Of a stretch of 64,000 bases of DNA, positions 1-64,000 are shown one piece after another (positions within the stretch are counted from its first letter, which is position 1; every line of letters starts with the position of its first letter). Position numbers and translations under genes: made by a program. This stretch comes from Bacteroidia bacterium. GTDB lineage: Bacteria; Bacteroidota; Bacteroidia; Chitinophagales; JAUHXS01. The notes under the pieces were generated by a model. That model saw only the letters and a program-made list of their open reading frames with translations, made no database searches and had not been told where the DNA came from. The stretch is taken from assembly GCA_030426955.1 (NCBI GenBank), contig JAUHXS010000004.1, positions 186,001 to 250,000 of the forward strand. Direction: 5' to 3'.

Positions 1-1
1 A

Positions 2-499
2 ACGCCTATTGTAGACCTAGGTAATGATACGTCAATCTGTGAAGGGCTTAGTTTGATTGTAAGTACTGGAAACGATGGCAGTACTGATTACGTCTGGTCC
101 ACCGCAGACACGACATCTGCAATCATTATAAGCTCAGAAGGTATATATAATGTAATTGCAAAAAAAGGAGATTGTATTGCCAAAGACTCTATAACCGTAA
201 CAGTAGATGATTGTAGTTTTGCAATAAATGCACCAAGTATATTTACACCTAATGGTGATAATTTAAATGATATGTTTTACTTCTATTATATAGGGGTTGA
301 TGAAAGCAAGCCCATTTCAATGATTGTTCGCAATAGATGGGGTAATATAGTATATCAAACAAATGATATTAAAAATCCGTGGAATGGAATGCATAATGGA
401 ACTCCTGCTAATATTGGACTCTATAATTATGAGCTAACTGCCTTTTCAATTCACGGCAATCAACATACTGCCAAAGGAAGCTTTGTTCTGACCCGTTAA
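2..499 (+). CDS. C-terminal part of a T9SS type B cargo protein (truncated by window start)
   Basis: The reading frame is open from the first bases of the window, so only the last 165 residues of a longer secreted protein are present. A TTG codon at 53 lies in the same frame but is internal, because the frame reads on upstream as an Ig-like segment (TPIVDLGNDTSICEG). This is a typical module before the sorting domain in Bacteroidota adhesins. The last ~90 residues match the type B type IX secretion sorting domain: NAPSIFTPNGDNLND, then NRWGNIVYQT, a W-N-G turn and a final GSFVLTR. Such proteins are exported by SecYEG, then by the type IX system, and released or attached at the surface. The function of the missing N-terminal part is unknown. 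Confidence 0.85.
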   Translation, partial: TPIVDLGNDTSICEGLSLIVSTGNDGSTDYVWSTADTTSAIIISSEGIYNVIAKKGDCIAKDSITVTVDDCSFAINAPSIFTPNGDNLNDMFYFYYIGVDESKPISMIVRNRWGNIVYQTNDIKNPWNGMHNGTPANIGLYNYELTAFSIHGNQHTAKGSFVLTR

Positions 500-506
500 T
501 CTTATA

Positions 507-923
507 TCAAAACCTAAAAGACCAAGGGATAGATAATAGCATTACTATCAATGCTATTGTATAAAATATAAAAACTGACTTATACAGTTTTGCCCCTTCA
601 AATTTTTTAAACTTAGCCTTTCCTACACTCAAAAGTCCTGTGGCTATAATCATTGCTACAGGATGTTCCAATGCATAAAATCTTAGTATTGACTCATCCA
701 TATGTTCAAATCCCAAATATCTTTTATTCCAAAAGTACAGCACAAAACCGATGACTACTTGCAATTCAACTAGATAGACAGATCCAAAATACCAAATTCG
801 CTCCTTCGTAGATGGCTTACCACTTCCTTGCCATTTTAGCAAGCTATCAACAATAGCCCATAATAAAAGCACCAAAATTAGCCATCTTAGTCCTGAGTGA
901 GCGTGGATAAAAAACTGTTGCAT
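507..923 (-). CDS. small integral membrane protein with conserved histidines
   Basis: A 138-residue protein with about four hydrophobic segments (roughly residues 10-28, 48-66, 84-100 and 115-135). It opens with HAHSGLRWLILVLLLWAI, and a further His lies before the third segment (EHPVAM). The helix layout and paired His residues resemble small cytochrome-b-like membrane proteins found widely in Bacteroidota, so haem binding is possible but not shown. It converges with the T9SS gene on its left and lies upstream of nothing obvious. The start ATG at 921-923 is the only good one. Function unknown. Confidence 0.7.
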   Translation of the reverse strand: MQQFFIHAHSGLRWLILVLLLWAIVDSLLKWQGSGKPSTKERIWYFGSVYLVELQVVIGFVLYFWNKRYLGFEHMDESILRFYALEHPVAMIIATGLLSVGKAKFKKFEGAKLYKSVFIFYTIALIVMLLSIPWSFRF

Positions 924-961
924 ATTAATTATTTTATCACTCTAATATAGCAAGTATTCTT

Positions 962-1564
962 TCAAAAAAGTGTTTGTTGCTCGCCTAAAGGAAGTAACCG
1001 AAAAGATTTTCTATGATGCAAAGTAGCCCCATATTTTTTAATATTTTCACGGTGAACCTTTGTAGGATACCCCTTATTAGATCTCCAGTGATATTGAGGA
1101 AATGCTCTGTCTAGTTCTTCCATATATTCATCTCTGTAGGTCTTTGCTAAAACAGAAGCTGCTGCAATAGAAAGAAACTTCCCATCACCCTTTATGATAC
1201 AATGGTGAGGAATCCCAGGGTAGCTTTTAAAACGATTTCCATCTATTAACAATGATTCAGGATAAATTTTCAATTGATCAATTGCTCGATGCATTGCCAC
1301 AAAAGAGGCATTTAAAATATTGATTTCATCTATTTCTTTAGGATCAACCTTAGCAACTGCCCATGCTATTGCATTTTTTTCAATAATAGGTCTCAGTTCA
1401 TTCCTTTTAGCTTCACTCAGTTGTTTTGAGTCATTGAGTATATTATTTGTATAGTCCTTTGGCAAAATCACAGCAGCGGCAAAAACAGGACCAGCCAAGC
1501 ACCCCCGACCAGCTTCATCGCAGCCTGCTTCAGTAAAATTTTTATCTAAATATTTTTTTAGCAT
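962..1564 (-). CDS. rnhB: ribonuclease HII
   Basis: A 200-residue protein of normal RNase HII length. It cleaves the RNA strand of RNA-DNA hybrids and starts removal of single ribonucleotides from DNA. The four acidic active-site residues are in their family positions: D16 and E17 in CDEAGRG, D108 in LLIDGN, and D145 in AKTYRDEY. The GRG signature (residues 19-21), which gives junction-ribonucleotide specificity, is intact, as is the C-terminal HxxSFR-type motif. The gene is transcribed in the same direction as the small membrane protein downstream, 38 bp away, and may share its transcript. Confidence 0.96.
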
Positions 1565-1610
1565 CTAAATATGCAACAAATTTATATATATATCCGTAAT
1601 CATAATTAAT

Positions 1611-2009
1611 ATGATCCAACCTTCACAAGATACGATTGTCAGGCAAACATCTACAACCCAAATGTGGATTGAAAACGGAATATTATATTCCCAAGTTCGT
1701 AACTATGTAATCATCAATGAGGAAGATGCGATCGAGAATGATGCCTTAAGGCAGGAAATGTTAGATGGTCGTAGTATACCCATCTTGGTAGACATGAGAA
1801 AAATACGATTTATTAGTGAAAAGGCCAGAAGGCAAACAAAGAACTCTGCCGACAAGAATAATCTAAAAGTCATTGCTATTCTTGTCGAGTCTCAGATGAC
1901 CAAGCTATTAGGCTCTTTTGCACTAAAAGTCAACAGACCTAAGGTTGAAACAAAGCTATTTACAGATGAGAAACTGGCATTGCAATGGTTAGAAAGCTAC
2001 AAAGACTAG
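1611..2009 (+). CDS. STAS/SEC14-like small protein (DUF7793-type)
   Basis: A 132-residue soluble protein with no signal peptide. After an N-terminal beta-strand segment (TTQMWIENGILYSQV), its alternating beta/alpha pattern (IPILVDMRKIRFIS, LKVIAILVES, ALQWLESYK) resembles the SpoIIAA/STAS-like fold of small Bacteroidota proteins annotated as STAS/SEC14 or DUF7793. No catalytic motif is visible. It is a single gene, divergent from rnhB and convergent with the large secreted protein on its right (4 bp between stops). Any role, such as partner-switch regulation, would be a guess. Confidence 0.65.
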   Translation: MIQPSQDTIVRQTSTTQMWIENGILYSQVRNYVIINEEDAIENDALRQEMLDGRSIPILVDMRKIRFISEKARRQTKNSADKNNLKVIAILVESQMTKLLGSFALKVNRPKVETKLFTDEKLALQWLESYKD

Positions 2010-2013
2010 AGCC

Positions 2014-3939
2014 TTACTTAAGAATAGTCACATTTCCATTTAAAAATATTTCTTTTGCATTGACATGGTCAATACCATTCAAAGTATAAATATAGTTTCC
2101 ACTGGAAACTATATTATTCTTATACATCCCACCCCATATTAGAGGCAATGCGTTTGTTAAAAAAACTAGTTTGCCCATTCTGTCATAGATAGAAAATTCT
2201 ATCAAGTCTATACCTTCTAAAACTGGAGAAAAATAATCATTATTGCCATCGCCATTGGGAGAGAATATGTTGGGAATATAAAAACGGGACTGACAATTTT
2301 CTATAGCAACAAAGCTTTCATGAATAATACTATCCACGTCACAATCAGTCTCATAAACTAGCTTTATCTGATGATTTCCAGGCTCTTCATAGCAAATATT
2401 ATTAGGATTTTGCTGATCAGAAAAATCAGGCATTGCTCCTTCAAAATGCCATTCCCATTTATTTATATTACTACCATTGGCTGAAAAGTCTAAGCAAGAA
2501 TTTCCACAAAAACTAAAAGAGTCCGCATTTATCTCAATTTCCAAATTAGAACTCGGTGGGATAATTCTTTCTCCACAACCTGAACTATTATTAACATCAT
2601 CTAAAACATACACGCTTGACGTGCCCTCCATAAAATCTGGATTAACAACTATTTCAACACACCCATCGCCATCAACATCACCAACAGAAACGCCTTCTGT
2701 TGTATGATTCGGCTCATAATAGCTCCAAATAAGCGCTCCACTTGAAGAAATCATATAAACACTATTGGTAGCAGTCTCATAACTCGTAGATATAATCGCT
2801 TCTAATCCCGAGCTGGCAGGATCAAAATCTCCAACTTTAGGGGATCCAGAAAAGACAGAAGCTGTTGCATCAAGCTGGTAGTCCCATTTTAAAGAACCAT
2901 CTACTCCATTAATAGCATAGGCATAAGCATCTGTGCATCCTATCACAACATCTGGATTGCCATCTAAGTCAATATCTGCTATAGCTGGAGAGCCGTTATA
3001 AGAATTAGTTGAGCCTGTAAAGCTCCAAATAAAATTACCATTCAATGCCTTATAAGCATTAACAGAATTAGAAAATGTTCCCACAACAACATCTAAAGTA
3101 TCATTATTATCAATATCTGCAATTGCAGGTGTGGAAGCAGACACTTTTTGACTTCCAAAATACTGTTCCCAAAGCAATGAATAATTAGAGCCATCAATCA
3201 TGGCTATTCCTGAGTTGTCTAAAGTCGAAAACTGAAAAGTAATATCTAGATAACAATCGTTATTTACATCTGCTATTGCAAACCCAGACTCGATTTTATT
3301 GTAGATGGAAATTGTTTGCAACACAGTTCCTAGGCTAGCATCTATTACATATAAATCTCCAGAGGTATTGGCACAAACTAACTCTAATGTTCCATCACCT
3401 TCGATGTCACAAATCAAAGGAGGTTTTTTATCAAACCCTCCACCAAGTGTAATACTTTGCCATTTTAAATTACCAGTTGCTCCATCCAACATATAAACAA
3501 ATCCATTTGATTTTGTAAAAGCAACATCCAATATCATGTCCCCATCAACATCTCCTAAAACAGGAGTAGCTTCTACCCCTTCATTATTGGCAATAGCTTC
3601 ATCAGAAAAGAACCACTTCACACTTCCGTCATGACCATTCAAAGCATAAACGGTATCACCTGGTCTATCACAAGCAACAATTATTTCTGCAATACCGTCA
3701 TTATCTAAATCTGCAATCAACGGTTCTGATTCAGAGCCACCTCGTGTTCGATATTCCCATTTTTTTGCGGGAGCAGAACTCAGATTGCCTCCTACTATTT
3801 GATTACCTGTTTGTCTAATGCTGCCTCCATTTGACAACCAGCTAGAAGTGGCAAAATTATTGGGAGGTGGTATTTGTGCACTCAGAAAATCGCTAATACA
3901 AAGACACAGTAAAAATATCAACAATCGATCCATGGCCAT
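2014..3939 (-). CDS. secreted FG-GAP/VCBS beta-propeller protein with PKD and T9SS type B sorting domains
   Basis: A 641-residue exported protein. A signal peptide (LLIFLLCLCISDFLSAQ) follows either of two close ATGs (3939 or 3933). Residues ~55-450 hold about eight FG-GAP/VCBS-type blades, each with a calcium-loop-like acidic core (DLDNDGIAE, DVDGDMILD, DIEGDGTLE, DVNNDCYLD, DIDNNDTLD, DIDLDGNPD, DVDGDGCVE). They are interleaved with PQQ-like strands (GSLKWDYQ, GNLKWQS). A PKD-like domain follows (~470-550, ending in CYEEPGNHQIKLVYE). The end is a type B sorting domain: FYIPNIFSPNGDGNND, IYDRMGKLVF and GNVTILK. It is probably a surface-released or adhesin-type protein; its ligand is unknown. 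The nearest minus-strand neighbour upstream is the M16 peptidase, separated from it by a terminator. Confidence 0.9.
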   Translation of the reverse strand: MAMDRLLIFLLCLCISDFLSAQIPPPNNFATSSWLSNGGSIRQTGNQIVGGNLSSAPAKKWEYRTRGGSESEPLIADLDNDGIAEIIVACDRPGDTVYALNGHDGSVKWFFSDEAIANNEGVEATPVLGDVDGDMILDVAFTKSNGFVYMLDGATGNLKWQSITLGGGFDKKPPLICDIEGDGTLELVCANTSGDLYVIDASLGTVLQTISIYNKIESGFAIADVNNDCYLDITFQFSTLDNSGIAMIDGSNYSLLWEQYFGSQKVSASTPAIADIDNNDTLDVVVGTFSNSVNAYKALNGNFIWSFTGSTNSYNGSPAIADIDLDGNPDVVIGCTDAYAYAINGVDGSLKWDYQLDATASVFSGSPKVGDFDPASSGLEAIISTSYETATNSVYMISSSGALIWSYYEPNHTTEGVSVGDVDGDGCVEIVVNPDFMEGTSSVYVLDDVNNSSGCGERIIPPSSNLEIEINADSFSFCGNSCLDFSANGSNINKWEWHFEGAMPDFSDQQNPNNICYEEPGNHQIKLVYETDCDVDSIIHESFVAIENCQSRFYIPNIFSPNGDGNNDYFSPVLEGIDLIEFSIYDRMGKLVFLTNALPLIWGGMYKNNIVSSGNYIYTLNGIDHVNAKEIFLNGNVTILK

Positions 3940-4109
3940 TAATATATAACCTATGTTTAATAACCTAAGAATATTTTTTCATATCATTTTCTCCTTAATA
4001 AAAGGCAAACAAAAACAAAGGAAGCCATCTAATAAACTGATAGCAAAATAGTTAAGCAAAAAACAAATACCCCCAAAATCACAACTCCAACTTCACTTTT
4101 GACAAATAA

Positions 4110-4135
4110 AAAAGCCCTGCAAATGCAGGGCTTTT
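4110..4135 (-). terminator. rho-independent terminator for the M16 peptidase gene
   Basis: A near-perfect hairpin with 8-bp arms GCCCTGCA (4114-4121) and TGCAGGGC (4124-4131). It is flanked by A4-6 on the left and T4 on the right, so on the minus strand the GC-rich stem is followed by a U run. It lies 24 bp past the stop codon of the peptidase gene. Confidence 0.85.
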
Positions 4136-4158
4136 AAACATATATAATGAAATATGTC

Positions 4159-7047
4159 TTACATCTCTATAGAATTTGCTTTTACAGCTTTCATAACATT
4201 ACCTGATTTATCCAACTCAATAATGTCGCCGTACCCTAAACTCTCTAGCCTCTCTTTGATCGTCGCCTTATCTCCAACGACTAATATGGCAAACTTATCA
4301 GGATTGAGATATTTTTGAGCCAATTCATTGATTTCTTCCTTTGTAATATTCTTCAATATCTCCTCCTGCTCATCAACAAATTTCTCATCTAAGTTATACT
4401 GTATAATCCTTCTTAAAAAAGCGGCCTTGCTGCTAGGTGCCTCATAAGAAAGTGCTTTGCTCTGACCTATAGAGTTTTTCAAGAAAGTAACCTCATCATC
4501 TGTAATACCATTTTCCTTAAAATTGACTATCTCTTTCATAAACTCAATCACGGAGCTATCTGTAGCATCTTTCTTCACTCCTGCACTTGCAAAAAATGGT
4601 CCAGGTCTATTGTTACCTGAAAATGATGACCTTGCACCATATGTGTATCCTTTATCTTCTCTCAGATTAAGGTTTATTCTACTATTAAAAGCTCCTCCTA
4701 AATTGAAGTTCATTAGGTTCGCCTTATAATAATCTCCAGTAGCATCATAAGGTAATTCTACTTTCCCTATTCTAATTTCAGACTGAGCTGAACCAGGCTG
4801 ATCTATCAAAAATACTTGGACTTTATCTCTTTTAGGAGCTGGTGGTAGTTCAGGCATATCTACCTCTTTTTGTTCCCAAGATTTAAGAAAATCTAGCTTA
4901 GCTAAAATTTCATTTTGCTTAATATCACCGACAATTACTAAATCTGCAAGATTAGGAGCTAAATAATCAGTATAAAATGATTTTACTTGATCAAGCGTAA
5001 TAGCACCTACTGTCTCTGCTGTACCTAACTCAGAAGAAGACAGAATGTTTTCATTACCATATAAAACTTTTCTAAACCCATACCTAGCAATGGTAGATGG
5101 CTGTGTAGATTGATTTACAATTGCCTTTAGCTGCTGTTCTTTTTTTCGTTCAAAATCTTCCTCTGAGAACTTCGGCTTTAACAATCTTTCCTCCATTAAC
5201 GCTAAGGTTGCATCTAGGTTTTTCACTAATGAACTTACATAAATGGAAACATTATCATCTGAACTATGAACGCTAATATTACTGCCGAGCTTAGCCAATT
5301 GATTACTCATTTCTTCTGTTGTGTAATTTTCTGTTGATTCGTTCATTACAGAAGCTGTCAATTGAGCAATTCCTATATTGGTCTTGTTTTCCAATTTATG
5401 CCCTCCCTCAATACTTAGCTGCAGGGTTACTGTAGGTATTTCTGAATTTTGCGCTCCGATAACCTTAATGCCATTTATCTCTGCACGCCATAACTCTGGC
5501 ACTTTAATAGCTGGATTAGCTCCTGCAGGAGGCATAACGCTTCTGTCAAAATTATCTTGAGCTTTATTATAGGTCAAGTCTGCATATTCATCTGCGGGAG
5601 CAATATAGTCGTCTCCAGTAGGTTTACTATAGTTATCTTCTTTAGCAATTAATTCTTGTTGCCCTTTAGGATAAACACTTAGAGAGAGAGAATGTTGTCC
5701 TTTAATATACTTTTTAAAGACTCGCATCACATCTTCTTTCGTCACATTATTATACCGAGAGATGTCCTTTTGAATATAGTTGGCATCTCCAAGGAAAGTA
5801 TAATAGCTTGCTAACTGAGAAACTTTGCCAGAAACAGTTGCTAAGCCGTTAATCATTCTGGCCTCCATAGAGCCTTTTGTTCTTTGCAAGTCGTCATCGG
5901 TTACGCCTCTTTCCTCAAACTCTTCGATAGTTTCTCTTACAATTTGTTCTGCTTCTGCTAATGTAACACCTGGGGAAGGTATAACTGTAAAGATAAATTC
6001 GGCTGCTAACTCTCTAGCAGGATGAATTGCACTCGCTTGAAGAGCTTTCTGATTTTTTACTAAATTTTTGTATAGTAATGAGGATTTTCCGCCACCTAAG
6101 ATATCAGACAATACATCTAAAGGAGCCTCATCTTCGTGGAAGACATGAACAGTCGGGATAACCATCCTATACATTGGGAAACGGATATATTGATCTTCAT
6201 AAGATACATATCTATCTGCTTCTAATTTTGCAGGAACTTTATCCATATTTTTAACCTCAGGCCCTCTAGGAATTGAGCCAAAGTATTTATTGGCTAAGGA
6301 AATAACCTCACTAGGGTCTACATCTCCTCCCACAGTAAGTACGGCATTATTAGGCCCATACCAACGTAAAAAGAATTTTTTCAAATCTGTAACATCTACT
6401 CTATTCAGATCTTCGACATATCCTATTGTAGACCAAGAGTATGGATGACCAAAAGGATAAAGGTGTTCTCCGATCTTCTCATGCACTAAGCCATAGGGTC
6501 TATTATCATATCTCTGTCCCCTTTCATTTTTTACCGTAGCTCTTTGAATTTCAAACTTTTCTTGGGTTACAGCATCTAATAAAAAGCCCATTCTATCTGC
6601 TTCTAACCATAATGCTCTCTCTAAGTAATTACTCGGAAGTGTTTCGAAATAGTTAGTTCTGTCTGTATTTGTAGTTCCGTTTAAGTCACCTCCTGCTTCA
6701 GATACGATTTTAAAGTGTTGCTCATCGGCAACATTATCAGACCCCTGAAACATCATATGCTCAAAAAAGTGAGCAAAACCTGATTTGCTGACTTCCTCTC
6801 TTGCAGAACCGACATGATAAGTAACATCAACATGGACAACTGGATCTGAATGATCTTCATGAATCAAAAGTGTTAACCCGTTATCGAAAACGTACTTTTC
6901 ATAGGGAATTGAGAGTTCTCCTTCTTTTTGTTCTATTCTTTCTATCAATTTAACGCCATCAGGCAGCTGTTCTTTTTTTGCTTCATCTTTCATGTTACAT
7001 TGTGCTAATACTATACCTAAGGCTACTACGGAAATTAATCTTTTCAT
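4159..7047 (-). CDS. M16 family zinc metallopeptidase lipoprotein (two-repeat, pitrilysin/PqqL type)
   Basis: A 962-residue protein with a lipoprotein signal (lipobox LAQC, Cys17), so it is likely anchored in a periplasm-facing membrane. The first M16 half carries the inverted zinc motif HFFEH (H93, E96, H97) and the distal Glu ligand E175 in KNERGQ. The second half (from ~residue 520) has M16 architecture but no HxxEH, as expected for the inactive half that closes the chamber. It ends with a typical R/Y-type substrate-binding segment (NLREDKGYTYGARSS). The family degrades peptides in an enclosed cavity. The gene is a monocistron with its own terminator, divergent from the homocysteine methyltransferase gene, with a 12-bp dyad between them. 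Confidence 0.93.
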   Translation of the reverse strand: MKRLISVVALGIVLAQCNMKDEAKKEQLPDGVKLIERIEQKEGELSIPYEKYVFDNGLTLLIHEDHSDPVVHVDVTYHVGSAREEVSKSGFAHFFEHMMFQGSDNVADEQHFKIVSEAGGDLNGTTNTDRTNYFETLPSNYLERALWLEADRMGFLLDAVTQEKFEIQRATVKNERGQRYDNRPYGLVHEKIGEHLYPFGHPYSWSTIGYVEDLNRVDVTDLKKFFLRWYGPNNAVLTVGGDVDPSEVISLANKYFGSIPRGPEVKNMDKVPAKLEADRYVSYEDQYIRFPMYRMVIPTVHVFHEDEAPLDVLSDILGGGKSSLLYKNLVKNQKALQASAIHPARELAAEFIFTVIPSPGVTLAEAEQIVRETIEEFEERGVTDDDLQRTKGSMEARMINGLATVSGKVSQLASYYTFLGDANYIQKDISRYNNVTKEDVMRVFKKYIKGQHSLSLSVYPKGQQELIAKEDNYSKPTGDDYIAPADEYADLTYNKAQDNFDRSVMPPAGANPAIKVPELWRAEINGIKVIGAQNSEIPTVTLQLSIEGGHKLENKTNIGIAQLTASVMNESTENYTTEEMSNQLAKLGSNISVHSSDDNVSIYVSSLVKNLDATLALMEERLLKPKFSEEDFERKKEQQLKAIVNQSTQPSTIARYGFRKVLYGNENILSSSELGTAETVGAITLDQVKSFYTDYLAPNLADLVIVGDIKQNEILAKLDFLKSWEQKEVDMPELPPAPKRDKVQVFLIDQPGSAQSEIRIGKVELPYDATGDYYKANLMNFNLGGAFNSRINLNLREDKGYTYGARSSFSGNNRPGPFFASAGVKKDATDSSVIEFMKEIVNFKENGITDDEVTFLKNSIGQSKALSYEAPSSKAAFLRRIIQYNLDEKFVDEQEEILKNITKEEINELAQKYLNPDKFAILVVGDKATIKERLESLGYGDIIELDKSGNVMKAVKANSIEM

Positions 7048-7054
7048 TTTGTAC

Positions 7055-7112
7055 TAAACAGTTTTATTGTGCTACTAATATAATGTATATATTACATAAC
7101 TAAAACTGTTTA
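7055..7112. promoter_or_regulatory. perfect 12-bp inverted repeat between divergent genes
   Basis: TAAACAGTTTTA (7055-7066) and its exact reverse complement TAAAACTGTTTA (7101-7112) sit 34 bp apart. Each is only a few bases upstream of a start codon: 7 bp before the M16 peptidase ATG and 4 bp before the methyltransferase ATG. Both genes therefore carry the same sequence just before the start. It could be a shared operator or paired promoter/leader parts; no known regulator motif was recognised. Confidence 0.45.
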
Positions 7113-7116
7113 ACAT

Positions 7117-8004
7117 ATGTTAACAAATGACCTATCGAAAATGCTGTCAAAGGAAATTGTCATAATGGATGGAGCAACAGGAACAGCTCTTGAAAATATG
7201 GGAATATCTACAAAGTTACCACTTTGGTCTGCAGAAGCTTTGTTAACAAATCCTGATAAAGTTTTACAGGTTCATAAAGATTATATTTCTGCGGGAGCTC
7301 AAATAATTACCACTAATACTTTTAGAACGAATAGCAGAACTTTTGTAACCGCAGACATAAAGGATCAATCGAAAGAATTAACAACACTAGCAGTAAAATT
7401 AGCGAAACAAGCTCAAAGAGAAACAAATACTGAAGGCTCTGTTTTGATTGCAGGATCAATTGCTCCTTTGGAAGATTGCTACAGTCCCGAACTTGTCCCA
7501 AGTGACGCTGAATTGCAGATTGAACACTCTGAAAATGTAAAAAATTTGATAAATGAAGGAGTAGATATTTTGTTAATAGAAACGATGAATAATATAAAGG
7601 AGGCAAAATGCATACTCAATATTGCTCAACAATATGATTATCCCATTTTTTTAAGCTTTGTGGCAACAGAAGAAGGAAGGCTACTAAGTGGAGAATCGTT
7701 TGAAAAGGTAGTGCAACTGAGCCATGAGTTTGATATCTCTTCATTAATGATCAACTGCACCCCTGCTCCAAATGTTGCAAAGACATTATCTTATCTTTAT
7801 AAAAACGTTTCAGTTCCTCTAGGAGTATATGCCAATATTGGGTATGTAGATCATGAAAAAGGATGGGAATCGAACTATGCCTTATCTCCAGAGGAATATC
7901 TGACCTATGCTAGAGAATGGGGTAAGGCAGGGGCGAGAATAGTAGGAGGATGTTGCGGTACGAATAAATCGTATATTGAAGTTTTGGCTAAGAATTTACA
8001 GTAG
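7117..8004 (+). CDS. homocysteine S-methyltransferase family protein
   Basis: A 295-residue single-domain Pfam S-methyl_trans (betaine/homocysteine methyltransferase-like) TIM barrel. The family moves a methyl group from S-methylmethionine, betaine or methylcobalamin to homocysteine, giving methionine. The N-terminal IMDGATGTALENMGI and the zinc-thiolate triad Cys214 (MINCTP), Cys279 and Cys280 (VGGCCGTN) are intact. It has the size of MmuM/BHMT-type enzymes and lacks the cobalamin domains of MetH, although in Bacteroidota a split MetH half also looks like this; the methyl donor cannot be assigned. The gene is 5 bp upstream of a radical SAM gene, probably in one transcript. Confidence 0.88.
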   Translation: MLTNDLSKMLSKEIVIMDGATGTALENMGISTKLPLWSAEALLTNPDKVLQVHKDYISAGAQIITTNTFRTNSRTFVTADIKDQSKELTTLAVKLAKQAQRETNTEGSVLIAGSIAPLEDCYSPELVPSDAELQIEHSENVKNLINEGVDILLIETMNNIKEAKCILNIAQQYDYPIFLSFVATEEGRLLSGESFEKVVQLSHEFDISSLMINCTPAPNVAKTLSYLYKNVSVPLGVYANIGYVDHEKGWESNYALSPEEYLTYAREWGKAGARIVGGCCGTNKSYIEVLAKNLQ

Positions 8005-8009
8005 CAGTA

Positions 8010-9032
8010 ATGATCGCTATTTCTGATCAAATAAACTTTTTATCTAAACTCACGCCAAGGCGCATAGCAAATATGCTATTGGTGTATTTCTCCTATCATT
8101 ATTCAAAAGCGACCACAAAGCCTATACAGTTGGGATTACCTATTAGCATTGCTATAGAGCCCACTACTGCCTGTAATTTGGGTTGCCCTGAATGCCCTAG
8201 TGGACTTAAACAGTTTACCCGAAAAACAGGAAACCTAAAGATAGAGTTCAACAAGAAAATCATCGATCAGATGGCAGATACTCTAGCCTATATTACTTTC
8301 TATTTTCAGGGAGAGCCCTATATTAATCCTGATTTTTTAGCAATGGTTAAGTATGCACATTCTAAGAATATATACACTTCGACCTCAACAAATGCCCATT
8401 TTCTAGACGATAAAAATGCAAGAGCAACTATTGAGTCTGGATTAGATAGATTAATTATTTCTATTGATGGAGCCACACAAGAGATTTATGAGCAGTACAG
8501 GAAACAAGGGGAGTTAAACAAAGTAATCGCGGGAGCGAAAAACATTGTTAAATGGAAGCTTAAGCTTAAGTCTAAGACGCCTCATGTTATTTTTCAATTC
8601 TTGGTCGTTCGACCAAATGAGCATCAAATAAGCAAAGTAAAAAAACTGGCAAAAGATATTGGAGTTGATGAAGTAAAATTAAAGACTGCTCAAGTTTATG
8701 ACTACGAAAATGGCAATAAACTTATTCCAACTAACGCTAAGTACTCTAGATACAAGCAATCAAAAGATGGTAAATATCAAATCAAAGGAAAACAACAAAA
8801 TGCTTGCTGGCGATTATGGCATTCGCCTGTCATTACTTGGGATGGACATATTGTCCCTTGTTGTTTTGATAAGGATGCAAAGCACCAAATGGGTAAACTA
8901 AATGGGGTTAGTTTTAAAGAAATATGGAAAAATGATCAATATCATTCTTTTAGAAATAAGGTAATGAAATCGAGACAAAACATTGACATTTGTAAAAACT
9001 GCTCAGAGGGAACCAAGGTTTGGATTAACTAG
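8010..9032 (+). CDS. radical SAM protein with SPASM-type C-terminal cluster domain
   Basis: A 340-residue protein. The radical SAM 4Fe-4S ligands are C55, C59 and C62 in ACNLGCPECP (C-x3-C-x2-C). They are followed by GEPYINPDF and an S-adenosylmethionine-binding barrel up to ~230. The C-terminal part carries extra cysteines C266, C284, C285, C328 and C331 (IVPCCFDKD and CKNCSEG). This is a SPASM/twitch-like auxiliary cluster arrangement with the usual GKLNGVSFKEIWKND linker. Such proteins modify peptides or small molecules. No precursor peptide is seen nearby, and the substrate is unknown. It probably forms an operon with the methyltransferase gene 5 bp upstream. Confidence 0.9.
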   Translation: MIAISDQINFLSKLTPRRIANMLLVYFSYHYSKATTKPIQLGLPISIAIEPTTACNLGCPECPSGLKQFTRKTGNLKIEFNKKIIDQMADTLAYITFYFQGEPYINPDFLAMVKYAHSKNIYTSTSTNAHFLDDKNARATIESGLDRLIISIDGATQEIYEQYRKQGELNKVIAGAKNIVKWKLKLKSKTPHVIFQFLVVRPNEHQISKVKKLAKDIGVDEVKLKTAQVYDYENGNKLIPTNAKYSRYKQSKDGKYQIKGKQQNACWRLWHSPVITWDGHIVPCCFDKDAKHQMGKLNGVSFKEIWKNDQYHSFRNKVMKSRQNIDICKNCSEGTKVWIN

Positions 9033-9545
9033 ATTATTAAGACATTTCTGTAGACAAACTTTATTCTCGTAATACAACTCATGCAAGCGTCAAGATCAAC
9101 ACTAATAAAAACTTGATAAAGAGATTATTAGAAAAACCATAAGTCAATATGGTTTGATCTTCAAAGAGCATATCCTAATCATGACAAAGTTAGTCCCACA
9201 TTGTTCCATCCTATTTCACGAAACATTGTTAATGGCTCATCGTTAACAAAGACAAGAGAATATGGGATTAATACCAGCTGTACAGGCTCGGAGATATCTG
9301 ATTTGGTTGACATTTAGCTGCACATACTAAAGTCGTATGAGATAATAAAATTTAATAAATTAAATTTGAAACAAAGACTTCAAAAGCTAAAACACTTATA
9401 TTCAATATAAAATGTGCATCTAAAAATTCGTTTTCATCCTTTAAAAAACCACTTGGCTATTTATGCCCTTATCGTGAAACGCCTAACTAATTTTAAGTAT
9501 TTTTATAAATCAACTATTGATTACTAATTAACAGTAAATCAGATT
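9033..9545. other. 513-bp intergenic stretch, mostly without recognisable genes
   Basis: This is the longest gap in the window. Apart from a short open frame at 9132-9317 (listed separately), it shows no long frame on either strand, no strong hairpin with a T run, and no tRNA-like fold. The final ~180 bases are AT-rich and presumably hold the promoter of the following secreted-protein gene, but no clear TAnnTTTG element could be placed. Confidence 0.5.
9132..9317 (+). pseudogene. possible decayed gene fragment
   Basis: A frame of 61 codons bounded by stops has protein-like content (SIWFDLQRAYPNHDKVSP, then LFHPISRN and TREYGINTS) but no convincing start codon. A stop sits directly before it, and the neighbouring frame upstream ends in LIKRLLEKP, which might belong to the same former gene. 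I do not recognise the family. It could also be chance, since AT-rich non-coding DNA does give frames of this length. Confidence 0.25.
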
Positions 9546-11933
9546 ATGTTTTCAGCAACCCTAAAAACGAATTTCATTTACAAGATAATACTCCTTTCAT
9601 TTCTTATTCTATCAGTTATCAACTCTGACGCTCAAACACTCAAATGGGCTAATCATTTTGGGGGAACTGGTGTAGAGAGTGGAGATGATGTTCAAGTTGC
9701 GACTATATCTGGGAATGTGTATCATTGCGGTGCGTTTCAAGACACAGTAGACTTTGACCCAGGCCTAGGTGTATCCAACCTTATTTCTGCGGGTTTCTAT
9801 GACATTTACCTTCAAAAGCTAGACTCTAATGGTAACCTTAGATGGGCAGTTAGTTTTGGAGATGTGGGATGGGATGTTATGCGAGAAATAAAACTCGATG
9901 ACGAAGAAAATATATATGCTATTGGGTCTTTTGATGGCACAATAGACTTTGATCCTGGTCCAGGAGTTTTTAATTTGTCAGCAGGATCTTCTAATGATCT
10001 TTTTTTATTAAAGCTAGATAGCGGCGGAAACTTTATTTGGGCAAAGCAAATTGATGCTTTTGATGCAAGAGGAGAATCTTTGGTTTTAGACAACCAGGGA
10101 AACATATATTATACAGGAAGCTACTCTGGAACTGCGGACTTCGATCTAGGAACGGGTACTTTCAATCTGAGTTCAAATGGGGGATATGATGCTTTTATTA
10201 GTAAAATTGATACTGCTGGAAACTTTATATGGGCAATAAATTGGGGTGGACAGTTTAGTGACCTTTGCGGAAAAATTGAATTAAAAGGTGATCGCTTATG
10301 CGTTCTCGGGCTATTTGAAGACACCGTGGATTTTGATCCTGGTATAGATAGCACCAAACTTATAGCCCCACTTTTTGTAAACCATGTATATATATCAAAG
10401 TTTGACACTGCTGGAAACTTCATATGGGTGAAACAACTTGAGGGGAATATGCTAGATGAAGCTAGAGATTTAGCTTTTGATAGCAATGATGATATCGTGA
10501 TCGTAGGAAAGTTTCAAGATACAATCGACCTAGACCCTGGCGATGATACCTTACGATTTATTTCTGAGGGAAGTCAAGATATATTCATGTTAAAGCTAAA
10601 TCAAAATGGTGATCTAGTTTGGGGCAACCGATTTGGATCTTTTGGAAGTCTGGATGATTTATATGGAGTGGAAATAGATGCTGATGATAATATTACAGTT
10701 GCTGGTCATTTTAGCAGCAATGTTGATTTTGACCCAGGACCCGATACTTTTGAATTAAATAGCTTCTTCGGAAGTATTTTAATTGCCGAATATTGCCCAT
10801 CAGGCGATCTAATTTGGGCAGATCAATTCGCAGGGAGCGGAAACAATAGGATTTATGCATTATATCTGGATGATGAAAAGCATCTTTATACAACTGGCTT
10901 ACTTTACGCTCCCAGTGGCGACTTAGACCCAGGCCCTGGAACAGCAATGTATAACAATAATGGAGGTAGTGATAATTTCATCAGTAAAATAAAAGCTCCT
11001 GATTTTGGCAGCTATACCATTACCCCGATAGATACAACAATTTGCAGTGGTGATGTGATAAATATAACGATACAAACTACAGACAGTTTTGTACTAGACT
11101 CTACATGGTATCAGTATGACATGGGATGTGGTACTGGACTGATTGACTCTTCTAGCAATGGTATTTTTAATGTGAATGTGAATACAAGTACTGTTTTATA
11201 TTTTTCAAATAAAAGTACATGCTATAACTCAATACAGTCATGTGATAGTGTTACCATTACAATTAATAATTCTTCTGTAAACGAAATAGATACCAATATC
11301 TGCTTAGGAGACAGCATTTTAATCAATGGACAATTCAGGGCAACCCAAGGTGCATATAGCGATACACTCATAAGCTCAATTGGTTGCGATAGCATAATCA
11401 ATAACACACTTACTATTGATTCATTTAGTGAGTTTTTTATTACTCCTAGCTCTGGCTCTGTTATTCGAGGAATACCTATCGATCTTACTGCATCGGGTGG
11501 TAATACCTACCTTTGGCAAAATGGTATTGAATCAGAAACTGTAACAGCCTATTTAGAGACATCTGATTCTTTTTGTGTAACAGCATTTAAAGGTGCATGT
11601 GTAGATAGTAGTTGTGTATTTATCGAAGTATTAGATAACGAATGTGGCGTAACATCTTTTTTCATGCCTAATGCATTTAGTCCTGACGATGGTCAAAACA
11701 TGAATCAACAGTTGTCCTTGATAAAGGATCTACAATGTGTCGAAGAGTTAGATTTCAAGCTTTTTGATTCTAAAGGAAAACTAATATTTGAATCCAACAA
11801 TCCTCTTTTCAAATGGAATGCAATTTTTAGAGATACTAATATTAATTCTAGTGTTGTTACCTATTGGTTAAAAGTTAAGTTATTAGGAGACAAACAAGTT
11901 ACTCAAACTGGAAATATCACTATTCTCAGATAG
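9546..11933 (+). CDS. secreted DFDPG-repeat (SBBP-like) propeller protein with T9SS type B sorting domain
   Basis: A 795-residue exported protein with signal peptide IILLSFLILSVINSDAQ. Residues ~30-490 contain seven ~60-residue repeats marked by a D-x-DPG core (VDFDPGLG, IDFDPGPG, ADFDLGTG, VDFDPGID, IDLDPGDD, VDFDPGPD, GDLDPGPG). Each is followed by a DxFxxKLDxxGNxxWA-type strand, the pattern of SBBP-like propellers with acidic Ca-binding-like loops. Ig-like segments rich in Cys and Thr follow (ICSGDVINITI, NICLGDSILINGQF), then a sorting domain (FFMPNAFSPDD, FDSKGKLIFES, GNITILR). It converges with the DUF4837 gene. It is likely a surface or matrix protein; binding target unknown. Confidence 0.88.
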   Translation: MFSATLKTNFIYKIILLSFLILSVINSDAQTLKWANHFGGTGVESGDDVQVATISGNVYHCGAFQDTVDFDPGLGVSNLISAGFYDIYLQKLDSNGNLRWAVSFGDVGWDVMREIKLDDEENIYAIGSFDGTIDFDPGPGVFNLSAGSSNDLFLLKLDSGGNFIWAKQIDAFDARGESLVLDNQGNIYYTGSYSGTADFDLGTGTFNLSSNGGYDAFISKIDTAGNFIWAINWGGQFSDLCGKIELKGDRLCVLGLFEDTVDFDPGIDSTKLIAPLFVNHVYISKFDTAGNFIWVKQLEGNMLDEARDLAFDSNDDIVIVGKFQDTIDLDPGDDTLRFISEGSQDIFMLKLNQNGDLVWGNRFGSFGSLDDLYGVEIDADDNITVAGHFSSNVDFDPGPDTFELNSFFGSILIAEYCPSGDLIWADQFAGSGNNRIYALYLDDEKHLYTTGLLYAPSGDLDPGPGTAMYNNNGGSDNFISKIKAPDFGSYTITPIDTTICSGDVINITIQTTDSFVLDSTWYQYDMGCGTGLIDSSSNGIFNVNVNTSTVLYFSNKSTCYNSIQSCDSVTITINNSSVNEIDTNICLGDSILINGQFRATQGAYSDTLISSIGCDSIINNTLTIDSFSEFFITPSSGSVIRGIPIDLTASGGNTYLWQNGIESETVTAYLETSDSFCVTAFKGACVDSSCVFIEVLDNECGVTSFFMPNAFSPDDGQNMNQQLSLIKDLQCVEELDFKLFDSKGKLIFESNNPLFKWNAIFRDTNINSSVVTYWLKVKLLGDKQVTQTGNITILR

Positions 11934-11942
11934 TTAGTAGAA

Positions 11943-13010
11943 TTAGAAGGCTGTTTTAATAATTGTCTCCAACTGTTTAACCAACTTCTTCTTTTTTGTT
12001 TTAGGGGCATAAACGAACCCATCAATCATTAATACTTTATTATCTTTTACCAAAGTATAATTAACAAATGGTCCACCCATGAAGTCATTTTGCATCTTCC
12101 ATAAACCACTAGTTTTAATGACCTCTTGACCATTGATCAGTTGTTTGGTTTGTTGTATCGGAATTATGCTATCGACAACAGTATATGAACCCTCTATTTC
12201 TGACTGAAAGTACTTAGCTCCTAAATCATTTCTAATTTTTAAAACCTGCTGTGCCAAATCTACCTCAGAGTCTATGGTTGTTTCATAAATAAAGACACTA
12301 CTGCTCAAATCATTGGTTTCTTTTCTTACCCACGAAAACTCTTCAGCTTTGTAAGATAAATGATACCCTTCAGGGATTAACATGTTTAGGCTGTGCTTTT
12401 CCTTGATATACTTTTCCACTTCAGCAACCCTACCCAATGCAAACACCTCTTTTTTATACGTCTCACTTTCTGACTCTCTTAGATGAGAAAATAAAGCTTC
12501 TTGATTTTGATCTAGAGATTGATACAAAGCATTGATATCCTTTGCCAAAATAAATATGACCTTTTGAGGTTTTGCCCAAACATTTTCCTTTTCATAATAA
12601 TAACCTGTCGAAGCATTTTGGATCGTTTTTATGTTTTGCTCCCCGATCAACTCCTTGATTAAAGTATTCATTGCCCCTCCCTGATCTAATGCTGATACAA
12701 ATACTATTGTCTTGTATTTCTTTAAAACCTTGCCAAACTGTTGTGCCTCCTTTATCAAGGGTTTGTATTGAGGTTCGTATTGAGGTAAGCCTGGAAAAGG
12801 CTGCATTAAAAGCATTTCAAATGTATCTGCTAAACCATTTTTGAGTAAATGGGGGCTACCTATGATTAATAACTCATCAGGTCTACCAACAGAGTTGGGC
12901 AGATATGTTTTGTCGTAGGTTGTACCAATATCATTGCATGAAGACAGTACTGACAAAATCCCAATCAACAAAACACCAGAAAGTCTCATTACAATATTAT
13001 AGTTGCTCAT
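11943..13010 (-). CDS. DUF4837 family lipoprotein
   Basis: A 355-residue protein with a lipobox (SVLSSC) after a short hydrophobic segment, then SVGRPDELLIIGS, which is typical of the Bacteroidota-specific DUF4837 family. The second half (FVNYTLVKDNKVLMIDGFVYAPKTKKK) also fits. Its function is unknown. The gene starts 15 bp after the stop of the transglycosylase gene, so the two are probably co-transcribed. That hints at an envelope or cell-wall role, which is inference from position only. Confidence 0.88.
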   Translation of the reverse strand: MSNYNIVMRLSGVLLIGILSVLSSCNDIGTTYDKTYLPNSVGRPDELLIIGSPHLLKNGLADTFEMLLMQPFPGLPQYEPQYKPLIKEAQQFGKVLKKYKTIVFVSALDQGGAMNTLIKELIGEQNIKTIQNASTGYYYEKENVWAKPQKVIFILAKDINALYQSLDQNQEALFSHLRESESETYKKEVFALGRVAEVEKYIKEKHSLNMLIPEGYHLSYKAEEFSWVRKETNDLSSSVFIYETTIDSEVDLAQQVLKIRNDLGAKYFQSEIEGSYTVVDSIIPIQQTKQLINGQEVIKTSGLWKMQNDFMGGPFVNYTLVKDNKVLMIDGFVYAPKTKKKKLVKQLETIIKTAF

Positions 13011-13025
13011 TTTAATCTTTAAACT

Positions 13026-14552
13026 CTAACAATCCTTATTCGGAATCTTAAGCATCATGCCCACTTTGATGTTATTTCCTAAAAGATTATTGTCGCGCTT
13101 TATATCATTAACGTTAGCACACGGAAATTTATTGGCTATCTCCCATAGACTGTCCCCAGATTTTACTTTATAATTTAAATATTTTCCATCTTCACTTTTG
13201 GTAATTACATCTGGCTGACCCTTTTCTATTGCTTGCTTTTGGTCAAAACTCATTTCATTAATTTTCTCATATTGAGCAATTTTATCTTTCGGCACATAAA
13301 TCAATAGCTTCTGCCCCAGTCTAATATTGCTTCCGTAAATATTATTCCAATTTCGAATATCTTGTGCCCTGCAATCATACCATTCCGCTATATATCCTAA
13401 GTTATCTCCCGACTTGACAGTATAGATCAATGCATTGCCCTGCCGTTCCTCATTTACGATTACGGGAGTCTTACTATCTACATATTGTACATCATCAATT
13501 GCTGGAGTTAGTTTGTATATCGAATCCTCAAATTGTTCGAATAATGCTACTTTCTCGATAGGCAAATAAAGGTGGTACTTTGGACTATGCTCTGGTATAA
13601 TCTTTAACTTATACTGCGGGTTAAGAAAAGATAACTCTTCAATAGATAGTTCTACCAAATTGCTTATTGCCTCAAAGGTGGCTCTCCTCTTTATCGTAAT
13701 GGTATCGATGATGGCTCTGTAAAAAGGTGGAGGGCAGGCATAAATATTATGCAATTCATAATAATTCATTACATAATTCGCCGCTATGAATGCTGGAACA
13801 TATCCTCTTGTTTCTCTTGGTAAATAGTGTCTGATTTCCCAAAAGCTTCTTTTTCCTCCTGATCTTCTAATCGCACGATTTACCTTACCTGGCCCGCAGT
13901 TATATGCCGCAATTACAAGCAACCAATCATTATATCTTTTGTACAAATCGCTAAAGAACCTAGCGGCTGCATCTGTTGACTTTACAGGATCACTGCGTTC
14001 ATCGATGTAGGAGTCTGCATTTAGTCCGTATATTTTTCCGGTGCTGTACATAAACTGCCATAAGCCTTTGGCACCCACACTAGATCCCGCTAATGGATTT
14101 AATGCAGATTCTACTACTGAAAGGTGCTTCAGCTCTATTGGCAAATTGTATCGATCAAGTGTTTCTTCAAACATCGGATAGTACAGCTTGCTAAGTCCTA
14201 TCATTTGCCCAACCTGACCCCGGCGTTCGAGTAAATAAACTTCTAAATATCGCCTAACATAGCTATTAAATGCCAATGGCATAATAGCCCCTGATTGTAA
14301 TTCTTTATATCGTTCAATCAAAATAGAATCGCTGTAGAAAGGGACTGTATCTAGGCTAAAACCATATTTCTCTGATAGATATGTTGTATCAATCTTACAA
14401 ATACTGCTGTCACAGTATATCTGTGATATCAATAAATCTAACTTATTGATTATATCACCCTCTTCATTCTTAGTATCTAGTGAGTCTTGACTAAAAATTC
14501 TAATTGAAGCAAAGAGAAAAAATATAAAAACCGAGTATTGCTTGATCGACAT
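13026..14552 (-). CDS. membrane-bound lytic murein transglycosylase (SLT domain plus two LysM), MltD-like
   Basis: An enzyme that cuts peptidoglycan between N-acetylmuramic acid and N-acetylglucosamine with formation of 1,6-anhydro ends. I chose the ATG at 14552 (508 residues), because MSIKQYSVFIFFLFASIRIFSQ gives a clean signal peptide. An upstream start would add ten unlikely residues and invade the purK promoter. The SLT domain (~130-270) has the catalytic Glu148 in VVESALNP and the GAKGLWQFM and YNCGPGKVNRAI motifs. Two LysM domains near the C-terminus (YTVKSGDNLGYIAEWY and YKVKSGDSLWEIANKF) bind glycan. The anmK product encoded at 36.3-37.3 kb could recycle the anhydro sugars it makes. 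Confidence 0.93.
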   Translation of the reverse strand: MSIKQYSVFIFFLFASIRIFSQDSLDTKNEEGDIINKLDLLISQIYCDSSICKIDTTYLSEKYGFSLDTVPFYSDSILIERYKELQSGAIMPLAFNSYVRRYLEVYLLERRGQVGQMIGLSKLYYPMFEETLDRYNLPIELKHLSVVESALNPLAGSSVGAKGLWQFMYSTGKIYGLNADSYIDERSDPVKSTDAAARFFSDLYKRYNDWLLVIAAYNCGPGKVNRAIRRSGGKRSFWEIRHYLPRETRGYVPAFIAANYVMNYYELHNIYACPPPFYRAIIDTITIKRRATFEAISNLVELSIEELSFLNPQYKLKIIPEHSPKYHLYLPIEKVALFEQFEDSIYKLTPAIDDVQYVDSKTPVIVNEERQGNALIYTVKSGDNLGYIAEWYDCRAQDIRNWNNIYGSNIRLGQKLLIYVPKDKIAQYEKINEMSFDQKQAIEKGQPDVITKSEDGKYLNYKVKSGDSLWEIANKFPCANVNDIKRDNNLLGNNIKVGMMLKIPNKDC

Positions 14553-14568
14553 AAATTGATTGACTTTA

Positions 14569-14597
14569 TTGTCAACCAACAAATTTCACTATTTTTG
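14569..14597 (+). promoter_or_regulatory. Bacteroidota-type promoter for purK
   Basis: TTG at 14569-14571 and TATTTTTG at 14590-14597 fit the Bacteroidota -33 TTG and -7 TAnnTTTG pattern with an 18-bp spacer. The purK ATG lies 25 bp downstream, with GGAGG-like bases (14600-14606) between. Confidence 0.45.
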
Positions 14598-14622
14598 GTG
14601 GGAGGATTACAAACTTAAGCGA

Positions 14623-15762
14623 ATGAATTTCAAACAAATCAAAGTTGGTGTACTAGGCGGTGGACAGTTGGGAAGAATGATGTATCAAGATGCCATCAGT
14701 ATTGATTTGGATATTCATTTTTTAGATGGAGATCCTAACGCTCCATGCGCAAGTATCTCGCCCAATTTTGTTATCGGCTCTATCACTGACTTTGATACGG
14801 TTTATACCTTTGGGAAAGATAAAGACATTGTAACAATAGAAATTGAAAATGTTAATACGGATGCACTAGAAAAACTAGAAAAGGAAGGTATTAAGATTCA
14901 CCCTTCTCCTGCCTCCATTCGACTGATTCAAGACAAAGGATTACAAAAGCAATTCTACCAAGAGCATCAGATCCCGACCGCTGACTTTATCTTACTCAAC
15001 AACCTATCTGATTTAGAAAATCATCTTGACTTTTTACCTGCTTTCCAAAAACTTCGCAAAGGAGGTTATGATGGAAAGGGTGTTTGTCCAATTAATGATT
15101 CCGCAGATATTCCAAATGGATTTGATGCACCTTCTGTTTTAGAAAAGACAGTTGACTATGAGAAAGAGATTTCAGTAATCTGTGCAAGAAATGAATCGAG
15201 AGAAATCATTGCTTATCCACCTGTTGAATTAGTTGCTGATCCTCAGTATAACCTATTAGATTATCTTCTAGCGCCAGCGAACATTAGTTCATCCGTTGCA
15301 GAGGAGGCGAAAGCCATTGCATTAAAGGTTACTGAAAAGCTAGAAATTGTTGGGCTGCTAGCTATTGAGATGTTCGTCACCAAAGATCAAAAGGTACTAG
15401 TCAATGAAGTCGCTCCAAGACCACATAATAGTGGACATCATACAATCGAAGCTAATATCACATCGCAATTTGAACAACACTTAAGAGCAGTCTGCAATAT
15501 ACCTTTAGGAAGCACATCAACCATTTTACCTGCTACTATGATAAATTTAATAGGCGCAGAAGGCCATAAAGGGACTGCCTCTTATGAAGGAGCAACAGAG
15601 GTGCTCAGATCAGAAGGAGTCTATATTCATTTGTATGGGAAAAAAGATACTAAGCCGGGGAGGAAAATGGGTCACCTAACTGTAATCAATCAAGATGTTG
15701 AAAAAGCTATTGAAATAGCTCAGAAAGTAAAAGGAAAAATTAAAATAGTCGCATCAAAATAA
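14623..15762 (+). CDS. purK: 5-(carboxyamino)imidazole ribonucleotide synthase
   Basis: An ATP-grasp enzyme of de novo purine synthesis: AIR + ATP + bicarbonate gives N5-CAIR. The 379-residue form starting at the ATG at 14623 is preferred, since [20 protein letters not shown] is the usual N-terminus and the open frame before it runs through the promoter. Visible motifs are the Rossmann-like GGGQLGRMM, the [14 protein letters not shown]-binding loop, and [17 protein letters not shown] near the active site. It is directly followed by purE (5 bp between stop and start), which uses its product. Confidence 0.96.
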
Positions 15763-15767
15763 AACAT

Positions 15768-16259
15768 ATGGGATCTCTAAAACCATTAGTAGGAATCATC
15801 ATGGGAAGCAAATCTGACTTACCTGTTATGCAGGAAGCAGCGGATATATTAGATCAATTGCAAGTGCCGTATGAAATAGATATTGTATCAGCACACAGAA
15901 CGCCTCACAAAATGGTTGAGTATGCTGAAAATGCAAAGTCAAGAGGGCTAAAGGTAATTGTGGCAGGTGCCGGTGGTGCAGCGCATTTGCCCGGCATGAC
16001 GGCTTCTTTAACGACACTCCCTGTTATTGGTGTTCCTGTTAAATCCAGTAACTCCATTGATGGTTGGGATTCCGTTTTGTCTATTTTACAAATGCCAGGA
16101 GGGATTCCTGTTGCAACTGTAGCTTTAAACGGCGCAAAAAATGCAGGTATTTTGGCCGCTGAAATAATTGGAGCATTTGATGAAAATGTAGGAAATGCTT
16201 TAGAAGAATACAAAATGAGCTTGAAGCAAAAGGTGTTAGATTCTGCAAAGAATTTATAA
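15768..16259 (+). CDS. purE: N5-carboxyaminoimidazole ribonucleotide mutase
   Basis: Converts N5-CAIR to CAIR, the step after PurK. At 163 residues it is standard class I PurE length. The [10 protein letters not shown] substrate loop, the SAHRTPHKM motif with the catalytic His, and [12 protein letters not shown] and PVIGVPV are all present. It forms a two-gene operon with purK; presence of both shows the bacterial two-step carboxylation route. No terminator with a clear U run follows. Confidence 0.97.
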
Positions 16260-16452
16260 CAACAAAAGAGAAAGTGTTTCCCTCTTCACAGTCTTCTATT
16301 TCTCAATAGAACGAATCATAAGAAATCCCTTGAAGGATATGACACTTAGCAGTAGTTTCTAAGCTTTTTCTAGCTCTTTAAATTCGTAATTTAAGTCAAA
16401 AATAGTATTGTATTGTGTCCAAAAAAACATACTTTACATCACGTTACTGATT

Positions 16453-19119
16453 ATGCAAAAGCACTTACTATTTCTCGTTTTCACTTTAATAAGCTTATCC
16501 TTTCATTTATTGGGATCCCCTATTAGTAAAATCAAGGCAGATCATATCAATGATGGCTTTATAATCAACAAAGGTCAGCTTAAAAACGAAAAGGGAGAAG
16601 CAGCCGACAAGATATTTCTTCAGTATAAAAACAATAAAAATATTGAAGTGTATTTAGATGCGAAAGGTCTTAGTTACCTTTTTTTAAATTCGAAAGAGAA
16701 AGAAACTGAAAAAGGTTTTGAGACATCAATGATACAGGTTCACCTTGAGGGTGCTACGATTTCTAAGGAAAATATTGTTACTGAATATCCTAGTGAGTTT
16801 TATTTCAATTATTACTATCCTCATTGCCCCGAAGGAATTACCAATATTCGACTATTTCAAAAAGTGACTATAAAGAACATTTATCCAAACATTGATTGGG
16901 TGCTCTACAATGCAACAGATCAAGGAATGAAGTATGATTTTGTAATTCATAAAGGTGGCAATCCTGATAATATCCATTTAGTATATAAAAGTAGTCGTGA
17001 AACAAGCCTGGACAAATCTGGAAACATCATAAGCATTACCGAACTTGGTGAACTCAAGGAAAACACTCCTTATGCCTATCAAAAAGAATTCAGCAATAAT
17101 GTTCAATGCCACTATCAAGTTAAGAAGGTAAAGGATCATGAATATAACATAAACTTTAACTTATCAAATTGGGATAGAAGTCAAGACTTGATTATAGATC
17201 CTGAGCTAACTTGGTCAACTTATTTCGGAGGCCCGAGCTACGAAGGGTATAGAGATATTGTCTTAGATGAGTTTGGGTTCTTATATATTATTGGATATAG
17301 TTGGACTGGATTTACACCGACTGAAGAAATAGAAGGCGGTTATTTTGATCGTTTTTTTAACGGGGGAAACGGAGATGGTATGATCACAAAATTTGATCCT
17401 TTTGGAAATCTACTTTGGTCAACATACATTGGTGGAGCTGAAAATGATGAAGCACATACCGTAGACGTGACAAGTAGCGGAAGCATATATGTTACAGGGT
17501 TCTCGGAAAGTCTAAATTTCCCAGTAATGAATATAGGTGGAGCATTTAATCAAAACTTTACAGGAACACACGATTGCTTTTTGACCCAATTTAATCGCGA
17601 TGGTGAGCTGACTTGGTCAACTGCTATAGGCGGTTCTGGTGCAGATGGCACTTTTCATATTAACCTTGGGGCATCAAATCTAGGACAAGCAACTACTGTT
17701 GACCAAGAAGACAACCTATATCTAGCTTTTTTTACAACTAGCAATGATATTCCATTAGTTGATCGAGGAGGTACATCTTACCAACAAGACTCAATTGCTG
17801 GTAACCGTGATGTTTTCATTGCAAAGTTTAATGCAAACAACGAGCAAGTTTGGGGAACACATTTTGGCGGTAATGGGGATGATGCTGTTTATGATATGCA
17901 ACTAAACGATGCAGGTGACTTATATTTATGCGGGAGAACTACCAGCGAAGACTTCCCAATAATGCCTTATGAAAACTCCTACCTCAAAGGTACTATTGGT
18001 GACACTTCTAACTTTATCATCAATAGTTTTATTTCCATGTTTGATAAAGAAGGGGAATTAAAGTGGTCTACTTATTTTGGTGATGATTCTGGATATACTT
18101 ATGCAACCAATCTGGCAATAGATTCCCGAGATAAGCTTTATTTGACAGGCGAGATTTCCACTATTGCATCTCTTGAAATTAAAGAATTAGTAGGGGCATA
18201 CAATAAGCCTGAAAGAATTGACTCAGTTTATAACTCACTATTTATTGCTCGCCATGACCATAACAATGGCATAGAGTGGTCTACTTATTTTGGAGGCACT
18301 TTCAACGAATCATTTATGGATATTCTTGTAGACTCTATTAACAATCTATACACGATTGGAACTACTAATAGCAGGGATTTTGAATTGGTTGATCCTGGAG
18401 CGGGATTCTTTGACTCGGATTGGTCATCCTTAGAGGGCTTTATTTCAAAATTCAAACCTAGTGGAGAACTTTGTTGGTCTACCTATTTCGGAGGAAATGG
18501 TTGGGATTGGCTTACCAGCTCAACAATCGATAACGAGTTTTTTTATATCACAGGTGAAGTCACATCTGACTCTTTTCATATCACAGGTGAACTGGGTTAT
18601 ATGCAACCTAGCTTTGCTGGATTGGAAGATATGTTTGTATCAAAGTTTAAGATTTATGATGAGTATTATGATACAACAGAAATTTGTGACCAAGACAGCA
18701 TCCTACTCAATGGTCAATATGAGAAGGAATCGGGAAATTACATTACAGGAAGTAGAACAACATGCAACATAGACTCTCTAATTTATATGCATCTTATTGT
18801 AAATCCATTTTTACCAGAGTATGACTGCTTTTGGGATCAAAATGCAATTTTTGTTCCAAACGCATTCTCCCCTACTGGTGAAAATGTCACTTATAATCTT
18901 TTAACCGATATTGAAATCCCTCCCTATTATGATTTAACATTTCAAATATTCAACAGAATGGGACAGCTGATATTCTCTACAAATGATAAGAATATTTCCT
19001 GGGATGGAAATTACAGAAAGAAAAAAGCAGCAGCCGGAGTCTATCAATATATACTAACCCTATCTTCAGGAGATCAAGTACTTCAGCAAGGAAGAGGCAA
19101 TATCACCTTGCTTCGATAA
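16453..19119 (+). CDS. secreted SBBP-repeat protein (DUF7948-type N-domain) with T9SS type B sorting domain
   Basis: An 888-residue protein. The ATG at 16453 is chosen because it begins the signal peptide [19 protein letters not shown]. Residues ~35-255 (DGFIINKGQLKNEKGE, then IYPNIDWVLYNATDQGMKYDFVI) form the DUF7948-like domain that precedes SBBP propellers. Seven or eight SBBP repeats follow (LTWSTYFGGPSYEG, LLWSTYIGGAENDEA, LTWSTAIGGSGADG, LKWSTYFGDDSG, IEWSTYFGGTFNE, LCWSTYFGGNGWD). The end is a type B sorting domain (AIFVPNAFSPTGENV, IFNRMGQLIFSTN, GRGNITLLR). It is likely a large surface or biofilm-type protein; ligand unknown. It stands alone, followed by a palindromic heptad element. 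Confidence 0.9.
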   Translation: MQKHLLFLVFTLISLSFHLLGSPISKIKADHINDGFIINKGQLKNEKGEAADKIFLQYKNNKNIEVYLDAKGLSYLFLNSKEKETEKGFETSMIQVHLEGATISKENIVTEYPSEFYFNYYYPHCPEGITNIRLFQKVTIKNIYPNIDWVLYNATDQGMKYDFVIHKGGNPDNIHLVYKSSRETSLDKSGNIISITELGELKENTPYAYQKEFSNNVQCHYQVKKVKDHEYNINFNLSNWDRSQDLIIDPELTWSTYFGGPSYEGYRDIVLDEFGFLYIIGYSWTGFTPTEEIEGGYFDRFFNGGNGDGMITKFDPFGNLLWSTYIGGAENDEAHTVDVTSSGSIYVTGFSESLNFPVMNIGGAFNQNFTGTHDCFLTQFNRDGELTWSTAIGGSGADGTFHINLGASNLGQATTVDQEDNLYLAFFTTSNDIPLVDRGGTSYQQDSIAGNRDVFIAKFNANNEQVWGTHFGGNGDDAVYDMQLNDAGDLYLCGRTTSEDFPIMPYENSYLKGTIGDTSNFIINSFISMFDKEGELKWSTYFGDDSGYTYATNLAIDSRDKLYLTGEISTIASLEIKELVGAYNKPERIDSVYNSLFIARHDHNNGIEWSTYFGGTFNESFMDILVDSINNLYTIGTTNSRDFELVDPGAGFFDSDWSSLEGFISKFKPSGELCWSTYFGGNGWDWLTSSTIDNEFFYITGEVTSDSFHITGELGYMQPSFAGLEDMFVSKFKIYDEYYDTTEICDQDSILLNGQYEKESGNYITGSRTTCNIDSLIYMHLIVNPFLPEYDCFWDQNAIFVPNAFSPTGENVTYNLLTDIEIPPYYDLTFQIFNRMGQLIFSTNDKNISWDGNYRKKKAAAGVYQYILTLSSGDQVLQQGRGNITLLR

Positions 19120-19248
19120 GCTTGTAACTACATTGGGGTTGATTCGATAACAAAATTGCTCTCTTGATAAGGAACAACTAAGCTGATGTCAAGAGGAAAT
19201 ACAAGATTGAAAATATTAGATTAACCTCGGGACTAGGCAAGAGTCACA

Positions 19249-19304
19249 AGCCAATAGCCACTAGAAGTTTTACTAATGGCTACTGCCTTTTGGCTAGTTG
19301 TCTT
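19249..19304. repeat. 7-nt-periodic dyad repeat (TAGCCA variant) between convergent genes
   Basis: Successive heptamers such as AGCCAAT and AGCCACT (19249-19262) give way, after an A/T-rich centre, to TGGCTAC, TGCCTTT and TGGCTAG (19277-19297), the inverted form. The arms 19250-19264 and 19273-19287 match at 12 of 15 positions with an 8-base loop. The right edge reaches the trxA stop codon. Its place between two convergent genes fits a bidirectional terminator, but it lacks a U run. It has the same design, with different bases, as the elements near the suf operon. Confidence 0.5.
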
Positions 19305-19620
19305 ACATATGTGCTTTCAACTTTTCTTCTAAAGCTGCTTTAGGAACTGCACCAACTTGCTTGTCTACTACTTCCCCATTTTTGAAGAATAGAATCGTAG
19401 GTATATTTCTTACGCCAAACTGTTGAGAAACGCCCGGGTTATCATCAACATTGACTTTTCCAATAACGGCTTTCCCGTCATATTCTTGAGATAATTCTTC
19501 TACTAATGGACCGATCATTCTACAAGGACCACACCATTCTGCCCAAAAGTCTACTAATGCAACCTTATCTGAGTTTTTTACTGTTTCTTCGAAGTTGCCA
19601 TCTGTAATTTCTAATGCCAT
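19303..19620 (-). CDS. trxA: thioredoxin
   Basis: A 105-residue cytoplasmic thiol-disulfide oxidoreductase of standard length. The active site WCGPC has redox cysteines C30 and C33; the cis-proline loop NIPTILFF and the buried Asp in ALVDFWAEW are present. It keeps cytosolic proteins reduced and supplies electrons to enzymes such as ribonucleotide reductase. AGAGGA about 8 bp before the ATG could act as a weak ribosome-binding site. It is probably a single gene. dnaE lies upstream on the same strand, 81 bp away. Confidence 0.96.
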
Positions 19621-19701
19621 TTTAAATCCTCTTTTAACTATTATTTAATATTCAATTAATATAAGTCGAAATATACAAATAAAGTTCCTTTAAAATATAA
19701 A

Positions 19702-22700
19702 TTAACCTAAATCATAATTTCCGTACTTATCCGCAAAACCTGTAATTGCATCATTGATATCAACCTTTATCTTTTGAGCAGACATACAAACACTAATTTT
19801 ATCTGTTGTATCTACCACGTTAACATCAAGATAATACTGCCCTGGGTTTTTCAGACACACTTCCTCCACTTGTTGCACAAAGTCTTCCGATACATTTCTG
19901 AGCGGCACATTCATTACAATTTTCTTAGCCACTTTCTCCTTCATATTAACTAAGTGGTCAATACTGTGAATCTTAAATTCAAACTTAGTTTCATCAAATT
20001 TTCTAGCTTGGTATTTGCCTTTAATATAAAGTAGTTCCCCCGGCTCTAAGAAATGTTTAAACTTTAAATAATCTTCTCCAAAAAGTATTAAATCTATTTC
20101 CTCAGAATAGTCTTCCAAAATAAACGAGCCAAACTTATTCCCCTTTTTACTCAACCGGTGAGCAGCTGACTTCACAATTCCTCCAATTGTAAACTCTCTG
20201 TTTTTAACTTCTTGTACTTTAGCAATTGGCTTACAAAAGTTTTCAATCTCCAAAACATAAGTATCTAATGGATGACCTGAGATATAAATCCCTGTCATTT
20301 CACGCTCCTTCTGCAGAACGTCTAGCATGATCCAGGGCTCACACTCTGGGATGGGCGGATCTTCCGTTTCTGCCATCAATGATTCTCCAAAAAGAGAATT
20401 TTGGCTACTGATCATATTGCTTTGGTAGGAGTTGCCATACTTGATGGCTTTTTCAATTACGTTAATATTTTCAGTAGGAATAACGTTAAAATATTGTGCT
20501 CGATGCACCCCTTCAAAGCTATCTAAGGCACCTGCGGCAGCTAGGCTTTCTATACTCTTCTTATTAACCGTTCTGAGGTTAACTCTTTTGGTAAAGTCAA
20601 AAATATTGGAGAAAGAACCTTTTGCCACTCGTTCTTCCACTATAGCTTCTACGGCAGCTTCTCCAACTCCTTTAATTGCTGAAAGCGCAAAGCGAATTTC
20701 ACCATTTTTGTTAACGGTGAACTTCACGGCACTCTCATTAATATCAGGTCCTAGTGCTTTTATTCCAAGTCGTTTACTTTCATTCAGGAAAAAGTTGACC
20801 TGTTTGATATCACTCATGTTATGCGTCAAAACGGCCGCCATGTATTCTGCTGGATAGTTTGCTTTTAAATATGCGGTTTGGTATGCTAAGACAGAGTATG
20901 CAGCCGAATGAGATCTATTAAAACCATATTGGGCAAACTTCTCCATAATGGCAAAAATGTTTGCCGCCTGATCCTTGTCAACTCCCTTTTCCTCTGCTCC
21001 TTTGACAAAAATCTCTTTTTGTCGTTGCATCTCATCCAACTTCTTCTTGCCCATCGCCCGCCTCAAGATATCCGCAGCACCCAATGTATACCCTGCCATG
21101 ATCTGTGCTGTTTGCATAATCTGCTCCTGATAGACCATGATGCCATAAGTAGGTTTCAGAATATCTTCCAACCATTCATGAGGATATTCCACTACTTTTC
21201 GTCCATGCTTTCTATCAATAAATTCCGGAATATAATCCATTGGCCCTGGACGATAGAGCGCGTTCATGGCTATTAAGTCCTCAATGTTTGTTGGCTGAAG
21301 GTCTTTCATGTACATTCGCATACCGTCAGACTCAAACTGGAATATACCTCTTGTATCTCCCCTTTGAAATAGCTCAAAAGTTTTTTGATCATCCAAAGGA
21401 ATAGCTTCAATATCAATCTCAACGCCCCTATTGTCCTTCACATTTTGAATCGCATCCTTGATGATGGACAATGTCTTCAATCCAAGAAAGTCCATCTTTA
21501 ACATCCCTGCATCCTCAATATACTTACCGTCAAATTGCGTTACATATAGGTCGGCATCTTTTGAGGTGCATAATGGGATATGCTCGGTCAAATCACTTGG
21601 CGCAATGATCACTCCCGCCGCATGAATTCCGGTATGACGAACAGAACCTTCTAATGTTTCAGCAAATTTCAATGTCTTTGCAGCCAATTTATCTGGTCCT
21701 TTTTTATATGCTTCTAACTCTTTAACTTCATCAAAGGCTCTTGCCAAATTCACTCCTGGACCATCTGGAACCATCTTGGCTAATTTGTCAGCCTCCGGTA
21801 ACGGCAACTGCAATACACGAGCTACATCTCGAATCGAAGATTTAGCCGCCATCGTACCGAAGGTTACAATCTGCGCCACTTGGTTTCTTCCGTACTTATC
21901 CACTACATAGTCAATCACTTTTTGCCTATTAACATCATCAAAGTCGATATCAATATCCGGCATAGATACCCGCTCAGGATTTAGAAACCGCTCAAAAAGT
22001 AAGTTGTATTTAATCGGATCAATATTGGTAATCCCCGTGCAATAGGCCACTGCAGAACCTGCAGCAGACCCTCTACCAGGACCTACCTTTACTCCGATCT
22101 CCTTTCCAGCGTTAATAAAATCTTGTACTATCAAGAAATACCCAGGAAAGCCCATATCTTTGATTACCTTCAATTCATAGTCCAAACGCTCTTGAATATC
22201 AGATGTAAATTCGTTATATCTGCTCTTTGCACCTTCATAAACCAGATGCTTTAGGTAGTCATCTTCGGTGGAAAAACCTTGCGGCATTTGGTAAACGGGA
22301 AGGAGAATATCTCTCTTCAGCTCTAAATCCTCGACTTTTGAAACTATATCTAAAGTATTATCTAAAGCTTCAGGGATATCTGAGAATAAAGCTCCCATTT
22401 CTTCTTTGGTTTTGAAGAAGAAATTCTGATTGTCAAACTTAAACCGATTGGGGTCATTAATATCCTTTCCTGTTTGCAAACACAACAAGATGTCATGGGC
22501 ATCTGCATCTGCTTCTTCTACATAGTGAGAGTCGTTTGTGGCAATGATTTTGACATTGTACTTCCTTGCCCACTTGATCAATACCTCATTACATTTATCT
22601 TGCTCTGGAATACCATGTCGCTGCAATTCAACATAATAATCCTCGCCAAACATATCGAGCCATTCTTTGAATAGCTTTTCAGCTTCTGCTTCTCCTTTAT

Positions 22701-23133
22701 CAATAATGGCTCTAGGCACCTCTGCTGCTAGACAGCAAGTTGTTGCAATTAGTCCTTCTTTATGTTGCTCCAAAATCTCTTTATCTATCCTTGGATGATA
22801 GTAGTATCCTTCAATAAAACCAATGGAGCAAAGCTTTGATAAATTTTTATACCCTATTGCATTCTTTGCTAAAAGCAACTGATGGTAACGTTTCTTATCC
22901 TTTTTGTCAAAACGGTTGGCGCAGAGATAAAACTCACAACCTAAAATGGGCTTTACATCGTGTTTTTTTGCCTCATTGAAAAATTTAAAAACGCCGAACA
23001 TATTACCATGGTCGGTAATCGCAACGGCTTTCATTTGCTCTTTTTGTGCCTTTGCCATCAACCCCGGTATGGATGCGGCTCCATCTAAAAGGGAATATTG
23101 AGTATGACTATGTAAATGACAAAAATCGGGCAT
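19702..23133 (-). CDS. dnaE: DNA polymerase III alpha subunit
   Basis: The replicative polymerase subunit, 1143 residues, close to the E. coli length of 1160. Domains in order: PHP domain at the N-terminus (HLHSHTQYSLLDG, TDHGNMFG); polymerase palm with the catalytic aspartates in MPDIDIDFDD and GPGRGSAAGSAVAY; fingers with the YQEQIM and MGKKK motifs; helix-hairpin-helix region (~790-870); beta-clamp-binding and OB-fold part (~960-1040, FTIGGIVKSAAHRLSKKGN). The PHP metal residues look largely intact. It is divergent from ferritin; the 183-bp space between them holds both promoters. Confidence 0.97.
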   Translation of the reverse strand: MPDFCHLHSHTQYSLLDGAASIPGLMAKAQKEQMKAVAITDHGNMFGVFKFFNEAKKHDVKPILGCEFYLCANRFDKKDKKRYHQLLLAKNAIGYKNLSKLCSIGFIEGYYYHPRIDKEILEQHKEGLIATTCCLAAEVPRAIIDKGEAEAEKLFKEWLDMFGEDYYVELQRHGIPEQDKCNEVLIKWARKYNVKIIATNDSHYVEEADADAHDILLCLQTGKDINDPNRFKFDNQNFFFKTKEEMGALFSDIPEALDNTLDIVSKVEDLELKRDILLPVYQMPQGFSTEDDYLKHLVYEGAKSRYNEFTSDIQERLDYELKVIKDMGFPGYFLIVQDFINAGKEIGVKVGPGRGSAAGSAVAYCTGITNIDPIKYNLLFERFLNPERVSMPDIDIDFDDVNRQKVIDYVVDKYGRNQVAQIVTFGTMAAKSSIRDVARVLQLPLPEADKLAKMVPDGPGVNLARAFDEVKELEAYKKGPDKLAAKTLKFAETLEGSVRHTGIHAAGVIIAPSDLTEHIPLCTSKDADLYVTQFDGKYIEDAGMLKMDFLGLKTLSIIKDAIQNVKDNRGVEIDIEAIPLDDQKTFELFQRGDTRGIFQFESDGMRMYMKDLQPTNIEDLIAMNALYRPGPMDYIPEFIDRKHGRKVVEYPHEWLEDILKPTYGIMVYQEQIMQTAQIMAGYTLGAADILRRAMGKKKLDEMQRQKEIFVKGAEEKGVDKDQAANIFAIMEKFAQYGFNRSHSAAYSVLAYQTAYLKANYPAEYMAAVLTHNMSDIKQVNFFLNESKRLGIKALGPDINESAVKFTVNKNGEIRFALSAIKGVGEAAVEAIVEERVAKGSFSNIFDFTKRVNLRTVNKKSIESLAAAGALDSFEGVHRAQYFNVIPTENINVIEKAIKYGNSYQSNMISSQNSLFGESLMAETEDPPIPECEPWIMLDVLQKEREMTGIYISGHPLDTYVLEIENFCKPIAKVQEVKNREFTIGGIVKSAAHRLSKKGNKFGSFILEDYSEEIDLILFGEDYLKFKHFLEPGELLYIKGKYQARKFDETKFEFKIHSIDHLVNMKEKVAKKIVMNVPLRNVSEDFVQQVEEVCLKNPGQYYLDVNVVDTTDKISVCMSAQKIKVDINDAITGFADKYGNYDLG

Positions 23134-23316
23134 GGATTAGATTAAAAATTTAAGGAGTCTAAAATTACAAATTAGTCTGGCGCTCTATCACCCATGCTAG
23201 ATGGAGTTATTAACAAACCATGAACGTTTTGTAAACAATAAGCGTTGATATAATTGAGTATTATTAAAGATTATATAAATGTATTATCTTAAAGTTATCA
23301 AAGAAAAACACCAACT

Positions 23317-23835
23317 ATGTTAAGCAAAAAAGTAGAAAAAGCACTCAACAAACAAATTAAAATAGAGGCAGAGTCATCACAGTTTTACTTGGCCATGGCC
23401 TCGTGGAGTGAAACACAAGGGTTCAATGGAACGGCAGCTTTTTTATATGCTCATTCTGATGAGGAACGTTTCCACATGCTTAAGCTAGTAAAGTTTGTTA
23501 ATGAGCGGGGTGGACATGCTATCACACCTGCTTTGGAGCAGCCCCCAAAAGAATTTAACTCTTTAAATACTATTTTTAAAAATTTGCTAGAGCACGAGAT
23601 GGCTGTAACTCAATCTATCAACGAAGTAGTTGATGTTTGTTTACAAGAAAAAGACTACACTACCCATAATTTCATGCAATGGTATGTTGCAGAGCAAATT
23701 GAAGAAGAGTCGCTAGCAAGAACTATCATGGATAAAATCAATATGATCGGATCCGACAAAGGTGGCTTATACTTATTTGACAGAGACTTAGAGACTATGG
23801 CTGGCAGTAATGAGTCGGTTTCTGTTGCTAAGTAA
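23317..23835 (+). CDS. ftnA: ferritin (bacterial non-haem type)
   Basis: A 172-residue four-helix iron-storage protein that oxidises Fe(II) and stores it as mineral inside a 24-mer. Ferroxidase ligands are at FtnA positions: E17, E50 and H53 in DEERFHML, E94 in LEHEMAV, and Q127/E130 in AEQIEEE. There is no haem-binding Met typical of bacterioferritin. It is followed directly by a strong hairpin terminator. The upstream region shows no copy of the TTAGA-N5-TCTAA motif found before sufB, so the two iron-related loci need not share that operator. Confidence 0.96.
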   Translation: MLSKKVEKALNKQIKIEAESSQFYLAMASWSETQGFNGTAAFLYAHSDEERFHMLKLVKFVNERGGHAITPALEQPPKEFNSLNTIFKNLLEHEMAVTQSINEVVDVCLQEKDYTTHNFMQWYVAEQIEEESLARTIMDKINMIGSDKGGLYLFDRDLETMAGSNESVSVAK

Positions 23836-23851
23836 ATTTAACAATAGAAAT

Positions 23852-23890
23852 ATAAAGAAGTCTAGCAGGTTTACTGCTAAACTTCTTTAT
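23852..23890 (+). terminator. hairpin terminator after ferritin
   Basis: Arms AAAGAAGTCTAGCAG (23854-23868) and CTGCTAAACTTCTTT (23874-23888) pair over 15 positions with a single mismatch and a 5-base loop. The stem base is A/T-rich on both sides, so it could stop transcription in both directions, including that of the minus-strand peptide gene that ends at 23900. Confidence 0.7.
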
Positions 23891-23899
23891 TAATATCTC

Positions 23900-24091
23900 C
23901 TAGAGGGGAATAGGCAATATTGGTCTTTTAAGACCTTTAGCATTAGGCCCTCTAGAGCTAAAGCTTACTATAGAACCTCCTTGAGAAATTGCTCCAACCG
24001 AGATAACATTTGGGGAAGTACCTGGACCTTCTTGGGTAGAAATTCCTCCGATAATACATGACAGATCACTATTTTTTATTTGTCTCATCAT
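23900..24091 (-). CDS. 63-residue peptide: double-glycine leader joined to a subtilase-like segment
   Basis: The first 16 residues (MMRQIKNSDLSCIIGG) fit the double-glycine leader consensus cut by peptidase-containing ABC transporters: Gly at -1 and -2, Ile at -4, Leu at -7, Asp at -8, Ile at -12. The remaining 47 residues do not look like a bacteriocin. SPNVISVGAI and SFSSRGPNAKG are the block found in S8 (subtilisin) proteases between the oxyanion-hole region and the catalytic Ser motif, which is absent here; a proline-rich tail (RPILPIPL) follows. So this is either a real small secreted peptide or a remnant of an S8 protease gene that by chance looks leader-like. No PCAT-type transporter lies in the window. 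It sits at the edge of the IS-containing island. Confidence 0.5.
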   Translation of the reverse strand: MMRQIKNSDLSCIIGGISTQEGPGTSPNVISVGAISQGGSIVSFSSRGPNAKGLKRPILPIPL

Positions 24092-24442
24092 AACTGCTGT
24101 TTATTGTTTTATTAAATATTTAAGGTAAGGTAAGTATCTACATATATTTTCGAAAAGCAAAATATGTTATAAATTCGGATTCCAAATAAAAAGTTTAATT
24201 TAGAAATCTCTTTAATGATTTCAAGAAAAAGAAGATACAAAGGAAGAGATAGGATAAAAGTGGGCCCAGCAGGACCGATTTGAACTTGAACGCATTTATA
24301 TAAGTTTCATTAGAACACATGTTAGATCACGCTGAATCGATTGATATTGCTCTGTTTCTTGCTTTGTCTTTATTTCGAGATATTATTTAGATCAAACAAA
24401 AACGTCAACTGAGACGTCAACCGTAGTATCAACTACCTTTTA
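24092..24442. other. gene-free part of the accessory island
   Basis: About 350 bases between the leader-peptide gene and the IS element. The part next to the peptide start is AT-rich and may hold its promoter. 24261-24292 resembles a tRNA 3' end (listed separately). Near the IS there is a direct repeat ACGTCAAC at 24402-24409 and 24414-24421 (12-bp period). No open frame of note is present on either strand. Confidence 0.5.
24261..24292 (-). other. degraded tRNA 3' end (possible old integration site)
   Basis: Read on the minus strand it gives GTTCAAGT, then about nine extra bases, then TCCTGCTGGGCCCA followed by CTTTT. Removing the extra bases leaves a normal T-loop/T-stem plus a 7-base acceptor strand ending in the discriminator A, as at tRNA 3' ends. 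No anticodon arm, D arm or 5' acceptor strand is nearby, so no functional tRNA is encoded. Integrating elements often leave such 3'-end copies as att sites. Confidence 0.4.
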
Positions 24443-24450
24443 ATTAAAGT

Positions 24451-24990
24451 CTAATAATTAATTTCACATATTTTCAATAATTTATCATTAGGTTTTAGGT
24501 AATGAGAGAACATTTTCCAAAAAGCAATTTTACGCTCCTTTAAAGAATGGATAAATCTATTATGAGTGATTTTTTTTCGCATATACCACCAAGCTCGTTC
24601 AATAGGATTTAAGTTGGGACTATATGGAGGAAGATAAACCAGTTCTAATTGAGGCTTTGTAAGCAACCACTTTTTTAAAAGTTTAGCGTGGTGGTATCGT
24701 ACGTTGTCTAGAACTAAAATGATTTTGGAGTGAGCCCTATATTGGTAGAGCACTTTTTTGAGATGCTTCTTAAAGCTTTGGTAATTGCCTTTATCATGGA
24801 AACTAACTACAATTTGACCAGTTTGGTAATTATAGCTTCCCATAGCTGTTTGTCGTTCTCTTTTATTCTGCTTACATTTTATCATTGGCTGGCTACCTTT
24901 TAAACTCCATTTGTAATTTACTGTGGCAGTATTTGAAAGAGAAAATTCATCTTCAAACAATAGTACAGTATCAAGAGGACTTTCTAAGAG
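24451..24990 (-). CDS. IS630 transposase, DDE catalytic part (second frame)
   Basis: The catalytic half of the transposase. Metal-binding acidic residues lie in LLFEDEFSLSN (first Asp), LVLDNVRYHHAK (second Asp) and PNLNPIERAWW (Glu 36 residues later), the D-D-E spacing of IS630. The frame is open back to the A8 run and reads KLLESPLDTVLL before the first motif, so it is the direct continuation of the first frame. It has no start codon of its own beyond a TTG at 24960. The stop codon lies inside the left inverted repeat. Confidence 0.85.
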   Translation of the reverse strand, partial: LLESPLDTVLLFEDEFSLSNTATVNYKWSLKGSQPMIKCKQNKRERQTAMGSYNYQTGQIVVSFHDKGNYQSFKKHLKKVLYQYRAHSKIILVLDNVRYHHAKLLKKWLLTKPQLELVYLPPYSPNLNPIERAWWYMRKKITHNRFIHSLKERKIAFWKMFSHYLKPNDKLLKICEINY

Positions 24991-25498
24991 TTTTTTTTAA
25001 CTCTTCTTTGAATTGTTCCTGAGCAATTAAATCTGCCTCAGGGTAAAATCCTTTGGCTTTTTGATAACTGAAACCTAAGGATTTTATCACATTATAGATT
25101 TGGGCCTTTTTGTACTGAACTTGAAAATTTTCACTTATCCAATCAATAAGCATGATTCCTGTCCAAGTCTCCGTATTATAACCATAATCAACGGGAGATT
25201 CTTCTAATAATAAATCCTTTATCCTCTGTTGTTGATGTTCGTTTAGTCTTGGTTTTCTACCCCTTCCTGGTTTATCTCTCAAACCATCTATTCCATATTG
25301 TTCAAAGCGATGAACCCAATTAAGAATCTGCTTGAAACTTGTGTTATATAGGGTTTCTAAATCACGACTCGGCACGCCAAGACTAACTTGATAAACTGCA
25401 TATAACCGAATACCTATTTGATATTTATCATCAGTTTTAAATAATGCCTTTATTTGTTCAGAACTATAACCTTGTATTTGATATGTCTTCCTTCCCAT
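24971..25498 (-). CDS. IS630 transposase, DNA-binding part (first frame)
   Basis: A 175-residue N-terminal half with a helix-turn-helix (YQVSLGVPSRDLETLYNTS) and a winged-helix-like second part (RDKPGRGRKPRLN, SPVDYGYNTETWTGIML). It ends at TGA shortly after a run of eight A (minus strand; 24991-24998). With seven A the frame would run straight into the DDE half and give one ~350-residue transposase. Several IS630 members make a fused product by slippage on such runs; equally the extra base may be an inactivating mutation. Confidence 0.82.
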   Translation of the reverse strand: MGRKTYQIQGYSSEQIKALFKTDDKYQIGIRLYAVYQVSLGVPSRDLETLYNTSFKQILNWVHRFEQYGIDGLRDKPGRGRKPRLNEHQQQRIKDLLLEESPVDYGYNTETWTGIMLIDWISENFQVQYKKAQIYNVIKSLGFSYQKAKGFYPEADLIAQEQFKEELKKTLRKSS

Positions 25499-25715
25499 TT
25501 TTAATGGAAAGTTAATATATATTTGTGTAATTTAAAAATAGACTTTATTTAATAGATTTTCTCATCTTACCAAACGGGGTTAGTTTTAGTTGACAAACTG
25601 TATAGTTTACTATTTTATGTAACGTTATTTCAGGCTGAGACAATGCTTAACCTGTGAGAGAAAATATAATTTATAGTCCTTTTTTATTAGAATTTCACTA
25701 TTGACTAAAAGAACT

Positions 25716-25967
25716 CTATTCTTCCGAAATCAACCCTTCAATCAGCACAATAATCTGATTATTCAAGACCTCTACAAACCCACTTTTAATCTCAAATTGT
25801 TCTTGCACGTTATCTCCCTTAACATTTATCTTTCCACCTTCAAGAGATGAAATCAAAGGAGCGTGATTATTCAATACCTCAAAAGAACCTTTTGAACCAG
25901 GCAACTGAACGGAACTTACCTCTCCGTTATATACTTTCTCTTCTGGTGTTAGGATTTCTAAATTCAC
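25716..25967 (-). CDS. atpC: ATP synthase F1 epsilon subunit (short form)
   Basis: An 83-residue protein matching only the N-terminal beta-sandwich of epsilon (MNLEILTPEEKVYNGEV, VQLPGSKGSFEVLNNHAPLI). The C-terminal two-helix hairpin that inhibits ATP hydrolysis in E. coli (~135 residues) is missing, as is common in Bacteroidota. It joins the gamma-c ring rotor of F1. It starts 9 bp after the atpD stop; together they form the detached atpDC pair usual for this phylum, the other F0F1 genes being elsewhere. The IS element lies just downstream. Confidence 0.93.
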   Translation of the reverse strand: MNLEILTPEEKVYNGEVSSVQLPGSKGSFEVLNNHAPLISSLEGGKINVKGDNVQEQFEIKSGFVEVLNNQIIVLIEGLISEE

Positions 25968-25976
25968 TTTCTTGGA

Positions 25977-27494
<1,518 letters not shown>

Positions 27495-27606
27495 TTACTC
27501 TTTGTTACAGCTTGTTTTAATTTTATGAGACGGCAAAATTAAGGTTTAACTTCCAATTATCAAACTTATTTAGCGAGGAAAAAAAGGTAATTATTAACAC
27601 GCTAAG

Positions 27607-28383
27607 CTAGGTTTCTAAAACATATTCAACCTCTTTATTTACGTAACTGTAAAGTTGTCCTTTTTTCTCCAAAATCAGCTCTCCTTTGGGAGAGGTTCCA
27701 AGAATTTGAGCCTCAAAAGTTTCGCCGCTCTTTACACGATACCGAGCAATTTCCTGATAACGGTATAAACTTTGTTGATAGACTTGCTTAATCTGATCAA
27801 AAGCATCATTTCTCAACTCTAAATACCTTTTTTCTAATGTGGAACAAAGCTCCTTTAGTAAATCTTCTATTAAATAATTCTTGCCTGAGATTATCTTTAA
27901 TGAAGTTGGATTAATTACTTCAGGAGAAAACATTTCTTGATTTATATTAACACCCAACCCGACGACTGTATTCACTAATTTATCATTGGCAATTGTGTTT
28001 TCTATTAACATACCAGCAATTTTTTTATCGCCTACATATATATCATTGGGCCATTTGATCTTTACTTCTTCATTTACATGACTCCTCATCAAGTCTAACA
28101 CAGCCAGTGAAATAGCCTGATTCAATAAAAACTGTTGATTAACGTTCAAAAACTTAGGGTAAAGAATGAAACTTGCTGTAATATTTTTCCCTGCATCACT
28201 TTCCCATGTTGTTCCTTGTTGCCCCCTACCAGCAGTTTGACAATTTGCAAAAACCATTGACCCTTCCGAAGGTCGTTCATTGACAATTAAATCTTTTGCA
28301 AAAGCGTTAGTAGAATCAACTTGATCTATGTAATAGAACTTCTTTCCGACAAATAGTGTTGTAAGATTATCTAAATGCACCAT
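27607..28383 (-). CDS. birA: biotin--[acetyl-CoA carboxylase] ligase
   Basis: A 258-residue single-function ligase, without the N-terminal repressor helix-turn-helix of E. coli BirA. It adenylates biotin and attaches it to the carrier-protein lysine. Motifs: GRGQQGTTWESDAGKNITAS (the GRGRxGRxW-type biotin/ATP loop), KIKWPNDIYVGDKKIAGMLIE (KWPNDxxxxxKKxxGxL) and VVGLGVNINQ. It is divergent from rsfS, sharing an 86-bp promoter region. Confidence 0.95.
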   Translation of the reverse strand: MVHLDNLTTLFVGKKFYYIDQVDSTNAFAKDLIVNERPSEGSMVFANCQTAGRGQQGTTWESDAGKNITASFILYPKFLNVNQQFLLNQAISLAVLDLMRSHVNEEVKIKWPNDIYVGDKKIAGMLIENTIANDKLVNTVVGLGVNINQEMFSPEVINPTSLKIISGKNYLIEDLLKELCSTLEKRYLELRNDAFDQIKQVYQQSLYRYQEIARYRVKSGETFEAQILGTSPKGELILEKKGQLYSYVNKEVEYVLET

Positions 28384-28404
28384 ATATCTCTAATAGAATC
28401 AATA

Positions 28405-28441
28405 CAAAATTAAATTATCTACAGATATAATGTTACTTTTG
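28405..28441. promoter_or_regulatory. back-to-back Bacteroidota promoter elements (birA and rsfS)
   Basis: TACTTTTG at 28434-28441 (plus strand) lies 28 bp before the rsfS ATG. TAATTTTG on the minus strand (28412-28405) lies 21 bp before the birA ATG. Both match the TAnnTTTG -7 element; the -33 TTG element is not clear for either. Confidence 0.4.
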
Positions 28442-28469
28442 CATTAATTAATCGTTACTATAGCTCTAA

Positions 28470-28859
28470 ATGAGAGAAAGCCTTCGAAAAGCAAAAAAAG
28501 AAAAAAACACTACTTTAGAACTTGTGGATGTAATACTTGAAAGCATCCAAGATAAAAAGGGTTTAAACATTACCTGTTTGGATTTGAGAGAAGTTGAAGA
28601 TGCAGTAGCAGATTTCTTTATCATTACAGAAGGCACCTCAACTGTCCAAGTCAAGGGAATTGCTGACGGAATAGCTAAATCAACAAAAGAAAAAACAAAC
28701 GAAAAACCTTGGCATGTAGAAGGCTATGAAAACCAAGAATGGATTTTGGTAGATTATGTAGATGTAGTCGTACATGTTTTCAAACAAGGAATTAGAGAAG
28801 TTTATAATTTAGAAGATTTATGGAGTGATGCTGTCATTACTCACCACAACGAAATTTAA
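28470..28859 (+). CDS. rsfS: ribosomal silencing factor RsfS
   Basis: A 129-residue protein that binds ribosomal protein L14 and blocks subunit joining when nutrients are scarce. Family motifs: DVILESIQDKKGLNITCLDLREVED, ADFFIITEGTSTVQVKGIADGI, and the strongly conserved WVLVDYxDVVVHVF-type motif (WILVDYVDVVVHVFKQGIREVYNLEDLW). ftsH starts two bases after its stop codon, so the two are translationally close and very likely one transcript, a frequent pairing in Bacteroidota. Confidence 0.96.
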   Translation: MRESLRKAKKEKNTTLELVDVILESIQDKKGLNITCLDLREVEDAVADFFIITEGTSTVQVKGIADGIAKSTKEKTNEKPWHVEGYENQEWILVDYVDVVVHVFKQGIREVYNLEDLWSDAVITHHNEI

Positions 28860-28860
28860 G

Positions 28861-31092
28861 ATGTTAGAACAAGGAAAAAACAAAACAACTAAAAAGAAGT
28901 CTCCTAAAAACAATAAACCTAAAGGAAATAAATTCAACTTTTATTGGATTTATGGTGCTTTAGCAGTTGGTCTACTAGCACTACAAATGCTAGGATCAGA
29001 CTATAATATAAAAGAAACATCTTGGCAACGTTTTGAACAGGATATGTTAAAAGCACACGATGTCGAAAAAGTTGTTGTTGTCAATAAAGAAACTGTTGAA
29101 ATATACATTAAAAAGGATCGACTTGAGAACGAAAAATATAAGAAAGATGGTATTGGAGAGACTGGGTTTGGCACAAAAGACAATGGACCCCACTATTTTT
29201 TTACGATAGGCTCTGTTGATTTTTTTGCAGAAAATATGCAAAAGGCTCAAAAGTCATTTAAAGAAGAAGATGTAGTAGATGTTCAATACATCACAAGACG
29301 AGATTGGGGCTTAGAACTATTCCAATGGCTTTTACCTTTTGGTATCATCATTCTCATTTGGATTGTTATTATGCGTCGCATTAGTGGCGGAGCTGGAGGT
29401 CCAGGTGGTCAGATTTTCAATATTGGCAAATCGAGAGCTACCCTATTTGACAAAGACGGAGGAAAGGTAACCACGACTTTTAAAGATGTTGCTGGGCTAG
29501 ATGAAGCGAAAGTAGAAGTAATGGAGATTGTGGACTTCTTAAAAAATCCTAAGAAATATACTGCTTTAGGAGGAAAGATTCCTAAAGGTGCACTCTTGAT
29601 AGGTCCTCCTGGAACAGGGAAAACATTATTGGCAAAAGCGATGGCAGGCGAAGCTAAAGTGCCTTTTTTCTCTATTTCGGGGTCAGACTTTGTAGAAATG
29701 TTTGTAGGTGTGGGAGCATCAAGGGTGAGAGACTTATTTAAACAAGCTCGTGAGAAAGCTCCTTGCATCATTTTCATTGACGAGATTGACGCTATTGGCA
29801 GAATGAGAGGTAAGAATATGATGCAGAGCAATGATGAGCGGGAAAACACATTGAATCAACTACTAGTTGAAATGGATGGATTTCATAGTGAAAAGGGGCT
29901 TATCATGCTAGCAGCAACGAATAGGCCAGATGTTTTAGACCCAGCCCTTCTACGTCCTGGAAGGTTTGATCGACAAATTTCTATTGACAAACCAGATGCC
30001 AAAGGCAGGGAAGAAATATTCAAAGTACACCTTAAGCCAATTAAAGTGAGCTCAGCTATAAACTCTGAGAAGCTTGCTGCACAGACTCCAGGTTTCGCAG
30101 GAGCTGAAATTGCTAATATTTGTAATGAAGCCGCACTAATCGCTGCACGACAAAATAAGCAAGCCGTTGAAATGCAAGACTTTCACGATGCTATTGACAG
30201 AGTAATTGGTGGTCTAGAAAAGAAAAATAAAATCATTTCTCCTGAAGAGAAAGAAATTATTGCTTACCATGAAGCTGGGCACGCCATTTGCGGATGGTTT
30301 TTAGAACACGCCGACCCGTTAGTCAAAGTGACAATTGTTCCCCGAGGTGTCGCAGCACTAGGATATGCTCAATATCTACCAAAAGAGCAATACTTATATA
30401 CCATAGAACAACTTACTGATACCATGTGTATGACTTTAGGTGGTAGGGCTGCTGAGGATATTATTTTTGGAAAAATCTCTACGGGTGCTCAAAATGATCT
30501 GGAGAGAATTACAAAAATGGCTTATGGTATGGTGACCATATATGGAATGAACAAAAAGGTTGGAAATGTCTCTTTTAATGACTCACAAAATGAATATGGC
30601 TTTAACAAACCTTATTCCGAAAAGACTGGTGAAATAATTGATGAAGAAGTCAGAGCAATTATTGAAGATGCATACTATAAGACAAAAGAGCTATTGGAAA
30701 GTAAAAGAAAGGAGCTCGAATTAATAGCTAAGGAGCTATTGGCCAAGGAAGTATTATTTAAATCTGACTTAGAGCGACTGATTGGCAAAAGAGGATTTGA
30801 TTCCAACGACCAAACACCTCAAGCAGGTAGTGCTAATGGTTTAGATAACGCTACCACTGAGACGAGCAATATTATTCCCAAAGTAGTTGAAAGCCATCCA
30901 ACTCAAGGTGAAGAAAAAATAGAAGCTCAGTCTGGCACGGAAGGAGATAGGGGCTCTAGCCTAGACGAAAAAGGAGAGGAAGCTGCTAAGCAGTCACCTC
31001 AGAATCTTTTCTCAGAAAAAGTAGAAGATAACTCTACTTCGGATGCTAATACTAGCAGCAATGAGGAAAACAACAAAGATCAACTAAATTAA
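28861..31092 (+). CDS. ftsH: ATP-dependent zinc metalloprotease FtsH
   Basis: A membrane-anchored AAA+ protease that degrades unassembled or damaged membrane proteins and short-lived regulators. The 743-residue form starts at the ATG at 28861; an earlier in-frame ATG would overlap rsfS. Two membrane segments (~28-45 and ~155-172) flank a periplasmic domain. Walker A GPPGTGKT (248-255), Walker [12 protein letters not shown], the second region of homology ([21 protein letters not shown]) and the zinc motif HEAGH (470-474) are intact. A long acidic, Ser/Glu-rich low-complexity tail (~last 90 residues) is typical of Bacteroidota FtsH. lptC follows 19 bp downstream. Confidence 0.97.
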
Positions 31093-31111
31093 TTGACTTC
31101 TTAGCTCTCTA

Positions 31112-31660
31112 ATGATAAGGCTCCTTTCTCTAGTATCTTTGTTTTTGCTCACATTCACTTCTTGCGAAAATGATTTAGAAAAGATTAATGAAGTAGCGCA
31201 TCTTAATGATGGCATGTCAGAAACTGGAAAAAATGTAGAGATATATTATACAGATTCCATTAAAGTAAAAGTAAAAATGCTAGCTCAAAAGTTAGTTCAA
31301 CACCAAGGGGAAGAGCCATATACAGAAATGCCAGAAGGAGTCAAAGTCTTATTCTACAACGATATTGGCAATATTGAAAATACCTTAACCGCTAATAAGG
31401 GCTTTATTTATGATCATAAAAACGAAATGATAGCAAAAGAGAATGTTGTTGCGATTAGCTCAAAAGGAGAAAAGTTGGAGACAGAAGAATTGATTTGGAA
31501 TGAAGATAATGGAAAGATTTTTTCTAACAAGTTTGTAAAAATTACTACAGAAGATGAAATTATCTTTGGTGATGGATTTGAAGCAAATCAGGACTTTACG
31601 AATTACGAGATAAAGAAAATAAAAGGTCAAATCAACTTAAAGGAAGATGAGATTCTTTAA
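31112..31660 (+). CDS. lptC: LPS export system periplasmic protein LptC
   Basis: A 182-residue predicted lipoprotein (lipobox-like TFTSC after a short hydrophobic segment). After it comes the LptC/OstA-type beta-jellyroll: ARVDSIKVKV-like strand, MPEGVKVLFYNDIGNIENTLTA, YDHKNEMIAKENVVAISSKGE, LETEELIWNEDNGKIFSNKFVKI. LptC passes lipopolysaccharide from the inner-membrane LptB2FG exporter to LptA. Here the anchor is lipid rather than a membrane helix, as often in Bacteroidota. Its end overlaps the next gene by 14 bp. Confidence 0.88.
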   Translation: MIRLLSLVSLFLLTFTSCENDLEKINEVAHLNDGMSETGKNVEIYYTDSIKVKVKMLAQKLVQHQGEEPYTEMPEGVKVLFYNDIGNIENTLTANKGFIYDHKNEMIAKENVVAISSKGEKLETEELIWNEDNGKIFSNKFVKITTEDEIIFGDGFEANQDFTNYEIKKIKGQINLKEDEIL

Positions 31661-31868
31661 AATCTATCAAGCTTTGTGGCTAGGCATTGCTATCATCACT
31701 TTGGTTACATTTGCCTATCAGGTATTTTCAAAAAAACGCCTTAATAATGATGATTATATTATTCTCATGATTTCAATATTTTCTTTCACGACATACGCCA
31801 TCAAACAAAGAAATAAATCTTATTTTAAGCAGGTTTATCAATCTGATAAAGACAAAGAGCAAAATTGA
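31647..31868 (+). CDS. 73-residue membrane protein of unknown function
   Basis: Two hydrophobic segments (residues ~8-27 and ~37-52: ALWLGIAIITLVTFAY and YIILMISIFSFTTYAI) and a charged C-terminal tail (KQRNKSYFKQVYQSDKDKEQN). Its ATG lies inside the end of lptC, and its stop TGA overlaps the TTG start of the next gene, so it is translationally locked between the two. The family is not recognised; its place suggests an envelope role. Confidence 0.72.
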   Translation: MRFFKIYQALWLGIAIITLVTFAYQVFSKKRLNNDDYIILMISIFSFTTYAIKQRNKSYFKQVYQSDKDKEQN

Positions 31869-33127
31869 GTATCATAACTATCATTATTATCAGTCTTTTA
31901 TTTTCGGCTTTTTTCTCAGGGATGGAAATAGCATTTGTTTCCTCTAACAAGCTAAAAATTGAACTTAAGAAAAAACAAGGCTCTCTTTCTGTAAAGATTT
32001 TATCCGACTTTATTAAAGCACCATCAAAATTTATTGGTGCAACACTTATCGGAAATAACATTGCTTTAGTCATCTATGGAATTGTCATGGCTCAATTTTT
32101 ATCGCCATATATAGACAAATTGATTCCGAACAACTATCAATCAGAATTACTACACCTGTTCATTCAAACTATTATCTCGACAATCGTGATATTAATAGTA
32201 GGCGAGTTTTTCCCAAAGATCATTTTCAGAATCAACCCTAATAAAGTTTTAAGAATCTTTATTATTCCTTTCTACGGACTTTATTACCTTATTTATCCCT
32301 TAGTTGTTGTTAGCCTTCAGGTATCTAGGCTTATCATTCAAAGGTTATTCAAGATTGACTATGAAGAGGACAGTCCTATTTTTACATCATATGATCTCCA
32401 ACACTTTATAGAACAATCTTCAGGATCAAAAGACTCTGAGGCTGAGATAGATACAGCTCTTTTTGAAAATGCCCTAGAGCTGACCAACGAACAGGTAAGG
32501 AACTGCATGGTTCCCAGAACTGAAATCGAAGCTGTTGAGGTTTCTAGCTCAATTGATGAACTAAAGCAAAAGTTTCTTGAGACAAAGCTTTCTAAAATCT
32601 TGGTTTATGAAGAATCCATAGACAATATTTTAGGATACGTTCACCATTTTGAACTCTGGAAAAAGAACAAAGACATTAAATCAATTATTAAGCAAATTCC
32701 AGTCGCTCCTGAAACAATGTCTGCTAATGAGATGCTCAATCTCTTAATTAAGGAAAACAAAAGTATTGCCTGCGTTGTTGATGAATTTGGCGGTACTGCA
32801 GGAATTGTCACTCTAGAAGATATTCTAGAGGAAATTTTTGGAGAAATAGAAGATGAGCACGATTTGCAAGATTTAATAGAACGCAAAATATCTTCTACCG
32901 AATATATGTTTTCAGGTAGAATAGAAATCGATTATATTAATGAAAAATATCACTTAGATATTCCAGAAGGAGAATATGAAACACTAGCTGGATTTATCAT
33001 CTCAAACCATGGAAATATCCCTGAAGAAAAAGAACAAATTACTATATCACACTTTTTATTTACAATTTTGTACGTAAGTGATACTAAAATAGAAACAGTA
33101 AAATTGAAAATTTTACCCCAAAGCTAG
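31865..33127 (+). CDS. CNNM/CorC-type membrane protein (DUF21, CBS pair, CorC_HlyC domain)
   Basis: A 420-residue protein often annotated as hemolysin-family, now linked to Mg2+/Co2+ export in the CorB/CorC family. Start is TTG at 31865, overlapping the upstream stop (TTGA), because the first membrane helix (ITIIIISLLFSAFFSG) would otherwise be cut. The DUF21 domain spans ~1-170 with motifs SGMEIAFVSSN and GNNIALVIYG. Two CBS domains follow (~200-320: CMVPRTEIEAV, ACVVDEFGGTAGIVTLEDILEEIFGEIEDE), then a CorC_HlyC transporter-associated domain (~335-420). Translationally coupled to the 73-residue gene. Confidence 0.93.
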   Translation: MSIITIIIISLLFSAFFSGMEIAFVSSNKLKIELKKKQGSLSVKILSDFIKAPSKFIGATLIGNNIALVIYGIVMAQFLSPYIDKLIPNNYQSELLHLFIQTIISTIVILIVGEFFPKIIFRINPNKVLRIFIIPFYGLYYLIYPLVVVSLQVSRLIIQRLFKIDYEEDSPIFTSYDLQHFIEQSSGSKDSEAEIDTALFENALELTNEQVRNCMVPRTEIEAVEVSSSIDELKQKFLETKLSKILVYEESIDNILGYVHHFELWKKNKDIKSIIKQIPVAPETMSANEMLNLLIKENKSIACVVDEFGGTAGIVTLEDILEEIFGEIEDEHDLQDLIERKISSTEYMFSGRIEIDYINEKYHLDIPEGEYETLAGFIISNHGNIPEEKEQITISHFLFTILYVSDTKIETVKLKILPQS

Positions 33128-33131
33128 TGAC

Positions 33132-33153
33132 ATTTAGCAAAACCTTGCTAAAT
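33132..33153 (+). terminator. small perfect hairpin, possible weak terminator or processing site
   Basis: ATTTAGCAA (33132-33140) and TTGCTAAAT (33145-33153) form a 9-bp perfect stem with loop AACC, 4 bp after the stop of the CNNM-type gene. No U run follows, so termination would be weak. Confidence 0.4.
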
Positions 33154-33196
33154 TCGTTGGTTCTAAACATTTGAGCATACAAATTATATAGATAAA

Positions 33197-35299
33197 ATGG
33201 CAGTATTAACGAAAATTAGGAATAGAGCTGGGCTTTTAGTATTTATTATAGGATTAAGTTTAGTTGCATTTTTACTTATGGATGCCCTGAACTCCAATAC
33301 CTCTTTATTGCAAGGGGGTAGGTCTAATGCTGTGGCAGAGATAAATGGGAAGCCTGTTTCTTATCAGGAGTTTGAAGCCAAATATGCGGAAGCTTTAGCC
33401 AACTATAAGTCTACATCAAACAACCCTAATCCAGATGCTCAAACACTTCAATATCTAAGAGAGCAAACATGGAATCAATTTATCAAGGATAATATCATGA
33501 AGAATGAATACGCAAAGCTTGGCTTATCTGTCCCCGCTGATGAGCTCTTTGAACTTATTCAGGGCACTAATCCTCATCCTGAAATCAGAAAAGCTTTTAC
33601 AGATCCTAATACAGGCGTATTTGACCCATCCAGAGTACTGATGTACCTAAAAACAATGGATAGAGATGAAACTGGAGAATCCCGAAAAAAGTGGTTAGGA
33701 TTTGAAAAGTACATACAGGAAGATAGAATTACCAATAAGTATAATGCATTGATCAAAAAAGGGCTAGGCGTACCCAAACAGCAAGTTAGTACAGCATATG
33801 ATAATCAAAACAAGAAAGTCAGCTTTTCCTTTGTAAAAGTTCCATATAGCACTATCTCGGATAGCTCAATAGCAGTTACAGATGGAGAAATAGAAGATTA
33901 CATATCAGAAAGAGAAAAGCAATATACCCAAGAGGCATCTAGAAGCCTTGAGTATGTTCTTTTTGAAATATTACCCTCTCAAGAGGATACCGCTAAGATT
34001 AGCAAATATGTTAAGAGCGAAATACCCAACTTTGCCGAAACAGAAAATGATACCGTTTATTTAAAACTCTATTCCGACGATCCATATAACCCCAAATACT
34101 ATACAATGGCGGACCTTGAGTCTAGTGTCATTAAAGACAGCATTTTCAACGCCGAGATCAATACCATTATTGGACCTTATCAAGAAGATGGGTATTATAA
34201 AGCTGCCAAAATAATTGACAAAAAGCTGATTCCCGATTCTGTTTTAGCAAGCCATATATTAGTAAAAATTCCTCAAGGACAAGATCCAACTCCAAAGCTT
34301 GCTCTTGTAGATAGCTTAAAGGAGTTAGCAGAAAGTGGTGCAGACTTTTCTGTTCTTGCTATACAAAACTCTGAAGACCCCGGATCAAAAGATAAGGGAG
34401 GTGACTTAGGATGGGTAAAGCCGGGCGAGATGGTTCCTAACTTTAACAATGCCCTATTCTATACTGGCGTTGAAGGCGATGTGCTTAAAGTGTTTACACA
34501 ATTTGGTATTCATATTATTAAGATAAATAAATCAACACCTTCAACAGAAGGAGTAAAAGTGGCATTTTTGACAAAAGAGATCGTCCCAAGTATGGATACG
34601 GAAAGAGAGCTTTATGCACAAGCCAGCCAGTTTGCCGCTAAAAACAGAACACCTGAAGCTTTTAATAATAGCGTAGATGAACAAAATATGCTAATAAAAA
34701 CTGCTGAAAACGTAAAATTAAATGACAACACCATTCCTGGATTACAATCGGCAAGGAGTCTTGTAAAATGGGCGTATAATGCAAAAAACGACGAAATATC
34801 TGGAGTAATTGATATTGATGATAATAAATTTTGCGTTGCCATGCTAACAGCAGTTAAGGAAGAAGGAGTTAGCTCTATTGAGGATGTGAGAGGTGAAGTA
34901 GAAACGAAGATTAGACAACAAAAAAAGTTTAATGAATTGAAAAAACAATTACAAGGTGCTTCCGACATGGAAGGTATTGCCAGTTCTTTAGGGCAAACCG
35001 TTCAATCAGCAAGTAATATTAGTTTTTCTAGCTCTTTCATTCCAGGTGCGGGCAATGAGCCTAAAGTTGTTGGGACAGCACTAGGGCTTGCCAAAGACAA
35101 GGTCAGTCAACCAATACAAGGCAACACAGGGCTTTTTGTTATTAAAGTAAATGAAGTTGTTGAAGCTGGGGAAATACCTAACTATGAGCAATACAAAACA
35201 ACCGTCGTAGCCTCAACTACTAGCTCAGTTGAATACGGGTTGTTTAATGCTATAAAGGAAAGTGCAGACATCGTAGATAATAGACACGTCTTTTATTAA
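33197..35299 (+). CDS. PpiD/SurA-like periplasmic peptidyl-prolyl isomerase
   Basis: A 700-residue chaperone with one N-terminal membrane helix (AGLLVFIIGLSLVAFLLMDAL), so it is anchored in the inner membrane like PpiD with the body in the periplasm. Residues ~35-170 form a SurA-N-like chaperone segment (AEINGKPVSYQEFEAKYAEAL). The parvulin PPIase domain is at ~345-440 (SHILVKIPQG, SEDPGSKDKGGDLGWVKPGEMVPNFNNALF, FGIHIIKI). It helps fold exported and outer-membrane proteins. It converges with the epimerase gene; the two stop regions overlap by 4 bp. Confidence 0.92.
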   Translation: MAVLTKIRNRAGLLVFIIGLSLVAFLLMDALNSNTSLLQGGRSNAVAEINGKPVSYQEFEAKYAEALANYKSTSNNPNPDAQTLQYLREQTWNQFIKDNIMKNEYAKLGLSVPADELFELIQGTNPHPEIRKAFTDPNTGVFDPSRVLMYLKTMDRDETGESRKKWLGFEKYIQEDRITNKYNALIKKGLGVPKQQVSTAYDNQNKKVSFSFVKVPYSTISDSSIAVTDGEIEDYISEREKQYTQEASRSLEYVLFEILPSQEDTAKISKYVKSEIPNFAETENDTVYLKLYSDDPYNPKYYTMADLESSVIKDSIFNAEINTIIGPYQEDGYYKAAKIIDKKLIPDSVLASHILVKIPQGQDPTPKLALVDSLKELAESGADFSVLAIQNSEDPGSKDKGGDLGWVKPGEMVPNFNNALFYTGVEGDVLKVFTQFGIHIIKINKSTPSTEGVKVAFLTKEIVPSMDTERELYAQASQFAAKNRTPEAFNNSVDEQNMLIKTAENVKLNDNTIPGLQSARSLVKWAYNAKNDEISGVIDIDDNKFCVAMLTAVKEEGVSSIEDVRGEVETKIRQQKKFNELKKQLQGASDMEGIASSLGQTVQSASNISFSSSFIPGAGNEPKVVGTALGLAKDKVSQPIQGNTGLFVIKVNEVVEAGEIPNYEQYKTTVVASTTSSVEYGLFNAIKESADIVDNRHVFY

Positions 35300-36270
35300 A
35301 AAGAGGAGGTGCTTAACTCTTTGGCTGTTTTAGCAATTACCTCCTCAATTGGAGAAAAGCTAAAGTTCAATTGCTCTTTAATTTTAGTATTCTCATAAGC
35401 AAAATCTGCATTGGCAGTTTTTAATGTATCACTTGTAATAAATGGCTTACTACCTGGTATTAGGCCAGCTACCTTTACAAAGCTTTTGACTATACCTGCC
35501 ATAGGCTTAGTCACTTTTATCGATGGTCGCTTTACCCCTAATTGATCTGCTATTCCGAACAAAAGCTGCTTGTAAGCTATATTTTCACTTGAGATAACAA
35601 AACGTTCAGCTGAAATATTACTTTGCATTAGCAGTATCATAGCTTTTGAGACGTCCTCAACCCCAACAAATCCATTACTTCCAGATGAGTACAATTTCAA
35701 ACCATCTTTAACCATTTTAAATAGCTTTGCTGTTCCCTCACTCCAACGCCATGTTCCTAAGATTACGGAGGGGTTAACTATTAAGGCATTAAGTCCTTCT
35801 GCAACTCCGCGCCACACTTCCATCTCGGCTAAGTATTTGCTTGTGCTATAAGCTGAGTTATCTTTATGAGGCTTCCACTGGTTATCTTCATTGATAGCTT
35901 TATTATTGCCCGCCCTGCCTAACGCTGCTATTGAACTAACATACATTAATTTATCAATTTTCTTATCCAGCACTAGGTTAACTACGTTCGCTGTTCCTTG
36001 GACATTGGTCTGCATCATTTTCTGCTCATCCTTTTTATCAAAAGAAACGACCGCTGCACAGTGATACACTTTGTCAACATCATTCAAAGCACCTTCCAAT
36101 TCATTGATGTCTAATATGTCTGCTTCGACCCATTCTATTTTACAATCAACTAGTTTTTCTGGAATAATAGAGTTCTTTCTTTTTATTGCACGAATAGACG
36201 CTCCGCTGTTTGATAAATCAAGCAATAATTGACTTCCTAAAAAACCTGTTCCTCCAGTAACTAAAATCAT
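35296..36270 (-). CDS. NAD-dependent epimerase/dehydratase family protein
   Basis: A 324-residue extended short-chain dehydrogenase. The N-terminal nucleotide-binding motif TGGTGFLGSQL (G-x2-G-x2-G) is intact. The active-site Ser (VSSIAAL) and Y-x3-K (YSTSKYLAE) are in place. Binding of an NDP-sugar or a dihydroflavonol/3-beta-hydroxysteroid-type substrate cannot be told apart from sequence. Its start codon lies immediately beyond the anmK stop (0-1 bp spacing), so it is the second gene of an anmK operon. Confidence 0.88.
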   Translation of the reverse strand: MILVTGGTGFLGSQLLLDLSNSGASIRAIKRKNSIIPEKLVDCKIEWVEADILDINELEGALNDVDKVYHCAAVVSFDKKDEQKMMQTNVQGTANVVNLVLDKKIDKLMYVSSIAALGRAGNNKAINEDNQWKPHKDNSAYSTSKYLAEMEVWRGVAEGLNALIVNPSVILGTWRWSEGTAKLFKMVKDGLKLYSSGSNGFVGVEDVSKAMILLMQSNISAERFVISSENIAYKQLLFGIADQLGVKRPSIKVTKPMAGIVKSFVKVAGLIPGSKPFITSDTLKTANADFAYENTKIKEQLNFSFSPIEEVIAKTAKELSTSSF

Positions 36271-37329
36271 CTAACTAGTATATATACAACCGCCAATACT
36301 ATCCTTTGCCGCTCCTGTGACAGAGGATAAAACATTCACTTTTTTCTCTGTTCTTAAAACTCCCAATAATGCCATAGCTAATGCTTCTTTATACATAATT
36401 ATCTCTTTATCAGGTAAGACAATTTTTGCTTTTGACTGTTGTTCTATTAACTCAATTAAGTATTTATTAAAGGCACCTCCTCCAGTAGCTAAAACACTTT
36501 CATCTTCTTGAAGATGGCTGCTAATTTGCCCTGCAATATGAGTTGTTACTGTCGCTAACTTATCTTCTGCACTTATTTTAAAGTGTTCTATTAACTCTAT
36601 ATACGCTCTAGCAACATACTGATTACTTAGAGATTTGGGAGGTTCTTTCTTATAAAAGTCAATATTATTTAGTTCGTTTAATAACTCTAAGTTTACTTCT
36701 CCAGACCTTGCAATTTCACCTTCATTATCAAAATCTAGTCCTAATTTTTTTGATAGGAAATTTACTACTTGGTTAGCACCACAAATATCATAAGCCGATA
36801 TTGAGCTACTTTCTTTTACTGATATATTTGCAATTCCACCTATATTGAGGCAGTATTTATAGTTTCCAAAAAGCAATTGATCTGCTATAGGCACAATAGG
36901 CGCTCCTTGTCCGCCTAAAGCAATATCTGAGTTTCGAAAATCACAAATTACGTCCTTATTACATTCAGCTGCAATAGCTGCTCCATGGCCTATTTGAAAT
37001 GAAAAACCATCAAGTGGCTCATGAAATATAGTATGCCCGTGGGAAGCTATGAAATCAACTTTATCGTGTATTTCATGCTTCTCCATAAAGTTTCTTACCA
37101 ATACTCCTGTTAATCGACCATATTCATAGTTAGTTTGCATCAAGTCCTTATTATCTGAACTTTCGATATTCTCTAATCGCTTTGCCCACTCATTTGGATA
37201 AACAATACAATCCGCTTTTAATATTCTAAAATGCCAATCATCACCGTTGCCATCTATCATACAATAGACGATATCAAGTCCATCTAAGGAACTACCCGAC
37301 ATCAAACCAATGACATTATATTGAGGCAT
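36271..37329 (-). CDS. anmK: anhydro-N-acetylmuramic acid kinase
   Basis: Phosphorylates and opens 1,6-anhydro-MurNAc released by lytic transglycosylases, giving MurNAc-6-P for cell-wall recycling. ATG at 37329 is chosen (352 residues, beginning PQYNVIGLMSGSSLDGLD, the usual AnmK start); a TTG two codons earlier is unlikely. Motifs: GSSLDG, ASHGHTIFHEP, DFRNSDIALGGQGAPIVP, and the ATP-site motif LATGGGAFN. It pairs functionally with the transglycosylase at 13-14.5 kb. A TATATTTG element is only 4 bp upstream of the ATG, so its mRNA might be leaderless. Confidence 0.94.
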   Translation of the reverse strand: MPQYNVIGLMSGSSLDGLDIVYCMIDGNGDDWHFRILKADCIVYPNEWAKRLENIESSDNKDLMQTNYEYGRLTGVLVRNFMEKHEIHDKVDFIASHGHTIFHEPLDGFSFQIGHGAAIAAECNKDVICDFRNSDIALGGQGAPIVPIADQLLFGNYKYCLNIGGIANISVKESSSISAYDICGANQVVNFLSKKLGLDFDNEGEIARSGEVNLELLNELNNIDFYKKEPPKSLSNQYVARAYIELIEHFKISAEDKLATVTTHIAGQISSHLQEDESVLATGGGAFNKYLIELIEQQSKAKIVLPDKEIIMYKEALAMALLGVLRTEKKVNVLSSVTGAAKDSIGGCIYTS

Positions 37330-37332
37330 CTT

Positions 37333-37340
37333 CAAATATA
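37333..37340 (-). promoter_or_regulatory. candidate -7 element (TATATTTG) for anmK
   Basis: TATATTTG on the minus strand matches TAnnTTTG and ends 3 bp before the anmK ATG. A -33 TTG at proper distance was not found, so confidence is low. If real, the transcript would start at or near the start codon. Confidence 0.3.
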
Positions 37341-37405
37341 AGTAGTATTTAGAACTATAAGTGAATATGCAAACAACATCTAGATCAATGATGCGTTAAT
37401 TTATT

Positions 37406-38134
37406 ATGTTACGTTGCTTACTATTTGCTATTCTTACTTGTCTCTTTACAAGCACCCATGCACAAAAAGTGATATTAGAAGAAATTAAGAATTTAATAAA
37501 AGAGCAATCTCAAACAACATCTTTTCCCGACAGCCTATATCAAAAAAATGATTGGGACACATTTGAAGAATTACCTATTTCCAATGCCATTATCGATTGG
37601 GACAACATAGACTATGGGCTAATGAATGCTGCTATCTTTTACGCTACTAATAAATACAGAAAACAAAAAAGAAGAGAGGCATTTTTATTCGATCATAGTT
37701 TAAGGGATGCAGCATTTTTGCATAGCTATTTAATGGTTCAACAAAGCTTCTTTGGTCATATCAATAGGAAATCATCTAAGTTTAAAACACCAGACAAGCG
37801 AGTGGAATTATTTTCAGATGAGCGTTCTGCCACAGTGGGAGAAAACATTACGGAAGTTTTTCTGCTGAATTATACGACTGGAACAAATTTCAGGGCAGGT
37901 GAAGAAAATGAAAGATTAAAATATTATGTCAATGACACAGAACTACAAAAGCTTACTTATTGGCAGATAGCGAAAAATGCTGTTCAACATTGGGCTAAAT
38001 CAAAAAATCATAAAAAGAATATGTTAAACAAAAACTTCTCTTATTTGGGGTGTGCTGGTTTTATTGACTTCAGAACTTTTAATAATAAGAAAGAGATACC
38101 AAAGATTAAAGCAACTCAGGTCTTTGGAGGATGA
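37406..38134 (+). CDS. secreted CAP (SCP/PR-1) domain protein
   Basis: A 242-residue protein with a signal peptide (LRCLLFAILTCLFTSTHAQ). The CAP domain (~70-235) shows FYATNKYRKQKRREAFLFDHSLRDAAFLHS, the FFGHIN motif with the conserved His, and the later NAVQHWAKSKNHKKNMLN and YLGCAG blocks. Bacterial CAP proteins are exported and of mostly unknown function; some have peptidase- or lipid-binding-like activity. Six bases separate its stop from the potassium-channel frame, so the two may be co-transcribed. Confidence 0.88.
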   Translation: MLRCLLFAILTCLFTSTHAQKVILEEIKNLIKEQSQTTSFPDSLYQKNDWDTFEELPISNAIIDWDNIDYGLMNAAIFYATNKYRKQKRREAFLFDHSLRDAAFLHSYLMVQQSFFGHINRKSSKFKTPDKRVELFSDERSATVGENITEVFLLNYTTGTNFRAGEENERLKYYVNDTELQKLTYWQIAKNAVQHWAKSKNHKKNMLNKNFSYLGCAGFIDFRTFNNKKEIPKIKATQVFGG

Positions 38135-38149
38135 TTATATTTGAGGTAT

Positions 38150-38476
38150 ATGGTTAAAACATTTATCAACGAAAAAAGTTTTTGGAGAAGCAAACGCCAC
38201 CGAGGTCTTATTGTGGCTACATTACTTGCTATTGTTGTTGGTTCAACTACTTATCATTTAGTTGAGGGATGGAATTGGTTAGACGCTTTCTATTTTGCCG
38301 TTATCACTTTAACTACTGTAGGGTATGGGGACTTTTACCCTCAAACCGATATTGGAAAACTCTTCACTATATTTTACGTCATAAGTGGCATAGGACTTAT
38401 GTTCTCGTTTATTGATGCATTTTATGAATTTAGAGTAACCTCTCGAAGGAATAGACGAGAGCAAAACAAGGATTGA
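38150..38476 (+). CDS. two-helix potassium channel (Ion_trans_2)
   Basis: A 108-residue protein with two membrane helices (~20-38 and ~68-88) around a pore loop carrying the potassium selectivity filter TVGYGD (56-61). There is no RCK/TrkA-N ligand-binding domain, so it is a minimal KcsA-like pore. Start at ATG 38150 is preferred: GAGG at 38143-38146 sits at the right distance as a ribosome-binding site, rare in this window. A TTG at 38141 in the same frame is rejected. It is followed 4 bp later by cls. Confidence 0.92.
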   Translation: MVKTFINEKSFWRSKRHRGLIVATLLAIVVGSTTYHLVEGWNWLDAFYFAVITLTTVGYGDFYPQTDIGKLFTIFYVISGIGLMFSFIDAFYEFRVTSRRNRREQNKD

Positions 38477-38480
38477 TAAA

Positions 38481-39920
38481 ATGGCTATTTTTCTTATCGC
38501 TTTTTATCTAATCATCGTCATTACCATTGCTGCTATTATTATTAATACAGAATCTTCAGGTAAGGCTTTAGGATATCTTTTGCTAGTAGTTGTATTTCCT
38601 ATAATTGGTATTATTGTCTACTTCACCTTTGGTGTCAATTATAGAAAAAGAAAAATTTATCAAAAAAAACTATTAGCAGATAAAAAAGCATTCCCAGAAT
38701 TAGATGATGAATTAGAAAAAAGTATAAAGGAAACTCTTTCAAAGCATAAAGACGATCTAAAACATTTTTATAAACTCGCCACACATAATGCAAAAGAATA
38801 TGTATTAACCCCCTCCAATAAGGCAACTCTATTAATCAATGGAGAACAAAAATTTCCAAGGGTGCTTCAGACCTTACGTAATGCAAAAGAGCATATCCAC
38901 ATTGAGTATTACATCTATGAAAATGATGCCATTGGCACAGAAATAGGCACTATATTGAAAGAGAAAGCTAAAAGTGGCATTAAAGTAAGAATGATATATG
39001 ATGACTTTGGGAGTCAGTCCATCAGAAGATCCTTTGTGCAGGAGCTAAGAGAAGCTGGAGTAGAGGTTGCTCCTTTTTACAAGATCCGATGGCTATTCTT
39101 AGCCAATAGAATTAATTATCGAAATCATCGAAAAATTATTGTTGTAGATGGCAACGTTGGGTATGTTGGTGGAATCAATGTTTCTGACAAGTACATCAAT
39201 AAAAGCACATCTCATCTATACTGGAGAGATACGCATCTTGAACTACAAGGTCCATCTGTATTAAGCCTCCAATATACTTTTTTAACTGATTGGAATTTTT
39301 GTTCTAAACAAAGTATTATGTTCGAGAACAAATACTTTCCAGTAAAGGAAATAGTCAATCAAAAAGCAGGAGATCAATTAACTCAAATTGTATCAAGTGG
39401 GCCTGACTCAGAATATAACGGCATTATGTATACTATTATGCAGGCAATAATACTTGCAAAGAATGAGATATTAATTACAACTCCTTATTTTATTCCCAAT
39501 ACTTCACTATTAGATACTTTAAAAATTGCCACAAAAAGTGGCGTAAAAGTTATACTGTTGGTTCCAGGTATATCGGATTCCTATATCGTAAATGCTGTTT
39601 CTAATTCTTATTATGTTGAACTTTTAAGAATAGGAGTAGAGATTTATAAATACGAAAAAGGATTTGTTCATGCCAAGACGATTGTTATAGATGAGTTTGT
39701 ATCATTTATTGGAACAGCCAACCTCGATGAAAGAAGTCTTGAGCTCAACTTTGAAGTTAATAGTATCGTCTATGATGAGACACTAGCCAAACAATTAAAA
39801 GGTGCATTTATAGAAGACCTAAAATATAGCAAAAAAATTGATCTATCCGCTTGGCTTAAAAGACCTAAATCAGTAAGATTTACAGAGCGAATTGCACGAC
39901 TTTTTGCTCCATTAATGTAA
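38481..39920 (+). CDS. cls: cardiolipin synthase (PLD type)
   Basis: A 479-residue membrane enzyme that joins two phosphatidylglycerols into cardiolipin and glycerol. Two N-terminal membrane segments (~3-22 and ~30-50). Two phospholipase-D HKD motifs: H216-x-K218-x4-D223 (NHRKIIVVDG) and H397-x-K399-x4-D404 (HAKTIVIDE), each followed by a GG/GT-type motif. Size and layout match bacterial Cls. It comes after the K+ channel in what looks like a three-gene run with the CAP protein. Confidence 0.95.
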   Translation: MAIFLIAFYLIIVITIAAIIINTESSGKALGYLLLVVVFPIIGIIVYFTFGVNYRKRKIYQKKLLADKKAFPELDDELEKSIKETLSKHKDDLKHFYKLATHNAKEYVLTPSNKATLLINGEQKFPRVLQTLRNAKEHIHIEYYIYENDAIGTEIGTILKEKAKSGIKVRMIYDDFGSQSIRRSFVQELREAGVEVAPFYKIRWLFLANRINYRNHRKIIVVDGNVGYVGGINVSDKYINKSTSHLYWRDTHLELQGPSVLSLQYTFLTDWNFCSKQSIMFENKYFPVKEIVNQKAGDQLTQIVSSGPDSEYNGIMYTIMQAIILAKNEILITTPYFIPNTSLLDTLKIATKSGVKVILLVPGISDSYIVNAVSNSYYVELLRIGVEIYKYEKGFVHAKTIVIDEFVSFIGTANLDERSLELNFEVNSIVYDETLAKQLKGAFIEDLKYSKKIDLSAWLKRPKSVRFTERIARLFAPLM

Positions 39921-40030
39921 AACCACCCAAGCATTAAAGCTCTTGAAAAATATATAAGGGTTAAGTTATTATAACAATTATATATTATTAACTTTAGTTA
40001 TAAATCATTTATCTAATAAAAATAAAAATC

Positions 40031-40618
40031 ATGGTTACTTCTATTAATAAACAAATAAGACAATCTATCAAACACTGGTATATACCTCTAATAATTGGTA
40101 TCATTTTAGTAGCAACGGCTATAGGTGTATTTACATCACCCGTAAAATCATATCTAGCATTAACTATGCTATTTAGTATATCATTCTTAATATCTGGGCT
40201 CATAGAAACTACCTTCGCTATTGTTAATAGAGAAAGTATAGATAACTGGGGGTGGCCATTAACACTGGGTATTATTACGACACTTGTAGGTGTGATGTTA
40301 GTATTAAATCCTGAAATTTCAATGATAACATTACCTCTTTACATTGGCTTTATGGTTATGTTTAGATCAATAATGGCAATAGGATGGTCATTAGACCTTA
40401 AGGGATATGGTGTTTTAGACTGGGGAAACTTAATGGTTCTAGGTGTCTTAGGAACAATTTTTTCATTCATTCTCATCTGGAATCCTCTATTTGCTGGTTT
40501 AACAATAGTAATGTGGACAGGTATTTCATTACTTATAAGCGGTATATTTAGCATATACCTTGCTTTTAAGTTCAAAAAGTTAAATAATGCTACCAAAGAA
40601 TCAGTAGAGATAAAATAA
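40031..40618 (+). CDS. HdeD-like DUF308 membrane protein
   Basis: A 195-residue protein with six hydrophobic helices in three pairs (for example IPLIIGIILVATAIGVF, WGWPLTLGIITTLVGVML, LMVLGVLGTIFSFILIW). This is the DUF308 repeat of HdeD acid-resistance membrane proteins. Molecular function is not known; in E. coli HdeD helps acid tolerance at high cell density. It is a single gene closed by a perfect hairpin. Confidence 0.88.
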   Translation: MVTSINKQIRQSIKHWYIPLIIGIILVATAIGVFTSPVKSYLALTMLFSISFLISGLIETTFAIVNRESIDNWGWPLTLGIITTLVGVMLVLNPEISMITLPLYIGFMVMFRSIMAIGWSLDLKGYGVLDWGNLMVLGVLGTIFSFILIWNPLFAGLTIVMWTGISLLISGIFSIYLAFKFKKLNNATKESVEIK

Positions 40619-40624
40619 TTACCG

Positions 40625-40662
40625 GCAAATCGCTAGACAGAATGTGTTGTCTAGCGATTTGC
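40625..40662 (+). terminator. 15-bp perfect hairpin after the HdeD-like gene
   Basis: GCAAATCGCTAGACA (40625-40639) pairs perfectly with TGTCTAGCGATTTGC (40648-40662) across an 8-base loop, 6 bp after the stop codon. Only GTTT follows, so it would be a terminator without a full U run or a stabilising 3' hairpin. Confidence 0.65.
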
Positions 40663-40677
40663 GTTTAGCAACTTTAC

Positions 40678-41724
40678 ATGAAGTATACCATTCCCTTTGC
40701 ACTTTACATTTCCATCGCCATACTGGTTATTTCTGCCTGTTTTTCATCAAAAAATACAAACACTACAGAAAGTATATTTTGGATCAATAGTTTTAAAAGC
40801 GAAGCCGACATAGGAGCGGGAAAGACAGATATTTTAAGCATTTACCGAGGTAGAGACTTTAATAACCCTCAATGGGAAAGTTTTTATCCTTCGATTGAAG
40901 GTTTTGAATTTGAAGAGGGTTACTTTCAAAGAATTAAAGTCTCGGAAAAGCACTTAGAAAAAAATCAAATCCCCGCCGATGCTTCCTCTATTCAATATAC
41001 ATTGATAGAAGTACTAGAAAAGCAAAAAGATCTCCGCATAAATTTAAATGGCAATTGGATATTAGCCAGCATTAATACTGCTCCTATAAACAGAATGGTT
41101 ATTGTACCTCGAATAAATATAAACCTTCCTCAAAAGTTAATATCAGGAAATAGCGGCTGCAATAACTTTACGGCTAGCATCCAAAACTTATCTGGCTCCA
41201 ATATTAACCTCAGTGAAATTGCGAGCACAAAGAAGATGTGTATCAACAAGAATATAGAACCTGATTTTTTAGAGGCATTAAATCATATTTATACTTATCA
41301 GATAAAGGATAACCATCTTAATTTTTTAGACCCAAACGGTAATAAAAAGCTTTCCTTCATAAGAAATGAAGAAACATTACCCATTAATAACTTACATGAT
41401 ATATGGACTGCTATCCGCATCGATGGCTCGCCAATTAATAGAATGTCTCCAACACCAAACATGGAATTAAATTTGAAAACCATGCAAGTCATGGGTAATG
41501 ATGGGTGTAATGACTATACTGGCAAAATAGAAACGGTAACAGACTCAGCTTTGAAGTTTGGAAGTATTATTTCTACTGAAAAGTTTTGTTCTAATAATAT
41601 GCAAACAGCCGATAGTTATAACAAAGCATTAAACAAAGTCACTTATTATAAAATAGAAAGTTTACACCTGACACTCTATGATAATCAAAAGAAAGAAGTG
41701 CTGGCTTTTTTGAAAGTGGATTAA
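40678..41724 (+). CDS. lipoprotein with DUF4377 and two META domains
   Basis: A 348-residue protein with lipobox VISAC. The N-terminal part (IFWINSFKSEADIGAGKTD to QYTLIEVLEKQ) is a DUF4377 domain. Two META domains follow (~120-235 and ~240-345). Each has a W-x-L/A start (NGNWILASINTAPI, IWTAIRIDGSPI), the SGCNNF / DGCNDY core (GNSGCNNFTASI, GNDGCNDYTGKI) and a paired second Cys (STKKMCI, STEKFCS). META/HslJ-type proteins are linked to heat or antibiotic tolerance without known mechanism. The RND efflux operon starts 33 bp downstream, so a shared transcript is possible. Confidence 0.85.
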   Translation: MKYTIPFALYISIAILVISACFSSKNTNTTESIFWINSFKSEADIGAGKTDILSIYRGRDFNNPQWESFYPSIEGFEFEEGYFQRIKVSEKHLEKNQIPADASSIQYTLIEVLEKQKDLRINLNGNWILASINTAPINRMVIVPRININLPQKLISGNSGCNNFTASIQNLSGSNINLSEIASTKKMCINKNIEPDFLEALNHIYTYQIKDNHLNFLDPNGNKKLSFIRNEETLPINNLHDIWTAIRIDGSPINRMSPTPNMELNLKTMQVMGNDGCNDYTGKIETVTDSALKFGSIISTEKFCSNNMQTADSYNKALNKVTYYKIESLHLTLYDNQKKEVLAFLKVD

Positions 41725-41757
41725 CTTAGTTTTTAAATATTTAACCATAATATAATT

Positions 41758-42942
41758 ATGAACCATACTAAATTTCTTTTAGCTATTACCCTGCTTATCC
41801 TTGCATGTAAGGACGACACTCAAACAGATAAGAAAAATAGTTCACCTCGATATCCTGTACTAGCGGTAGAGCAAAGAAATGTCAATACCTTTTATAGCTT
41901 TCCCGCAAATATTTCAGGAATTAACAACAACCAAGTAAGACCCAAAATATCTGGCTATATCAAAGAAGTATTAGTTGATGAAGGCCAAAAAGTGCAGAAA
42001 GGACAGCTACTTTTTAGGCTAGAAACAAACATTCAAGATCAAAATGCAGATGCAGCAAAAATGCAAATCAACTCTGCTCAGGCAACTGTTGAGACAGCAA
42101 CAGCAAATGTAAAGGTTGCACAGGTGGAAGTAGATAAGCTCATCCCATTAGTTGAAAAAAATATTATTAGCTCCATACAATTAGAAATAGCAAGAGCAAA
42201 TCTCCTTAGAGCAAAAGGACAATTAAGTCAGGCAAAGGCAAGCAAGGAAACAGCAAAAGCAAACTACCAAAGCATCAAGGAAAATATAAAGTTTTCAAAT
42301 ATAACAAGTCCTATTAATGGTATCATTGGCAAGCTCAACTATAGAGAAGGTGCACTAGTAAGCCCTCAAGACCCAACACCGATTACAACCGTTTCTGATA
42401 TAAGCGAGATATTTGCATATTTTTCCATTAACGAGAAGCAATTTATTTACTTCTTTCAAAATTTTCCTGGAGCAGATCTAGAAAAAAAGATAAACCTTGT
42501 TCCTCCTATTGAACTAGAATTAGCAAACGGAACTATTTTTGAAGAAAAAGGAAAGCTCGAAACATCTACTGGACAAATAGATCCGAATACAGGAACGATA
42601 CAGTTTAGAGTAAAATTTGAGAATAGTGGAGGCTTGCTTAGTAATGGAAATACTGGAAAAATAAGAATTCCAAGAACCTACAACAATGCCTTAGTGATAC
42701 CAGAATCTGCCACCTTTGAGCAACAAGGAATTGTATATTCCTATAAGGTCGATAAAGACAGTGTAGTAAGTACTGTTATAACCCTGAGGGACCGAGTAAA
42801 CAAAATGGCTATCATAGAAAAAGGCCTTAAAAAGGGAGATACAATAGTTGCAAAAGGAGTTAGTAGCCTTAATAATGGTGATAAAATCAATCCACAACAA
42901 GTCACTATTGATTCCATAATTACAATACACACGGTAAAATGA
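41758..42942 (+). CDS. RND efflux periplasmic adaptor (AcrA/MexA-like) lipoprotein
   Basis: A 394-residue membrane fusion protein with lipobox LILAC. Order: barrel-sandwich half (VRPKISGYIKEVLVDEGQKVQKGQLLF), alpha-hairpin (~85-165, rich in Ala/Lys, TVETATANVKVAQVEVDKL), second lipoyl half (NITSPINGIIGKLNYREGALVSP), beta-barrel and membrane-proximal domain. It bridges the inner-membrane pump and the outer-membrane channel. The pump gene overlaps its end by 4 bp, so translation is coupled. Confidence 0.95.
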   Translation: MNHTKFLLAITLLILACKDDTQTDKKNSSPRYPVLAVEQRNVNTFYSFPANISGINNNQVRPKISGYIKEVLVDEGQKVQKGQLLFRLETNIQDQNADAAKMQINSAQATVETATANVKVAQVEVDKLIPLVEKNIISSIQLEIARANLLRAKGQLSQAKASKETAKANYQSIKENIKFSNITSPINGIIGKLNYREGALVSPQDPTPITTVSDISEIFAYFSINEKQFIYFFQNFPGADLEKKINLVPPIELELANGTIFEEKGKLETSTGQIDPNTGTIQFRVKFENSGGLLSNGNTGKIRIPRTYNNALVIPESATFEQQGIVYSYKVDKDSVVSTVITLRDRVNKMAIIEKGLKKGDTIVAKGVSSLNNGDKINPQQVTIDSIITIHTVK

Positions 42943-45900
42943 TTAAAACATTTATAGAAAGGCCTGTTTTATCCACTGTAATTTCGATTTTTATTGTATT
43001 GTTGGGTATTATCGGGATGCAAATTCTACCAGTAACCCAGTACCCCAATATAGCGCCGCCTACAGTTAATATATCTGCAAACTATACTGGTGCAGATGCT
43101 CAAACTGTATTACAAAGTGTTATCGTTCCGATTGAAGAGCAAGTAAATGGTGTAGAAGGCATGGCTTATATTTCTTCAAGTGCTAATAACAATGGAGGTG
43201 CTAGTATTACCGTATATTTTGAACAAGGCGTTGACCCTGAGATTGCTGCCGTAAATGTCCAAAATCGCGTAGCTAGAGCAACCCCCTTACTACCTGCTGA
43301 AGTGACCCGTCTAGGAGTAGTTACTCGTAAAAAGCAAACTAGTGCACTAATGTTTCTTACCTTTTTTAGTACGAATCAAGAGTTTGATGATGTGTTCATT
43401 CAAAACTATATGAATATTAACATTATTCCTGCAGTTAAACGAATATCAGGGGTGGGAGAAGCTTCAGTTTTTGGTCTTCGTGATTATTCAATGCGGATTT
43501 GGCTAGATCCGCAAAAGCTAGCAAACTTCAACCTTGTTCCTTCTGATGTGGTTGCTGCAATTAACGAACAAAGTAGACAAGCTGCTCCAGGTCAACTGGG
43601 AGCTAACAATGGAGAAGCTTTTCAATACGTTATCAAATACAGTGGTAAATACAACGAAGTTGAACAATACAAAAGCATTGTAATTAAAGCCACCAAAGAT
43701 GGCCAAATATTGTACTTAAAGGATATTGCAGATATTGAATTGTCTGCATTTTCATACGCAATAAAAGGAGAAACAGACGGATATCCTTCATTATCTATGG
43801 CAGTCTATCAAACGCCTGGTTCCAATGCTCAGGAAATTATTGACAAAGTAAAAAAATACTTAGAGGACAGCAAAACTGAGTTTCCTCAAGGTTTGGAATA
43901 TACTATTAACTATGATACAAATGAATTTTTGTCTGCCTCAATGCATCATGTAGTGCAAACACTTATCGAAGCTTTTCTATTAGTTTTTATCGTTGTATTT
44001 ATTTTTCTACAAGACTTTAGATCAACTCTCGTTCCTGCCATTGCCGTACCTGTATCTATCGTAGGTACTTTCTTTTTCTTAAACCTTTTTGGTTTTTCTA
44101 TCAACTTGTTGACACTATTTGCCCTGATACTGGCAATTGGTATTGTAGTAGATGATGCAATTGTTGTTGTAGAGGCAGTACATTCAAAGATGAGTGGGAA
44201 TAAAGATAAAAATATGAGAGAGATTACCACGGATGCAATGAGCGGTATTACAGCAGCTATTATCTCTATTACATTAGTTATGGTCGCTGTATTTATTCCT
44301 GTAACCTTTATCTCAGGGCCCTCAGGAGTATTCTACAAACAATTTGGTATTACGCTAGTCATTTCAATTATTATATCAGCTATTAACGCTTTAACGTTGA
44401 GTCCCATGCTTTCAGCACTTTTGCTAAAACCTCACCAGAATCATGAAAACGAAGAAAAAGGCTTTTTACAGAGATTTTATGCAGGCTTTAACAACGGTTT
44501 TAATAACCTAGTCGATCGTTATGGCAAAGCTGTTGAATTCTTAATTAGCAACAAATGGGTAGCTTCAGGAATGATTATACTTTCTGTAATCGGTATTTGG
44601 TGGATAAATAGCAATACCCCTACAGGTTTTGTTCCAAATGAGGATCGTAAAATTATTTTTGCTAACGTGGAATTGCCACCAGGCAGTTCACTTGATAGAA
44701 CATTTAAAGTTTTGAAAACCTTAAATGAAAAGGGAAAGCAAATTCCCGGAGTAGAAGAAATCAGCTATATAGCAGGCTCTAGCTTGACAAGTGGTGCAGG
44801 TAGTAATTATGGTTTGGCATTTATGAAATTGACAGATTGGAAAGAAAGAGATGGTATTGAAGAACAATCTATAGAAGCTATTACTGCTAAGTTGTTCCAA
44901 GTAGGTACGACAATCTCAGATGCACAGATATTATTTTTTAGCCCACCAAGTATTCCAGGATTTGGCGTGAGTGCAGGTTTTGAAGCTCAGCTGCTAGACA
45001 AGTCAGGTGGCACAATCTCGGAATTAAATGATGCAAAAAATCAGTTTCTTATTGCCCTCAACCAGCGCCCTGAAATCAAATATGCTATGAGCCCGCTGAA
45101 TACGAACTATCCTCAGTACGAGTTAAAGATAAATGTGCCTTTGGCAAAACAAAAAGGAGTATCCCCTACAAATATTTTTTCTGCTATGAATGGTTATATA
45201 GGCGGTCAGTTTGCGGCCGATTTCATCAAATATGGAAAACAATATAGGGTAATGGTACAGTCAAACTCTGATGCTCGAAATACGCAACAAAGTCTAAATG
45301 AAATCTCTGTAAGAAACAATCAAGGCCAGATGATTCCTATTACACAGTTTATTAGTTTGGAAAAAATAAACGGCCCTCAATCAGTTAGCAGGTTCAATCT
45401 TTTCAATGCTGCTGCTATCAATGGAGCCCCTGCTGATGGCTATAGCACAGGTGATGCCATTGCTGCCTTACAAGAAGAAGCTAGCAAACTCCCCAATATC
45501 TATCGTGTTGACTTCTCAGGCTTAACAAGAGAGGAGATTAGTTCTGGTGCACAGACAGCTATCATATTTGGAATTACTATCATCTTCGTGTTCCTACTTT
45601 TAGCAGCACAATATGAAAGCTATGTTCTACCTTTTTCTATTCTGCTGTCTTTACCTTTAGGAATTATGGGAGCCTATTTTTCGCAATATTTGGCAGGTCT
45701 AGAAAACAATATATATTTCCAAATTGCACTAATCATGCTAATTGGTTTGTTAGCTAAAAATGCCATTCTAATTGTAGAGTTTGCTCTTCAAGAACGACAA
45801 AAAGGACATAGCATTGTCGAAGCGGCAGTATTAGGCGCAAAAGAGAGACTGCGCCCAATTCTAATGACCTCCTTTGCATTTATCATGGGATTATTACCTC

Positions 45901-46064
45901 TAGTTTTATCAAGTGGTGTAGGAGCTAATGGAAATCACTCTCTGGCAACAGGTGCAGCATTTGGGATGTTAATTGGAACCTTTCTAGGTGTATTAGTTAT
46001 ACCTGTTATGTTTGTTATTTTTCAGACAATACAAGAAAAGGTAAAACCGAGTTCTACCAAATAA
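42939..46064 (+). CDS. RND multidrug efflux pump (HAE1, AcrB-like)
   Basis: A 1041-residue inner-membrane proton/drug antiporter. N-terminus FIERPVLSTVISIFIVLLGIIGM is typical of HAE1 pumps. Twelve membrane helices and two large periplasmic loops are seen. The TM4 proton-relay pair DD lies in GIVVDDAIVVVEAV, and the matching TM10 Lys is in LIGLLAKNAILIVEFAL. The FISGPSGVFYKQF stretch and the G-rich GVGANGNHSLATG motif fit AcrB/MexB. Drug profile cannot be deduced. Overlaps the adaptor gene. Confidence 0.97.
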   Translation: MIKTFIERPVLSTVISIFIVLLGIIGMQILPVTQYPNIAPPTVNISANYTGADAQTVLQSVIVPIEEQVNGVEGMAYISSSANNNGGASITVYFEQGVDPEIAAVNVQNRVARATPLLPAEVTRLGVVTRKKQTSALMFLTFFSTNQEFDDVFIQNYMNINIIPAVKRISGVGEASVFGLRDYSMRIWLDPQKLANFNLVPSDVVAAINEQSRQAAPGQLGANNGEAFQYVIKYSGKYNEVEQYKSIVIKATKDGQILYLKDIADIELSAFSYAIKGETDGYPSLSMAVYQTPGSNAQEIIDKVKKYLEDSKTEFPQGLEYTINYDTNEFLSASMHHVVQTLIEAFLLVFIVVFIFLQDFRSTLVPAIAVPVSIVGTFFFLNLFGFSINLLTLFALILAIGIVVDDAIVVVEAVHSKMSGNKDKNMREITTDAMSGITAAIISITLVMVAVFIPVTFISGPSGVFYKQFGITLVISIIISAINALTLSPMLSALLLKPHQNHENEEKGFLQRFYAGFNNGFNNLVDRYGKAVEFLISNKWVASGMIILSVIGIWWINSNTPTGFVPNEDRKIIFANVELPPGSSLDRTFKVLKTLNEKGKQIPGVEEISYIAGSSLTSGAGSNYGLAFMKLTDWKERDGIEEQSIEAITAKLFQVGTTISDAQILFFSPPSIPGFGVSAGFEAQLLDKSGGTISELNDAKNQFLIALNQRPEIKYAMSPLNTNYPQYELKINVPLAKQKGVSPTNIFSAMNGYIGGQFAADFIKYGKQYRVMVQSNSDARNTQQSLNEISVRNNQGQMIPITQFISLEKINGPQSVSRFNLFNAAAINGAPADGYSTGDAIAALQEEASKLPNIYRVDFSGLTREEISSGAQTAIIFGITIIFVFLLLAAQYESYVLPFSILLSLPLGIMGAYFSQYLAGLENNIYFQIALIMLIGLLAKNAILIVEFALQERQKGHSIVEAAVLGAKERLRPILMTSFAFIMGLLPLVLSSGVGANGNHSLATGAAFGMLIGTFLGVLVIPVMFVIFQTIQEKVKPSSTK

Positions 46065-46095
46065 GATTCTTGACAAAAGTAAAAATGAATTAACA

Positions 46096-47496
46096 ATGTC
46101 TCTATCACTTAACAACATTATATCTTTTTGTTGGATTGTAATATTTACTAGCGCTTGCTCTGTAACCAAAGAATACTCTCGTCCTGAGCTACCTAGCATA
46201 AGTCAATATAGAGGCATTGAAAATCAAGACACATCTACTATTGGCAATTATGCTTGGAAAGATTTTTTTAAAGACGATATTTTAATTAGACTGATTGAAG
46301 AAGGTCTAAAAAACAATTTAGATATTTTAAAAATACAAGAAAACTTAAAAATTGTAAATGCTCTAGCAAAGCAATCTAAAGCAGCACTATGGCCCAACAT
46401 TGCGGCTAATGGGGTGACAGGATATAATATTCCATCTACAGAGAGTTTTCAAGGATCTAATATTCCACCTGGCACAGAATTTTCTGACATTAAAATAGGC
46501 ATGAATTTTTCATGGGAGATTGATATTTGGGGAAAGCTGAGAAGTCAGAAAAGAGCAGCCATTGCTCAATATATGCAGACGGAAAAGTTTCAAAACATGA
46601 TTAAGTCTGAAATAGTTTACGGTATCTCTACAAACTATTATATACTGCAATCATTGGATGCAAAAAAGAAAATCATACTTAATAATATAATCAACAGGGA
46701 GGAGGGTATAGAGACAACCATTGCATTAAAAGAATCAGGTAAGTTAACGGAAGTAGCTGTTAAGCAGAATGAAGCCTTGCTTTATACAGCACAGTCATTA
46801 TTAATTGATGTTGAAAATGAAATTAAGCTAAGAGAGAATATTTTAAGTACGCTTTTAGGTAAAGTACCACAACAAATTTCTAGAAACAAGCTCAGTGATC
46901 AAGAAATTTTAGGAACGCTAAATATCGGTATACCCATTCAATTACTTAGTAATCGACCAGATGTACTAGTAGCAGAATATGGTCTAATTAATGCCTTTGA
47001 GATAACCAATGTAGCATACTCAAGCTTTTATCCATCTCTTACTATCTCTGGTACAGGAGGTTTAAACAGTGATAATTTTAGTAATCTATTTAATGCAAAT
47101 GCTGTTTTTGCCAGTATTGCTGGAGGATTACTACAGCCTGTATTTGCTCAACGGCAATTAAAAACCCAGAAAGAAATAAAACTTTCCGAACAAGAAATTG
47201 CTTTATTGGATTATAAACAAGTTATTCTAAAAGCATATCAGGAAGTTAGTAACGAGTTAAACACTTTTAACGCAAATACACAAAAGTTAAGTATCAAAGA
47301 GAAAGAACTTGCTGTATTGGAAAAAGCCTTAGAATTTTCTGTCGAACTTCAAGACCAAGGTCTCGCAAATTATCTAGAAATATTAAGGGCAAAGGATAAT
47401 TTACTCAATACAGCACTCTCCATTGTAGATATAAAAACAGAAAGATTAGTTACTCAATCAAGTCTATATAAGGCATTGGGAGGAGGCTGGAGGTAG
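46096..47496 (+). CDS. TolC-like outer-membrane efflux channel (NodT/OprM type lipoprotein)
   Basis: A 466-residue outer-membrane factor with lipobox TSAC, then VTKEYSRPELP as in the NodT/OprM group. Two repeated OEP domains of long helices and short strands are present, including WEIDIWGKLRSQKRAA (first repeat) and LLSNRPDVLVAEYGL, SLTISGTGG and LQDQGLANYLEILRAKDNLL (second). Completes the tripartite pump with the two upstream genes; 31 bp separate it from the pump gene. Confidence 0.94.
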   Translation: MSLSLNNIISFCWIVIFTSACSVTKEYSRPELPSISQYRGIENQDTSTIGNYAWKDFFKDDILIRLIEEGLKNNLDILKIQENLKIVNALAKQSKAALWPNIAANGVTGYNIPSTESFQGSNIPPGTEFSDIKIGMNFSWEIDIWGKLRSQKRAAIAQYMQTEKFQNMIKSEIVYGISTNYYILQSLDAKKKIILNNIINREEGIETTIALKESGKLTEVAVKQNEALLYTAQSLLIDVENEIKLRENILSTLLGKVPQQISRNKLSDQEILGTLNIGIPIQLLSNRPDVLVAEYGLINAFEITNVAYSSFYPSLTISGTGGLNSDNFSNLFNANAVFASIAGGLLQPVFAQRQLKTQKEIKLSEQEIALLDYKQVILKAYQEVSNELNTFNANTQKLSIKEKELAVLEKALEFSVELQDQGLANYLEILRAKDNLLNTALSIVDIKTERLVTQSSLYKALGGGWR

Positions 47497-47506
47497 TACA
47501 GAGAAG

Positions 47507-48508
47507 TCAGTTAGACTCTTGTAACTCTATTGTGTAAATATCTCGCTTCCTACGCTTTAAAATATCAATATAGTCATATGCTAGTTTTACATCATGCTCC
47601 AGTGCAGCTATTTCTGCCGTTTTTAGTGCATTATCTAAATCTCCTTTGCCCTCATAAGCTAATGCTAAATTATAAATAGCTCTTTTTTGCTCTTTCCGCT
47701 TTGGGGATTCAGTCAATTGTTTCAACTTTTGTTCAGCAATATCCCAGTTTCCCCTTCTTATCATTTTCTTAGCTTGCTTTAACCCTTTACTACCTCTACC
47801 ATAATACCTTCTACTAACCCATACTCTATTGGGATAAAACATAGCACCCGCTTTATAACCCAAGTTATACCCCAACTCCATTGTAACATCTTTCTTAACC
47901 ATTACATCTTGAACAACCTCCAAAGCACTTAATGCATCCAAACCCTTTGGAGTACCTGATGCTGGTACTTCATAAACATCCTCCACATTAATTTGTTCTC
48001 TTAATAATCGTTCTTTAGGATAGTATACGTTTATAATAGCTTTGCCATGAAGCGAAGAACCTGAAGCCCCCGTAACACTTCCTAAAACAGCACCGCCCAT
48101 TGGCGCATCAGAATCAAAGTCTTCTACCACAACTAGTAGTTGTGCATTTTCTTGATCACAAAACTTACTAATCGTTTCCCAATCAATCCTTCTATCTGGA
48201 AGCACAAAACTTTGATTCATGCCATTGGAAACATTATAAATATTTCCATCTAAAATTCCTGCGGTTATACCCCTCATGCATTGTGCCACTGCCTTTCTAT
48301 CCCCCCCAATTTGTTCACCTGTCAAAACCCCTTCTAAGACATCTTGTCTTTTGGTAACGGATTTACGCATAGTATTATCTACAACAGATATTTTCTTGAC
48401 ATCCGATGATAAATCGATAGCAGCAGGTTTTATAACTGTAATATTTAAACTGGATACACAACTCGATAGTCCAAATAGAACCAACAAGTAGAATAAATTA
48501 TTTTTCAT
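47507..48508 (-). CDS. DUF6340 family lipoprotein with TPR-like tail
   Basis: A 333-residue protein with lipobox LSSC. N-terminal two thirds (NITVIKPAAIDLSSDVKKISVVDNT, FVLPDRRIDWETISKFCDQENAQLLVVVEDFDS) match the Bacteroidota DUF6340 family. The C-terminal ~90 residues carry tetratricopeptide-like helices (WDIAEQKLKQL, AIYNLALAYEGKGDLDNALKTAEIAA). Function unknown, likely periplasmic/outer-membrane. Converges with the efflux operon; 135 bp downstream of sufS on the same strand, without visible terminator between. Confidence 0.85.
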   Translation of the reverse strand: MKNNLFYLLVLFGLSSCVSSLNITVIKPAAIDLSSDVKKISVVDNTMRKSVTKRQDVLEGVLTGEQIGGDRKAVAQCMRGITAGILDGNIYNVSNGMNQSFVLPDRRIDWETISKFCDQENAQLLVVVEDFDSDAPMGGAVLGSVTGASGSSLHGKAIINVYYPKERLLREQINVEDVYEVPASGTPKGLDALSALEVVQDVMVKKDVTMELGYNLGYKAGAMFYPNRVWVSRRYYGRGSKGLKQAKKMIRRGNWDIAEQKLKQLTESPKRKEQKRAIYNLALAYEGKGDLDNALKTAEIAALEHDVKLAYDYIDILKRRKRDIYTIELQESN

Positions 48509-48642
48509 TGACTAAATTTTTCTAATACAATACAATTTCCATGCCAAAACTGAAATATACGTTTTCCTTTGAAATTTGTACTAAAAATTGGAATATAGTG
48601 ACTACTGAACTTGACAAATATTTTCACTTATTCATAGACAGG

Positions 48643-49890
48643 CTATAAAAGCATTTCGAGTGCTCTTACTATTCCTTTTTTCAGCGCATCAATTTCTTCT
48701 TTAGTATTATAAAAAGCAAACGATGCCCTTGCCGTACCGGGAATATTATAAAAATCCATCAAGGGTTGCGTGCAATGATGTCCCGTTCTGATTGCTATTC
48801 CAAATTGATCTAAGATAGCTCCTAAGTCAGATGGATGAGTACCCTCCACTAAAAAAGAAAGCACACTTGTTTTGTTTTGTGCATTGCCAATGATTTGCAG
48901 TCCGTCAATTGCCTTTAATTGTTCGGTGACATAGTTTAACAACTCCTTCTCATGTTGATTAACTTGTTCAAAATCTAAACTATTTAGATATTCAACAGTA
49001 GCACCAAGACCAATCACTCCTGCTATATTTGGTGTTCCTGCTTCCAGCTTATGAGGCAGATCATTATATGTTGTCTTCTCAAAAGTTACATCTTTGATCA
49101 TATCACCTCCTCCTTGATATGGTGGCATATTATTTAAAATGTCCTCTTTGCCGTAAAGCACGCCCACCCCTGTTGGCCCAAACATTTTATGAGCAGAAAA
49201 CACATACCAATCTGCATCTAGTGCCTGCATATCAACTTTCTGATGAGGCATTGCTTGTGCTCCGTCAACCAATACTTTAGCTCCTATATGATGTGCCTTG
49301 TTAATGATTTCCCGAGCTGGGTTAATAGTACCCAATGTATTTGAGATATGGTTAACCGCTACTATTTTTGTTTTGGAAGAAAGTAACTCATCATATTCTT
49401 CCATTATTAGCTCACCCTTTAGATTAATCGGTATAACTTTTAGCTTAGCTCCTTTTTCTTCACAAAGCATTTGCCATGGAACGATATTGGAGTGATGTTC
49501 CATCGCTGAAACAATAACCTCATCCCCCTTGCCGACATTCATCTTTCCATAGGTAGCTGTAACGAGATTGATACCATCTGTAGTTCCCTTTGTAAAAATC
49601 ACTTCATGATCATGATTTGCATTGATATAGCTACTAATCTTTTTTCTAACATGCTCAAATTGATCTGTAGCGATAGCACTTAGGTGATGTATTCCCCGAT
49701 GCACGTTGCTGTTATCCTGCTGATAATAATTGGCAATAGCATCAATTACCTGCTTTGGCTTTTGACTTGTGGCACCATTATCTAGATAAATCAAAGGTTT
49801 GCCGTTAACTTCCCGACTAAGAATGGGAAAGTCTTTTCTGATGGACATTACATCAAGTGTAGGCATAATTGCTGCTCTTTTAACACTCAC
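48643..49890 (-). CDS. sufS: cysteine desulfurase SufS
   Basis: A PLP enzyme that takes sulfur from cysteine as a persulfide for Fe-S assembly; 415 residues. PLP lysine in SAHKMFGPTGVGVLYG; catalytic Cys in RTGHHCTQPLM on a short group II-type loop; HRGIHHLS and TKGTTDGINLV bind cofactor. The start overlaps the sufD stop by 4 bp; an internal Met (14 codons in, MSIRKDFPILS) is where many SufS proteins start, so the first residues are uncertain. No sufE or sufU follows here. Confidence 0.95.
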   Translation of the reverse strand: MSVKRAAIMPTLDVMSIRKDFPILSREVNGKPLIYLDNGATSQKPKQVIDAIANYYQQDNSNVHRGIHHLSAIATDQFEHVRKKISSYINANHDHEVIFTKGTTDGINLVTATYGKMNVGKGDEVIVSAMEHHSNIVPWQMLCEEKGAKLKVIPINLKGELIMEEYDELLSSKTKIVAVNHISNTLGTINPAREIINKAHHIGAKVLVDGAQAMPHQKVDMQALDADWYVFSAHKMFGPTGVGVLYGKEDILNNMPPYQGGGDMIKDVTFEKTTYNDLPHKLEAGTPNIAGVIGLGATVEYLNSLDFEQVNQHEKELLNYVTEQLKAIDGLQIIGNAQNKTSVLSFLVEGTHPSDLGAILDQFGIAIRTGHHCTQPLMDFYNIPGTARASFAFYNTKEEIDALKKGIVRALEMLL

Positions 49891-51176
49891 ACAGCTAATT
49901 TTTCATCCAACTGCTCTTCCAAGAAAGTCTTTAGTTCTGCTATTTTGACTTTCTCAATAATATCGTTTGCAAATGCTCTAGTCAACATCCTTTTTGCACC
50001 TTTTTCTGTCATTCCTCTTGATCTAAGATAAAAAAGTGCGTCATGATCAATTTGCCCGGTTGTCGCACCATGACTACATTTTACATCATCTGCGTAAATT
50101 TCTAGCTCCGGCTTAGTATTGATCGAAGCATCATCTGAAAGCACAATATTTTTATTGGACTGAAAAGCATTCGTCTTTTGTGCATCCTGTCTAACTAATA
50201 TTTTTCCGTTGAAAACACCTGTTCCTTTCCCATCAATCACTCCTTTATAATATTCGTTACTATAACAATTAGGCTTGGCATGGTCAACGAAAGTGTGATT
50301 GTCAAATAGTTGTTTAGCCCGAGATGGTGTATATAATCCGTTCATATAAGTCTCGCAATATTCGCCATTAAGAAACACATTTAAGTTATTCCGAACTAAC
50401 TTCCCATCTAATGTAACTACAGTGTTGCTATAAGTGCTCTTTCCCTCTTGATGAACATATATTGACCCAATGTTAAAAATATTTTGGTTGTCTAGCTGTA
50501 TTTTATATGTATCAATATTCGCATGCTTATCAACAACTATCTCACTTACCGTATTGATAAAAGTGGACTGACTATTCTCAGAATTAAAAAGCTCTAATAT
50601 TGTCGCTTGTGCATTTTCTTCTGCTACGATCAGGTTTCTTGGGTGAACGACGGTATTGCTATCACTCACGACTTTGTAATGGATCAAAATAGGATTTTCA
50701 ACTTGTACACCTTTGGGGATATGAATAAATGCACCTTCCAGTGTATAAGCAGTATTTAATGCGGTAAATGCCTCTTTTTGATAGTTTGCATATTGAGCAA
50801 AGTGTTTTTTAATTAACACATTATCTTCTTTCAATGCCTCTTTTAGGTTTTTTATAGTAATGTTTTGATCTATAATTACTGAATTCTTCTCAGATAAAAC
50901 TCCATTGATAAAAACCAATCGGTTTGCTTTTAATTCTGGAATTACTTTCTCTATTGAAGCAATATTCTGACCTGACCCTAAAACAGAGAAATCAGATTGG
51001 GTCAATTGGTTAACATTGGTATATTTCCAATTTTCATGTTTTGTTGTTGGAATACCTAAGCCCTGAAACTCCTGAATGGCTTTTTTCCTAACAGCATGTG
51101 CCGGACTTTGGATATCGCCATTTAGTGTTCCTTCAAATTTCTGAAAAGCATTTACAAATTTTTCTTTCAATTCCAT
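49887..51176 (-). CDS. sufD: Fe-S assembly scaffold subunit SufD
   Basis: A 429-residue partner of SufB in the SufBC2D scaffold. The N-terminal helix segment (IPTTKHENWKYTNVNQL) and the beta-helix core ending in DDVKCSHGATTGQIDHDALFYLRSRGM are typical; the conserved His of SufD is in the CSHGATTG motif. It lies between sufC and sufS, 39 bp after the sufC stop. That spacer holds one of the heptad dyad elements. Confidence 0.95.
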   Translation of the reverse strand: MELKEKFVNAFQKFEGTLNGDIQSPAHAVRKKAIQEFQGLGIPTTKHENWKYTNVNQLTQSDFSVLGSGQNIASIEKVIPELKANRLVFINGVLSEKNSVIIDQNITIKNLKEALKEDNVLIKKHFAQYANYQKEAFTALNTAYTLEGAFIHIPKGVQVENPILIHYKVVSDSNTVVHPRNLIVAEENAQATILELFNSENSQSTFINTVSEIVVDKHANIDTYKIQLDNQNIFNIGSIYVHQEGKSTYSNTVVTLDGKLVRNNLNVFLNGEYCETYMNGLYTPSRAKQLFDNHTFVDHAKPNCYSNEYYKGVIDGKGTGVFNGKILVRQDAQKTNAFQSNKNIVLSDDASINTKPELEIYADDVKCSHGATTGQIDHDALFYLRSRGMTEKGAKRMLTRAFANDIIEKVKIAELKTFLEEQLDEKLAV

Positions 51177-51183
51177 CTTTGTC

Positions 51184-51236
51184 AGTTTATAGTTTAGTGT
51201 TATGAATTATAGATTCTAAACTGTTAACTCTGAACT
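51184..51236. repeat. 7-nt-periodic dyad repeat at the sufC-sufD junction
   Basis: AGTTTAT and AGTTTAG follow each other at 51184-51197 and reappear inverted as CTAAACTGTTAACT at 51216-51229 (12 of 14 positions match). Between and beyond, bases keep a 7-nt rhythm (for example AATTATA, AACTGTT, AACTCTG). The right part is also the last codons and the stop codon of sufC, whose tail SELTV is thus encoded by repeat sequence. Confidence 0.5.
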
Positions 51237-51974
51237 TTTCTTTAACCAATCGTAGCCTTTCTCTTCTAGCTCTAATGCCAATTCCTTCCCTCCTGACTTA
51301 ACTATTTTGCCGCCTTGCAATACGTGAACGACATCCGGGACTATATAATCTAGTAATCTTTGGTAATGTGTAATTACGACAAAAGATCTATTTGCATTCC
51401 TCATCTTATTAACCGCATTGGCAACTATTTTGAGCGCATCAATATCAAGTCCTGAATCTGTTTCATCCAATATACCCAATGTAGGCTCCAATACAGCCAT
51501 TTGAAGCATTTCGTTTCTTTTTTTCTCGCCACCAGAGAACCCTTCATTTAACGCTCGATTGATGAACGCCTTATCCATCTCAACGAGTTCCATCTTTTCC
51601 TTCATCAATTTCAAAAAATCGGCAGCTGATAAAGGATCTTGCCCATTTGCTTCTCGCTTTTCATTAAGTGCAGTCTTTAAAAAGTTAGCAGTGTTCACTC
51701 CGGGAATCTCTACCGGATATTGAAAGGCCAAAAAGATACCTTCATGTGCTCTTTCCTCCGGCTCCATACCCAGCATATCTTTTCCATTAAATGTAACAGT
51801 ACCTCCTGTAACTTCAAAAGTATCTTTTCCTGCTAATACAGATGCCAAAGTACTTTTCCCAGAACCATTGGGTCCCATAATGGCATGTACTTCACCTGGT
51901 TTCACTTCTAGATTTACTCCTTTTAAAATTTCCTTCTCTTCTATTCGTGCTTTTAGACCTTCTATTTTTAACAT
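51216..51974 (-). CDS. sufC: Fe-S assembly ATPase SufC
   Basis: A 252-residue ABC-type ATPase that drives conformational change in the SufBCD scaffold. Walker A GPNGSGKST, Q-loop LAFQYPVEIPG, signature FSGGEKKRNE, Walker B LGILDETDSGLD and the H-loop VITHYQ are complete. Its C-terminal residues come from the heptad repeat at the gene end. Separated from sufB by the inserted four-helix-bundle gene. Confidence 0.97.
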   Translation of the reverse strand: MLKIEGLKARIEEKEILKGVNLEVKPGEVHAIMGPNGSGKSTLASVLAGKDTFEVTGGTVTFNGKDMLGMEPEERAHEGIFLAFQYPVEIPGVNTANFLKTALNEKREANGQDPLSAADFLKLMKEKMELVEMDKAFINRALNEGFSGGEKKRNEMLQMAVLEPTLGILDETDSGLDIDALKIVANAVNKMRNANRSFVVITHYQRLLDYIVPDVVHVLQGGKIVKSGGKELALELEEKGYDWLKKSSELTV

Positions 51975-51980
51975 GAGTTG

Positions 51981-52452
51981 AGTTTATAATTTATAATTTT
52001 TAGTTTCTAGTCCATAAGTCTCTTGTGGCTCCTCAAACTTAACTCCTTTATAATCTGACTCTTTTAGGTATTTAATAAACCCTCCAATCATTTTCCCAAT
52101 CTCATTTGCACAAGGATATACTTTATCAAAGTCACTCTTGCTGATATACCTAAAATCTAAAGCTCTATAAAGTTGCGATATTACTTCCGAATTAGAACCC
52201 TTGGCTATTGCCAAAAACTGAATAAACTCTCTCCGACCGCTTCTATCAAATCCTTCTGCTATGTTATCCATAGTAGATCCTGAAGCTCTTTTTATTTGAT
52301 CTCTTAGAGCAAAATCCTTGTTAAAATTTTCACTAGCAATTACAAGTTCATGAATAGCTTTGCACAATTCCCTTGCTTTTTGCCAAATTTTTAAATCTTC
52401 AAATTTTTCTATTGTCGCCAAACTATTAACTATAAATTATGAACTAAAAACT
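51981..52452 (-). mobile_element. four-helix-bundle gene cassette flanked by inverted heptad repeats
   Basis: The left flank 51981-52010 and the inverse of the right flank 52423-52452 match at 24 of 30 positions; both show a 7-nt rhythm (ACTATAA-like units). The cassette carries a single gene and exactly fills the space between the sufB stop codon (52451-52453) and the sufC start region. Classical IS hallmarks (transposase, target duplication) are not seen, so mobility is inferred from the structure and from the family, known as intervening sequences in 23S rRNA genes. Confidence 0.5.
51984..52421 (-). CDS. four-helix-bundle protein (23S rRNA IVP / TIGR02436 family)
   Basis: A 145-residue protein typical of the S23/IVP family: FEDLKIWQKARELCKAIHEL, DQIKRASGSTMDNIAEGFDR, EFIQFLAIAKGSNSEVISQLYRAL; all predicted helices. 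Start is TTG at 52421; there is no ATG and an in-frame stop lies just upstream. The C-terminal residues (TKNYKL) are read from the flanking repeat. Related proteins are encoded inside 23S rRNA intervening sequences and, as Avd, in diversity-generating retroelements, but no reverse transcriptase or template repeat is present here. Function unknown. An unusual insertion inside a suf operon. Confidence 0.88.
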   Translation of the reverse strand: MATIEKFEDLKIWQKARELCKAIHELVIASENFNKDFALRDQIKRASGSTMDNIAEGFDRSGRREFIQFLAIAKGSNSEVISQLYRALDFRYISKSDFDKVYPCANEIGKMIGGFIKYLKESDYKGVKFEEPQETYGLETKNYKL

Positions 52453-53902
52453 ATCCTACTGACCCTTCTAAACTAATCGCCAATAACTTCTGAGCTTCTA
52501 CTGCAAACTCCATTGGCAACTTATTCAAAACCTCTTTACAATATCCATTTACAATCATTTCCACCGCTTTTTCTTCAGGAATACCGCGTTGCTGACAATA
52601 AAAAAGAATATCCTCATCAATTTTTGAGGTTGTCGCTTCGTGCTCTACCCTACCTGTTGAGTTATCTGACTCTATATATGGAAAAGTGTGTGCTCCACAA
52701 CGGTCTCCCATCAAAAGAGAGTCACATTGAGAAAAGTTTCGAGCATTTTTAGCTCGCTTCATTATTTTGACTAAACCTCGATAACTATTGTCACTCTTGC
52801 CAGCTGAAATACCTTTCGATACGATTCTGCTTCTTGTATTCTCTCCCACGTGAATCATTTTTGTTCCGGTATCCGCCTGTTGCTTATTGTTAGTCACAGC
52901 TACCGAATAAAATTCGCCAATCGAGTTATTTCCCTTCAAAATACAACTTGGATATTTCCAAGTAATTGCTGAACCAGTTTCCACTTGCGTCCAAGATATT
53001 TTCGAGCGATCTCCTGCACAGATACCTCTTTTAGTTACAAAGTTGTAAATTCCACCTTTCCCATCTTTATCTCCTGGATACCAGTTTTGAACAGTAGAAT
53101 ATTTGATCTCCGCATCTTCATGAGCAATTAGCTCTACAACAGCAGCATGTAATTGATTCTCATCTCTCATTGGAGCAGTACAACCCTCTAAGTAGCTCAC
53201 ATAGCTTCCTTCATCAGCGATGACTAATGTTCTTTCAAATTGACCAGTATTTGCGGCATTAATTCTGAAATAGGTAGATAATTCCATTGGACATCTTACC
53301 CCTTTAGGAATATAGCAAAACGAGCCATCACTAAAAACTGCGGAATTTAAAGCTGAAAAGTAATTGTCTCCTACAGGAACAACAGTACCAATATATTTTT
53401 CAACTAGCTCAGGATGGTTTTGAACGGCTTCACTCATTGAGCAAAATATGATACCTTTGCTTTTCAACTCCTCCTGAAAAGTGGTCTTTACGGAAACACT
53501 ATCAATAACGGCATCTACTGCAACTTTTACCCCTGACAATCTTTTTTGTTCCTCTAAGGAAATTCCTAGTTTTTCAAATGTCTTCAGGAGTTCAGGATCT
53601 ACTTCATCAAGGCTTTCTAGTTCTTTTTTAGGTTTTGGTGCAGCATAATAGTGTAAGCTTTGATAGTCAACTGGTTTATAATTAACCTTTGCCCAAGTAG
53701 GCTCCTCCATTGTCAGCCACTTTCGATAAGCTTTTAGACGCCACTCCAGCATAAAAGCAGGTTCTTTCTTTTTTTCGGATATAAAACAAATAATATCTTC
53801 AGAAAGTCCCTTGGGAGCTGTTTCCTGCTCAATATCTGTTACAAATCCGTATTTGTATTCCTGACCAGTTACCTCTTCTATTAATTGCTGCTCGTCACTC
53901 AT
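52451..53902 (-). CDS. sufB: Fe-S assembly scaffold subunit SufB
   Basis: A 483-residue scaffold protein on which new Fe-S clusters form. Family motifs: [61 protein letters not shown] (Cys involved in sulfur transfer region), and [21 protein letters not shown] near the C-terminus. First gene of the suf operon. Its stop codon TAG is the first unit of the heptad repeat that borders the inserted gene. The 192 bp upstream, shared with the sigma-factor gene, contain a heptad element and a Fur-like dyad. Confidence 0.96.
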
Positions 53903-53908
53903 ATTATT

Positions 53909-53957
53909 AGTTTACAGTTTAGAATTACGAATTAATAATTATAAATTCTAAACCAGA
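53909..53957. repeat. 7-nt-periodic dyad repeat in the sufB leader region
   Basis: AGTTTAC, AGTTTAG, AATTACG, AATTAAT and AATTATA follow at exact 7-nt steps from 53909; GTTTAGAATT (53917-53926) pairs perfectly with AATTCTAAAC (53944-53953). It lies only a few bases upstream of the sufB start, so it would be in the 5' leader of the suf mRNA. Confidence 0.5.
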
Positions 53958-53963
53958 ATCTTA

Positions 53964-53980
53964 TTTAGACTCATTCTAAG
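53964..53980. promoter_or_regulatory. candidate iron-responsive (Fur-type) operator for suf
   Basis: TTTAGACTCATTCTAAG contains a perfect dyad TTAGA-N5-TCTAA (53965-53979). The layout resembles the TTTAGA/TCTAAA operators seen before iron-uptake genes in Bacteroidota and it stands about 60 bp upstream of sufB, and 115 bp upstream of the sigma gene. Assignment to Fur or another metal regulator is inference. Confidence 0.45.
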
Positions 53981-54061
53981 AAACAAAGCTATGAATTAAA
54001 CCGTTCCCAAACAAGGGAAACGTTGTCGAATTGTAATTATTAAAAGTAGCACGTTTCCGAG

Positions 54062-54088
54062 TTGTTATCTAATCATTTCGTACCTTTA
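54062..54088 (+). promoter_or_regulatory. candidate promoter for the ECF sigma gene
   Basis: TTG at 54062-54064 and TACCTTTA at 54081-54088 (7 of 8 to TAnnTTTG) with 16-bp spacing. The ATG at 54095 is only 6 bp further, which would give a leaderless or nearly leaderless mRNA. Confidence 0.35.
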
Positions 54089-54094
54089 AATCTG

Positions 54095-54625
54095 ATGCCA
54101 TCAGACTTAGAGCAAAATATCATCGATTACTTAAAAAACCAGAGTGAGAAGGGTATTGAGCTATTATATGACCATTATTCTAATGCGTTGTATGGCATAA
54201 TATACAAGGTGGTGTGTAAGGAGGAGATTGCTAACGACCTATTGCAAGAAGTTTTTATAAAGATTTGGAGTAAATTTAATTCCTTTGATTCTGAAAAAGG
54301 AAAGCTTTTTACCTGGATGGCTAACATTGCTAGAAATAGATCCATTGATTACTTACGATCAAAAGGAGCTAAGTATAAAATCCAAAATTTAGACTCCAAC
54401 GTATCTTCTGTAGACAATAAGAGCTCCACCTCAATAAATGTCGATACCATAGGTGTTAAAGAAGAAGTCAAGAAACTTAAAGTGGAGCATCAAGAAATTA
54501 TCGAACTCATGTACTTTGGAGGTTATACTCAAAAGGAAGTTTCAGAAGAATTAGATATCCCTATTGGAACAGTAAAAACAAGATCAAGATTGGCTCTTAT
54601 TGAGCTTAGAAAGGTTTTTAAATGA
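54095..54625 (+). CDS. ECF-type RNA polymerase sigma factor
   Basis: A 176-residue sigma-70 protein with region 2 (YDHYSNALYGIIYKVV, LLQEVFIKIWSKF, GKLFTWMANIARNRSIDYLRSKG) and region 4 (EHQEIIELMYFGGYTQKEVSEELDIPIGTVKTRSRLAL) but no region 3, as in extracytoplasmic-function factors. ATG at 54095 fits the family N-terminus; an earlier TTG lies inside the promoter. The anti-sigma gene overlaps by ATGA, so the pair is co-translated. Confidence 0.95.
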   Translation: MPSDLEQNIIDYLKNQSEKGIELLYDHYSNALYGIIYKVVCKEEIANDLLQEVFIKIWSKFNSFDSEKGKLFTWMANIARNRSIDYLRSKGAKYKIQNLDSNVSSVDNKSSTSINVDTIGVKEEVKKLKVEHQEIIELMYFGGYTQKEVSEELDIPIGTVKTRSRLALIELRKVFK

Positions 54626-55431
54626 ATATTGAAATATACATAGAATCGAATATTTTAGAACGCTATGTTCTAGGCGACGTTTCTCCTCAAGAAAAGCAAG
54701 AGGTAGAATGTATGTCTCACATCTATCCGGAAATACAAAGTGAATTAGATTTATTAAGTTCTGGTATAGAAAAATATCTTGAAAACTTTTCTAAAGAACC
54801 TCCAACAGAATTAAGGTTAGCAGTCTTAAACAGCATAAAAGCTTCAAAAAGCAACATAAAGGCTGAGCAGGCAACAGTAACTATGACCAATAAAAAAAAT
54901 AATAAAATATATTGGCAGTTGGCAACTGCCGCATCTTTAACACTGTTAATAGGTGTAGGCTTTTTGCTTTCCAATTCAAACAAACAACAAAAATCATTAA
55001 TCACCAGATTGGAAAAAGACAATGAGTATTATATCTCAAAACTAGATCAGCTATCTGAGCAAAACGATCAGCTAGCATTTAATTTAGAAGTAATCACAGA
55101 TCCTAATAACCAATTTATTGATTTAAATGGAATTCCTGCAAAGGCTCCTGAATCATCATTAAAATTATGTTGGAATTCAAAAAGCAACTCATCGTACATT
55201 GCAACGATAAATCTACCGAAGCCACCTATGGGCATGCAATATCAATTATGGGCAATTGTTGATGACAAACCAGTTGATTTAGGTGTATTTAAAATTGACA
55301 ATACAAAACGTCTCCTAAAGATGAAGGCTGTTGAAAACCCTCAGGCATTTGCCGTAACTCTTGAAACGGAAGGTGGAAGTCCAGTACCTAACTTAGAAGA
55401 GTTATACGTTATTGGCTACGTGAGCAGTTAA
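54622..55431 (+). CDS. anti-sigma factor with RskA-like C-terminal domain
   Basis: A 269-residue membrane protein. N-terminal cytoplasmic part (ILERYVLGDVSPQEKQEVE) resembles the zinc-finger-less anti-sigma domain; one membrane helix (~94-112, WQLATAASLTLLIGVGFLL); coiled-coil-like stretch (LEKDNEYYISKLDQLSEQNDQLAFNL); then the RskA C-terminal domain (PMGMQYQLWAIVDDKPVDLGVF, FAVTLETEGGSPVPNLEELYVIGYV), periplasmic. It likely holds the sigma factor until an envelope signal acts. Its stop codon is the first base triplet of a heptad element. Confidence 0.92.
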   Translation: MNIEIYIESNILERYVLGDVSPQEKQEVECMSHIYPEIQSELDLLSSGIEKYLENFSKEPPTELRLAVLNSIKASKSNIKAEQATVTMTNKKNNKIYWQLATAASLTLLIGVGFLLSNSNKQQKSLITRLEKDNEYYISKLDQLSEQNDQLAFNLEVITDPNNQFIDLNGIPAKAPESSLKLCWNSKSNSSYIATINLPKPPMGMQYQLWAIVDDKPVDLGVFKIDNTKRLLKMKAVENPQAFAVTLETEGGSPVPNLEELYVIGYVSS

Positions 55432-55480
55432 CAGTTTATAGTTTGAGTGAGCAAACTATGAATTATAAACTCACTCAATC
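55429..55480. repeat. 7-nt-periodic dyad repeat after the anti-sigma gene
   Basis: Begins at the TAA stop with AGTTTAT / AGTTTGA units and later AACTATG / AATTATA / AACTCAC units at 7-nt steps. TTGAGTGAG (55443-55451) and CTCACTCAA (55470-55478) are perfect inverted copies. It lies between convergent genes and may act as a bidirectional terminator. Confidence 0.5.
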
Positions 55481-55521
55481 ACAATTTAAAATACAGTAGG
55501 ATAACATAAAGCACTAATGTG

Positions 55522-56019
55522 CTAATTTGAATATTCCTTGATTTTTTCTTCTAGTTCATACTCATCTCCCTCTACATAACCGTTGTGTCGATATACGATT
55601 TTACCCTCTTTATTAAGCATGATCGTATAAGGAATAGACTGAAAGTTTAACGCTCTTTGTAGATCCTGGTTTTGATCCAATAATACGGTATAATCCCATG
55701 ATTGACCATTAACATAAGTTTTAACTTTAGCAGTATTCCTTGAGTCGTCTATTGATACAGCTAATATCTCAACATCGTACTCTTCTTGCCAATCTGGATA
55801 TAACTCAGCAATATTATTCAACTCCTTTTTGCAAGGGGTACACCATGTTGCCCAAAAGTTAAGCACAGTTACCTTTCCAGATTTTCCAAAATCGGCAATA
55901 TTCACAGCATCTCCATCAATATTTTTTATATTCACATCTGGCAATGTATTATTTTGGGCAACTGCCCAACTAAAGCTTCCTATCCAAAATAGCACAACAC
56001 CTAATATTCTTATCTTCAT
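55522..56019 (-). CDS. TlpA-like periplasmic thioredoxin
   Basis: A 165-residue protein from the ATG at 56019, which begins the signal peptide KIRILGVVLFWIGSFSWAVAQ; a longer frame upstream is rejected. The redox motif WATWCTPCKKEL has C60 and C63; the cis-Pro loop FQSIPYTIML is present. TlpA/ResA-type proteins reduce disulfides in exported proteins, for example in cytochrome c maturation. Converges with the anti-sigma gene; the divergent DUF6029 gene is 273 bp away. Confidence 0.9.
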   Translation of the reverse strand: MKIRILGVVLFWIGSFSWAVAQNNTLPDVNIKNIDGDAVNIADFGKSGKVTVLNFWATWCTPCKKELNNIAELYPDWQEEYDVEILAVSIDDSRNTAKVKTYVNGQSWDYTVLLDQNQDLQRALNFQSIPYTIMLNKEGKIVYRHNGYVEGDEYELEEKIKEYSN

Positions 56020-56292
56020 AGTTCGTTTTTTATTCTGTAATACAAACATCGTGCCAAATTGTATGCTCACAATGTTCTTTTTTCGTATAAAGCAAGTTAG
56101 TATAAATTTGTTAAATTTATGTAACTAATAATAGGAATTTGAAGATCTCTGTATCTTTTGAATTCCAGCAAACAAGTTATCATAACTTACTGAATGTCAT
56201 ATTTGTAAAATATTTTTCTTCATCATAGACTCCTCATATTTTAAAAAATAAGGGTTATATGGTGTTGCAAAGTGTATATATATTTAAAGAAG

Positions 56293-57939
56293 ATGCGTGT
56301 AATAATACTATCATTCCTTGTTATGTGTCTATTTTTTCATTCACAAGGAGAGGACAAAGGTTATTTTTCTGGAAATGTAATGCTTAATGCTAACTTTTAC
56401 CAAAGAGATACCTTACGGGGTACAGAAGGACCAGTATATAATAGTCAATTATCAGGAGCTGACCTATGGCTTAATGTCAACTACACTCGAAATGACTTAA
56501 AGGCGGGCATTCGCTTTGATGCTTATCAGAATTCTATATTATTTAACCCAACTGGTTCCTATTCAGGTCAAGGTATTGCTATGTGGTATATTGAGAAACA
56601 AATTGATAAACTCCATATTACGGGAGGCTATTTCTATGATCAATTTGGAAGTGGTATTACATTCAGAGCATATGAAGGAAGAGGACTCGGCATTGATAAT
56701 GCTATCATGGGCGTTCGTTTGCAATATCAGATCAATGACAATTGGAGCATAAAGGGGTTTACAGGAAGACAAAAAAACCGATTTGAATTGTATGAACCCG
56801 TAATAAAAGGTGCTTGCATAGATGGCTATATGCCAATAACTGAAGATTTCAGTATACTTCCAGGGGCTTCTTTCGTCAATAGAACACTGGATAACGCCAA
56901 CATGAATACTATTGTAAGCGAGATCAACTCTTACCCAATTGAAAATAGGTTTATACCTAAATATAACACCTACACCTATTCCATATACAACACATTTCTG
57001 TACAAAAATTTTAGTTTGTACGCAGAATATGCCATTAAAACAGATGATGTCATGCGTGGCATTGATTCTACTAGCCGTTTAATAAATGGACAGGGATCGA
57101 CATTTTATACCAATATGTCTTATTCTAAAAAGGGCTTTGGTGCTACACTTCAATTTAGAACGATAGACAACTACGACTTCAGAACCTCTCCCTATCAAAC
57201 AATTTTGCAAGGTTTTATGAATTATTTACCCACTTTTTCTAGGCAAAATACTTATAGGTTGATCTCCCGGTACAATGCAATTGCTCAATTTTTTGGAGAA
57301 GTTGCAGTTCAAGGAGACGTGATTTTCACTCCTAAGAAAGGCTACACTGTCAATCTAAGCTTTTCGGACATTAGAGATGATGCTGGAGAGGAGCTGTATA
57401 AAGAGCTATATGGGGATATCAAAATAAAACCTAATAGGAAGTTTTTCACTATTATTGGAGCACAATATGTTAAGTTTAACAAATTTGTATATCAAGGCAA
57501 GGGAGATATTGTAGAGGCTGTTACACCTTTTGTTGAATTAGGTTATAAGCTGACGAATAAAAAGTCTATTCGAGCAGAATTGCAATACCAGTTTAATGAT
57601 AGGTACTTATCGCAGGATTTTGGTGAATGGGCATATGCCTTGCTAGAATTTAACATTGCTCCCAAATATTCTTTTTCGGTTTCTGATATGTATAACATTG
57701 ATCCTTGGAGAGACGACTGGGCATCTGCATGGAAAGGGTATACAGATCAAGAAAAAAAGGACTTGAAAGACACTTACAGATTACATTTTCCAACAGTTGC
57801 TGCTTCATTTACACATAGATCTACAAAATTCACTTTAAGCTATGTAAAACAAGTAGAGGGCGTTGTTTGTACTGGAGGCATATGTAGATTTCAACCAGCA
57901 TTTAGTGGTGTAATGGCATCATTATTAACTAGTTTTTAA
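56293..57939 (+). CDS. DUF6029 family outer-membrane beta-barrel protein
   Basis: A 548-residue protein. ATG at 56293 gives the signal peptide RVIILSFLVMCLFFHSQG; a GTG seven codons earlier is unlikely. The rest is rich in alternating aromatic strands (GADLWLNVNYTRNDLKAGIRFDAY, LHITGGYFYDQFGSGITFRAYE, KKGFGATLQFRTIDNYDF), as in outer-membrane barrels. It matches the Bacteroidota DUF6029 family. Function unknown. The Omp28-like gene follows after 10 bp, forming a probable two-gene operon. Confidence 0.85.
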   Translation: MRVIILSFLVMCLFFHSQGEDKGYFSGNVMLNANFYQRDTLRGTEGPVYNSQLSGADLWLNVNYTRNDLKAGIRFDAYQNSILFNPTGSYSGQGIAMWYIEKQIDKLHITGGYFYDQFGSGITFRAYEGRGLGIDNAIMGVRLQYQINDNWSIKGFTGRQKNRFELYEPVIKGACIDGYMPITEDFSILPGASFVNRTLDNANMNTIVSEINSYPIENRFIPKYNTYTYSIYNTFLYKNFSLYAEYAIKTDDVMRGIDSTSRLINGQGSTFYTNMSYSKKGFGATLQFRTIDNYDFRTSPYQTILQGFMNYLPTFSRQNTYRLISRYNAIAQFFGEVAVQGDVIFTPKKGYTVNLSFSDIRDDAGEELYKELYGDIKIKPNRKFFTIIGAQYVKFNKFVYQGKGDIVEAVTPFVELGYKLTNKKSIRAELQYQFNDRYLSQDFGEWAYALLEFNIAPKYSFSVSDMYNIDPWRDDWASAWKGYTDQEKKDLKDTYRLHFPTVAASFTHRSTKFTLSYVKQVEGVVCTGGICRFQPAFSGVMASLLTSF

Positions 57940-57949
57940 AGCATTTATA

Positions 57950-58819
57950 ATGAGAGTATCTTCAATATTTCTTTTTTCAACGGTTTTAATTATTTCATGG
58001 AACTGCAAAGAGGTTCCACCTCCTGTTGATTTAGCGACACCAGTAGGAGAGTTTACAACCTATATTGAGTCAACAATTGAAACTCCTCAAAACAAGGTCG
58101 TTTTAATAGAAGAGTTTTCAGGAGCAAGTTGTACCAATTGCCCTCAAGGTCATGATGCGCTAGACAATATTATTTCTACTCATGGAGAGCAGGTTGCCGT
58201 TGTGTCTTTGCATGCTGGAGGATGCGGCCCTTTAGTAGATCCTGTGCCAGGAGATATTATTGACTTGAGAAGCGATGATGCTGACGATATAATTGAACTA
58301 ATTGGCGATTGTGGTGGCATTCCTGCAGCTATGTTTGACAGAGTGCTTTATAATAATGAAGAGGATGAAATAATCAATGGTGGTGTTACAAACTGGAACT
58401 CATTTGTTAATACCAACTTATCAAATCCTGCGCCTCTTAACCTATACCTCACTAAGAATTACGATGCGACTAGCAAAAAATTAACCGTTGACATTGAGCT
58501 CCATTACACAAGTGAAGTACTAGAAGATAATAGTTTGACAGTAATGCTGACCGAAAGTGGTATCATCACTCAACAAAAACTATCCAACGGGTCTACTGAT
58601 TATGATTATGAACAAAATCATGTTTTGCGCAGTATTATCACACCATCAACAGGCCAACTGATACCGACCGAAAAAGAAGCTGGAAGGGTATTAATTACAC
58701 AAATTGAATCAACTTTGGATGCGTCTTGGAATCCTGATATGATGGAGATCGTTGCCTTTATTCACAATTCAAGTAGCAATTTAGAGGTGCTTCAAGCTGC
58801 TCATGTAAAGGTAAAATAA
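57950..58819 (+). CDS. Omp28-like outer-membrane/secreted protein with CxxC motif
   Basis: A 289-residue exported protein (hydrophobic leader FLFSTVLIISWNC; possible but non-canonical lipobox at Cys19). The Omp28 core VVLIEEFSGASCTNCPQGHDAL carries C61 and C64 in a thioredoxin-like fold, followed by VAVVSLHAGGCG and GIPAAMFDRVLY. A beta-rich C-terminal domain follows (~155-289). Omp28 proteins were first seen as surface proteins of Porphyromonas; activity unknown. Likely works with the DUF6029 barrel encoded 10 bp upstream (inferred). Confidence 0.88.
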   Translation: MRVSSIFLFSTVLIISWNCKEVPPPVDLATPVGEFTTYIESTIETPQNKVVLIEEFSGASCTNCPQGHDALDNIISTHGEQVAVVSLHAGGCGPLVDPVPGDIIDLRSDDADDIIELIGDCGGIPAAMFDRVLYNNEEDEIINGGVTNWNSFVNTNLSNPAPLNLYLTKNYDATSKKLTVDIELHYTSEVLEDNSLTVMLTESGIITQQKLSNGSTDYDYEQNHVLRSIITPSTGQLIPTEKEAGRVLITQIESTLDASWNPDMMEIVAFIHNSSSNLEVLQAAHVKVK

Positions 58820-58829
58820 TAGCTGAAAT

Positions 58830-59303
58830 TTATTCTGAATCTTTTTTCTTGTTAATTTCCTTAAGATTCTTCACATCATCAAAATCCTTATACCTGCCTG
58901 ACTTTATCTTGATATTAATCAGGTCATCAATGTCTAAAACATTTACGGTTATGTCCTCCCAATTATACTTTCTTACTCTTTGATAAGCATCCTCAAAATC
59001 TGCCCCTGATATCTGCTTTATTAAATGAATCTTAAAGGGTGGCTCTCCAATGCTGATATTTTTGTCTTTTTGTAAAAACACTTCATCACTTAAGCTATCG
59101 ATCTCTATCCCAAAACTGCTTAATGCTTTCTTAAACCCTATCAGGTTCTTTTGCCGAGGAAAAATCCATATGTCTAAATCATTAGTAGTACGTTGGTAGC
59201 CATGAATGACAACCGCGAATCCGCCGATAACTATATACGGAACATTAAAATTATTTAACTGCTTAAGAAAGTTTTTGTACTCACTAAGATGATCTTCAGT
59301 CAT
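58830..59303 (-). CDS. nucleotidyltransferase-fold protein (MNT/AbiEii-like)
   Basis: A 157-residue protein with the nucleotidyltransferase signature IVIGGFAVVIHGYQRTTNDLDIWI: G27-G28 and acidic D42-x-D44 metal site. Later DDLINIKIKSGRYKDFDDVKNLKEI is the usual C-terminal motif of DUF6036/AbiEii-type domains. Such proteins are often toxin or antitoxin parts of phage-defence or stress modules. Here it overlaps the small gene upstream by 8 bp, so the two are translated together. No HEPN gene is seen. Confidence 0.85.
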   Translation of the reverse strand: MTEDHLSEYKNFLKQLNNFNVPYIVIGGFAVVIHGYQRTTNDLDIWIFPRQKNLIGFKKALSSFGIEIDSLSDEVFLQKDKNISIGEPPFKIHLIKQISGADFEDAYQRVRKYNWEDITVNVLDIDDLINIKIKSGRYKDFDDVKNLKEINKKKDSE

Positions 59304-59481
59304 CTAACTTTAGCTTTTTACTTATTGAGGGAGATATGTTTTGTAAGGAACACATGATTTCCATTAGTTTACCAAAACCATTAATTCTCTCCGTAACACT
59401 TTTTGATAGCCAATAATTGATATCTTGAACTTTTTCTTCGTTCATTTCTTCAAAAGTCACTAACCTGATTGACTTTTTCAC
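59296..59481 (-). CDS. 61-residue partner of the nucleotidyltransferase
   Basis: A short, mostly charged helical protein (KKSIRLVTFEEMNEEKVQDINYWLSKSV at the start, ending SKKLKLDD). Small proteins of this shape frequently precede nucleotidyltransferase genes in Bacteroidota, and the pair overlaps by 8 bp. A toxin/antitoxin-like role is plausible but not shown. It starts 5 bp after the thiolase stop, so it is carried on the beta-oxidation transcript. Confidence 0.65.
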   Translation of the reverse strand: MKKSIRLVTFEEMNEEKVQDINYWLSKSVTERINGFGKLMEIMCSLQNISPSISKKLKLDD

Positions 59482-59486
59482 ATCAC

Positions 59487-60662
59487 CTACTTTAATAACT
59501 CAATTATACCCGCAATACCCTGTCCACCTCCAACACAGGCAGTAACTAAACCGTATTTTTTCTTTCTTCTTCGGAGCTCATTAATTATCTGTACAGACAG
59601 CCTTGTTCCTGTAGATCCTAATGCATGGCCAAGTGCAATTGCACCTCCATTAACATTTAATATTTCCGTATTCAATCCTAATTCTCTTATAACAGCTAAC
59701 GATTGTGAAGCAAAGGCCTCATTAAGCTCGATCAAATCGATATCATTGAGTGATAGGTTGGCTTGCTTCAAAGCTTTTGGCACAGCCTCTACTGGTCCTA
59801 TTCCCATAATTCTCGGATGAACACCCGCTACAGCGCATGATACAAGCTTAGCCACAGGTTCAACATTCAGCTCCTTGACCATTCTTTCAGACATCACAAT
59901 CACAAAAGCTGCACCATCTGAGGTTTGAGAAGAGTTACCTGCAGTTACACTTCCTCCTGCGGCAAATACTGGTTTCAATTTAGCAAGTGCCTCTGTAGTA
60001 GTTCCCGCTCTTGGACATTCATCTGTATCTACTATATTTTCTGAGGTTATCTTTTTGCCATTTACTACTTTTACGTCTTCAACGGTAATCGGAACAATCT
60101 CTTCTTTAAAGACACCTCCTTTAATAGCCTCCAATGCTTTAATATGAGAGTTATAAGAAAATTCATCCTGGTCTTCTCTTGATACTTTATACTCATTAGC
60201 AACTGCTTCTGCTGTTAACCCCATACTAGAATAGTAGTCTGGATTTTCTGATGCAAGCTTATAGTTTAAGGCTGTTTTGTAACCCATCACAGGGACTAAA
60301 GACATCGACTCAGTTCCCCCAGCAATAATGCAATCTGCCATTCCAGATTGTATTTTGGCTGTTGCAATAGCAATTGTCTCTAACCCTGAAGCACAATACC
60401 TATTAACTGTCATTCCCGCTACTTCGGTTGGTAATGACATCAAGGCAATCATCTTACCAATTTGCATTCCCTGCTCTGCCTCAGGCACTGCATTCCCGAC
60501 GATCAAATCATCTACTCTCTTTGGGTCTAGCTGAGGAACTTTGTTTAATAAATATTTAATATTTTGTACAGCAAGATCGTCTGGTCGCATAAACCTGAAA
60601 CTTCCTCTACTACCCTTACCTACAGCAGTTCGGTATCCTTGTACAATATACGCTTCTTGCAT
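59487..60662 (-). CDS. fadA: acetyl-CoA C-acyltransferase (3-ketoacyl-CoA thiolase)
   Basis: The last step of fatty-acid beta-oxidation: 3-ketoacyl-CoA + CoA gives acetyl-CoA and a shortened acyl-CoA. 391 residues. Acyl-accepting Cys90 in NRYCASGLETIA, H346 in GHALGSTG and the proton-donor C376 in ACVGGGQG are in place. NEAFASQS is present. It lies downstream of fadB with two small genes between. A biosynthetic acetoacetyl-CoA thiolase role cannot be excluded, but the fadB neighbour supports beta-oxidation. Confidence 0.95.
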   Translation of the reverse strand: MQEAYIVQGYRTAVGKGSRGSFRFMRPDDLAVQNIKYLLNKVPQLDPKRVDDLIVGNAVPEAEQGMQIGKMIALMSLPTEVAGMTVNRYCASGLETIAIATAKIQSGMADCIIAGGTESMSLVPVMGYKTALNYKLASENPDYYSSMGLTAEAVANEYKVSREDQDEFSYNSHIKALEAIKGGVFKEEIVPITVEDVKVVNGKKITSENIVDTDECPRAGTTTEALAKLKPVFAAGGSVTAGNSSQTSDGAAFVIVMSERMVKELNVEPVAKLVSCAVAGVHPRIMGIGPVEAVPKALKQANLSLNDIDLIELNEAFASQSLAVIRELGLNTEILNVNGGAIALGHALGSTGTRLSVQIINELRRRKKKYGLVTACVGGGQGIAGIIELLK

Positions 60663-60676
60663 TCTATAAATTGTTG

Positions 60677-61045
60677 TTATCTCTTTTTAACCTCAAACAT
60701 CATTGTTTCTAAATCTAGAACTTTAACTTTATCTTCTCTAGAACTATCTCCTTCTCCTTTAAACTTTATTTCTTCTATAATAAAGCGATCTCCCTCTTTT
60801 AAAGAGGCAAAAGGTACTTTATTGTCAAGTTTATTGCCTTCAATTTTTAGCGTAATTACGTCTTCTTTTGGCATCCAAATTATTTTAAAACTATACACAC
60901 TAGAAGAATTACATGCACATAAATCATCCAAGCTTTCAATAGACATTCCCTCCTCTAAACGCTTAACACTTTTATCTGCTACCATTCCGACAGCACATAT
61001 AAAAACAAATATTAAAGTTAAAATAGTAAGTATTTTAGATTTCAT
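60677..61045 (-). CDS. secreted protein of unknown function, paralog of the next gene (CxC motif)
   Basis: A 122-residue protein with N-terminal hydrophobic segment (ILTILTLIFVFICAVGMVAD). Shares a core with the 135-residue neighbour: GMSIESLDDLCACNSSSVYSF, TLKIEGNKLDNKVPFASLKEGDRFIIEEIKFKG. The GNxL...GDRFxxxxIKxKG run resembles the GldM C-terminal domain, which is only a loose resemblance. Two Cys of the pair lie in LCAC. Probably exported; why it sits in a beta-oxidation operon is unknown. Confidence 0.7.
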   Translation of the reverse strand: MKSKILTILTLIFVFICAVGMVADKSVKRLEEGMSIESLDDLCACNSSSVYSFKIIWMPKEDVITLKIEGNKLDNKVPFASLKEGDRFIIEEIKFKGEGDSSREDKVKVLDLETMMFEVKKR

Positions 61046-61077
61046 ATTGCTATGTTTAAGAATACTATTGAATTGTC

Positions 61078-61485
61078 TTAATCATTTTCCCCGTATCCAT
61101 TAAACTCCACTTCTTTAGGAAAAGTCTTCATGCTTTCACTCTTTACGCCAAACGTACTTTGCTCTAAGCCTTTAATAACTGTTTTAGTAGTTTCATCAAT
61201 ACCATCTTTAAACTTAACTGATTGAATAGAAAATTGATCATTTGCTTGTAATGATTTAAAAAACGGCAATGTTTCTAGTGAGCTTCCTTCTATTGTTTGC
61301 TTTTGATTTCCAGTTGTTACTCTTTGATAAGTCACCTCAAACTCTGAAACACCAGAGGCATCACATTTACATAAATCTTCAAGGCCCTTAATTTTTGTTC
61401 CTTTATCAAATTCAATATGAGAAGTTTGAGCAAAACTAAAAGTTGTGATGATCGCAAATGTTAATATTAATGTATTTTTAAACAT
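61078..61485 (-). CDS. secreted protein of unknown function, paralog of the previous gene (CxC motif)
   Basis: A 135-residue protein with a signal peptide (ILTFAIITTFSFAQ). Core: GTKIKGLEDLCKCDASGVSEFEVTY, TIEGSSLETLPFFKSLQANDQFSIQSVKFKDG, a conserved LCKC, and a closing strand (STFGVKSESMKTF). About a third of positions match the 122-residue neighbour, so the two arose by tandem duplication and then diverged. It follows fadB by 24 bp. Function unknown. Confidence 0.7.
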   Translation of the reverse strand: MFKNTLILTFAIITTFSFAQTSHIEFDKGTKIKGLEDLCKCDASGVSEFEVTYQRVTTGNQKQTIEGSSLETLPFFKSLQANDQFSIQSVKFKDGIDETTKTVIKGLEQSTFGVKSESMKTFPKEVEFNGYGEND

Positions 61486-61509
61486 GATTTAGATTTTGTG
61501 ATTTATTAA

Positions 61510-63915
61510 TTAATTTCTCAATGGTTTTCCTTTAGTCAACATATGTTCTATTCTTTCTAAAGTTTTTTTCTCTCCGAGCAAACTTAAAAATGCTTCCTTT
61601 TCAAGATCTAAAAGATATTGCTCTGATACCTCTTGAGGTTGAGTTAAATCTCCACCACATATAACATAAGCTACTTTTTTAGAAATAAGTTCATCATGAT
61701 CTGAGATGTATTTGGCTCTTTTCATAGAACTTGCTCCTGTATAAAAAAGTCCCATACCAGCCCTTCCTAATACTTTAATATCTTCCCTGATAACTGGTTT
61801 CGTATATCCTGCCTCGGCAAGCTCTAAAGCTCTATTCTTCGCATCAGTTATTAGCCTATTTTTGTTAATTGAAACATTATCTATGCCCTTCCGCAATATT
61901 CCTAAGTCAAAGGCTTCGTGTGCAGACGTAGCGACTTTTGCCATAGCAATAGTCAAAAGATTGTTTTGCAAAGTTGGTAACTGAGGGTCGCCATCATAAT
62001 AACTATCCGATGCCCTCAAAGCTAATTCTTTTGTACCTCCTCCCCCAGGAATTAGCCCAACACCGACCTCTACCAACCCTATATACGTTTCAGCTGCCGC
62101 TTGAACACTATCCGCATGCAAAGATAGCTCACACCCTCCTCCTAGTGCTAAACCATGGGGGGCAACAACTACGGGGACAGAGGAATACCTAGCCCGCATG
62201 GTGGTATTTTGGAAAGTCGAAATGGCAAAGTCTAATTGCTTATAATCTTGTTCTATTGCTAACATGAAAACCATGCCAAGATTAGCACCCGCCGAAAAAT
62301 TTGCTCCCTCATTTCCAATAACTAGCCCTTTGTAATCCTTTTCAGCCACATCAATGGCATGATTAATTCCCTCTAGCACCTCTTTACCCATTGTATTCAT
62401 CTTGGTATGAAACTCAAGGTTTAAAATACCGTCTCCTAAATCAAATAAAGTAACAGCCTCATTTTGCTGAACTATATTTTTATCTCCACGATAGTTATTC
62501 AAATAAATAACTTCATCCGTACCTGGAACAATTTGGTAAGACTTGGATTTAAAATCATAATATTTTCTAGCACCATTTTCAGTAGTATAAAATGAGGTTG
62601 CGCCTGATGCTACCATATCTTTTACCCATTGTGCTACCTTTTGTCCACTTTTCTCAATTTCTGCAATAGACTCTTTGACTCCTATTATATCCCAAGTCTC
62701 AAACGGTCCTCTCTCCCAACCAAATCCTGTTTTTAGCGCATCATCTACTTTATATACCTCATCTGTAATCTCTGGAATACGGTTAGAAACATATGCAAAA
62801 ATGCCGTAGTTAAACTTTCGATAAAAATCTCCCGCCTTGTCACTTCCTTTTACTGATTCCCTCAATCGATCATCCAAACCATCAATTTTCTTCAGATCAT
62901 CCAATGTTTTAAACTTCACCTTGCTTTTAGGTTTATATTCAAAAGCATTGACATCTAGCGTCAAGATTTCACTCTTACCGTCTTTGTTCTTTTCCTTTTT
63001 GTAAAACCCCTGCCCTGATTTAGATCCCAACCAATTATTCTCAACAAGTTTTTTTACGTACTCAGGAACCTGAAATAGCTCTTTTGCTTCATCATTTGGA
63101 CAGGCCACTGATAAATTATCCGTAACCTTTACTAAAGTATCAATTCCAACTACATCACATGTTCGAAAGGTTGCCGACTTAGGACGACCAATTACCGGTC
63201 CTGTTAGTTTATCAATTTCATCAACATTCAGCTCCAACTCCTTCATTAAATGAAAAATAGATGCGATAGAGTAAACACCGATTCTATTTGCAATAAACGC
63301 CGGAGTATCTTTACATAATACGGTTGTCTTACCCAAGAATAAATCTCCGTAATGCATTAAAAAGTCAATGACTTCTTGATCTGTTTTTTCTGTTGGAATG
63401 ACCTCCAATAGCTGCAAATATCTCGGTGGATTAAAGAAATGTGTTCCGCAAAAATGTTTTTGAAAATCCTCACTTCTGTCTTCCAACATCATATTAATTG
63501 GAATTCCTGACGTGTTGGAAGAAATGATCGTTCCTGGCGTTCTATATTTTTCTACATTACCAAAAACAATTTTCTTGATGTCCAGCTTTTCAATAACAGC
63601 TTCAATGATCCAATCTGCCTCTTTAATTTTAGGCATATCATCATCAAAGTTTCCAGTAGTGATGAGTTTGCCATAAGACTTCTTGTAAAGTGCTGCTGGA
63701 TTTGACTTAATTGTGGATTGCAATGCGTCGTTTACTATTCTGTTCCTTACTTGCTTATCTTCTAACGTTAGTCCTTTTGCGTTTTCGGCATCGGTTAATT
63801 CCTTAGGAGCTATATCGAGCAACAACGTCTTTACTCCAATGTTGGCAAAGTGACAAGCAATCCTTGAGCCCATTACTCCAGAACCTAATACAACTACATT
63901 CTCAATATGACGCAT
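61510..63915 (-). CDS. fadB: 3-hydroxyacyl-CoA dehydrogenase / enoyl-CoA hydratase bifunctional enzyme
   Basis: An 801-residue fused beta-oxidation enzyme. The N-terminal part is the NAD-dependent 3-hydroxyacyl-CoA dehydrogenase (VVLGSGVMGSRIACHFAN: G11-x-G13-x2-G16; SSNTSGIPINMML; HFFNPPRYLQLLEVIP with the catalytic His). The C-terminal part from ~480 is the enoyl-CoA hydratase (VIGNEGANFSAGANLG, GLALGGGCELSLHADSVQAAAETYIGLVEVGVGLIPGGGGTKEL). This domain order is reversed from E. coli FadB and is typical of Bacteroidota. First gene after the partial upstream frame, forming the lipid-degradation operon with the thiolase. Confidence 0.95.
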   Translation of the reverse strand: MRHIENVVVLGSGVMGSRIACHFANIGVKTLLLDIAPKELTDAENAKGLTLEDKQVRNRIVNDALQSTIKSNPAALYKKSYGKLITTGNFDDDMPKIKEADWIIEAVIEKLDIKKIVFGNVEKYRTPGTIISSNTSGIPINMMLEDRSEDFQKHFCGTHFFNPPRYLQLLEVIPTEKTDQEVIDFLMHYGDLFLGKTTVLCKDTPAFIANRIGVYSIASIFHLMKELELNVDEIDKLTGPVIGRPKSATFRTCDVVGIDTLVKVTDNLSVACPNDEAKELFQVPEYVKKLVENNWLGSKSGQGFYKKEKNKDGKSEILTLDVNAFEYKPKSKVKFKTLDDLKKIDGLDDRLRESVKGSDKAGDFYRKFNYGIFAYVSNRIPEITDEVYKVDDALKTGFGWERGPFETWDIIGVKESIAEIEKSGQKVAQWVKDMVASGATSFYTTENGARKYYDFKSKSYQIVPGTDEVIYLNNYRGDKNIVQQNEAVTLFDLGDGILNLEFHTKMNTMGKEVLEGINHAIDVAEKDYKGLVIGNEGANFSAGANLGMVFMLAIEQDYKQLDFAISTFQNTTMRARYSSVPVVVAPHGLALGGGCELSLHADSVQAAAETYIGLVEVGVGLIPGGGGTKELALRASDSYYDGDPQLPTLQNNLLTIAMAKVATSAHEAFDLGILRKGIDNVSINKNRLITDAKNRALELAEAGYTKPVIREDIKVLGRAGMGLFYTGASSMKRAKYISDHDELISKKVAYVICGGDLTQPQEVSEQYLLDLEKEAFLSLLGEKKTLERIEHMLTKGKPLRN

Positions 63916-63939
63916 CTACCAGTTTTAATATGTAACGAA

Positions 63940-64000
63940 CTAATTGTATAAATCGTTTATCACGTCTTTATACTTTTCTGTTATTACCTTTCTCTTAATT
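63940..64000 (-). CDS. C-terminal end of a gene running off the window (possibly MarR-type regulator)
   Basis: An open frame on the minus strand enters from the right edge and ends at 63940; its last 19 residues read IKRKVITEKYKDVINDLYN. In many Bacteroidota a MarR-family regulator precedes fadB, and this ending would fit one, but 19 residues cannot identify the family. The spacing to the fadB ATG is 24 bp, so it is probably the first gene of the operon. Confidence 0.45.
   Translation of the reverse strand, partial: IKRKVITEKYKDVINDLYN

What the first reader, a model, noticed from the sequence alone, without database searches (positions are those of the whole stretch)
23900..24091. Peptide with a double-glycine leader fused to a subtilase-like segment
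Residues 1-16 match the peptidase-ABC (PCAT) double-glycine leader consensus at every key position (I-12, D-8, L-7, I-4, GG). The body is not bacteriocin-like: it copies the subtilase block NVISVGAI...SFSSRGPN that normally precedes the catalytic Ser loop, which is absent. It may be a real secreted peptide or a chimeric remnant left in the island.
Basis: partly seen in the sequence, partly recalled or inferred. Interest (0 to 1): 0.6.

Follow-up and report, generated by a model that had tools for sequence, protein, structure and literature searches.

The report
Orphan export-leader peptide with protease-derived body
A 63-residue reading frame joins a convincing peptide-export leader to a 40-residue piece of a subtilisin-type protease; the same genome carries a matching export pump, but no second copy of this chimera was found, so it is either a one-off secreted peptide or a chance fusion of a protease fragment.

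Summary
The frame at 23900-24091 is real and lies on the minus strand. Residues 1-16 fit the double-glycine leader recognised by peptidase-containing ABC transporters at I-12, D-8, L-7, I-4 and GG. Residues 18-57 match Pfam S8 subtilase PF00082 (E=1.1e-5, profile 162-203 of 288). No catalytic residue is present. The strict leader motif occurred in 0 of 10,302 short ORFs of simulated sequence. The genome has one intact-looking C39-ABC transporter with an HlyD partner, and at least three other GG-leader small ORFs. In the same order a leader of the same length and register (MKTIKIPELQLIFGG) sits about 3 kb downstream of such a transporter. Codon choice in the ORF is gene-like. Against a functional gene: no same-length homologue appeared in about 1,240 distinct related genomes, 84,980 species genomes, or the viral, plasmid and phage collections; every S8 match lies in a protease ORF of at least 444 aa; and the body keeps the S8 consensus, as a young fragment would. 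No S8 remains flank the frame. Best reading: a genuine but orphan PCAT-type secreted peptide precursor whose 47-residue cargo was recruited from an S8 protease segment (about 0.5). Main rival: a non-functional in-frame S8 fragment (about 0.35).

The parts
23900..24091 (-). 63-aa ORF, candidate precursor peptide (stop codon 23900-23902)
   Evidence: gene-like synonymous codons
24044..24091 (-). residues 1-16 MMRQIKNSDLSCIIGG, double-glycine leader (15 aa if the second ATG is used)
   Evidence: motif positions read directly; 0/10,302 simulated ORFs with the strict motif; analogous leader MKTIKIPELQLIFGG about 3 kb downstream of a C39-ABC gene in a genome of the same order
23921..24040 (-). residues 18-57, segment homologous to the S8 subtilase block before the catalytic Ser
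   Evidence: PF00082 E=1.1e-5; roughly 36-61% identity to blocks inside long S8 ORFs
23903..23920 (-). residues 58-63 ILPIPL, tail that no longer follows S8 (S8 consensus here D-V-V-A-x-G)
   Evidence: column comparison
23852..23890 (.). 17-bp hairpin, terminator-like on both strands, about 10 bp after the ORF stop and 17 bp after the convergent ferritin stop

Best explanation
The frame encodes an orphan double-glycine precursor peptide. Proposed path: the leader (residues 1-16) is bound by the C39 peptidase domain of the genome's peptidase-containing ABC transporter; cleavage after G16 releases a 47-residue peptide, which is exported through the ABC/HlyD channel. The cargo was recruited from a 40-residue S8 protease segment. 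Shown by sequence: the leader motif, the S8 homology starting right after the GG, an intact-looking transporter pair, and other GG-leader ORFs in the genome. Inferred: transcription, processing, export. What the mature peptide does is a guess: an intercellular peptide (competition or signalling), or a decoy that interferes with subtilase folding or activity. It cannot itself be a protease.
For: Leader matches the consensus L-12/E-8/L-7/GG (PMC6363468), with 0/10,302 by simulation. Leader of 15-16 aa and mature peptide of 47 aa fall in the range reported for bacteroidetocins, leader 15-16 and mature 42-48 (PMC6671954). The genome has one C39 match, in a 729-aa C39-ABC protein followed by HlyD. 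At least three other GG-leader small ORFs lie away from that transporter, so an orphan location is normal here. A leader in the same register lies downstream of a C39-ABC gene in the same order. S8 homology begins at residues 16-18, just after the predicted cleavage site, while residues 1-15 score about -18 bits (summed) against the S8 profile. Synonymous codon score 0.076 against 0.040 +/- 0.042 for genes; only 0.35% of background-codon versions reach it. Terminator-like hairpin just after the stop.
Against: No same-length homologue anywhere searched. No close relative is held, so selection cannot be measured. The transporter is on another contig (C9 versus C19). The leader alone finds no family model. 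The body keeps the S8 consensus, as a recently captured and not yet decayed fragment would. No clear Bacteroidota promoter was found upstream.
Confidence: 0.5

Rival explanations
1. A non-functional remnant: an internal S8 fragment of about 120 bp was left or inserted here in frame with 14-16 upstream codons that look like a leader by chance.
For: All homologues are in long S8 protease ORFs; highly conserved S8 positions are kept, as expected of a young fragment (biased by the retrieval seeds); the tail leaves S8 abruptly and a stop follows; an IS630 element lies about 350 bp upstream. With a two-residue gap the GG could itself be the Gly-rich S8 loop (GGPGAST in L066).
Against: No other S8 remains in any frame at 23500-25600; no donor in the genome, the nearest own S8 being 46% identical over 35 aa; a chance leader of this quality is rarer than 1 in 1,000 short ORFs; codon choice is gene-like, although an S8 donor with similar codon usage would give that too.
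Confidence: 0.35
2. A genuine small protein that stays in the cell, for instance a decoy or assembly competitor of S8 proteases, the leader-like N terminus being coincidental.
For: The body keeps the block that forms core strands next to the S8 active site (family knowledge); the genome has at least five S8 protease ORFs.
Against: Subtilases are normally exported, and the one literature search made found no paper on a GG leader with a subtilase body; the leader motif is strong.
Confidence: 0.08
3. The frame is not translated, and the sequence is the 3' untranslated part of neighbouring transcripts.
For: No promoter evidence beyond weak matches; no homologous short ORF.
Against: Gene-like codon choice and a significant protein-level match in one frame only.
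Confidence: 0.07

Closest known systems
Bacteroidetocins (class IIa-like peptides of Bacteroidota)
   Same: GG leader of 15-16 aa, mature size 42-48 aa versus 47 here, C39-ABC transporter present in the genome
   Different: No cysteines in the mature part (bacteroidetocins have two to four); no transporter or thiol oxidoreductase next to the gene; cargo is S8-like
Peptidase S8 subtilases (PF00082)
   Same: Residues 18-57 align to the block before the catalytic Ser
   Different: Only about 40 of 288 profile positions; no Asp, His, oxyanion Asn or Ser; 63 aa in all
Nif11- and nitrile hydratase-related precursor peptides (NHLP), recalled from general knowledge, not tested
   Same: A RiPP precursor family with a part derived from an enzyme
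   Different: There the enzyme-derived part is the leader; here it would be the cargo, and no modifying enzyme is adjacent

Membership tests
PCAT (C39-ABC) double-glycine substrate | Leader with hydrophobic -12, acidic -8, L-7, hydrophobic -4 and GG/GA/GS | tested here: met
   consensus from PMC6363468
PCAT (C39-ABC) double-glycine substrate | A C39 peptidase-ABC transporter encoded in the genome | tested here: met
   G000:C9, 729 aa, C39 + ABC membrane + ATPase Pfam matches, HlyD next
PCAT (C39-ABC) double-glycine substrate | Cleavage after GG and export | not testable with these tools
   needs biochemistry
PCAT (C39-ABC) double-glycine substrate | Leader matches a curated leader or bacteriocin family model (a convenience of annotation rather than a strict requirement) | tested here: inconclusive
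   no Pfam or NCBIfam match for the leader alone up to E=10; three other GG peptides of this genome also stay below cut-off, so these models do not detect GG leaders of this genome
Bacteroidetocin | At least two cysteines in the peptide | tested here: not met
   only one Cys, in the leader; definition from PMC6671954
Bacteroidetocin | Transporter and usually thiol oxidoreductase genes nearby | tested here: not met
   neighbours are ferritin, an IS630-type transposase and atpC/atpD
Peptidase S8 | Homology to the S8 domain | tested here: met
   PF00082 above cut-off in the scan of the peptide
Peptidase S8 | Catalytic Asp/His/Ser triad in a complete domain | tested here: not met
   only profile positions 162-203; residues absent
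S8 pseudogene | Flanking frameshifted or interrupted remains of the rest of the gene | tested here: not met
   no S8 match in six frames at 23500-25600 apart from this ORF

The most novel reading that the evidence does not exclude
A PCAT-secreted peptide whose whole mature part is a segment recruited from an S8 protease, exported perhaps to interfere with rival or own subtilases: an enzyme core fragment turned into a secreted effector peptide.
Probability: 0.3. Interest if true: 0.65.

Novelty: new variant of a known kind. Interest (0 to 1): 0.38.

Why it matters
If real, it shows how new secreted peptides can arise by placing a leader in front of a piece of an unrelated enzyme. It would also point to an unexplored pool of orphan GG-leader genes in Bacteroidota, which bacteriocin searches keyed to transporter neighbourhoods would miss.

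Tried and rejected
S8 pseudogene with frameshifted flanks: rejected by tblastn of 41 S8 ORFs and an hmmsearch at maximum sensitivity on six frames of 23500-25600. A frameshifted continuation in frame 2 at about 23880-23930 (KTNIAYSPLGDINKEV): a profile scan scores above 99.8% of random 16-mers, but the best match repeats a part of S8 already present in frame 0, overlaps the terminator hairpin and was one of several frames looked at, so it is treated as chance. Copy of an own S8 gene: the nearest is 46% identical over 35 aa. Phage, viral or plasmid peptide: no match. Other GG peptides with the strict motif in the genome: the other eight hits are internal to long ORFs, in tiny frames or at the start of an oxidoreductase-like long ORF. 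PDB: the top hit by E-value was 6-deoxyerythronolide B synthase (0.004 for the whole sequence, best stretch only 0.55), treated as chance; subtilisins follow at 0.04. No structure was predicted: a 47-residue fragment with only S8 relatives would return the S8 fold and not separate the hypotheses.

Full report
What is there. The ORF is on the minus strand at 23900-24091. Reading minus-strand DNA, the frame opens only three codons above the first ATG (TAVMM...). It ends with TAG, about 10 bp before a 17-bp hairpin that is terminator-like on both strands and is shared with the convergent ferritin gene 23317-23835. Upstream lie about 345 bp without a good ORF, then an IS630-type element (inverted repeats 24437-24490 and 25502-25555; HTH and DDE_3 transposase halves), then atpC and atpD in the same orientation as the peptide (product names by my reading of the sequence).

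The body. Residues 18-57 match Pfam Peptidase_S8 at E=1.1e-5 over profile positions 162-203 of 288. Closest S8 blocks: Candidatus Uabimicrobium amorphum, 53% over 40 aa; a Chloroflexi MAG, 61% over 33 aa; a genome of the same phylum, 55% from residue 16 to 57 without gaps. Every S8 match listed lies in a long ORF: 444-1,915 aa in the first sets and up to 2,051 aa in the class sample. No short homologue was found in 59 relatives, 396 genomes of the order, 395 of the phylum, 395 of the class (overlapping samples, about 1,240 distinct genomes by my estimate), 84,980 species genomes (a seeded scan, so divergent short homologues could be missed), IMG/VR, PLSDB or INPHARED. Metagenomes could not be searched. 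No residue of the catalytic machinery lies in the segment. S8 similarity stops at P57; the last six residues ILPIPL do not follow the S8 consensus.

Is it a pseudogene? tblastn of 41 S8 ORFs and a profile search of all six frames across 23500-25600 found S8 similarity only in this ORF. The remains that would mark a decayed S8 gene are therefore missing on both sides. A two-sided loss leaving exactly this block, or insertion of a small fragment, is still possible.

The leader. Counting back from G16: I-12, D-8, L-7, I-4, GG. The published consensus for C39 recognition is Leu-12, Glu-8, Leu-7 before the GG/GA/GS motif (PMC6363468). Among 10,302 simulated ORFs of 35-120 aa (first-order Markov sequence from the window) none carried the strict motif and 7 a looser one. 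In 176 kb of this genome the looser motif occurred five times in 405 ORFs; three of these are clear GG-leader peptides and one is this ORF, but several of those stretches were fetched because they held GG hits, so the count is not an unbiased rate. Against the S8 profile residues 1-15 sum to about -18 bits. An alternative register with a two-residue gap would let the GG itself come from the Gly-rich S8 loop; then only residues 1-14 are new.

The genome context. One C39 match exists: a 729-aa C39/ABC-membrane/ATPase protein at G000:C9, followed by a 453-aa HlyD protein. It keeps the DCGPTC cysteine motif and the HFVVVYE and ADP stretches. No GG peptide lies beside it, but other GG-leader small ORFs do occur elsewhere: MKQKTLKVKLNEKHLLKIKGG... 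and MNDMKTNTLNKIKAKHLSKIKGG... in tandem, and MENIQIINKDSLGEIKGG.... Orphan placement is thus usual in this genome. In genome G067 of the same order, MKTIKIPELQLIFGG... has the same length and register as MRQIKNSDLSCIIGG (7 of 15 identical) and lies about 3 kb downstream of a C39-ABC gene, with a second GG-leader ORF between; the two transporters are 31% identical. A leader pattern anchored on the start codon found three genomes in 298 of the order (this one, G067 and one more with a mismatch) and nothing with the reversed control pattern. The third hit (G111, MKNINTVKLNLICGG) did not show up as a small GG-leader ORF in the stretch fetched. The G067 case is the strongest sign that the leader type is genuine.

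Codon evidence. The ORF's synonymous codon score is 0.076, against 0.040 +/- 0.042 for 63-codon stretches of genes and -0.049 +/- 0.048 for the same peptide with background codons (0.35% reach the observed value). This says the DNA is, or recently was, coding sequence. It does not distinguish a gene from a fragment of a lost S8 gene with similar codon use.

Judgement. Leader, size (15-16 aa leader, 47 aa mature; bacteroidetocins 15-16 and 42-48, PMC6671954), transporter and codon use favour a true precursor peptide. Lack of any homologue and retention of S8 consensus leave a chimeric, perhaps meaningless, fragment at about one in three. It is not a bacteroidetocin (no mature cysteines, no neighbouring transporter) and not a protease. 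The mode of action proposed for the mature peptide is inference only.

Noticed in passing
window 24253-24412: Repeat containing a tRNA-Met-3'-end-like stretch (GTGGGCCCAGCAGGA) with relatives at G000:C15:79003-79162 (83%) and C12:51594-51661 (75%, matching only 24355-24422); a 19-nt core (24257-24275) is identical to the 3' end region of a tRNA-Met gene on C9. Possibly an attachment-site or mobile-element trace.
   Followed up: partly
window 24437-25555: IS630-type element; transposase split in two ORFs (HTH half 24971-25498, DDE half 24451-24960) around a run of A, suggesting programmed frameshifting.
   Followed up: partly
L089:5655-5968 (G000:C5): Two tandem GG-leader peptides (47 and 41 aa) with similar cargo starts (GGGLDEVGILT / GGGIEEVGILT), no transporter seen in the 12 kb fetched.
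   Followed up: no
L091:6320-6568 minus (G000:C19, 58 kb from the finding): 74-aa GG-leader ORF whose cargo holds two copies of an Arg-rich repeat around HPxAIxRxR.
   Followed up: no
L114:3133-8395 (G067): C39-ABC locus in the same order with at least two GG-leader small ORFs downstream.
   Followed up: partly
window 23769-23888: Sub-threshold Rfam match to Bacteroides sRNA BTnc231 (29.6 bits, gathering 80.4) over the ferritin 3' end and hairpin; probably just the terminator.
   Followed up: no
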